Source: an uncultured Lentisphaeria bacterium (GTDB lineage: Bacteria; Verrucomicrobiota; Lentisphaeria; Victivallales; Victivallaceae). From it: 33,254 nt of DNA. The DNA lies in contig CAIMFA010000511.1 of NCBI GenBank assembly GCA_903840185.1, positions 1 to 33,254 on the forward strand. Direction: 5' to 3'. Below the pieces are notes generated by a model. It was not told where the DNA came from and did no database searches. It saw only the letters and a program-made list of their open reading frames with translations. This document shows positions 1 through 33,254 of the stretch, in pieces. The number at the start of each line of letters is the position of its first letter. Positions within the stretch are counted from its first letter, which is position 1. Both the position numbers and the translations under genes were made by a program.

Positions 1-1221
1 CAACGCCTGTGCGTAATTCCAGACGTGGGTGCATGATCCTTCGCACGAACCGGCTTTGGAGCCAACACCTTCCCATCCATAAAAAATCCCATCTTCGAGC
101 CGCAGGCAGACAGGGCTTTTTAAAATCGAAATATTTGCAGAAATACCATCCAGTACGACTTCCGGCAGTGACGACGCGAACAGCGTCTCGTGAAACAGGT
201 ATGTTTCCGCCTGCAGCCGCTGATAATTCGTTATGGCGTAACATCCGCTGTCAGCGGAATCCTGCCACCTGGTGGCATACCAGTTCTTCCACTGGTTGAT
301 GATTGCATGCTTCGCCGCCATAGCATCAGCATCGGCTCGCCAGTCGTTTTTACGGTTGGGCACGTTCCAGGTAATAACAAAAACTATCTTCCTGGAAGCT
401 CCAGGCGATAAAGAGAAATGCGCCGCCAGCAATCCGGTGTCGTTTTTTTTGATTTTATCATTCCGTTCCGGATAGGTGCGATTGCGGAAACGTCCCGGGG
501 TTGTCAGATCGCTCCAGTAAACCTCCAGTTCGTCAACCCAGCCGCCCCTAAACCAGTATTCCTGAAAACTGACGTTGTCGGCGTCGGTACTCAGCGTCAA
601 GTCGCCGTACTCCAGCGCCGAAGGATCGCCGCCACTCCCGACCGACATCTGATGTACTCCATCATGAACCTCACAGCGGTTGCGCGCAGTCGTTGTATTA
701 TATGGATTAGTCAGCGAACCAGCCACCGTATAGTCAAGTATCCCCGCGGATGTATTGGTGATCTCTATCTCGAAACAGGCCGCCGGCAGACTGGAATCTG
801 CATCGTTACCTGGAATCAGCGGACTCCATGCGCTTAATTTGGCAACCCCCGGAAACGTATCATCGGCAAACATGATTTCAGCCAGAGGAAATTCCCCTTT
901 AAATGTATGTTTTCTAAAATGCGGCATGCCGCACAGGTTGTTACGGCTCGGCCCCCAGCCAAAACCATCGAACAAGACCTGGCTGCATGCCCCGGTATAC
1001 GGCGGCTGCAAATCCCCGTGCAGAATCCGCGCGTCTATAACACGCCCGTCCTGTTCCGCCCTGACCGCGAAATGACTCATGCCGTTAAACGATCCCTTGG
1101 CCGGCCGGTTGAAAATTTCCCAGTCAATCAGCCGCCCGTTCCCGGCCAGCCCGATACATCCTGCACCGATGCCGCCGAGTGGAAATGAAATTTCCCGAGT
1201 ATGAACATCATTATAAATCAT
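1..1221 (-). CDS. GH116-like (bile-acid beta-glucosidase GBA2-type) glycosyl hydrolase, N-terminal ~407 aa; C-terminus beyond window edge
   Basis: Reverse strand is open from ATG at 1221-1219 to base 1: MIYNDVHTREISFPLGGIGAGCIGLAGNGRLIDWEIFNRPAKGSFNGMSHFAVRAEQDG...SSLPEVVLDGISANISILKSPVCLRLEDGIFYGWEGVGSKAGSCEGSCTHVWNYAQAL. 'GGIGAGCI', 'ANISILKS' and 'CTHVWNYAQA' are GH116-like. Absent from the ORF track, probably because no stop lies in the window. Confidence 0.88.
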   Translation of the reverse strand, partial: MIYNDVHTREISFPLGGIGAGCIGLAGNGRLIDWEIFNRPAKGSFNGMSHFAVRAEQDGRVIDARILHGDLQPPYTGACSQVLFDGFGWGPSRNNLCGMPHFRKHTFKGEFPLAEIMFADDTFPGVAKLSAWSPLIPGNDADSSLPAACFEIEITNTSAGILDYTVAGSLTNPYNTTTARNRCEVHDGVHQMSVGSGGDPSALEYGDLTLSTDADNVSFQEYWFRGGWVDELEVYWSDLTTPGRFRNRTYPERNDKIKKNDTGLLAAHFSLSPGASRKIVFVITWNVPNRKNDWRADADAMAAKHAIINQWKNWYATRWQDSADSGCYAITNYQRLQAETYLFHETLFASSLPEVVLDGISANISILKSPVCLRLEDGIFYGWEGVGSKAGSCEGSCTHVWNYAQAL

Positions 1222-1297
1222 GATACCACCTGATTGTTATTTATACATTGACGATATAGATTATATCGCTTTTAAAGCTGATTGGCAATGTAATTTT

Positions 1298-2146
1298 ATG
1301 GAGTTAGTTTATACTTTTATGGCAAGACTTGACAGACATGACCTGGAACACCTCAGTCAGCATCTGACTATTAAAATCGTTGAAGCGGCAGAGGTATCTT
1401 TCCGTTTTTCCGGACGCAACTGTCATTCGTTCAACCGGATGTTCCTGGTTATCGCGGCCGGCGGCGGAGAAAATTTCATCCACAACCACACCACCGGCAG
1501 GCATCTGCCGATGCGCCCCGGCAAAATTTATTTTATGCCGCGCAATACCGATCTGGAATTCAGCTTCAACCCTGACATGAGATTCATTTCTTTTCATTTT
1601 TATCTGGAATTGTTCAATCATTTCGATGTATTTTCCATGCAGCATCAATGCGCCGTCAGTTCCGACCGCAGCGGCTTCATTCCGGAATTATCCGCGATCA
1701 TCAGGGGCAAATTCAGTTTAAGTTCGCAGTGCCGCCTGCAAGGAATTGTCATGGCGCAGGCTGCCGTCTTCCTGAAGACAGAGACCGCCAGGATTGAGAA
1801 ACTGGACTTCATTACACATAAATATGCCGCGCTATTCGAATTCATCCGGAATACGGCTGACGCCACTACCTCAATCGACGACCTGGCAGCCGTAGTCAAA
1901 ATGTCACGCGATACTTTGTCGCGCGAATTTCCCCGCGACTGCGGTATCACGCTGAAGCGATATCTCACCCAGTCTATTGTCCGGCGCGCGGAAAAAATGT
2001 TGCTGGAACCGGAGACCAGCGCCCGCATGGTGGCTGAAGCCCTGCGCTTCAATAATGAATATTATTTTTCCCGTTTTTTCAGAAAAAATACCGGACGTAC
2101 GGCCGGAGAATATCGCAAGCAGGAGAATCGACTGCTTTTTTCCTGA
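1298..2146 (+). CDS. AraC-family transcriptional regulator
   Basis: C-terminal double HTH: SIDDLAAVVKMSRDTLSREFPRDCGITLKRYLTQSIVRRAEKMLLEPETSARMVAEALRFNNEYYFSRFFRKNTGRTAGEYRKQ. The ORF opens at 1220, but that ATG overlaps the divergent GH116 start, so 1298 or 1319 is more likely. Confidence 0.87.
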   Translation: MELVYTFMARLDRHDLEHLSQHLTIKIVEAAEVSFRFSGRNCHSFNRMFLVIAAGGGENFIHNHTTGRHLPMRPGKIYFMPRNTDLEFSFNPDMRFISFHFYLELFNHFDVFSMQHQCAVSSDRSGFIPELSAIIRGKFSLSSQCRLQGIVMAQAAVFLKTETARIEKLDFITHKYAALFEFIRNTADATTSIDDLAAVVKMSRDTLSREFPRDCGITLKRYLTQSIVRRAEKMLLEPETSARMVAEALRFNNEYYFSRFFRKNTGRTAGEYRKQENRLLFS

Positions 2147-2280
2147 ACACAGTTACGTAAATATGAGGAGACCGGACTGAAAAGAATTGCATTCGTCCGA
2201 CAAAAGTTTATATTGATGCAGATTTTTTACGCTGAGCTTTCAAGAATTTTTCAGCAGATTAGACGGAGCGGAATAAAATA

Positions 2281-2967
2281 ATGAATAAAAAAGCTGTAGT
2301 TCTATTGAGCGGGGGGCTGGATTCGGCGACCTGCCTGGCAATCGCTAAAAGCGAAGGATTCGAATGTTACGCGCTGAGCTTCGATTACGGACAGCGTCAC
2401 GAATGCGAACTTCAGGCGGCCAAAACTGTTGCCGCCGCCATTGGCGTTGCGGATCACATCGTAATCAAAATAGATTTGCGCAAATGGGGCGGTTCCGCGC
2501 TGACCTCCGACATCGCCGTTCCCGATGCCGGCAGCACAGCCGGCATTCCCGTAACTTATGTTCCCGCCCGCAACATCATTTTTCTGTCGTTCGCGACCGG
2601 ATGGGCGGAGGTGCTTGGCGCGAAAGACATTTTCATCGGAGTCAACTCGGTTGATTATTCCGGCTATCCGGACTGCCGTCCGCGTTTCATCGAAGCATTT
2701 CAACATTGCGCCACTATCGGCACCAAAGCCGGAGACGAAGGCTGGCAGTTCCAGATCCACGCACCGCTGCAAACGCTGAACAAGTCTGAAATCATCCGTA
2801 AAGGGGTGCAGCTCGGAGTTGACTACGGCCTGACTCACAGTTGCTACAATCCCGGTCCCGGCGGCCTGGCCTGCGGCAAATGCGACAGCTGCCAGCTTCG
2901 CCGACAGGGATTTATAGAAGCCGGCATTACCGACCCGACCAAATATCAGCCTGAAAAAAGCAGTTGA
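2281..2967 (+). CDS. queC: 7-cyano-7-deazaguanine synthase QueC
   Basis: [33 protein letters not shown]-loop and C-terminal [17 protein letters not shown] zinc motif; RBS-like ggagcgg upstream. Confidence 0.95.
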
Positions 2968-3209
2968 ATCTCAATTCCAGTTTTATGTTAAAAAAAACTC
3001 TATGGCAAGAACTATTTAACAGAAAGTAATAACGATGAAATACCGGAAATCCAGTATTCAACCATCCGGGTCGGCCATTGCACCATGTCTGCACTGTGAT
3101 TTTGAACTTGCAGTGGTTACCACAGCGGCGATCAAAATCACAGCACATCCACGTCACACTGACTCGACTGCTTTTTCAGTGATCAATAATAAAATAAGGA
3201 GAATTCGTC

Positions 3210-3629
3210 ATGCGTGATTGTATTTTTTGTAAAATTATCAACGGGCAGATTCCGGCGACAAAAATATATGAAGATGAACTGGTTGTTGCATTTCTGGATA
3301 TCGCGCCGATCAATCCTGGACATGCACTGGTGATTCCAAAAGAACACCATGAAAGCTGCGTAACCATTCCGGAGGAGGTTGCCGGACGCATGTTCAAGGT
3401 CGGCAGCCGTATCGGAGTCGCGATTAAACGGGCGCTTGACTACGACGGCTTCAACCTGCATCTGGCCGACGGGCAATGCGCCGGTCAGGTCGTTATGCAT
3501 GGACATCTGCACATTGTTCCGCGCGGCGCGCAGGACGGTTTCCACTGGAACTGGCGGCAGAAGAAATATGACAGCGACTCCGAACGTCAGGAAATCGCCG
3601 AAAAAGTCATTGCCAAGCTGAAAGTGTAA
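3210..3629 (+). CDS. HIT family protein (histidine triad nucleotide-binding)
   Basis: N-terminal CIFCKIINGQIPATKIYEDE; histidine triad VVMHGHLHIVPR; RBS aaggag upstream. Confidence 0.94.
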   Translation: MRDCIFCKIINGQIPATKIYEDELVVAFLDIAPINPGHALVIPKEHHESCVTIPEEVAGRMFKVGSRIGVAIKRALDYDGFNLHLADGQCAGQVVMHGHLHIVPRGAQDGFHWNWRQKKYDSDSERQEIAEKVIAKLKV

Positions 3630-3632
3630 AAT

Positions 3633-4328
3633 TTATTTTAACGGCCTGGTGAAAACAAAGCCGCTGCCGTTTTTGTCGAAATTCACCAGCATTACCGACA
3701 TTGGTTTTGTTTTCATGAAAATCTCGCCGGTGTTATCGCGATCGCCGCCGTTTCTTTTGACAGTCGCAGTCCAGCCTTCATGGTTCAGTTTTCCGGCAAT
3801 CTCCTCCAGTCCGAGCGACGGGTTTACTCCGGTTTTAAACTCTCCGTAATATGCGTTGCGTTTCGAAAAGTACATATACTTAACCGGGGTGCTGTCAACG
3901 GGCAGCGGCAGACATGACGGCCATGAGAAGTTTTCCGGAAACTTCGCCGGAACGGTCATGGAAAACTGGATTACCGGCGTATTTTCGCCAAGCGATACCA
4001 GCAGCAGCCGTTTTTCGCTGCCGTCCTCCTGCTTGATGATGACCAGCATCGAGTTTGAATTAGTGGCATATTTCGCGTTCGGAAACAGCTTCACAAGCAT
4101 CGTCACCAAGTCTTCGGCATTCATATCAATCAGCCCGATATTGAGTTCCAGTTTCACATCGTTAATGGTAACCGGTTCGCTCCAGATATTTTTCGGGTTA
4201 AGCGCCGTCTCCGCGTTTCCGCTGCCGCCTTTCCCTGAATTCGGCCAGAGCGAAAAGACTTCGCTGCGGACGGGAACGGCCAGCACAATCAGCGAAACCA
4301 GCAGCAGATGTTTTATATAACTTTTCAT
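3633..4328 (-). CDS. Hypothetical secreted protein
   Basis: Start at internal Met (MKSYIKHLLLVSLIVLAVPVRSE, signal peptide) instead of the ORF-track start at 4448; ATGA overlap with the upstream SDR gene. Confidence 0.72.
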   Translation of the reverse strand: MKSYIKHLLLVSLIVLAVPVRSEVFSLWPNSGKGGSGNAETALNPKNIWSEPVTINDVKLELNIGLIDMNAEDLVTMLVKLFPNAKYATNSNSMLVIIKQEDGSEKRLLLVSLGENTPVIQFSMTVPAKFPENFSWPSCLPLPVDSTPVKYMYFSKRNAYYGEFKTGVNPSLGLEEIAGKLNHEGWTATVKRNGGDRDNTGEIFMKTKPMSVMLVNFDKNGSGFVFTRPLK

Positions 4329-5077
4329 TTTTCCAGTCCCCAGATGCGGATGCTTAAACGGTCGTAAATTCCGGGAAAAATTTTCAACATTGGAACGGCT
4401 ATACGGTTCCAGCCGGGGTAAATCAGGCTGCGGCAGTTTTTCCGCCATGCCTTGAACAGCGCCGAAGCGAAAGCCTCCGGAGAGCCGCCGCCCGGTGAGT
4501 GCGGCGGCTGTCGGTTGCCGAGCGAACGGCTGGAAAACCCGGTGTCGATTCTGCCGGGGGCGACATCAATGACTTTAATACCGTAACGCTGTACTTCCGG
4601 ACGGATGGTATTGGAAAACGCGGTTACCGCCGATTTTGATGCGCAGTACGCCCCCATGCAGGGAACGTAAAGATCTCCGGCGATAGATGATACGTTCATC
4701 ACCGTGCCTTTCGATTCTTTCAGCAGCGGCAGCAGCATTACCGTCATGGCGTTCAGCGCAAAAAAGTTCAGTTCAAAAATGTCCCGCAAATCCCGTTCTG
4801 AAAGCTCCTCCCAGGTGGAGTAAGCGCCTTTGCCGGCATTGTTAATCAGCAGATCAACCCTGCCGAATTTTTCCGTGGTCTGTTTCAGCACTTGCTCGCG
4901 GCCTTCCGGTCTGGTGATGTCGGCTTCAATCCAGAGGTCCGGCTCAAAGTCAGGTTTGGAGCGGGATACTCCGGCCACTTTGATCCCGTGCTGCATGAAT
5001 TTAGCCGCCGCGGCTTTGCCCAGACCGCTTGAGACTCCGGTGATAACGGCTACTACTGCCTGATTTTTATCAATCAT
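4325..5077 (-). CDS. Short-chain dehydrogenase/reductase
   Basis: VITGVSSGLGKAAAAKF cofactor motif, LLINNAGKG, YCASKSAV catalytic motif. Confidence 0.92.
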   Translation of the reverse strand: MIDKNQAVVAVITGVSSGLGKAAAAKFMQHGIKVAGVSRSKPDFEPDLWIEADITRPEGREQVLKQTTEKFGRVDLLINNAGKGAYSTWEELSERDLRDIFELNFFALNAMTVMLLPLLKESKGTVMNVSSIAGDLYVPCMGAYCASKSAVTAFSNTIRPEVQRYGIKVIDVAPGRIDTGFSSRSLGNRQPPHSPGGGSPEAFASALFKAWRKNCRSLIYPGWNRIAVPMLKIFPGIYDRLSIRIWGLEK

Positions 5078-5960
5078 TTGCTTTTAATCCATTTTCAGTG
5101 ATGGAAATACCGGCATAACTGACACAATGCGAAAAATCTCCGGTCAGGTCGCCGGAGGTGGTGTAATCAACCAGTTCCGCCTGAAGTTTTTCCCCGTTGG
5201 CAATGGCCAGACGGGCGGCGGCCAGCAGGATGCGGATCGGACCGGCGCCGCAAATGGTCGCCCCTGTCCGGTTGACATAATGATTGAAGCCGTCGAGATC
5301 AAACTTAAGAATATGGTTTACAGCCCCCATATCCAGATCATGCAGATTTTTCTTAATGTCGCTTACAAACGGCTGATAGCTGAAAGCTTTGCCGTAATGC
5401 GTAAAATCGGAACTGATCACCCACAGCGTCTCCTTATTCCAGAACTGTTCCAGCGCCTGCGCCACATGCCCGGCGGTAACAACGTCAATAAACCCGGCGA
5501 TTACCGGGATTATCTGCATTTCCGGATTCAGCTCGTGCAGCAGCGGCAGTTCAACTTCCAGCGAATGTTCATAATCATGCGTTTCGGATAAATTCTGAAT
5601 GTATTGAGACTCGTTCCCGGAAATTGCGGCGACAGCGGCGGCGTCAACCTTCATATTGCCCAGCGGGGTGCTGTAAGCGGAGTAGTCCGCGGTGGCGATC
5701 CCGCGGAAAGGCACCCGGTGGGAAGGCGCGATTATTAATGCCCGGGAAAATCTGCCGGCATCAGCGCGCAACAGGGTTTTAATCGCCGTAAGGGCGGAAT
5801 ATTCGTATCCGGCGTGAGGCAGAATCACCGCTCTGGCGTCTTTCGCCGGAGTGACGTCAGGAACCTTTTTGATAAAGGCGGCTACCTGGTTGGCAAGCAT
5901 TTCCGGATTGCTGGTGTAGAACCTGCCGGCGGCAAAAGTTTTTCTCACTTCCTGTTCCAT
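5070..5960 (-). CDS. MEMO1 family protein / AmmeMemoRadiSam system protein B
   Basis: AVILPHAGYEYSALTAIKTL, ALIIAPSHRVPFRG, SLEVELPLL, VISSDFTHYG, SGDLTGD are MEMO-family signatures. Confidence 0.9.
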   Translation of the reverse strand: MEQEVRKTFAAGRFYTSNPEMLANQVAAFIKKVPDVTPAKDARAVILPHAGYEYSALTAIKTLLRADAGRFSRALIIAPSHRVPFRGIATADYSAYSTPLGNMKVDAAAVAAISGNESQYIQNLSETHDYEHSLEVELPLLHELNPEMQIIPVIAGFIDVVTAGHVAQALEQFWNKETLWVISSDFTHYGKAFSYQPFVSDIKKNLHDLDMGAVNHILKFDLDGFNHYVNRTGATICGAGPIRILLAAARLAIANGEKLQAELVDYTTSGDLTGDFSHCVSYAGISITENGLKAND

Positions 5961-5997
5961 GATTTCCCCTCCTTTGTTGCCTTTTCAACAGTGCCCC

Positions 5998-7074
5998 TCA
6001 ACGCGGTTGATACAGTTTTTTGGCTATCTCCAGCAGTTTGTTGATCTGTTCATCGGTTCCGATGCTGATCCTTACATATCTGCCAGTAGTCTTTCCCGGA
6101 AAATAACGGGTTACTATCTGATTATCCCGCAGCACATCAAAAAAGTTCTTGCCATCGTTGTCCGGAGGCGCTGCAAAGACAAAATTAGCATCGGATTCAA
6201 CGATTTCAAATCCCAGCGCCGCCAGCTTTTTAACCAGCCGTTTACGGGTGTTCAGGATCTTGGCAACAGTTTCCGCCAGATATTCACGGTCCTGCAATGC
6301 CGCTTTTACCGCCGCCTGAGTTAGCATACTGACGTTGTATGAATCCTTGACTTTCATCATGCCGTCAATGATTTTCGCCGATGCCAGGGCATAGCCGAAG
6401 CGGATTCCCGCCAGCGAGTAACTTTTGGACATAGTCCTGGAAATAATCACATTATCAAAGCATTTCACAAAATCCGCACAGTTGTCACCGGCAAAGTCGG
6501 CGTATGCTTCGTCAATCAGGACGATTCCGTCAAATTTCTCACAAATCTTAGCCACCTGTTTCAACGGATAGGAGCGTCCGGTGGGCGAATTAGGACGGGC
6601 GATCAGCAGCAGATTGGCTCCGTCAGCTTTCTTTACCACGTTCGCCGGCAGCGAAAAGTCTCTTTTCAGGCGGATCTTTATGCATTTCGCGCCTTGCATC
6701 CGGGCCAGAACATTGTACAGCGAATAGGTCGGATCGAAACACGCGGCGACACGTTCGCCGTCGGTGAAACATCTGATCGCCATGGTGAGGATATCATCGG
6801 AACCGTTGCCGGCAATGACATTTTCCCGCTTCACGCCATGCAGTTCGGCCACCACGTCGCGAATGCTGTCACACATCGGATCAGGATACAGTCGGAGGTG
6901 ATTCAACTCAAAATTCCGGATTGCCTCAATCACTTTCGGCGACGGCGGATACGGGTTTTCATTGGTGTTAAGCTTGATCAGGTTCAGCATTTTCGGCTGT
7001 TCCCCCGGCGTATAACCATTCATCTCGTCAATATCCAGACGGAAATAGGATTTTTTATTCACTCTGATTTTCAT
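5998..7074 (-). CDS. hisC: Histidinol-phosphate aminotransferase
   Basis: LIKLNTNENPYPPSPKV, NVIAGNGSDDILT, RPNSPTGRSYPL, VLIDEAYADFA, SRTMSKSYSLAGIRFGY. Confidence 0.94.
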   Translation of the reverse strand: MKIRVNKKSYFRLDIDEMNGYTPGEQPKMLNLIKLNTNENPYPPSPKVIEAIRNFELNHLRLYPDPMCDSIRDVVAELHGVKRENVIAGNGSDDILTMAIRCFTDGERVAACFDPTYSLYNVLARMQGAKCIKIRLKRDFSLPANVVKKADGANLLLIARPNSPTGRSYPLKQVAKICEKFDGIVLIDEAYADFAGDNCADFVKCFDNVIISRTMSKSYSLAGIRFGYALASAKIIDGMMKVKDSYNVSMLTQAAVKAALQDREYLAETVAKILNTRKRLVKKLAALGFEIVESDANFVFAAPPDNDGKNFFDVLRDNQIVTRYFPGKTTGRYVRISIGTDEQINKLLEIAKKLYQPR

Positions 7075-7160
7075 TAATTTTACCTTTCAATCTATAGTAA
7101 TTTGTTATTTTTACCGGCTTCATTGTCTCTTTGCGCCATCAAGCGAAATATTCAATTTTT

Positions 7161-7181
7161 CTCGCACAAAGACACAAAGAA
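7161..7181 (+). repeat. Extra direct copy of the GCACAAAG-type repeat
   Basis: ctcgcacaaagacacaaagaa; the same motif recurs at 7247 and 15971. Confidence 0.7.
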
Positions 7182-7246
7182 ATCCTTTTTTACCACGAAA
7201 AACATCCCGCAAAGCGGGAACATATACCCCCATGAAATCTATTTTA

Positions 7247-7275
7247 CTCGCACAAAGCCACAAAGGCACAAAGAT
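7247..7275 (+). repeat. Left inverted repeat of the GxxExxY cassette
   Basis: ctcgcacaaagccacaaaggcacaaagat; matches the reverse complement of 7660-7688 at 27/29 bases. Confidence 0.9.
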
Positions 7276-7277
7276 AT

Positions 7278-7661
7278 TTATTGAATTTGACCATTTATAA
7301 GTCTCGTCATTCCGTCTTTCATCAACGGTTCTCCAAAATTGAATAAAAATCCGAGTTTGCATCCGGTTAACTTGAGATAAGTCAATACCTGCTTTTTGTG
7401 TGCAGCATTGATTGCCTCAATGGATTTCAACTCCAGTATCACTTTATCTTCAATCACAATATCAGCTCTGAAGCCTTCTTCAAATTTTATCCCGTGATAT
7501 TCAATCGGAATCGGAACTTGCCGTTCAACTTTCAAACCGTTCAATTCAAGTTCATGAGCAAGAAGAACTTCGTAAACAGTTTCAAGAAGACCGGGGCCAA
7601 GCGCCTTATGCAGTCGAACTGCACAATTCACGGCTATTTTTCCGATTTCATCCTCATTCAT
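7278..7661 (-). CDS. GxxExxY protein (PDDEXK_3-like nuclease fold)
   Basis: MNEDEIGKIAVNCAVRLHKALGPGLLETVYEVLLAHEL...FRADIVIEDKVILELKSIEAINAAHKKQVLTYLKLTGCKLGFLFNFG. GLLETVY is the GxxExxY motif; D...ELK fits a PD-(D/E)XK core. Start moved to 7661 from ORF-track 7760. Confidence 0.9.
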   Translation of the reverse strand: MNEDEIGKIAVNCAVRLHKALGPGLLETVYEVLLAHELELNGLKVERQVPIPIEYHGIKFEEGFRADIVIEDKVILELKSIEAINAAHKKQVLTYLKLTGCKLGFLFNFGEPLMKDGMTRLINGQIQ

Positions 7662-7688
7662 CTTTGTGCCTTTGCGCCTTTGTGCGAG
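7660..7688 (-). repeat. Right inverted repeat of the GxxExxY cassette
   Basis: atctttgtgcctttgcgcctttgtgcgag; inverted partner of 7247-7275; overlaps the start codon. Confidence 0.9.
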
Positions 7689-7701
7689 ACATCTTTCCCG
7701 G

Positions 7702-8991
7702 TTATTTGATTCTGATTGACGCGCTGTTGCCGTGTGCGTCGAGTCCTTCCATCCGGGCAAAACATTCCACGGCTTTTACTTCTTTCTTCAGCGCGGCTTT
7801 CGAATACTGAATGATGCTGGAACGGCGGAAGAAACCTTCAACCGACAGTCCGCTGAAATATTTCGCGCTGCCTGCGGTAGGCAGTACATGGCTCGGGCCG
7901 GCGCAGAAATCGCCGATCGGTTCCGGCGTCCAGGGGCCGAGGAAGATCGCTCCGGCGGCCTTGATTTTCGCGGCGACCTTGGCGGCATTGCGGCACATTA
8001 CCTCAAGGTGCTCAGGCGCATAACGTCCGGCAATTTCCGCTGCCTGTTTGCAGTCCTTGACTTCAATCAGAAAGACACCGCTTTTCAAAACCTTGTCAAC
8101 GGCTTCCGGACGGCTCAAAGCAGTCTTCTGGCGCATAACCGCTTTTTCGACTTTGCCGATAAGCGCGGCATCGGTGCAAAGCAGCACGGCCTGTTCCAGT
8201 CCGCTGCCGTGTTCGGCCTGCGACAGCAGATCGGCGGCAATGAATTCCGGATTGCAGCTGTCGTCGGCAATAACCATGATTTCCGAAGGGCCTGCAACCA
8301 TATCCAGCGCGACTTCGCCGTAAACCAGTTTCTTCGCCGCGGTCACATAGGCGTTGCCGGGGCCGACGATTTTTTCGACTTTGCGAATGGTTTGCGTGCC
8401 GTAAGCCATGGCGGCAATACCGTAAACTCCGCCGAGGCGGTAAATCTCATTGATTCCAACCTGGCTCATGGCGTAGAGCACGGCGGGGTGTACTTTGCCG
8501 TCTTTACCGGCGGGAGTGACGGCTACAATCTCTTTAACTCCGGCGGCTTTGGCGATGCCGGCAGTATGAATCACGGTCGAAACCAGCGGTGCTGTGCCGC
8601 CGGGAATATATACCCCGACACGGTCCATCGGCTGAAAACGCTCACCGACAACCACGCCGGGACGCGGCGAATGGCTCCAGGCTTTCGGGATGCGCAGTCT
8701 GGCAAAAGTTTTGATGTTGGCCAGCGCGGTCTTGACGGCGGCTTTCTCCGCCGCTCCAACCTTGAGTGACGCTGCCTTGATTTCAGCTTGCGAGACTTGG
8801 AATTCCGCCGGCTTCAGGTCAGCATGATCAAATTTTTTGGCATATTTGACGATTGCGGCGTTGCCGTTATGCTTGACGTCAGCCAGAATTTCACGGATGG
8901 ATTGCTCTATTTCCGGCGGATAGGACGGGCGGCAGTAAAGCGCCTGCAGCGCCTCTTCAAAGTTTTTCTGCTTGAAACTGATCTTGATCAT
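7702..8991 (-). CDS. hisD: Histidinol dehydrogenase
   Basis: RVGVYIPGGTAPLVSTVIHTAG, DMVAGPSEIMVIAD, LLSQAEHGSGLEQAVLL, GPSHVLPTAGSAKYFSGLSVEGFFRRSS. Confidence 0.96.
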   Translation of the reverse strand: MIKISFKQKNFEEALQALYCRPSYPPEIEQSIREILADVKHNGNAAIVKYAKKFDHADLKPAEFQVSQAEIKAASLKVGAAEKAAVKTALANIKTFARLRIPKAWSHSPRPGVVVGERFQPMDRVGVYIPGGTAPLVSTVIHTAGIAKAAGVKEIVAVTPAGKDGKVHPAVLYAMSQVGINEIYRLGGVYGIAAMAYGTQTIRKVEKIVGPGNAYVTAAKKLVYGEVALDMVAGPSEIMVIADDSCNPEFIAADLLSQAEHGSGLEQAVLLCTDAALIGKVEKAVMRQKTALSRPEAVDKVLKSGVFLIEVKDCKQAAEIAGRYAPEHLEVMCRNAAKVAAKIKAAGAIFLGPWTPEPIGDFCAGPSHVLPTAGSAKYFSGLSVEGFFRRSSIIQYSKAALKKEVKAVECFARMEGLDAHGNSASIRIK

Positions 8992-9007
8992 ATTCTAAAT
9001 CCTTTCT

Positions 9008-9856
9008 TCAGTCCAGATTAATAAGTACATTGTCAATCAGGCGGGTTACGCCGAAATATACGGCGGCGGCGTTCAGCAGGCAGCGGGTTGACTCCGACAC
9101 CGGCTCCAGATTGTCCGCGTCCATGACTTCGACATAATCAACTCTGCCGCCGCCCGCAGTAATCTTTGCCGCGATGCTTTCCGCAAGACCGCACAGAGCT
9201 TTTCTGCCGTCAGTCTTAATTGCAGCTTCCGCCTCGCGGAGCGATGCGGATATTACCAGCGCGCGAGTTCTATCATCCGCGCTTAAATATTTATTTCTTG
9301 ATGACATTGCCAGTCCGTCGGTTTCCCTGACAATTGGCGCGATAACGACTTCCACCGGAAAATTCAAGTCGCGGACCATGCGCTTGATCACCATTGCCTG
9401 CTGGGCGTCCTTCTGTCCGAATATCGCAACATCCGGCAGCGTCGCATTGAACAACTTCGCCACGACTGTAGTGACTCCGCGGAAGTGGGTAGGGCGGCTT
9501 TGTCCGCAAAGCCCCTGCGACAATTTTTCCTCCGAAACCCAGGTGCTGCGGTCGGGACAATACATCTCCTCCGGCTCCGGGGCAAAAACCGCATCGACGC
9601 CGCGTTTTTCGCACAAGCTCCAGTCCCGGTCGAAATCTCTGGGATATTTTGCCAGATCTTCATTCGGGCCGAACTGTGTCGGGTTGACGAAGATCGTCAC
9701 GATGACGACGTCCGCCAGCTTGTGGGCCTGGTCTATCAGCGACATATGGCCTTCATGGAGATAACCCATCGTCGGCACCACGCCGATTTTTTGTGTATGG
9801 TGCGAGGCGGATTTTGAGAACTGCTGCATTTCCGCGATAGTTTTAATCAGTTTCAT
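9008..9856 (-). CDS. panC: Pantothenate synthetase
   Basis: VVPTMGYLHEGHMSLIDQA, IFVNPTQFGPNEDLAKYPRDFDRD, DGLAMSSRNKYLS; AGGAG 9 nt upstream of the ATG at 9856. Confidence 0.95.
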   Translation of the reverse strand: MKLIKTIAEMQQFSKSASHHTQKIGVVPTMGYLHEGHMSLIDQAHKLADVVIVTIFVNPTQFGPNEDLAKYPRDFDRDWSLCEKRGVDAVFAPEPEEMYCPDRSTWVSEEKLSQGLCGQSRPTHFRGVTTVVAKLFNATLPDVAIFGQKDAQQAMVIKRMVRDLNFPVEVVIAPIVRETDGLAMSSRNKYLSADDRTRALVISASLREAEAAIKTDGRKALCGLAESIAAKITAGGGRVDYVEVMDADNLEPVSESTRCLLNAAAVYFGVTRLIDNVLINLD

Positions 9857-9882
9857 AAACACAGACTCCTTTAAAATAAAAC

Positions 9883-9909
9883 AGGGCCGGAGCGGTTAAC
9901 TCAGGCCCG
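9883..9909 (-). terminator. Possible terminator downstream of ilvE
   Basis: Read on the minus strand: gggcc...ggccc stem followed by tgttttatttt. Confidence 0.4.
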
Positions 9910-9936
9910 GTTGTAATACATCCTGAATTTACGCTT

Positions 9937-10944
9937 TTAAAGCTCCATCATCCAATGGTGAGTATCAGGAATTTCACCATATTGAATACCGGTCACCCGG
10001 TCATAAAGCTTTTTGAGCACCGGCCCCATCGTTTCAGTATTATAAGTATAAACTTTATCGCCGTGGTGGATTTTAGCTACAGGAGTGATAACTACGGCAG
10101 TGCCGCAGGCGCCGACTTCGGCGAACGTTGTCAGTTCAGTTTCCTGAACGGGGCGTCTCTCCACCGTAATGCCGAGGTCCTCCGCGATTGTCATCAGCGA
10201 TTTATTGGTGATGCTGGGCAGAATTGACGGCGATTCCGGCGTGACGTATCTGCCGTCCGGAGTAATCGCCATAAAATTGCTGGTGCCGAACTCTTCAATA
10301 AACGAATGGGTTTTTGAATCCAGAAAGAGCGCGACGGCACAGCCGTGTTTCTTGGCGATCTTCGACGGCAGCAGGCTGGCGGCGTAATTCCCGGCAACCT
10401 TGGTGTGCCCGGTGCCGCATGGCGCCGCGCGGTCGATATCGTCAACAATCATGGCCTCAACCGGTTTTATCCCGCCTTTATAATAAGGACCGACCGGAAC
10501 CACCATTACGATAAATTCATAGGTCTCGCTGGCGGAAATGCCGATTTGCGGACTGGTGCCGACAACTACCGGACGGATATAGAGCGCCCCGCCGGTGCCG
10601 TATGGCGGCACATAGTCAATATTATCGCGGATAACGGTTCTTACCGCGTCGATAAATTTCGCTTCCGGGATTTCCGGCATCAGCAGATGCCGGAGCGATG
10701 AATTCAGCCGCCGGGCATTTTCTTCAGGGCGGAATATCCGCACTTTCCCGTCTTTACAGGAAAAAGCTTTCAAGCCTTCAAATGCCGCCTGGCCGTAATG
10801 CATGCAGTTCGATGCCACGGAAAGCGTAATATTATAGTCATTGTACAGCCGGCCTTCTCCCCATTTTCCGTCCTCATAGGAGAAACGGATGTTTGACCTG
10901 GTCGGGAGGAACTCAAAACCAAGTTTCGTCCATTCGATGTTCAT
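9937..10944 (-). CDS. ilvE: Branched-chain amino acid aminotransferase
   Basis: NCMHYGQAAFEGLKAF, RIFRPEENARRLNSS, LYIRPVVVGT, TKVAGNYAASLLP, EEFGTSNFMAI. Confidence 0.93.
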   Translation of the reverse strand: MNIEWTKLGFEFLPTRSNIRFSYEDGKWGEGRLYNDYNITLSVASNCMHYGQAAFEGLKAFSCKDGKVRIFRPEENARRLNSSLRHLLMPEIPEAKFIDAVRTVIRDNIDYVPPYGTGGALYIRPVVVGTSPQIGISASETYEFIVMVVPVGPYYKGGIKPVEAMIVDDIDRAAPCGTGHTKVAGNYAASLLPSKIAKKHGCAVALFLDSKTHSFIEEFGTSNFMAITPDGRYVTPESPSILPSITNKSLMTIAEDLGITVERRPVQETELTTFAEVGACGTAVVITPVAKIHHGDKVYTYNTETMGPVLKKLYDRVTGIQYGEIPDTHHWMMEL

Positions 10945-11250
10945 AATCAATATCCATAAGTGTTAATAATGAAACCGGATCTCTTTCAAGCGCATCCCGG
11001 ATAAAACTCTTTTTTATGAAAATCGCCACATGCAGGCAATCTTTCAAAAAATCTGTTCCAAGCCCCGGAAAATATCGTTTAACCTTGAAATTTAAGAAAT
11101 CAATTCATAAAAATAAAAAAAATCGTAAAAAAATGCATCAAAACAACGTACTATAACTTTACAACCGCAATTATCAATATAAAGTTATATAAATCAAAAT
11201 TCATTATTTAAAAAAATCTTAATACTTATTAACAAGGTGGAGATAGAAAG

Positions 11251-11844
11251 ATGAAAATGTGGAAGCATTTATTCCTCGCGTTGATGGTCGTGGCAGTTGT
11301 AGTAACAACGGGTGCCGGTTGCAGTCTGTTTGACAATTCTGATCCTAAACAACTTACCGGGACGATTCCTCCTCCGATTGGCGGAGATCCCGATGATCTG
11401 GGTATTAAAGGCGATAAAGATCCCAATGCCTGGGGCAAGGGCGCGAATGACGGTTCTCTGGGCAAGATCCCGGGTGAATTTACCGCCGACCCGCGTTATG
11501 CGGGGCTGCTCAAGCCGGTTTACTTTGATTTCGACAAAGATAACATCAAGGCCGGCGAACAGGGCAAGATCGCCGCTGGCGCTAAATTCCTGCAGGAACA
11601 TGCTGATTCAGTCATGATCATCGAAGGCAACTGCGATGACCGCGGTACCGAAGAATACAACCGCGCACTTGGCGAAAGACGTGCTATCGCCGTCAGAAAC
11701 GCGCTGCAGGCGGCGGGTGTCCAGGATGACCGTATGAAGACCATCAGCTACGGCAAAGACCGGCCGGCGGTAGAAGGATCTTCTGAAGAAGCCAGAGCCA
11801 AGAATCGCCGCGGCGAACTGGTCCCGGCTATCAAGAATAAATAA
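11251..11844 (+). CDS. pal: Peptidoglycan-associated lipoprotein (OmpA-like domain)
   Basis: Lipobox VVTTGAGC; OmpA C-terminal domain VYFDFDKDNIK...IIEGNCDDRGTEEYNRALGERRAIAVRNAL. Confidence 0.88.
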   Translation: MKMWKHLFLALMVVAVVVTTGAGCSLFDNSDPKQLTGTIPPPIGGDPDDLGIKGDKDPNAWGKGANDGSLGKIPGEFTADPRYAGLLKPVYFDFDKDNIKAGEQGKIAAGAKFLQEHADSVMIIEGNCDDRGTEEYNRALGERRAIAVRNALQAAGVQDDRMKTISYGKDRPAVEGSSEEARAKNRRGELVPAIKNK

Positions 11845-11863
11845 ATGATGATTTAATTCCAAT

Positions 11864-11893
11864 CCCGGGTATCCAATGCCCGGGTTTTTTTTT
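11864..11893 (+). terminator. Rho-independent terminator after pal
   Basis: cccgggtatccaatgcccggg stem-loop followed by a long T run. Confidence 0.85.
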
Positions 11894-11958
11894 CCCGCTG
11901 GGAAATATCGTAAAAATCAGTAATGTGAAATTTAAAAACTAACACAAAGGAACGAATT

Positions 11959-13155
11959 ATGAGCAAGATTCATGCGGAACATGTTTTCACCTCCGAGTCT
12001 GTTTCGGAAGGTCATCCCGATAAAGTTTGCGACCAGATTTCAGACGCGATCCTCGACGCCTGCCTGAAAGATGATCCGAACAGCCGTGTAGCCTGCGAAA
12101 CTCTCGCGACTACCGATTTAATCGTCATCTCCGGAGAGATAACCACAAAATCCCAGGTCAACTGGGAAAAAGTCGCCCGTAAAGTCGTTTCCGATATCGG
12201 TTACAATGACGGCACCATCGGTTTTTGCGCGGAAAGCTGCAAAGTAATGGTCTGCATTCATAAACAGTCCCCGGATATTTCTCAAGGCGTCACCGCCGGA
12301 CAGGGAATGTTCAAGGAACAGGGTGCGGGCGATCAGGGCATGATGTTCGGTTTCGCCACTGACGAAACTCCGGAACTGATGCCTGCTCCAATTATTTACG
12401 CGCACCAGATCGTCAAGGAACTGGCCAAATTAAGAAAAACCAAACCGAAAAAATATGCATATCTGCGCCCGGACGCCAAAAGCCAGGTTTCCATCCGCTA
12501 TAAAGACGGCAAGCCGACCAGAGTCGAGACCATCGTGGTTTCACACCAGCATACCCCGGATATGAAAATTGAAGAACTGACCGCGCTGGTCAAAGAAGTC
12601 GCGAAGAAAGTAATTCCAAAAAACATGATGCACGCCGGCATCAAATACTATGTCAACCCCACCGGCAAATTCGAAGTCGGCGGTCCTCATGGCGACACCG
12701 GGCTTACCGGACGCAAAATCATTGTTGACACTTACGGCGGCGTCGGCTCTCACGGCGGCGGCGCTTTCTCCGGCAAAGATCCTTCCAAGGTTGACCGCTC
12801 TGCCGCTTACATGTGCAGATACATCGCTAAAAACATCGTTGCCGCCGGACTGGCGAACAAATGCGAAGTACAGGTTTCCTACGCTATCGGCGTGGCTGAA
12901 CCGCTGAGCATCAATGCCGATACCTACCGCACCGGCAAGATCAAAGATGATGCCGTGCTGGAAAAGATCATCCGTGAAGTCTTCAGCCTGAAACCGGCTG
13001 CAATCCTGGAAACGCTGCAACTCAAGAAGCCGTTCGCCAACGGCTGGAGCTATCAGGATACCGCCGCTTACGGCCATTTCGGCCGCGAAGGTTTCCCCTG
13101 GGAAAAAGTTGACAAGATCAAAGAGCTGAAAAAAGCTGCTGCCAAGTACCTTTAA
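11959..13155 (+). CDS. metK: S-adenosylmethionine synthetase
   Basis: [77 protein letters not shown]. Confidence 0.97.
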
Positions 13156-13177
13156 TCTGTAAAGACAGGAATGCCGG

Positions 13178-14164
13178 ATGAATAAGAATACCCCTGCGGT
13201 GCTCGGAGCAGGCTCCCCGATTGTGGATTTGCTGGTCAGTACAGATGACTGCTTCCTGAAATCCATCGCCGCCGCCAAAGGCGGCATGGAACTGGTTGAT
13301 CAGTCCATGATCGAATCCCTGCTCAGTAAGATTCCCGGCAATCCGGTAAAAGCTCCCGGCGGCTCCGCCGGGAATACCATTTTCGGACTCGCCCGGCTCG
13401 GCGTCCCGGTGGCTTTCCTCGGGAAAGTAGGCACTGACGCCGACGGCGATTACTACCGGAAACGTCTGGTTGAGCTCGGCGGCAAAGATACTTCTTTCCG
13501 CCTTGACAGTTCCGCCCATACCGGGCGCTGCGTCAGCATGATCACCCCGGATTCCGAGCGCACCATGCGTACCGACCTGGGCGCGGCCGCCCGCATGACG
13601 GCGGCGGAAGTCCTCGACTCCGATTTTGCCAATATCGCCCATGTTCATATCGAAGGCTATCTGCTTTTTGTCGGCGACCTGGCGGAAAAAGTGCTGTCCA
13701 CCGCGAAAAAACACGGTTGCACTGTCAGCCTTGACCTGGCCACTTTCGAACTGGTTAAATTCAAACGCGATATTCTGCCCGGACTCCTGAAAAAATATGT
13801 GGACATCGTTTTTGCCAATGAAGACGAAGCCGGAGCGTTCTGCGGGGATATTTCTCCTGAACAAATGGCGGAGAAACTTGGCGAATATTGCGCTGTCGCC
13901 GCGGTTAAACTGGGTAAAGAAGGCTCCTGCATCAAAGATAAAAACGGTATCGTCCGCGTCCCCGCCGAACTGGTGAAGGCGGTTGACACTACCGGGGCCG
14001 GCGATCTGTGGCAGGCCGGATTCCTTTACGGTTATCTCAAAGGCTGCCCGATGACCGACTGCGCCAGTTTCGGTTCAATCACCGCCGCGGAAGTAGTCCA
14101 GGTGATCGGCGCTGATATTCCGGAAGAACGCTGGACCGTAATCCGCAAAAAATTACAGGCTTGA
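13178..14164 (+). CDS. PfkB-family carbohydrate/adenosine kinase
   Basis: PGGSAGNTIFGLARLG; VDTTGAGDLWQAGFLYGYL PfkB signature; located between metK and ahcY, which favours adenosine kinase. Confidence 0.88.
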   Translation: MNKNTPAVLGAGSPIVDLLVSTDDCFLKSIAAAKGGMELVDQSMIESLLSKIPGNPVKAPGGSAGNTIFGLARLGVPVAFLGKVGTDADGDYYRKRLVELGGKDTSFRLDSSAHTGRCVSMITPDSERTMRTDLGAAARMTAAEVLDSDFANIAHVHIEGYLLFVGDLAEKVLSTAKKHGCTVSLDLATFELVKFKRDILPGLLKKYVDIVFANEDEAGAFCGDISPEQMAEKLGEYCAVAAVKLGKEGSCIKDKNGIVRVPAELVKAVDTTGAGDLWQAGFLYGYLKGCPMTDCASFGSITAAEVVQVIGADIPEERWTVIRKKLQA

Positions 14165-14179
14165 AATAAAATGTATATA

Positions 14180-14343
14180 GAAGCAATTTCAAAAGTATCC
14201 GGGCATTTTAAGGTTTTTCCCGGTATTTTGGCGCCTTTTGCTCGTTTTTACGTAGCGCTGCTACGCCTGAACTCACAAAAAACACCAAAATTCTCGAGAA
14301 AATTCCTGAAAATTCTTCCCGGAAGTACTTCTGTAATTGCCTC
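14180..14343. repeat. Long imperfect inverted repeat (quasi-palindrome)
   Basis: Left gaagcaatttcaaaagtatccggg...attttaaggtttttcccggtattttggcgccttttgctcg against reverse complement of right gaggcaattacagaagtacttccggg...attttcaggaattttctcgagaattttggtgttttttgtgag; apex CGTAGC-GCT-GCTACG at 14251-14265. Confidence 0.8.
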
Positions 14344-14346
14344 TTT

Positions 14347-14431
14347 AAAGAAAAGAATCATCCCGGTCATGCTGTCGGGAAAATTACTGGAGGAAGCCGG
14401 CGGTTTCTAGCGCGGCACTGTTCTTTTCTTT
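14347..14431. repeat. 11-bp perfect inverted repeat enclosing a GC-rich segment, upstream of ahcY
   Basis: aaagaaaagaa (14347-14357) and ttcttttcttt (14421-14431). Confidence 0.7.
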
Positions 14432-14470
14432 TGCTGAATATATAAATAAACTAATAAATGGAGAGATACT

Positions 14471-15877
14471 ATGGATTACAAAGTAGCAGATATGAAGCTG
14501 GCGGATTTCGGACGCAAAGAAATCGAAATCGCTGAAAAAGAAATGCCCGGCCTGATGGCCACTTGCGAAAAATACGGCAAAACCAAACCGCTGAAAGGTC
14601 TCCGGATCATGGGCAGCCTGCACATGACCATTCAGACTGCGGTGCTGATCGAAACTCTGGTCAAGCTGGGCGCCGATGTCAGATGGTGCTCCTGCAACAT
14701 CTTCTCAACCCAGGATCATGCCGCCGCCGCAATCGCGAAGGCCGGCGTTCCGGTTTTCGCCTGGAAGGGTGAATCTCTGGAAGAGTACTGGGATTGCACC
14801 TACCGCGCCATCACCTGGCCGGACGGCAAAGGCCCTGACCAGATTGTTGACGACGGCGGCGACGCCACACTGCTGATTCATCGCGGCTACCAGGCGGAAA
14901 ATGACGCCTCCATCCTCGATGTCCCGACTGACAATCATGAACTGCAGATCATTAACAAGCTGTTGAAAAAAGTTCTCAAAAAAGATAAAAAACACTGGCA
15001 CAATGTAGCGAAAAATGTTGTCGGTGTTTCCGAAGAGACCACCACAGGGGTTCACCGCCTCGTCCAGATGGAGGAGAGAAAAGAACTGCTGTTCCAGGCG
15101 GTCAACGTCAACGACTCCGTCACTAAGAGTAAATTCGATAACATCTACGGCTGCCGCCACTCGCTGACCGATGCGATCAAACGCGCACTCGACGTGCTGA
15201 TTTCCGGCAAAACCGCCATGGTCTGCGGCTACGGCGATGTCGGCAAGGGTTCCGCCGAAGCCATGCGCAATGAACGCGCCCAGGTCATGGTCAGCGAAAT
15301 CGACCCGATCTGCGCGCTCCAGGCCTGCATGGCCGGGTTCAAGGTCTGCACCGTGGAAGACGCCCTGCCCTATGCCGATATTTACGTCACCACCACCGGC
15401 AACAGCGACATCATCACCGCTGAACATATCAGCAAGATGAAAGATCAGGCCATCGTCTGCAATATCGGTCATTTCGACAATGAAATTCAGGTCGGTGCGC
15501 TGGAAAAATGGCCCGGTGTCAAAAAGGAAGTCATCAAAGGCAGTTTCTGCCCGGTAACCCGTTATAAATTCAAAGACGGACATTCCGTGTATCTGCTGGC
15601 TGAAGGCCGCCTGGTCAACCTGGGCTGCGCCACCGGTCACCCGAGCTTCGTAATGTCATGCAGCTTCACCAACCAGACGCTGGCTCAGATCGACATCGCC
15701 AAGAACCCGAAACGCAAAGTCGGCGTTTATCGTCTGGCCAAGAAGCTGGACGAGGAAGTTGCCGCGCTGCATCTGGCCAAACTCGGTGCCAAGCTGACCA
15801 AGCTGTCAAAAAAGCAGGCCGAATACATCGGCGTCCCGGTGGAAGGCCCCTACAAACCGGAACATTACAGATACTAA
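14471..15877 (+). CDS. ahcY: Adenosylhomocysteinase
   Basis: [58 protein letters not shown], terminal KPEHYRY. Confidence 0.97.
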
Positions 15878-15897
15878 TCAACTGTAATTCGATATAC

Positions 15898-15936
15898 AGC
15901 GGGAAAGAACTGAACAAGTTTTTTCCCGCTTTTTTA
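15898..15936 (+). terminator. Rho-independent terminator after ahcY
   Basis: agcgggaaa...tttcccgct followed by tttttattt. Confidence 0.8.
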
Positions 15937-15971
15937 TTTGCGGCGGGAGTGGGAAAAGCCAGGACAATATT

Positions 15972-16120
15972 TCGCACAAAGGCACGAAGGCGCAAAGAAG
16001 AATTTAACAGGGATGGACAGGATGGACAGGATTTATGCTTCATCTCTGATTTTGAATCAAGATTATGATTCTCAAATCCAAATAAATGTCTTATCTTTGT
16101 GTCTTTGCGGCTTGGTGCGA
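15972..16120. repeat. Possible small non-autonomous (MITE-like) unit
   Basis: Inverted ends 15972-15999 and 16093-16120 match at about 21/28 and are related to the GxxExxY cassette ends; ~93-bp interior with no convincing gene. Confidence 0.5.
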
Positions 16121-16278
16121 GAAAATAGAATCCTATGGAATATTTCACACGGAGATACGAAAATGAATAAAATCGGAAGAAATGATGGTCTTCTGAAAAT
16201 CATATTGTTGCAAGTGTCGATATATAGTGCTATATTTCTTGTATATCAAAAATAATTATACATTTGCAGAGGTATATC

Positions 16279-17520
16279 TTGTATAAAAGAAATCTTTACA
16301 TACGAAAAATTACTCCTTTTTTGGGTAAGCCAGTGGTAAAGGTTATCACAGGAATGCGACGCTCCGGCAAAAGCTGTCTGGTCCGGTTGCTGATCGACAA
16401 GTTAATGGCAGATGGCGTAAACCGCGGGCAAATCGTTTATATTGACAAGGAATCGTATGAATTTGACGCAATACACACCTATCATGATCTAGCTGCGCAT
16501 GTCAAAGCGGCACAGCAGAACGCTGGCGGGATCTGCTATGTTTTTGTTGACGAAATCCAGGAGATACAGGAATGGGAAAAAATCGTTGCGGACTGGTCCG
16601 GGCGGCACGATATTGACGTGGTAATTACCGGTTCAAATGCCAGTCTCCTTTCCGGCGAACTCGCGACGCTGCTGGCTGGAAGATTCGTTGAAATCCGGAT
16701 GTTCCCGCTGTCATTTTCCGAGTTTCTGACTTTCAACGAATTGCAGAAAACGGAGACCCCGGAGGCGTTCAAACAATTTTTGTACTACGGCGGACTGCCC
16801 GGACTGCACGAACTGGGGCAGTTGTCTGATTCTACATTCCGTCCGTTTGTCGCAGGTGTTTACGACTCGATTATGCTGAAAGACATTGTGCGGCGGCATC
16901 AGGTGCGGAACTACGTACTGCTCGAACAGGTCGGCCGCTATATTTTTGACAACATAGGCAATCTCACAAACGCCAGCCGGATTAATGCTTTTCTGAAAAG
17001 CCAGAAACTATCCGTCGGAGTGGACACCATCCTGAACTATATGCGGTGGTTTGCGGATGCTCATCTGACTCACCGTCTTTTACTGTACGATATCAAAGGA
17101 CGGCGTCATCTGGAGGTTAACGAGAAGCATTTTGTGGCGGATTTAGGACTGCGCACCGCCGCAATCGGTTATCGGGCGGATGATATCGGCGGGATGCTGG
17201 AAAATGTGGTATGTATCGAGCTTCTCCGGAGAGGTTACCGTGTCTCTGTCGGCCGGATCGGAGAGCTTGAAATTGATTTTGTGGCAGAGCGTGACGGCAT
17301 GAAGACATACATCCAGGTCGCATATCTGCTGCCGTCCAGAACGACTGTTGAGCGTGAGTGTGCGGCGCTGCTGGCAGTTAAGGATAACTATCCCAAGCTG
17401 TTGCTGACTTTGGACCGCGAGATGGGAAACGATTACGAGGGAGTGCGCCGTCTTTATCTTCCGGATTGGCTGAATGCTGTCGAAGAAGGCGAAAACACCG
17501 GCAATATATGCAATATTTAG
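16279..17520 (+). CDS. AAA_14-type ATPase with DUF4143 C-terminal domain
   Basis: VVKVITGMRRSGKSCLVRLLIDKL Walker A, ICYVFVDEIQEIQEWEKI Walker B, VVITGSNASLLSGELATLLAGRFVEIRMFPLSFSEFL. Likely TTG start at 16279 (LYKRNLYIRK) with AGAGG upstream; ORF-track start is 16264. Confidence 0.88.
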   Translation: MYKRNLYIRKITPFLGKPVVKVITGMRRSGKSCLVRLLIDKLMADGVNRGQIVYIDKESYEFDAIHTYHDLAAHVKAAQQNAGGICYVFVDEIQEIQEWEKIVADWSGRHDIDVVITGSNASLLSGELATLLAGRFVEIRMFPLSFSEFLTFNELQKTETPEAFKQFLYYGGLPGLHELGQLSDSTFRPFVAGVYDSIMLKDIVRRHQVRNYVLLEQVGRYIFDNIGNLTNASRINAFLKSQKLSVGVDTILNYMRWFADAHLTHRLLLYDIKGRRHLEVNEKHFVADLGLRTAAIGYRADDIGGMLENVVCIELLRRGYRVSVGRIGELEIDFVAERDGMKTYIQVAYLLPSRTTVERECAALLAVKDNYPKLLLTLDREMGNDYEGVRRLYLPDWLNAVEEGENTGNICNI

Positions 17521-17558
17521 TATATATCAAAAATAAATAGTAAAATTATAAATATTTC

Positions 17559-17584
17559 TTGTATAGACGAAATCTTTTTATAAA
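17559..17584 (+). pseudogene. Remnant 5' end of a second ATPase gene of the same family
   Basis: TTGTATAGACGAAATCTTTTTATAAAA reads (M)YRRNLFIK, matching (M)YKRNLYIRK at 16279, then runs directly into the inverted end. cttgtata..gaaatcttt..ata matches 16278-16302 at about 21/25. Confidence 0.55.
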
Positions 17585-17665
17585 ATCATCCTGTATATCC
17601 TGTCCATCCCTGTTAAATTTCCCTTTGCGGCTTAGTGAGAGAAAAAATAACGTTCAGAATCACGG

Positions 17666-19579
17666 TTAAATAAAGCTCTGCACCCAGGCGCGGACGTCGG
17701 CGTAGCGGTATTTTTCCAGTGTGCCGAATCCGGCCAGCTGCTTGGCTTTGATCTTTGAAATCAGCGGGACGGTGATGCCGCACAAAAAGCGGGTGATCAG
17801 GTCCGCAGTGGCGGGAACAGACAGCTTTGCCGCAAACGGGCCGGTAAGTTCTTCAAAATTGTAACCGGACAGCGGTTTGAGCGAAATACTGCTTTTAATG
17901 TCCGCTTTGCCTTCAAGACAGACCGAGCAGTGATTGCATTTTTTCCAGTTCAACTCTTCGCCGAAATAGGTCGCCAGCGCATAACTCAGACAGACATCCC
18001 CGGCAAACACACGCACCATCTTTTCAATCCGTTCGACTTCCGCCAGCTCTTTCCGCCGGAACAGCAGATCCAGTTCCCCGGTCAGTTTCTCAATGTCAAA
18101 ACTTGGCGAAGTAACGCCGAAAACTTCCGTCATTTCTTTCGCTTCCAGTTTGATATAGCCTTTCTGGTCAAAATACTCCAGCGCGGTCGTAACCCGTTCG
18201 CGGTCCCCGCCGCAGCCCTCTTTGATGGTATCAAAGTTCACGGTTGACCAGACCCGGCTCTTCTGCACTCCGGCAAACAGCGCCTCGGTAAAACGGCGGC
18301 GGTCGCCGTTGAACTTGGCGGCAATCTCCTCGTCCGGAATAATATTGCTGTAGCGGTAGTCGGAAAAATAGGAGTAGAGCGGCTTGATGATGCCTTTCAT
18401 TTCCAGATACACCAGCAGAGTCTTCAGGGTAAGGATGCGGATATTGGACACCGAAGACAGGTTGTTCAGCTTAAACTCCCAGTTCGAGCCATTGAGCGGA
18501 ATAGCTTGCAGTACCCGCCGGATATTGTCCGCTTCCGGGGTGTCCCCGTAAATGAAATTTTCCAGCACGTTGATATTATCCAGATTAGCCAGCACATAGC
18601 AGTCGGAATTCAGCCCGTCGCGCCCCGCTCTTCCAATCTCCTGACTGTAATTTTCTATTGATTTGGGCAGATCGTAGTGGATGACCCGCCGGATATCGCG
18701 TTTATCAATGCCCATGCCGAACGCGATCGTCGCGACGATGCAGTTGACCTGGCCGTCCATGAATGAGTCCTGAATGCGTTCGCGGTCTTCATGCTTCATC
18801 CCGGCATGATAGGCGATGGCGTTAACCCCTTTCCCGTTAAGGAATTCCGCCACGGTTTCAGCGGTCTTCTGCAAGGTCACATAGACAATCGCCGGCTGTT
18901 CCGGCGCATCTTTCAGCAGTTCGTACAATACGTTGTCCTTGTCATCGGCCACCGGTTTCACCCATAGCCGCAGATTGCTGCGGTAAAAACCGGTAACGAT
19001 CACCGAGTCGCGGTGCAGATTGAATTTGGCGCACATATCAGTGATTACCGCCGGAGTCGCGGTCGCGGTCAGCAGTAAAACCTGCGCGACATTGAATTCG
19101 CGCTGGTAAACCGGCAGTTTCAGATAGTCAGGACGGAAATTATGCCCCCACTCGGAGATGCAGTGCGCTTCGTCAATAACCATCAGCGAAATAGGGACTC
19201 CGCTGAGAAATTTACGGAAACGCTCGTTTTTGAAACGCTCAACCGCGATCAGCAGGATTTTGTAATATCCCGATCTGACTTTTTCCATGACCTCCCGTTC
19301 CTCGTCGCGGCTGAGCGAGGAATCAATCCGCGCGGCGGCGATGCCTTTGGCCGACAGGAACAGAAGCTGGTCCTGCATCAGCGCCAGCAGCGGCGACACG
19401 ACCAGGGTAAGGTGCGGCAGATGCAGCGCAGGCAGTTGATAACAGAGTGATTTACCGGAACCGGTGGGGAAAATCGCCGCGGCCGACTGTCCGCTGACGA
19501 TGCGGTTGATGACTTCCTTCTGCCCGGCCTTGAACTCATTAAATCCGAAATGTTTTTCCAGGGTCTGATGTATCATCAA
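17666..19579 (-). CDS. recQ: ATP-dependent DNA helicase RecQ
   Basis: FPTGSGKSLCYQLPAL, VIDEAHCISEWGHNFRPDYLKL, LTATATP, IATIAFGMGIDKRDIRRVIHYDLPKSIENYSQEIGRAGRDG. Confidence 0.93.
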   Translation of the reverse strand: MMIHQTLEKHFGFNEFKAGQKEVINRIVSGQSAAAIFPTGSGKSLCYQLPALHLPHLTLVVSPLLALMQDQLLFLSAKGIAAARIDSSLSRDEEREVMEKVRSGYYKILLIAVERFKNERFRKFLSGVPISLMVIDEAHCISEWGHNFRPDYLKLPVYQREFNVAQVLLLTATATPAVITDMCAKFNLHRDSVIVTGFYRSNLRLWVKPVADDKDNVLYELLKDAPEQPAIVYVTLQKTAETVAEFLNGKGVNAIAYHAGMKHEDRERIQDSFMDGQVNCIVATIAFGMGIDKRDIRRVIHYDLPKSIENYSQEIGRAGRDGLNSDCYVLANLDNINVLENFIYGDTPEADNIRRVLQAIPLNGSNWEFKLNNLSSVSNIRILTLKTLLVYLEMKGIIKPLYSYFSDYRYSNIIPDEEIAAKFNGDRRRFTEALFAGVQKSRVWSTVNFDTIKEGCGGDRERVTTALEYFDQKGYIKLEAKEMTEVFGVTSPSFDIEKLTGELDLLFRRKELAEVERIEKMVRVFAGDVCLSYALATYFGEELNWKKCNHCSVCLEGKADIKSSISLKPLSGYNFEELTGPFAAKLSVPATADLITRFLCGITVPLISKIKAKQLAGFGTLEKYRYADVRAWVQSFI

Positions 19580-19698
19580 TGCTTTCCGTTCTTATTGTCT
19601 TTGTTTAATATTTCTCTATGGCTAAGTCTTTCCCAGAGATGATTAAGTATAACCGTTCCAGTAGTTTTTTCAATCACATGTATAATGGTGTACGCCGA

Positions 19699-21378
19699 TT
19701 ACAGTGCCTTCTGTTCCGGTTCTTTGTGGGCGGCGGCTTTAAGTCGCCATCTTGCGGCTTCTGCTTCATCTTTCGCAACTCCTTCGCCGGAAGCATAACA
19801 GCGGGCAAGTTCGCGCTCTGCGTATGCATATTCCTGATCAGCGGCTTTACGCCACCATTTTACGGCTTCGGTTTTGTCTTTTGTCAATCCGGGATAACCA
19901 TTGTCATAACATTCCCCCAGCCTATACTGTGCTTCTGCATACCCTTTTTCTGCGGCCTTTCTCCAAAACTTTAAAGCCTCAGCGTGATCGGACCAAATAC
20001 CGGAACCACAATCATAACAACAGCCTAACCCGTACAGCGCTTTCGCGTCGCCTGTTTCCGCAGCTTTGCGACGTTCAATATAACTATTTAATTCTCCAAG
20101 CCTAACCGGAGCACTTTCTGATCCGTTTTTCACTGCGAGGCGATACCATTTCGCGGCTTCGACCTCATTCCTCTCCACCCCCCATGCAGTTGTATAACAA
20201 TGCCCTAACAAACTCTGAGCTTCCGAATGTCCCTGTTCCGCAGCTTTGCGCCACCATTTTGCAGCGTCGGCTTTATCTTTTGCCACGCCGTCACCTTTTA
20301 AATAACAAAATCCTAAACAATACTGCGCTTCTATATGCCCCTGCTCAGCAGCCTTGCGATACCATTTTGCTTGTTCAACCCAGTTTTCTGAGTTACCTTT
20401 GCCACGATAATAACTAGCGCCAAGAGAATACTGAGCTTCTGTCAGTCCCTGTTCGGCGGCTTTTCGCCACCATCCTTTCGCGTCTTCACGGCTTCCATCC
20501 ACGCCATAACTGTTTGCATAACAAATACCAAGCATATACTCTGCCTTCGCATACCCTTGTTCTGCTGCTTTGCGATACCATTTTACAGCTTCAACATTAT
20601 CTTTTGTTATTCCGGCATATCTATTATAACCAAACCATAAATTATTCTGTACCGGAAAAATCCACGGCTGCTCAGCGGACTTCCGCCACTTTTTTAAAGT
20701 TTCGTCTTCATCCTTTGAGCCTCCGTTATAATAGCATTCACCTAGTTCATACTGTGCTTTCGCATTTCCATATTCTGCGGCATTTTTGATGCAAAATATT
20801 TTGAATGTTGAATTTCCGGAAAGCAACGGCAGACAGAACTGTATTGCTCCATATAAATACAGTACTGTCAATATAATAACAGCCGCAGAGATTCTCCACC
20901 TACCAATAATTTGGTGCTGAACAACCAACTTCCCATCCCGGTCCCAGGCAGTTCTTCCGTTCTTTTTTAGACTATTATATGCAAGAATATTAGTTACAAG
21001 CGAAACCAGCGGAATACCCAGGCCTTCGCCACGCCACCAGACACGGACTGACCGGGTTATCGCTCCGGAATAATTAAATTTCGTTCCATCATCCGTCCGC
21101 AACTTTATTCTTAAAAGCGCTTTCCCCGGAGTGGTGCCACAAAAAGCAAGCATGATTGATTCAAAAAAGACATAAGCCGTCAACAGCAGCAAGGTTAAAT
21201 TTATGCTGGAAAAATCCAGTATTGTCGGATAAAAGATTTGCAAAACAACGCCTGCCAGTAATCCGAAAATACCGTAATCTATCATTCGAGCCCAGAACCG
21301 AACCCATGGCCGTACTTGCGGATCAGGGTTCTCTGTTGAATCTGCTAATTGTTTGTCTTCTGTGTCAGATTTCAGCAT
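19699..21378 (-). CDS. RDD-domain membrane protein fused to Sel1-like repeats
   Basis: N-terminal VRFWARMIDYGIFGLLAG...FCGTTPGKALLRIKL (RDD), then about nine repeats of the type GYAEAQYRLGECYDNG...A.KWWRKAAEQ. Confidence 0.88.
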   Translation of the reverse strand: MLKSDTEDKQLADSTENPDPQVRPWVRFWARMIDYGIFGLLAGVVLQIFYPTILDFSSINLTLLLLTAYVFFESIMLAFCGTTPGKALLRIKLRTDDGTKFNYSGAITRSVRVWWRGEGLGIPLVSLVTNILAYNSLKKNGRTAWDRDGKLVVQHQIIGRWRISAAVIILTVLYLYGAIQFCLPLLSGNSTFKIFCIKNAAEYGNAKAQYELGECYYNGGSKDEDETLKKWRKSAEQPWIFPVQNNLWFGYNRYAGITKDNVEAVKWYRKAAEQGYAKAEYMLGICYANSYGVDGSREDAKGWWRKAAEQGLTEAQYSLGASYYRGKGNSENWVEQAKWYRKAAEQGHIEAQYCLGFCYLKGDGVAKDKADAAKWWRKAAEQGHSEAQSLLGHCYTTAWGVERNEVEAAKWYRLAVKNGSESAPVRLGELNSYIERRKAAETGDAKALYGLGCCYDCGSGIWSDHAEALKFWRKAAEKGYAEAQYRLGECYDNGYPGLTKDKTEAVKWWRKAADQEYAYAERELARCYASGEGVAKDEAEAARWRLKAAAHKEPEQKAL

Positions 21379-21639
21379 CTGTAGTTGCTCGCAAAATTAA
21401 TGTACACTTTACTGCACATTGGTATTATTATTTCATTCCTCTTCTTTCAAACCGGTATTTTACTATAATACAGAATCGGCCTGTTTGCAATTCTGCGGAA
21501 AGACAGTTTTTTGCAATGAATGCGGAGTTTAAAAAATTCACTTTAAGCGTTTTTGAACCTGCCTGCGCCATTCCGGTTGACAAATTACCTAATGTATAAA
21601 AGGACACGCGCCGGGAATTAAGGTTTTTGGTTAACTTTC

Positions 21640-22360
21640 ACGGAACAATTGAAATTTGAAAATTGAAAGTGGAAAATTGAAAATGAAAAGCAAGAAAAGG
21701 CAAGACAAGCGAGAAAAGTTGAAAGCTTGAGAGCCAGGGAAACAGAGGCAAAACATTCTGCACATGAGTGTCCAAAATGTATAAGTTTATAAAAGGCATA
21801 GTCTGGTTTCCGGAAAACCGGAATGGGGCTTATGGGTCCTATGGGGCCAATGAGACATATAGGCATGGGTGTCCAAAATGAGCTTGATGGGTGTCCAAAA
21901 TGGGGTGCCCGCGGACGCGGGAGTGGAAAGCGAGACAAGCGAGACAAGCTAGACAAGCTAGACAAGCGAGACAAGCTAGACAAGCGAGACAAGCTAGACA
22001 AGCGAGACAAGCGAGACAAGCGAGACAAGCGAGACAAGCGAGACAAGCGAGACAAGCTAGACAAGCTAGACAAGCGAGACAAGCTAGACAAGCTAGACAA
22101 GCTAGACAGGCTAGAAAAGTTATGAAGACAGGGTGCAGGAGGGGTGTCCAAAATGTCCAAAAAGACAATTGAAACTGGAAACCTGAAAAGCGGGGAAATT
22201 GCAGAATGCCTCCCAGGCCTGCCAGTCCTCCAAGTCCTCCAAGTCCTCCAAGTCCGAAACCGCATATGCACATGGGGTGTCCAAAATGTCCAAAATGAGT
22301 GGCAAGGCTGTCCAAAATGTCCGTGGCGTCCGTTTTGTCCGTCATGTCCGTGGGCTGTTT
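21640..22360. repeat. Mosaic of several 9-bp-periodic repeat arrays
   Basis: gacaagc(g/t)a x20 (21934-22113), atggggcct-like (21823-21867), agtcctcca x3.5 (22224-22255), gtccaaaat x8 dispersed, gtccgtNNN x4 (22319-22354). Confidence 0.9.
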
Positions 22361-22432
22361 TTTTGAAAATAAACTTGCAGACCGGGCAAACTTATAATAT
22401 CTTTCATAAACCGCAAGCTCCGGGGTAACAAT

Positions 22433-25054
22433 ATGGATCTTCAATTCAGTTCCGGAAACGAGTCGCTGGATCATGTTCTTGGCGGCATCCGCCAGGGCGA
22501 TAATTGTGTCTGGCAGGTTGACCATATTGAGAACTACCGTTATTTCGTCAATGCGTTTGTCCGGAAAGCCGCCGCTGACGGAAAGAAGATCATCTATTTC
22601 CGTTTCGCCCCGCATGAATCCCTGATTCCGGCAGATGTCCAAGTGAATGAGTATAAGTTCGAACCGGAAAAAGGGTTTGAAAACTTTTTGATCGGTATTC
22701 TGGATGTCATTGACGAACACGGAACCGGGGGCTGTTATGTTTTCGATTCGCTTTCCGACCTGGCGGCGGACTGGAACTGCGACCGGATGCTGGGATGCTT
22801 CTTCATGCTGGTCTGTCCGCATCTGTACAAACTTGATACCGTGGCGTATTTTGTCATCATCCGCAATATGCACGGCCCGCTGGCCACCGACATCATCCAT
22901 AACACCGCCCAGGTGGTGATTGACATCTACGCGGGCAAAGAGCACACTTACATTCAGCCGATAAAGGTTAAGAACCGCTATTCGCCGACGCTGTACATGC
23001 TGCACATCCGCCGCGACGACGTGTTTATGCCGGAAACCCGCAGTTATGTCGTGTCAAAGATTCTCGGCGGCATCGAACAGCCCTGGCTGAACTTTGCCAT
23101 TGACCGTCCCGGTATCTGGACCAACATCATTATCAACGCCAAACGCCTGCATGACCAGCTGCAGTCCGGCACCATCAGCCTGCCGCCGGAAGCTGACCGC
23201 GAAGCGTTGCGCCGGAAGCTCATCCGGATGATGATCACGGAGGATGAATCGGTTTTCAAATTAAGCTGCAAATACTTTGAACTGGGCGATCTGATCGCCA
23301 TCGCCAAACGGATGATCGGCACCGGCCTGATCGGGGGCAAATCCGTCGGCATGCTGCTGGCCCAGTCCATCATGAAAAAGGCCGACCCCAAATGGGAGAC
23401 CAGGCTGGAGCCGCACGACTCTTTCTTCATCGGCTCCGACGTATTCTACACTTACATCATCCAGAACGACTGCTGGTGGGATCTGCGCCGGATCAAACGT
23501 TCGACCGGCGACTTTTCCGCCGCCGCTGAATTCAGGCGCAAAATCATGCATGGGCATTTCCCGAAAGACGTCGAGGAACGGTTCAAGCTGATGTTGAATT
23601 ATTACGGGCAGAGCCCGATTATCGTGCGTTCCAGCAGCCTGCTGGAGGATGCCTACGGCAATGCGTTCTCCGGCAAATATGAGAGTTATTTCTGCGTCAA
23701 CCGCGGCTCGCCGGAGGAGCGCATGGAGGCATTCACCGAGGCGGTCAGGAACGTTTATGCCAGCACCATGAACGAAAACGCGCTGGCATACCGGCTGCAC
23801 AAGGGGCTGCTGGAAAAAGAGGAGCGCATGGGGCTGCTGGTTCAGCGCGTATCCGGCAACTTCCACGAACATTCCTATTTTCCGCAAATCGCCGGGGTCG
23901 GCTACTCATTCAATCCATTCGCCTGGAATAAGAAGATCGATCCCTCCAAAGGGGTTTTGCGCATGGTCTTCGGCCTGGGCACGCGGGCAGTGGAGCAGCA
24001 TGCGGGCGACCATACCCGGATCGTGGCGATCAACCAGCCGCTACTGCGCCCGGAATCCGGCGCCGGCCAGATCGGGAAATACAGCCAGAAAATCATGGAC
24101 ATCCTGAGTTTCAATTCCAACAAACCGGAATCCGTCAAATTCAGCGATATCGCCGGCAATGAAAATATTCCGGCGCTGTCGCTTTTCGCTTCAAAAGACG
24201 AGGAGATGCTGGAGCGGGCGAAGCAGATGAACGTCAAAAAAGTCTTCCCGTGGATATTGTCTTTTGAAAAACTGCTCACCTGTACGGAATTTATTCAGGA
24301 CATGGGGGAAATCCTCAAAACGCTGGAAGAAGCCTACAGCCATCCGGTGGACATCGAATACTCGGCCAACTTCGTCAATGAGGAGGAATACCGGATCAAC
24401 ATCCTGCAATGCCGCCCGTTTCATTTTACCGGCAACGGCAAAGAACTGGCTGCCACGCATAACATCCAGGACGAGAATATCCTGCTCCGGACATTCGACC
24501 CGCTGCTGGGGCAGAGCAAATACGATCCGGTCGGCAAAATCATTTATATCGAGCCGGAGCGCTACAGTTCAATGTCCATCCAGGACCGCTACGCCGTCGC
24601 CCGGCTGATCGGCGGGATCACGAACCATTTCACCCATGACGATAATATCATGCTGATCGGTCCCGGCCGCTGGGGCACGGCGATGCCGTCGCTGGGCATT
24701 CCGGTCAATTTCAATGAAATCAAGAATGTCTCCGTGCTGTGCGAACTGGCGCTGATGCACGAGAATCTCAGTCCGGATATTTCACTGGGAACGCATTTTT
24801 TCAACGATCTGGTGGAAATGCAGATCATGTATATATCCATGAACATAATGAGTCCAGGCAACCTGTTCAACCGCCATTTCATCACGGGCGCGCACAACCT
24901 GCTGCCGGACATCATTCCCGCCGGCGCCGCCATGGCGGATACGGTTTTCGTCGTTGACGCCGCTTCCATCAAACAGGATTACGCCTGCTATATTCATGCC
25001 GACACGGTGAAACAGAAGGGTATGGTTTTTTTCCGGAAAGGAGACGAAAAATGA
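22433..25054 (+). CDS. PEP/pyruvate-binding (PPDK_N) protein with N-terminal KaiC/RecA-like domain
   Basis: C-terminal portion has PIIVRSSSLLEDAYGNAFSGKYES and YRINILQCRPF; N-terminal portion FSSGNESLDHVLGGIRQGDN...GGCYVFDSLSDLAADW is KaiC-like without GKT. Confidence 0.85.
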   Translation: MDLQFSSGNESLDHVLGGIRQGDNCVWQVDHIENYRYFVNAFVRKAAADGKKIIYFRFAPHESLIPADVQVNEYKFEPEKGFENFLIGILDVIDEHGTGGCYVFDSLSDLAADWNCDRMLGCFFMLVCPHLYKLDTVAYFVIIRNMHGPLATDIIHNTAQVVIDIYAGKEHTYIQPIKVKNRYSPTLYMLHIRRDDVFMPETRSYVVSKILGGIEQPWLNFAIDRPGIWTNIIINAKRLHDQLQSGTISLPPEADREALRRKLIRMMITEDESVFKLSCKYFELGDLIAIAKRMIGTGLIGGKSVGMLLAQSIMKKADPKWETRLEPHDSFFIGSDVFYTYIIQNDCWWDLRRIKRSTGDFSAAAEFRRKIMHGHFPKDVEERFKLMLNYYGQSPIIVRSSSLLEDAYGNAFSGKYESYFCVNRGSPEERMEAFTEAVRNVYASTMNENALAYRLHKGLLEKEERMGLLVQRVSGNFHEHSYFPQIAGVGYSFNPFAWNKKIDPSKGVLRMVFGLGTRAVEQHAGDHTRIVAINQPLLRPESGAGQIGKYSQKIMDILSFNSNKPESVKFSDIAGNENIPALSLFASKDEEMLERAKQMNVKKVFPWILSFEKLLTCTEFIQDMGEILKTLEEAYSHPVDIEYSANFVNEEEYRINILQCRPFHFTGNGKELAATHNIQDENILLRTFDPLLGQSKYDPVGKIIYIEPERYSSMSIQDRYAVARLIGGITNHFTHDDNIMLIGPGRWGTAMPSLGIPVNFNEIKNVSVLCELALMHENLSPDISLGTHFFNDLVEMQIMYISMNIMSPGNLFNRHFITGAHNLLPDIIPAGAAMADTVFVVDAASIKQDYACYIHADTVKQKGMVFFRKGDEK

Positions 25055-26697
25055 ATCGAAGCATTGTGCAGTATTTACTGGACAGCATCAAACCGCTGGG
25101 CATTAAAGACGTCTTCGGAGTGCCGGGGGATTTTTCATTTCCGCTGAGCGACGCGGTCTGCAATGACCCGGAGCTGCGCTGGATCGGCAACTGCAACGAG
25201 CTTAACGCCGCCTATGCCGCCGACGGTTACGCCAGAATCAACGGTTTTGCCGCGCTGGCGACGACATTCGGAGTCGGGGAACTTTCCGCCCTTTGCGGCG
25301 TTGCCGGGGCTTACGCCGAGCATCTGCCGGTAATCCATATCGTCGGCATACCGCCGACAAAAACCATGCTGAATAAACGGATAGTCCATCATACGTTCGG
25401 CACCGGCAATTTTGAAATCTTCAAACAGGCTTCCGCCAATATGGTTTGCGCCGCCGCGACCCTGACCCCGGAGAATGCCGTTTCCGAAATCAAACGGGTG
25501 CTTGAGGCGGCGGTCTACCATCACCGGCCGGTATATTTCGCCATTCCGCAGGATTACGGCAATCTGCCGGTCATCGGGCAGGAGGAGATTGGAGCATTGA
25601 CCATTCCGCAAAGCGACCAGGCGACATTGCGGGAGGCCGTTGCCGCAATCCTGGACAGATTAGCAAAAGCGGCATCACCGGTTATTCTGGCCGGCTACCT
25701 GATCCGGCGCCTGAATCTGCAGGATACGGCAACCAGACTGATTGAAAAGACGAATCTGCCGTTTGCGACAATGTTTATGGATAAAACCACGCTGGATGAA
25801 TCGCTCAAACAGTATATCGGTATTTATGACGGCAGAATCATGAATCAGGAAGTCAGGGATTTTGTCGAAAACTGCGACTGCGTGTTAAATATCGGCGCGC
25901 TCTGGAGCGACTTCAACACCGGGGTTTTCAGCGCAAATATCGACCGGACGAAGATGATTTCCATCATGCATCATCATGTGACCGCCGGTTATGCGGCATA
26001 CGTGAATGTCGAGATGGAGGATGTTCTCAACGGCCTGCTGCAACTGGCCGGACCGGAAACCGCAGTCCGCGCAGAGGTCAAAAAACTCGGGCCGCCGCAG
26101 GGGCTTCCGGACGCAAAGATTACTCCGGACTACTTCTATCCCGCGCTGGAGGGATTTTTTAAACCCGGGGACATCGTGGTGGCTGAGACCGGAACCGTAT
26201 CCATGGGCCTGGGTTTCGCCAAAATGCCGGAAAACGCAATGTTCCTGAACCAGACGTTGTGGTGTTCAATCGGCTGGGCGACGCCTGCGGCGCTGGGCGC
26301 GGCCATTGCCGCTCCCGGACGGCGCGTGGTGTTGATCACCGGCGACGGTTCGCATCAATTTACAGCCCAGGAAATAAGCCAGTTTGCCCGCTTCGGACTG
26401 AAACCGGTGATTATTGTACTCAATAACGACGGCTATCTGATTGAGCGGCTGTTGTGCAAAAATCCCGACATCTACTACAACGATCTGGCGCAGTGGGAGT
26501 ATACAAAACTGCCGGAGGCGTTCGGCGGCAAAGACTGGCTGTCGGTTAAAGTCACAAAAAATGGCGAACTCGAAAACGCGCTCAGGCAAATCGGGGAAAG
26601 CGGCTGCGCCGCTTATGTTGAGGTCTGCATGGACAAAATGGCAGCCTCGGAGCTGGCGGTAAAGATCCACGATTCGATAAAGAATCTGTATTCATAA
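25051..26697 (+). CDS. TPP-dependent 2-keto acid decarboxylase (pyruvate/indolepyruvate decarboxylase family)
   Basis: DVFGVPGDFSFPLSDAV...GNCNELNAAYAADGYAR; TPP motif ITGDGSHQFTAQEISQFARFGLKPVIIVLNNDGY; Shine-Dalgarno aaaggag upstream. Confidence 0.9.
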   Translation: MNRSIVQYLLDSIKPLGIKDVFGVPGDFSFPLSDAVCNDPELRWIGNCNELNAAYAADGYARINGFAALATTFGVGELSALCGVAGAYAEHLPVIHIVGIPPTKTMLNKRIVHHTFGTGNFEIFKQASANMVCAAATLTPENAVSEIKRVLEAAVYHHRPVYFAIPQDYGNLPVIGQEEIGALTIPQSDQATLREAVAAILDRLAKAASPVILAGYLIRRLNLQDTATRLIEKTNLPFATMFMDKTTLDESLKQYIGIYDGRIMNQEVRDFVENCDCVLNIGALWSDFNTGVFSANIDRTKMISIMHHHVTAGYAAYVNVEMEDVLNGLLQLAGPETAVRAEVKKLGPPQGLPDAKITPDYFYPALEGFFKPGDIVVAETGTVSMGLGFAKMPENAMFLNQTLWCSIGWATPAALGAAIAAPGRRVVLITGDGSHQFTAQEISQFARFGLKPVIIVLNNDGYLIERLLCKNPDIYYNDLAQWEYTKLPEAFGGKDWLSVKVTKNGELENALRQIGESGCAAYVEVCMDKMAASELAVKIHDSIKNLYS

Positions 26698-26792
26698 CAG
26701 TATACAGATTGGACAAATATGAGATTAGAGGCTATTTTTAGTCAATCGGCTGATAATCAATAAATTAGACATATCTGGAAGGAAGTCTGATA

Positions 26793-27488
26793 ATGACAAA
26801 TTTTATAATCGTGCTTTCAGCAGTTCTAACACTGGCGACCGGCGGCCTGCAGCCGCTGGCAACAGGAGGCGGCGGTACGGCCGCAACGGTGAAAAACTCC
26901 GCTATCACCAATACCAACCAGAATGTGGAAAACAAAGCATCCGATAATTCCACGATCAATTCCGGTATCAGCGCCCGCGGCGCGACGATCAAAAACTCAA
27001 CCATTATCAACACGAATCAGGGCGTCAACAATACCGCCGCCAAAGATTCTAAAATCAACTCCGGCATCATCGCCGACGGCGCGACGATCACAAACAGCAA
27101 ACTGATGCAGAACGCCAATATCCAGGTGAATAATCTGGCGCTGAACGAATCCAGAATCAATTCGGGCATTGAAGCCGAAATGGCGGAACTGAAAGAAGCC
27201 AATATAACCAATATCAACTCTCAGGTAAACAACACCGCGCTGAGCGGGTCAAAAATAAATTCCGGGGTTATTTTAAATGGCGCCAATGTAAAAAATTCGA
27301 CCATCGCCAATAAAAACACCAACGTCAACAATCTTGCGATCAAAGACTCGATAATCAATTCAGGCATCGACGCCACCGGCGCAGTGATAAAAAACGCTAA
27401 AATCAGCAACGACAATACCAAGGTGGACAATACCGCGACCAATAAATCAAAGGTCAATTCCGGCGTTGATCTTGGCGGACAGGAGTAA
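26793..27488 (+). CDS. Secreted protein made of six ~33-aa repeats
   Basis: Repeats such as TIKNSTIINTNQGVNNTAAKDSKINSGIIADGA and NVKNSTIANKNTNVNNLAIKDSIINSGIDATGA; hydrophobic N-terminus; RBS aaggaag. Confidence 0.8.
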   Translation: MTNFIIVLSAVLTLATGGLQPLATGGGGTAATVKNSAITNTNQNVENKASDNSTINSGISARGATIKNSTIINTNQGVNNTAAKDSKINSGIIADGATITNSKLMQNANIQVNNLALNESRINSGIEAEMAELKEANITNINSQVNNTALSGSKINSGVILNGANVKNSTIANKNTNVNNLAIKDSIINSGIDATGAVIKNAKISNDNTKVDNTATNKSKVNSGVDLGGQE

Positions 27489-27527
27489 TCCAAGGCGGGC
27501 TTTGCCCGCAACCCGAAATACAGGGAA

Positions 27528-27555
27528 GTCAGGAGTCAGAAGTCAGGAGTCAGAA
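27528..27555 (+). repeat. Four 7-bp repeats GTCAGRA
   Basis: gtcagga gtcagaa gtcagga gtcagaa. Confidence 0.85.
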
Positions 27556-27618
27556 TAAAGCTTAAAACCAGAGACCAATAACCAATAAAACTATAGAAAT
27601 CTAAAACAAAGATATAAT

Positions 27619-28194
27619 ATGAGAACAACACAAATGATAAATTTAAAAACAGTGATGAGCATGTTTGCCCTGCTGGTTTCGGTTTCATTGTATTCCGGCG
27701 AATCGGATTCAAAAAACTATTCGGACTGGGATAAAAATATTGTTAAAGCTTACAACAGCAATCCGAGAAATACGGCGGAAGTGTATGCCAATTCCATGCT
27801 CATCCTGGAAAAGGCTTCCAAAGAGGAGAACACCAACGGCACGGCCTGGCAGTTGAAGGCACGGAAACTGATTACGGTATCGTGTTTCTATGAATGTACT
27901 CAGGCCATTGACAAAAAGCTCTACAAGCAGGCGTATATCTGGGCGAAACGCGGCGAAAAAAACGGGACGGCATTTGGCAAAGTCGGCGAAGTGCCGGTCA
28001 AAAACCTTTATGACTATTTAACTTTCGCGACTAAAGAATTGCAGGAAACCCCGATGGTGAAAAACAGCAGTCCGGATGAACTGGCGCTGCGGGAACTCAT
28101 CTCCAGGGGAACAGTTTTAATGGCGCAATTACAGAACGGCTCAAGTTTTCTTATAGAAGGCGTCAGTTTCGTTTTGCCGGTCAATATTTTGTGA
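27619..28194 (+). CDS. Hypothetical secreted protein
   Basis: Signal peptide MINLKTVMSMFALLVSVSLYSG; start at 27619 or 27634; no recognised family. Confidence 0.7.
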   Translation: MRTTQMINLKTVMSMFALLVSVSLYSGESDSKNYSDWDKNIVKAYNSNPRNTAEVYANSMLILEKASKEENTNGTAWQLKARKLITVSCFYECTQAIDKKLYKQAYIWAKRGEKNGTAFGKVGEVPVKNLYDYLTFATKELQETPMVKNSSPDELALRELISRGTVLMAQLQNGSSFLIEGVSFVLPVNIL

Positions 28195-28222
28195 AAAACA
28201 ACCACTACGGAGAGAATAGATA

Positions 28223-29803
28223 ATGTTTAAATATGCCGCCGGTCTGATTGCCGTATGCATTCCGCTGATCTTTTTAAATCTTGGCTGTTCCTCCGTCGGC
28301 TCCTACCAGTCCAAGGAAGTCACCGATAAATCCATCCGCAACAATATTCTCCAGCAATGCTCGCAGTATGAGGGGCCGATGCGCAATCCGGTGATCGTCA
28401 TTCACGGCTTTCTCGGTTCAAAACTGCGCAAAACCGCGGACGGCAGGGAAATCTGGGGATCGTTCAGCCCGCTGGATTCGGTGTTCGGACCTTACGATCA
28501 GCAGATCCGGGATTTGGCCTGCAAAATGTCCAAGGGCAGCAGCCTGACGGAACTGGATAAAACCGTTGAGCCATACTCGTTCCTGGAGATGGTGAAAGTT
28601 CAATTCCTGGGGATTCCGGTCAATGTAAACGCTTACGAAGACATGCTGTCCATCCTGCGGAATTCCGGATATACTCAATATGAAAGACCGCTGCCGGAGG
28701 GCAAACACTTCTATTCTCTTTTCCCTTACTATTACGACTGGCGCCGCGACCTGCCGTATAATGCCGCCAGGCTGCACGAGTATATCCTGGAGAAAAGAGC
28801 CTATCTGCAGAAGAACTACGAAAAACTTTACGGGCTCAAGAACTATGACGTCCAGTTCGATATCGTGGCGCATTCGATGGGCGGACTGCTCGCCGGATAC
28901 TATCTGCGCTACGGCGACGCCGACCTGCCGGCGGACGGATCAGCGCCGGAGCTGACCTGGAAAGGCAGCCATTATGTTGACAAAATACTGATTGTCGGCA
29001 CGCCTAACGCCGGATTTCTCGATACCTGCCAGGAATTGATTTACGGCTTGCAGGTGGCCCCCGGCACCCCGACTTTCCCACCGGCGATGCTCGGAACTTT
29101 TGCCACTTACTATCAGATGATGCCGACATACGGTTTCCGTTCCGTGCTGTATGAGGATGACCCCAACGGCGCGGAAGTGGATATTTTCAATCCGGAGGTG
29201 TGGATTCAAATGAAGTGGGGTCTGGCTGACCCAGCCCAGGACAAATACCTGCAAATACTGCTGCCGGATGTTAAAGACCCGCAGGAAAGACGCGCCATAG
29301 CTCTCGACCATCTGACCAAATGCCTGCGCCGGGCAAAGCAATTTTCGGCCGCGATGCAGGTGAAAGCCAGACCGCCGGATAATGTCGCATTATTCCTCTT
29401 CGCCGGCGATGCGATAGAGACCAGCCGCACGGCGACGGTCAACCGCAAAACCGGGGAATTCAAGGTCGTTGAATACGCTCCCGGCGACGGCAAAATCCTT
29501 ACCTCGAGCGCGCTTTTCGATCTGCGTGAAGACGGCTACTGGACGCCGTATCTGCGCTCGCCGATCACCTGGCACGGCACTTTTCTGCTGAACGCCGCCC
29601 ACATGGGAATAACCAAAAGCAGCGCGTTCAACAGCAACGCCTCGTTCTGCCTGCTGGTGACTCCCAGCGTAAAACAGGATAAACGGGATAAAAAGACGCT
29701 CGATCTGCGCCAGGAGCTGCCGAAAACAATCCAGTACCTGGGCGACGGCATGTTCGATGAGAAGAATGATAATCCGGCTCCGGCGGCAAAGCCGGCAAAG
29801 TGA
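28223..29803 (+). CDS. Lipoprotein, LCAT-like alpha/beta-hydrolase (lipase/acyltransferase)
   Basis: Lipobox FLNLGC; NPVIVIHGFLGSKLRK; FPYYYDWRRDLPYNAARLHEYI; nucleophile elbow IVAHSMGGLLAGYYLR. Confidence 0.87.
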   Translation: MFKYAAGLIAVCIPLIFLNLGCSSVGSYQSKEVTDKSIRNNILQQCSQYEGPMRNPVIVIHGFLGSKLRKTADGREIWGSFSPLDSVFGPYDQQIRDLACKMSKGSSLTELDKTVEPYSFLEMVKVQFLGIPVNVNAYEDMLSILRNSGYTQYERPLPEGKHFYSLFPYYYDWRRDLPYNAARLHEYILEKRAYLQKNYEKLYGLKNYDVQFDIVAHSMGGLLAGYYLRYGDADLPADGSAPELTWKGSHYVDKILIVGTPNAGFLDTCQELIYGLQVAPGTPTFPPAMLGTFATYYQMMPTYGFRSVLYEDDPNGAEVDIFNPEVWIQMKWGLADPAQDKYLQILLPDVKDPQERRAIALDHLTKCLRRAKQFSAAMQVKARPPDNVALFLFAGDAIETSRTATVNRKTGEFKVVEYAPGDGKILTSSALFDLREDGYWTPYLRSPITWHGTFLLNAAHMGITKSSAFNSNASFCLLVTPSVKQDKRDKKTLDLRQELPKTIQYLGDGMFDEKNDNPAPAAKPAK

Positions 29804-29808
29804 TATGA

Positions 29809-29837
29809 ATTCCGCTCCGTCACTGACGGAGCGGAAT
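29809..29837. terminator. Perfect palindrome between convergent genes, likely bidirectional terminator
   Basis: attccgctccgtca c tgacggagcggaat: 14-bp perfect arms. Confidence 0.75.
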
Positions 29838-29846
29838 CGGGAAAGT

Positions 29847-31298
29847 CTAACCTAAATCGGCTACTACCGGAGTTCTGGCGGCTCTGGTTTCGTCCATCCG
29901 TTTTACCGGAGTCTTCACCGGGGCCTGCTGAATCTGTTCCGGATTCGTCTCGGTCATTTTGGCGATCTCGATCATCGCTTCGATAAAGCTGTCAATCGTA
30001 TCCTTCGACTCGGTCTCGGTCGGCTCGATCATCAGCGCTTCCGGGACAATCAAGGGGAAATATATCGTCGGCGGATGATAACCGCGGTCAATCAGGGCCT
30101 TGGCGATATCCAGCGCGTGGACGCCTTTAGCCACCTGACGGCTTGCGGAAAATACACATTCGTGCATCGAGAAACGGTTATATTTCTGGTCGTAATAAGG
30201 CGCCAGGCGGCAGCGGATGTAATTCGCGTTGAGCACCGCGTTCTCGCTGACTCTCCTGAAGCCTTCCCTGCCCAATGTAAGCATATAAGCATAGGCGCGC
30301 AGGATTATGCCGAAATTGCCGTAGAAAGGCGCAATGTAGCCGATGCTGTCCGGATAGTCATATTCCAGCGCGTAAGTGCCGTCAGAACGCTTGGCGACGC
30401 GGGAAATGGGCAAATACGGAACGAGCTTTTCCGCCACGCCGACCGGACCCGAACCGGGGCCGCCGCCGCCGTGCGGAGTCGAGAACGTTTTATGCAAATT
30501 GACGTGCATCACATCAAAACCCAGATCGCCGGGACGGACCCGCCCGATAATGGCGTTGAAGTTGGCGCCATCGCAGTAGCACAGGCCGCCCGCTTCATGA
30601 ACCAGACGGCAGATTTCCTTGACGTTGGGGTCAAAGAGGCCCAGCGTGTTGGGACAGGTCAGCATCAGGCCGGCGACTTCCGGGCCGAGATGTTTCTTCA
30701 AATCCTCCAGATCCACGTTGCCTTCGCTGTCGGAGGCGATTTCGACAGTGTCAAAACCGGCGACCGCCGCGCTGGCGGGGTTGGTGCCGTGGGCGGCGTC
30801 GGGGATCAGCATGACTTTGCGTCTGTCATCATTGCAGGCTTTATGGTAAGCGGCAATCAGCATGACGCCGGCCAGTTCGCCGTGCGCGCCGGCCAGCGGC
30901 TGCATGGTGCAGGCGGAGAATCCCAGCAGTTCGCTGAGAATGCGCTCCGCTTCGTAAATCACCGCCAGCGCGCCCTGGGTGAGCGCGCCGCCGTGCCGCA
31001 GCTGCGGCAGCAGGGGATGCAGTTCGGCGAATCCCGGCAGCGCCGCGATCCGCTCATGGAATTTCGGATTGTATTTCATGGTGCAGGAGCCGAGCGGATA
31101 GAAATTGGTATCCACGCCCATATTTTTACGGCTCAGCGCGGTAAAATGACGGATTACCTCCTGTTCGGAAACTTCCGGCAGTTCGGCGGATTTTTTCCGG
31201 CGGAACTGCGGCGGAATGGCGTTAACTTCCGGCACATCGGCCTTCGGGATGGAAGATCCTCTGCGACCGCTTCTGCTTATTGAGAATATCAGTTTCAC
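29847..31298 (-). CDS. gcvPB: Glycine dehydrogenase (decarboxylating) subunit 2
   Basis: NFYPLGSCTMKYNPK, DAAHGTNPASAAVAGF, GDLGFDVMHVNLHKTFSTPHGGGGPGSGPVGV. Confidence 0.96.
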   Translation of the reverse strand: MKLIFSISRSGRRGSSIPKADVPEVNAIPPQFRRKKSAELPEVSEQEVIRHFTALSRKNMGVDTNFYPLGSCTMKYNPKFHERIAALPGFAELHPLLPQLRHGGALTQGALAVIYEAERILSELLGFSACTMQPLAGAHGELAGVMLIAAYHKACNDDRRKVMLIPDAAHGTNPASAAVAGFDTVEIASDSEGNVDLEDLKKHLGPEVAGLMLTCPNTLGLFDPNVKEICRLVHEAGGLCYCDGANFNAIIGRVRPGDLGFDVMHVNLHKTFSTPHGGGGPGSGPVGVAEKLVPYLPISRVAKRSDGTYALEYDYPDSIGYIAPFYGNFGIILRAYAYMLTLGREGFRRVSENAVLNANYIRCRLAPYYDQKYNRFSMHECVFSASRQVAKGVHALDIAKALIDRGYHPPTIYFPLIVPEALMIEPTETESKDTIDSFIEAMIEIAKMTETNPEQIQQAPVKTPVKRMDETRAARTPVVADLG

Positions 31299-32629
31299 AG
31301 TACAGCCTCCAATGCATTAGCCAGGGCTTTGATTTCTTCCCTGGTGCGTTTTTCCGTTACGGCGATCAGCAGCTGGTTCTTCCGGTCGGGATAGTAGCGT
31401 CCGAGCGGGAATCCGGCGGCAAAACCTTTGTCAATCATTTTGCCGACAACTTCGGCGGCGTCGCCGGGCAGGCTGATCACGAATTCATTGAAGAACGCAT
31501 CGCCGCCGACCGGCTTCACCCCGTCTATTTTCAGTATTTCGCTGCGGGCGAACGCGGCTTTGGCGGCGCAGAGTTCAGCGACGTCAATCAGCCCCTGCTT
31601 GCCCATGCAGCAGAGATAAACCAGCGCGGTGAGCGCGCAGAGACTTTCGTTGGAGCAGATATTGGACATGGCGGAGGCGCGGCGGATGTGCTGTTCGCGG
31701 GTTTGCAGTGTCAGCACGAAGCCGTCTTTACCGTCCGAATCAACGGTGCGCCCGCAGATTCTGCCCGGCATCTTGCGCATATGTTTTTCCGTGGTGGCCA
31801 TGAAACCGAGATACGGGCCGCCGAAACTCAGCGGAATACCGATGCTCTGGCCTTCGCCGGTAACAATGTCAAAGCCCATTTCGCCGGGCGGGGTAAGCAC
31901 AGCCAGCGCCACCGGATAACAGGAGCAGACCGCCAGCGCGCCTTTGGCATGGGCATGGGCGGTGACTTCCCCCCACGCTTCAATCGTGCCGAAAACGTTC
32001 GGATATTGAACAATCACGCAGGCGGTGTCTTCTGTGATCGCATCCATCAGCTGTTTCTGAGCGGAATCGTCGGTTCCGGACGGGACCTGAATCAGTTCGA
32101 TGTCCAGGTTGCTGCTGTAGCATTCGATCATCCGGCGGAAAATCGGCGATACGGCCTCGGATATCACCGCCTGGCGGCGGCGGGTGATCCTGCCGGCCAT
32201 CATCATGGCTTCAAACAGCGCGGTTCCGCCATCGTACAGCGAGGCATTGGCAACGAACAGCCCGGTCAGCCGGCAGATCATCGACTGGTATTCATAAATC
32301 GCCTGGAGTGTGCCCTGCGAGGCCTCCGGCTGGTACGGCGTATAAGCAGTGTAGAATTCGGAGCGTCCGGTGATTTCACCGACCGCGGCGGGAATTATAT
32401 GGTCATAATATCCGGCTCCGAGAAAGTTTACGAGTTGAGTGGCGTTTCTGGCTGCAAGTTCATTGAGGTGTCTGACCACCTCGTATTCAGACAGCCCGGA
32501 ATGCAGAGTGTCCAGAGACGGCGGCGGCGACTTGATCTGCGCCTTTTCCCACATCTGTTCAAAACTGTCGCAACCGATAGTCTTGAACATTTCTTTGACA
32601 TCCGCCTCAGTATTGGCAATGTACGGCAA
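31295..32629 (-). CDS. gcvPA: Glycine dehydrogenase (decarboxylating) subunit 1
   Basis: NFLGAGYYDHIIPAAV, FYTAYTPYQPEASQGTLQAIYEYQSMI, NASLYDGGTALFEAMMMA; ATGA overlap with gcvPB. Confidence 0.96.
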   Translation of the reverse strand: MPYIANTEADVKEMFKTIGCDSFEQMWEKAQIKSPPPSLDTLHSGLSEYEVVRHLNELAARNATQLVNFLGAGYYDHIIPAAVGEITGRSEFYTAYTPYQPEASQGTLQAIYEYQSMICRLTGLFVANASLYDGGTALFEAMMMAGRITRRRQAVISEAVSPIFRRMIECYSSNLDIELIQVPSGTDDSAQKQLMDAITEDTACVIVQYPNVFGTIEAWGEVTAHAHAKGALAVCSCYPVALAVLTPPGEMGFDIVTGEGQSIGIPLSFGGPYLGFMATTEKHMRKMPGRICGRTVDSDGKDGFVLTLQTREQHIRRASAMSNICSNESLCALTALVYLCCMGKQGLIDVAELCAAKAAFARSEILKIDGVKPVGGDAFFNEFVISLPGDAAEVVGKMIDKGFAAGFPLGRYYPDRKNQLLIAVTEKRTREEIKALANALEAVL

Positions 32630-32661
32630 TTGAGCATACCCCCTGTTAAAATTAATGCAAT

Positions 32662-32708
32662 AAAAAGCGACAAACCCGGCTTTCTCCGCTGTAAGAAAAA
32701 ACCGGGTT
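32662..32708 (-). terminator. Hairpin between gcvH and gcvPA (attenuator/terminator-like)
   Basis: Minus strand aacccggtttttt...ccgggtt followed by tgtcgcttttta. Confidence 0.55.
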
Positions 32709-32725
32709 GCAAATCACGGTCAAGC

Positions 32726-33097
32726 TCAGGACAGCTCTTTCAGATACTTTTCGTAGGCATCGACGTTCATCATATCGTCAAGCTCGGAGGTGTCGATATT
32801 GGTGAGCTTGCAGAGCCAGCCTTTGTCTTCGGGGGATTCATTGATCAGGTTCGGCTCGTCTTCGAGCGCGTCGTTGATCATGACCACTGTTCCGCTGACC
32901 GGGCTGTAAATGTCGGAGGCAGCTTTGACTGATTCGACTACGCCGAGGGTGTCGCCGACGATGAAATCATCATCTTCGGACGGCAGTTCGACGTAGGTGA
33001 TGTCGCCCAGCTGCTTTGCGGCATATTCGGAAATGCCGATTGTTGCTTCTTCGCCATGGATTTCAACCCATTCATGATCTTCTGAATAGTACTTCAT
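32726..33097 (-). CDS. gcvH: Glycine cleavage system H protein
   Basis: YSEDHEWVEIHGEEATIGISEYAAKQLGDITYVELP...GVVESVKAASDIYSPVSGTVV (lipoyl-lysine motif ESVKA). Confidence 0.96.
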   Translation of the reverse strand: MKYYSEDHEWVEIHGEEATIGISEYAAKQLGDITYVELPSEDDDFIVGDTLGVVESVKAASDIYSPVSGTVVMINDALEDEPNLINESPEDKGWLCKLTNIDTSELDDMMNVDAYEKYLKELS

Positions 33098-33254
33098 TTT
33101 TCACATCTTCCCTTATTTAATTTTTATGTAATGACAAAAAATATTTGAAACATTGCATTTAAACATTTTAAAGACAAAATTCAAGGATAAATATTAATTT
33201 TTAATGTTTTTTTTACAGTTTTTTTCTAGCCGACCCGTTTTTATTGAATGGAAG

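Follow-up and report, generated by a model that had tools for sequence, protein, structure and literature searches.

A tiny nuclease gene framed by its own inverted repeat arrays: a possible minimal mobile element of a kind not recognised before

GxxExxY genes lie between inverted arrays of short tandem units, and sequence comparison makes this pairing of gene and array almost certainly real and general. This tiny nuclease gene is spread over many bacterial phyla, is present in some genomes and missing from their relatives, and occurs where its repeat is dispersed through the genome; together these features suggest a minimal mobile element of a kind that had gone unrecognised. The family concerned, TIGR04256, is a common orphan family, and now that it is paired with a specific DNA target, its function is open to direct test.

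RESULTS

A GxxExxY gene with terminal arrays between hisD and hisC

The window, the whole stretch of DNA that was analysed, comprises 33,254 nucleotides of a contig from an uncultured Lentisphaeria bacterium. The GxxExxY gene and its surroundings are arranged as follows.

5998..7074, minus strand: hisC, the host operon gene downstream of the element, on the same strand
7160..7179, plus strand: an extra two-unit solo copy of the window repeat
7247..7275, plus strand: the inverted array at the downstream end of the element, CTCGCACAAAG-CCACAAAG-GCACAAAGAT, which lies 2 nt from the stop codon
7278..7661, minus strand: the GxxExxY gene, 127 aa, with a predicted PD-(D/E)XK fold and the residues E27, D67, E77-x-K79 and Q91xxxY95
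7660..7688, minus strand: the array at the upstream end of the element, made of three 8-nt units (CTCGCACAAAG-GCGCAAAG-GCACAAAGAT), which overlaps the ATG
7702..8991, minus strand: hisD, the host operon gene upstream of the element, on the same strand

The GxxExxY gene reads on the minus strand from an ATG at 7661-7659 to a stop codon at 7280-7278. The initial annotation had placed it between hisC and hisD, and the sequences of the two neighbours, from which we assigned their names, agree with this placement. Homologues of hisD and hisC are adjacent in many related genomes. The arms at 7247-7275 and 7660-7688 are inverted and match at 27/29 as originally described, and the left arm indeed ends 2 nt from the stop codon while the right arm overlaps the start codon. 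Their description as an inverted repeat stands in part: the arms are not a plain repeat, since each is a row of three units of about 8 nt, CGCACAAAG-nCnCAAAG-nCnCAAAG. The window arms score 25, a value reached by 0 of 1242 random control positions from GxxExxY loci. The stretch equivalent to 7160..7179 is also packed with inverted copies in the congeners G106 and G111.

The predicted protein is a small nuclease

The earlier reading of the unit as encoding one small protein with a PD-(D/E)XK-like core is supported by both profile matches and the predicted fold. The unit holds a single gene, whose product matches the profiles TIGR04256 (1.4e-40, 138.3 bits against a cut-off of 35) and PF13366 PDDEXK_3 (1.3e-39, 135.7 bits against a cut-off of 22) and no others. 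In an alignment of 106 sequences, G24, E27, Y30 and D67 are invariant, and E77, K79, Q91 and Y95 are conserved at 90% or more. D67, E77-x-K79 and Q91-x-x-x-Y95 are the motifs of the RecB/Cas4/lambda-exonuclease group. An AlphaFold model computed from these 106 aligned sequences has a mean pLDDT of 94, and its best Foldseek match in the PDB is SSO0001, a Cas4 nuclease (probability 0.99, E 0.005), followed by lambda-exonuclease-type folds. Because the Foldseek E-values exceed 0.001, the similarity to Cas4 and lambda exonuclease holds at the level of fold only; at that level, the model assigns the protein with high confidence to a Cas4/lambda-exonuclease-like PD-(D/E)XK fold. A sequence search against solved structures returns nothing below E 0.1, with T7 endonuclease I as the best match at 0.14, and no PADLOC family matches the protein at E <= 0.01.

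TIGR04256 is present in 166 of 291 sampled genomes of the phylum of the window, with up to 13 copies each. Phages yield no match to GxxExxY. Plasmids yield 7-8 matching records, all below 60% identity and unsuitable for a strain-level comparison of empty sites.

Inverted arms accompany GxxExxY genes across phyla

GxxExxY genes were collected from the order and phylum of the window and from named genomes of many phyla. The scan of the collection used a narrower profile, as one built from 56 diverse sequences was too variable, and the 80 named loci consequently lean towards one clade. Both flanks were scored for 208 genes from more than 10 phyla, with a score of at least 16 taken as the threshold for arms.

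The initial annotation would have been refuted by repeats unconnected with GxxExxY genes elsewhere, but the data show the opposite: inverted arms at or above this threshold flank 162 of the 208 genes (78%) across phyla, as against 10 of 1242 random positions (0.8%) and 6 of 153 other coding sequences of the same loci (3.9%). About 22% of GxxExxY genes are without clear arms. When the upstream flank of one gene is paired with the downstream flank of another, arms of at least 16 appear in just 6.3%, which indicates that the arms belong to their own gene. Arms are found in Planctomycetota (9/9), Chloroflexota (8/8), Pseudomonadota (11/14), Bacteroidota (7/11) and Acidobacteriota (3/6), and other phyla are also positive. 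Where a unit lies between two co-directional neighbours, it is on their strand in 107 of 112 cases, so the GxxExxY gene is apparently read with the host operon.

The arrays share a grammar and vary with the protein

The arrays follow the grammar C-[A/G]-C-[A/G]-[A/G]-A-[G/A/T], repeated in three units, which fits well in 134 of the 162 arm pairs and in 44 of 810 control stretches. The units are spaced 8-11 nt apart, with a mode of 9, and their letters vary by locus (CACGAAG, CACAGAG, CGCAAAG, CACGAAT, CGCAGAT, CACGGAA and others). A further array type, ACAGGAT, has the same layout and fits the grammar less exactly. G034 alone carries about ten GxxExxY paralogues with different arrays.

The more alike two proteins are, the more alike are their arrays (rho 0.50; permutations reach at most 0.20). 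On the protein tree, array type requires 61 changes, and at least 82 under shuffled labels. Inside single genomes the pairing of array and protein is weak, among only a few pairs (47, p=0.09). The nearest proteins with clear arms, those of L078, L051 and L073, are 93%, 80% and 73% identical to the window protein, and their arrays are the same as, or nearly the same as, those of the window, in loci that include other genera and unrelated flanks. Linked inheritance would yield part of the correlation between protein and array. However, the unit grammar is common to proteins that are just 30% identical, and linkage alone is therefore insufficient. A residue-base code between residue 94 and the last base of the unit (T/S94 with G, N94 with T/A) looked near perfect in these data; we rejected it because the pattern comes down to one deep division between clades, not to repeated coupling, and independent pairs are too few.

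Copies of the window repeat are dispersed and mostly solo

Following the initial annotation, we searched the repeat in the genome and in relatives. The genome spans 6.05 Mb in 1030 contigs and has 66 matches to CGCACAAAGNCNCAAAG when up to one mismatch is allowed, compared with 2 for a reversed control pattern. The majority of the copies are solo, and they lie mostly outside genes, with 4 of 23 inside an ORF of at least 130 aa as against 51% of random positions.

Copies were also counted in 121 genomes of the order. Six genomes with the cognate gene hold large numbers (G000 66, G111 71, G010 80, G024 48, G037 33 and G018 19), and six relatives (G028, G096, G031, G106, G002 and G034) hold 9-25. 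Among the latter, G028 keeps short stretches that match the cognate gene, and the other five have 9-17 copies and no known cognate gene. The remaining 109 genomes, several of which have non-cognate GxxExxY genes, contain 0-2 copies. By these counts, only genomes that carry the cognate gene, and relatives of these, have solo copies in high numbers.

Polymorphic sites, geneless copies and movement

The hisD-hisC junction, for which an empty counterpart in relatives had been sought, contains the gene in G000 and G111 and only geneless inverted copies in the congener G106, whose flanks are closely related (hisC 96-97% identical, hisD 95%). The site is therefore not uniformly occupied, whereas the initial annotation would have been refuted by a vertically conserved arrangement with no empty sites. 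Presence of the unit also varies at three other sites. The L061 unit, found in G024, is missing in G037, where the junction is nearly clean, and in G028 and G018, and it is present in G034, which belongs to another genus. The L060 unit of G028 is also found in G037, and G024 and G018 are geneless there. A site between gatA and gatB, as we read its flanking genes, holds a unit in G314. Neither G180 nor G219 has the gene at this site, the flanks being 79-90% identical; in G219 another inverted pair lies at this position, and G180 possibly keeps an array stub. The four sites, as sequences, appear compatible with either gain or loss of the unit. Since the flanks of the compared sites are 70-90% identical and too diverged for a base-by-base alignment of the junctions, a target-site duplication is undefinable here.

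Units with near-identical proteins also occur at unrelated sites: the L086 and L088 proteins are 95% identical and the L199 and L239 proteins 92%, with the same arrays and with flanks that have no homology. Geneless and truncated derivatives exist as well, including one in the window.

15967..16129, plus strand: an element of about 163 bp that has no gene, resembles a MITE and bears the window's CGCACAAAG arms at both ends

Two copies of this element, 77-80% identical, lie in the hisD-hisC junction of G111, a genome that also contains 5'-part copies of the gene cut off after the first 10-15 codons. On the sequence record, movement appears better supported by the near-identical units at unrelated sites and the geneless copies than by the polymorphism, and the units are very probably mobile. 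Vertical-only inheritance was rejected on account of the geneless junctions in congeners and the near-identical units at unrelated sites.

The same G111 junction (L207) contains several geneless and truncated copies, nested and stacked on one another, which suggests that arrays attract further insertions.

Other framed genes and repeats

A second gene of the window is framed in a similar manner.

15974..17643, plus strand: composite inverted arrays of the CAAAG type and the ACAGGAT type, with arms at 15983-16032 and 17588-17637 (86%)

An AAA_14/DUF4143 ATPase gene (16264-17520), which matches the PADLOC candidate PDC-S01, lies between these arrays; arrays may carry other cargo. Outside the window, half of the four-helix-bundle/23S-IVP genes at the TIGR02436 loci L333-L362 of the order are framed by inverted tandem arrays, compared with 0 of 240 controls. 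Their units are 6-9 nt long (GTTATAG, AATGCGG, TTGAAAG and others); this gene family is the second with ends of this style. One intergenic site contains a GxxExxY unit in G024 (L036) and G018 (L035) and an inverted-repeat-framed IVP gene in G028 (L312), which implies that different small elements use the same site.

The window also has a long 9-nt tandem array at 21927-22118 (AAGCGAGAC/AAGCTAGAC, about 21 units), close to several TGTCCAAAATG repeats, and imperfect repeats at 19720-20725 spaced by about 108 nt and multiples of it.

DISCUSSION

A proposed mechanism and its alternatives

What does the GxxExxY protein do with the arrays that frame its gene? The minimal element would consist of a GxxExxY gene and two inverted three-unit arrays, residing in line inside host operons, and its product would be a small Cas4/lambda-exonuclease-like PD-(D/E)XK nuclease with specificity for the array type of its own unit. 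The protein may bind its own arrays and may nick or trim the DNA there, possibly on single strands at the replication fork. Host repair or replication could then place a copy of the whole unit, or of just the array, elsewhere between genes. The solo copies would be trans-mobilised or residual ends, as in REP/RAYT systems. Judged from the sequence comparisons, recognition of the array by its protein, which the initial annotation had raised as a possibility, is probable, and we lean slightly towards the nuclease being the mobility enzyme of the unit as well. With moderate confidence, we favour the combined reading in which array, gene and array constitute a minimal mobile element and the nuclease that it encodes recognises the arrays at the ends of the element. 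As a more tentative proposal, of which we are less than half persuaded, GxxExxY proteins could be the first known case of PD-(D/E)XK nucleases of the RecB/Cas4 type serving on their own as the mobility enzyme of a transposon-like element. They would read three-unit arrays by a diversifiable specificity, with one genome hosting about ten nuclease-repeat pairs that shape its intergenic DNA. The many cognate nuclease-target pairs with one simple grammar are natural material from which a protein-DNA recognition code could be learned.

The arrays might instead be spread by another enzyme, or by replication slippage or template switching, with GxxExxY as one of several small genes caught between them. 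Such a passenger role would fit the similar framing of the 23S-IVP/four-helix-bundle genes (50% with arms of at least 16 against 0/240) and of the AAA_14/DUF4143 gene of the window, as well as the L036 site, where the GxxExxY unit of G024 has an inverted-repeat-framed IVP gene as its counterpart in G028. However, GxxExxY genes have a unit grammar of their own and locus-specific arms that track the protein tree, the arrays of IVP genes differ, and the window repeat reaches high copy numbers only where the cognate gene is present and in a few related genomes. We thus consider a passenger role unlikely. It is more improbable still that the arrays serve in autoregulation or self-marking, with the nuclease binding them as an operator or as protected sites, for example in a defence or toxin-like function, while movement of the unit would be rare or a matter of ordinary horizontal transfer. 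The upstream array does overlap the start codon or lie directly beside it, it can provide a leader rich in purines, and the protein has a nuclease fold with an unassigned substrate. Autoregulation would, however, leave the downstream inverted copy, the dozens of solo copies and the geneless derivatives unexplained, and the gene is without a match in PADLOC.

The inverted position of the arms around an in-line gene within operons also raises the question of whether the arms pair in the operon mRNA and loop out the gene, like the stems of 23S rRNA intervening sequences that are substrates of RNase III. A precedent is the Coxiella 23S intervening sequence, in which GACAGAT heptamers stand in tandem and which RNase III cuts out (PMC4990558). 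The differences between arms, however, are not biased to G-U-compatible changes (176 versus 164, p=0.55), which argues for a role at the DNA level and not at the RNA level; in addition, the majority of repeat copies are solo, and Rfam has no match anywhere in the window. RNA pairing as the cause of the inverted arms was rejected on the unbiased G-U-compatible changes, and we regard looping out of the gene as very improbable indeed. The mobile element with its own array-reading nuclease remains the reading that we prefer, and its relation to known systems is considered below.

Comparison with known systems

The 23S intervening sequences with an S23/IVP ORF (PF05635) resemble the GxxExxY unit in combining one small ORF with short tandem units; in Coxiella, three GACAGAT heptamers stand upstream of the ORF (PMC4990558). 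IVP genes of the order of the window are likewise framed by inverted tandem arrays. In contrast, S23/IVP is an unrelated four-helix bundle with no nuclease fold, the unit sequences differ, and GxxExxY units lie between protein-coding genes, here hisD and hisC, not in rRNA. A classification of the unit as a 23S intervening sequence was rejected accordingly, because it is not inside a 23S rRNA helix and encodes no S23/IVP four-helix-bundle protein. Insertion sequences and MITEs share with it the terminal inverted repeats, the presence/absence polymorphism and the internally deleted and geneless copies. Unlike an insertion sequence, the GxxExxY unit has no DDE, HUH or tyrosine/serine recombinase, and its gene is only about 380 bp long. 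The Cas4, lambda exonuclease and RecB-like nucleases have the same predicted fold and order of motifs (D67, E77xK79, Q91xxxY95), whereas the GxxExxY protein has only about 127 aa and an additional conserved GxxExxY motif, and its gene in the window is adjoined by no CRISPR or recombination partner. Multicopy direct repeats of 6-42 nt, with intergenic families that cluster together, occur in Geobacter bemidjiensis (PMC2996986); the main text of that paper names no gene associated with them.

The parallel drawn by the initial annotation was with REP/RAYT units. In these systems (REP/REPIN-RAYT, TnpA-REP, REPtron), a single gene lies beside copies of its own repeat, the repeat is dispersed and mostly intergenic, and a genome may have several distinct gene-repeat pairs as well as geneless doublets (PMC3116915, PMC8266576). 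The likeness holds for the dispersed solo copies, the cognate pairing, the geneless derivatives and the flanking of the gene by its own genome-dispersed repeat. It does not extend to the enzyme or to the repeat: the GxxExxY protein is, by profile and predicted fold, a PD-(D/E)XK enzyme and RAYT is an HUH/Tyr enzyme, and the GxxExxY repeat is a direct array of three C-R-C-R-R-A-K units, whereas REP is a palindrome that follows GTAG or a similar tetranucleotide. The aligned copies of the window repeat show no palindrome inside a single array, and solo copies outnumber inverted pairs in the GxxExxY system. Membership in REP/RAYT was therefore rejected on enzyme class and on the palindromic GTAG repeat.

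The GxxExxY gene-array system thus falls outside every known family considered and is, in this sense, categorically new. In the literature searched, which excluded supplements, subscription papers and NCBI family notes, the GxxExxY family is named only in passing, no paper joins it to repeats, and the repeat words return nothing relevant. The newness concerns the gene-array system and holds insofar as the pairing is also undescribed in those supplements, subscription papers and NCBI notes. If the proposed mechanism is true, it would account for a large class of the short repeats that lie between genes in environmental bacteria, and the GxxExxY nucleases with their three-unit arrays would represent a second, independently evolved solution to the task that RAYT enzymes perform on REP sequences.

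Follow-up and report, generated by a model that had tools for sequence, protein, structure and literature searches.

Known short tandem repeats of intergenic DNA

Most reports of short tandem repeats between bacterial genes describe 7-bp families and give no mechanism for them. Among them, the STRR heptamers of cyanobacteria are intergenic, occupy many loci, comprise several families per genome, and are nested with small dispersed repeats. The arrays described here are like STRR in lying at many loci, mainly in non-coding DNA, and in having a short tandem unit. Unlike the 7-bp STRR unit, theirs is mainly 9 bp long and combines a fixed hexamer with three free bases; they belong to a different phylum, and they form fields that can follow a terminase-like gene.

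The Xanthomonas GGGANTN and Nostoc GGGGA(C/T)T heptamers likewise occur as numerous arrays between genes, and their units combine conserved with variable positions; the Xanthomonas repeat is a G-rich 7-mer, and 90% of its arrays keep the same gene neighbours in two species, in contrast to the present arrays, which sit at broken synteny and turn over (PMC4692102). TAACTGA direct repeats are abundant and intergenic in Beggiatoaceae, Cyanobacteria, and Bacteroidetes, and their function is unknown; the unit is 7 bp rather than the 9 bp seen here, related heptamers are rarely repeated, and most lie just upstream of start codons (PMC4679880). Borg tandem repeats are also scattered and fast-evolving, with an unknown mechanism of formation, but they consist of perfect units on extrachromosomal elements, about half of them in genes, whereas the present arrays are intergenic and have tails that vary (PMC9879509).

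As far as we read in their descriptions, neither a 9-bp hexamer-plus-three unit nor a terminase-like companion occurs in STRR, GGGANTN, TAACTGA, or Borg repeats, and no description of 9-bp GTCC arrays was found in open-access papers. The present arrays are STRR-like intergenic repeats of an apparently undescribed form. Their rule of six fixed and three free bases applies to several families within one phylum whose hexamers differ, a regularity not predicted by plain slippage. One genus supplies a candidate partner protein as well as close genomes in which the birth, loss, and rearrangement of arrays can be followed. It thereby becomes possible to test what process builds such arrays and whether they are read.

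A mosaic tract between two genes

The window is the whole of contig C511 (33,254 bp), part of a 6.05-Mb draft genome of an uncultured Lentisphaeria bacterium in 1030 contigs. Comparison within the genus drew on this genome and two congeners, G196 (88-94% DNA identity) and G204; the nearest named relative encountered, Oligosphaera ethanolica (G083), belongs to the same class as the source bacterium. The mosaic tract sits in a 1054-bp gap between an RDD/Sel1-repeat gene and a PPDK_N-domain gene, with the following features.

19699-21378, minus strand: RDD/Sel1-repeat gene, left neighbour of the tract
21647-21689, plus strand: AATTGAA-type 7-bp array, left edge of the mosaic (TRF)
21684-21863, plus strand: segment matching the post-stop region of terminase-small-subunit-like genes (C666, C825; 65-66%), same strand and in order
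21770-21780, plus strand: word GTCCAAAATG, single copy
21870-21902, plus strand: pair of TGTCCAAAATG words, 22-bp spacing, a dispersed genus-specific motif
21907-21930, plus strand: hairpin CCCGCGGACGCGGG, then AGTGGAAAG; the same module lies 3' of terminase-like stop codons elsewhere
21928-22119, minus strand: 21-copy 9-bp array, AAGC(G/T)AGAC on the plus and GTCT(C/A)GCTT on the minus strand (TRF)
22145-22165, plus strand: two TGTCCAAAA words, 9-bp spacing
22209-22255, plus strand: GTCCTCCAA 9-bp array, three units plus GTCC, preceded on the left by degenerate units (TRF, pattern count)
22278-22319, plus strand: TGTCCAAAATG words, 9-bp then 22-bp spacing, running in phase into the GTCCGTNNN array
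22319-22354, plus strand: GTCCGT+NNN array, four units with tails GGC, TTT, CAT, and GGG
22352-22432, plus strand: promoter-proximal region of the PPDK_N gene (product putatively KaiC-like); nucleotide synteny with G196 C8 begins here, directly after the array
22433-25054, plus strand: PPDK_N-domain gene, right neighbour; PPDK_N spans residues 299-679

The N-terminus of the 22433-25054 product appears to resemble a KaiC-type ATPase, on a reading of its sequence rather than a database match. This gene is 96% identical in G196 and has matches in 8 of 60 family genomes (E <= 0.001).

The arrays listed in the original prediction are all present; GTCCN5GTCCN5GTCC matches five times in the window and not once in 100 dinucleotide shuffles. 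These window arrays are real, intergenic, and not a product of chance. The longest listed above (21928-22119) holds 21.3 copies of 9 bp, read as AAGCGAGAC/AAGCTAGAC on the plus strand and GTCTCGCTT/GTCTAGCTT on the minus strand, with essentially a single varying position and a 93% match to the module in own-genome contig C825. A GTC/GTCC core had been proposed as common to all of the arrays. It is shared by the GTCC arrays, all on the plus strand, and does not extend to GTCT(C/A)GCTT, because GTC reads there on the minus strand only; that array forms a module of its own, on the opposite strand. Three intact GTCCTCCAA units plus GTCC occupy 22225-22255, and the tract also contains TATGGG-type 9-mers.

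Eight plus-strand copies of GTCCAAAA begin at 21770, 21871, 21893, 22146, 22155, 22279, 22288, and 22310. The proposal that GTCCAAAAT forms a 9-bp array mostly did not hold: it is mainly a dispersed word, with copies that are single or spaced by 9 bp (22146/22155; 22279/22288) or 22 bp (21871/21893; 22288/22310), the latter being the commonest spacing of this word in the genome. The junction described at 22310-22354 was found as proposed, GTCCAAAAT at 22310 running in phase into the four GTCCGT+NNN units (22319-22354). The GC hairpin spans about 21907-21922, and inverted repeats of at least 12 bp are absent from 21600-22432.

A unit of six fixed and three free bases

The earlier description of a constant core with a changing 5-bp tail is half sustained: the core is fixed, and the variable part is mainly three bases. 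A hexamer followed by at least three different tails at period 9 was counted 34 times in the source genome (about 390 kb), 26 times in G204 (103 kb), and 15 times in Oligosphaera (520 kb), with nine further runs in G136, five in G192, four in G004, and only one in the G196 sample. Other periods gave 0-6 such runs, except for the multiple 18 (up to 18 runs, in Oligosphaera), and shuffled source-genome and Oligosphaera sequence gave none. Fixed hexamers with this variety of tails agree with the prediction that slippage of one seed is not the origin.

For arrays defined solely by GTCC at positions 1-4, mismatch in five data sets was 0-0.15 at positions 5-6 vs 0.16-0.55 at positions 7-9, with a tendency to rise from position 5 to position 9. 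Binomial p values for the difference, optimistic where arrays share descent, were 5e-5 (source genome), 3e-8 (G204), 4e-5 (G196), 0.02 (Oligosphaera), and 2e-7 (other genomes). A fixed hexamer followed by three variable bases, found almost exclusively at period 9, is thus the better reading of the GTCC arrays. The hexamer is not the same in all arrays (GTCCAT, GTCCGT, GTCCGA, TATGGG), and its conservation points to selection or a specific copying process, beyond plain slippage.

Other repeat types were considered. The variable triplets include TAA, TAG, and TGA; the pattern is therefore not a coding one, and the arrays are intergenic, so a protein-coding repeat was rejected. CRISPR arrays, with repeats of about 20 bp or more and longer unique spacers, do not fit a 9-bp unit with a 3-bp variable part. 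A palindromic origin of the paired opposed arrays in G136 C79 was also rejected, the tails of the two arms not being complementary when compared by eye.

Distribution across the phylum

The proposed genome-wide search for GTCCN5 runs returned 37 four-unit matches in the source genome vs 4 for the reversed control pattern; the refuting condition that had been named, a genome with no other 9-bp GTCC arrays, does not hold. Runs of five units were seen in 37 of the phylum's 195 genomes, and both their hexamers and their numbers vary greatly, with 504 matches in Oligosphaera ethanolica, 294 in G180, and 11 in the source genome. The periodicity analysis that had also been suggested, using equally spaced tetramers with no assumption of GTCC, was run on 520 kb from Oligosphaera and on 259 kb from the source genome, where loci were mostly chosen for holding arrays; draft assemblies are among the genomes compared. 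Period 9 dominates in both, with 82 lag-9 arrays in Oligosphaera and 41 in the source genome vs at most 10 and 16, respectively, at each of the remaining periods, leaving aside 18; a minor second class consists of heptamers. The leading period-9 tetramers are GTCC/GGAC in the source genome and, in Oligosphaera, GATC (within the GTCCGATCC unit) followed by GTCC.

By gene calls from a simple hexamer model, 224 of 229 markers are intergenic, and arrays show no clear preference among tandem, divergent, and convergent gaps. Among the listed matches of a wider pattern scan (genome_contigs), many are homogeneous or lie within long open frames, and these matches therefore give no taxonomic map of the class. 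At two Oligosphaera loci (L168, L176), GTCCGATCC arrays alternate with complementary-type arrays (GATCAGACC, GATCGGTCT) that could form long imperfect hairpins.

A terminase-like companion gene

The small terminase of phages has a recognition (pac/cos) site. The source genome shows a comparable arrangement, in which a repeat field lies near an HTH small-terminase-like gene, with the differences that the gene is multicopy in a bacterial chromosome and that recognition by its protein is putative here. In at least six contigs (C666, C537, C967, C363, C825, C448), a field homologous to the tract starts at the stop codon of this gene. The protein has 249 aa, several copies being cut by contig ends, and matches the terminase small subunit in PHROGs (PHROG_309, E 8e-27); Pfam gives only weak HTH and DNA-packaging matches, and the structural model predicts short N-terminal helices at low confidence (pLDDT 57.6). 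A viral origin of the gene was set aside: no relative was confirmed in viral contigs, one of which gave a weak match (33%).

In all six of these copies, 77-208 bp separate the stop codon from the first GTCC array, which is on the same strand and is followed by TGTCCAAAATG words, again on the same strand. At least four G204 contigs carry the homologous field with the gene. The array is on the same strand in four of five G204 copies, together with the words in C330, C361, and C14; C7 has arrays without words, and in C41 the array is reversed. Two copies of the gene show 31% synonymous vs 2.4% non-synonymous difference (pS 0.31 vs pN 0.024), which indicates that it is under selection.

The window field aligns, collinearly and in the same orientation, with the sequence immediately following the terminase-like stop codon, and the gene is absent here; this copy is accordingly read as gene-less. 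Within the source genome, the gene flanks only 6 of the 39 array regions examined. It was not found in the samples of Oligosphaera, G004, G136, and G192, all of which have arrays, and so it cannot explain the phylum-wide class.

In some copies of the gene, the linker (L192 174-222) holds the hairpin and AAGCTAGACAAG words that are apparently translated in frame (APPGGSRECGKEKLDKREKL), which suggests that words can enter genes. These in-frame words resemble Rickettsia palindromic elements.

Dispersed words, copied modules, and broken synteny

In 293 kb of array-rich source-genome sequence, the word TGTCCARAAYG was counted 139 times vs about 2 expected, most commonly at a spacing of 22 bp. The exact 22-bp pair has 94, 85, and 13 copies in the three genomes of the genus and is absent from 75 other family genomes searched. 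The suggestion of a templated or modular expansion fares differently in its two parts: the modular part is supported by the same words recurring in dozens of places (88 matches of the tract to its own genome, self included), and the templated part has no direct support. Tails in the order GTCCATGGx GTCCATATT GTCCATAAx, or close variants, recur at several loci, indicating that whole modules are copied, and the in-phase step from GTCCAAAAT to GTCCGNNNN is found at about ten loci in G204. An origin as IS21 ends was rejected: the copies in C413 and C112 end differently, and the TGTCCAAAATG words of C413 lie outside the element. A MITE or insertion sequence was likewise set aside, terminal inverted repeats being absent from the tract and no known target site duplications marking out a mobile unit.

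The left flank of the tract (to 21638) corresponds to G196 contig C272 and the right flank (from 22352) to G196 contig C8, and these different contigs provide no clean empty site. Left-hand synteny stops at 21638, with a heptamer piece in common at about 21656-21689; beyond the left flank, C272 continues as a mosaic of the same words and then a gene that appears FKBP-like from its sequence. In C8, the right flank is preceded only by degenerate GTCCGTAAAAAGTCCGAACAGGTC. At the site matching source-genome contig C312, G204 C188 has about ten GTCCGACTT units and G196 C409 has one word. Arrays or words lie in 5 of 8 broken vs 0 of 12 kept intergenic regions in three 20-kb comparisons (Fisher p 0.0036), a small test in which two of the three regions were picked for holding arrays and length was unmatched, arrays favouring longer intergenic regions. 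The arrays change fast between congeners and sit at rearranged places, and such turnover counts against a conserved role for neighbouring genes.

Possible origin and roles of the tract

The tract is probably a gene-less copy of a dispersed repeat field, spread by recombination and expanded locally, and not a regulator specific to its neighbours. Short tandem and dispersed words make up this non-coding mosaic, and the field to which it belongs is multicopy in the genus. In at least six source-genome contigs and four of G204, such a field forms the tail of a unit headed by an intact, selected terminase-small-subunit-like HTH gene; the window keeps the field only. Recombination between homologous fields could spread and reshuffle the copies, possibly together with the terminase-like unit, and slippage or unequal exchange may lengthen and shorten the arrays locally; a specific regulatory role for adjacent genes would not be expected. 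The 9-bp step and the resistance of about six bases to change are not explained by this model alone, and the persistence of the hexamers has two alternative explanations: protein binding, with the terminase-like protein as the obvious candidate, or an unusual mode of copying.

A protein-binding platform, which the original prediction also raised, is possible but rated here as rather unlikely: the terminase-like HTH or another protein might bind the hexamers and the 22-bp TGTCCAAAATG pairs as a putative recognition array in a packaging- or transposition-like process, with gene-less copies as additional putative chromosomal sites. The HTH and small-terminase matches of the companion protein are consistent with this, as are its predicted N-terminal helices (at low confidence), the fields that adjoin the gene on the same strand, purifying selection on that gene, the conservation of hexamers relative to the variable 3-bp spacers, and word pairs set two helical turns apart. 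However, hexamers differ between arrays, so that one protein would need broad specificity, and arrays occur in genomes whose samples lack such a gene. A more elaborate version, distinctly less probable, can be imagined from these sequence patterns, in which a multicopy chromosomal small-terminase-like protein, kept by selection with its own putative site arrays, would use gene-less arrays as chromosome-wide sites shaping rearrangement or DNA packaging, and the hexamer-plus-three unit would be a recognition code.

Control of adjacent genes by the repeat, whether as DNA or as RNA, has been proposed for TAACTGA and other intergenic repeats but is improbable here. The almost strictly intergenic arrays and the end of the window copy at a conserved promoter-proximal region would suit such a role. 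Against it, tandem, divergent, and convergent gaps are used without clear preference, congener sites have no arrays or different ones, and the tract has no Rfam match and no stable RNA fold (z +0.93). A CsrA sponge RNA built on GGA motifs was rejected, csrA (PF02599) not being found in the source genome (91.5% complete) with positive controls.

Similarly improbable is templated or directional synthesis, in which a polymerase or repair process would anchor on GTCC, add about two faithful and three loose bases, and repeat. The tendency of mismatch to rise from position 5 to 9 in the five data sets and the almost exclusive 9-base step are what such a process might leave behind, but the same order of tails at different loci points to copying of finished arrays, and a constraint that weakens with distance from a bound core could also produce the gradient.

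An assembly or binning artefact, which the 1030 contigs and the many fields at contig ends might suggest and which had been named as a possible refutation, is very improbable, since the same class occurs in two congeneric assemblies and abundantly in the single-contig Oligosphaera isolate genome; the class itself is real, and it is the length of the 21-unit array that may carry assembly error in this draft. The favoured reading remains that of a gene-less field copy.

Other repeats and possible mobile elements

Several other repeats accompany the tract in the window and its relatives. An AGTCAGG heptamer array (27525-27588) lies at another synteny break; its G196 flanks are 10.7 kb apart on one contig, which carries the heptamers elsewhere. 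Opposite-orientation copies of a dispersed repeat containing CAGGATGGACAGGAT / ATCCTGTCCATCCCTGT are found at 15966-16172 and 17588-17618, and this repeat again shows period 9 (GTCCATCCT). Between these copies lies an AAA_14/DUF4143 gene (16264-17520), with a synteny block on either side; in G196 the two blocks are on different contigs. A dispersed, MITE-like element of about 170 bp (14165-14344) is absent at the contiguous G196 site (C167:34657/34667) and has copies elsewhere in G196 and G204. On source-genome contig C686 (L202 14211-14485), a 275-bp element with terminal inverted repeats is inserted relative to G196 and G204 and has many copies in G204.
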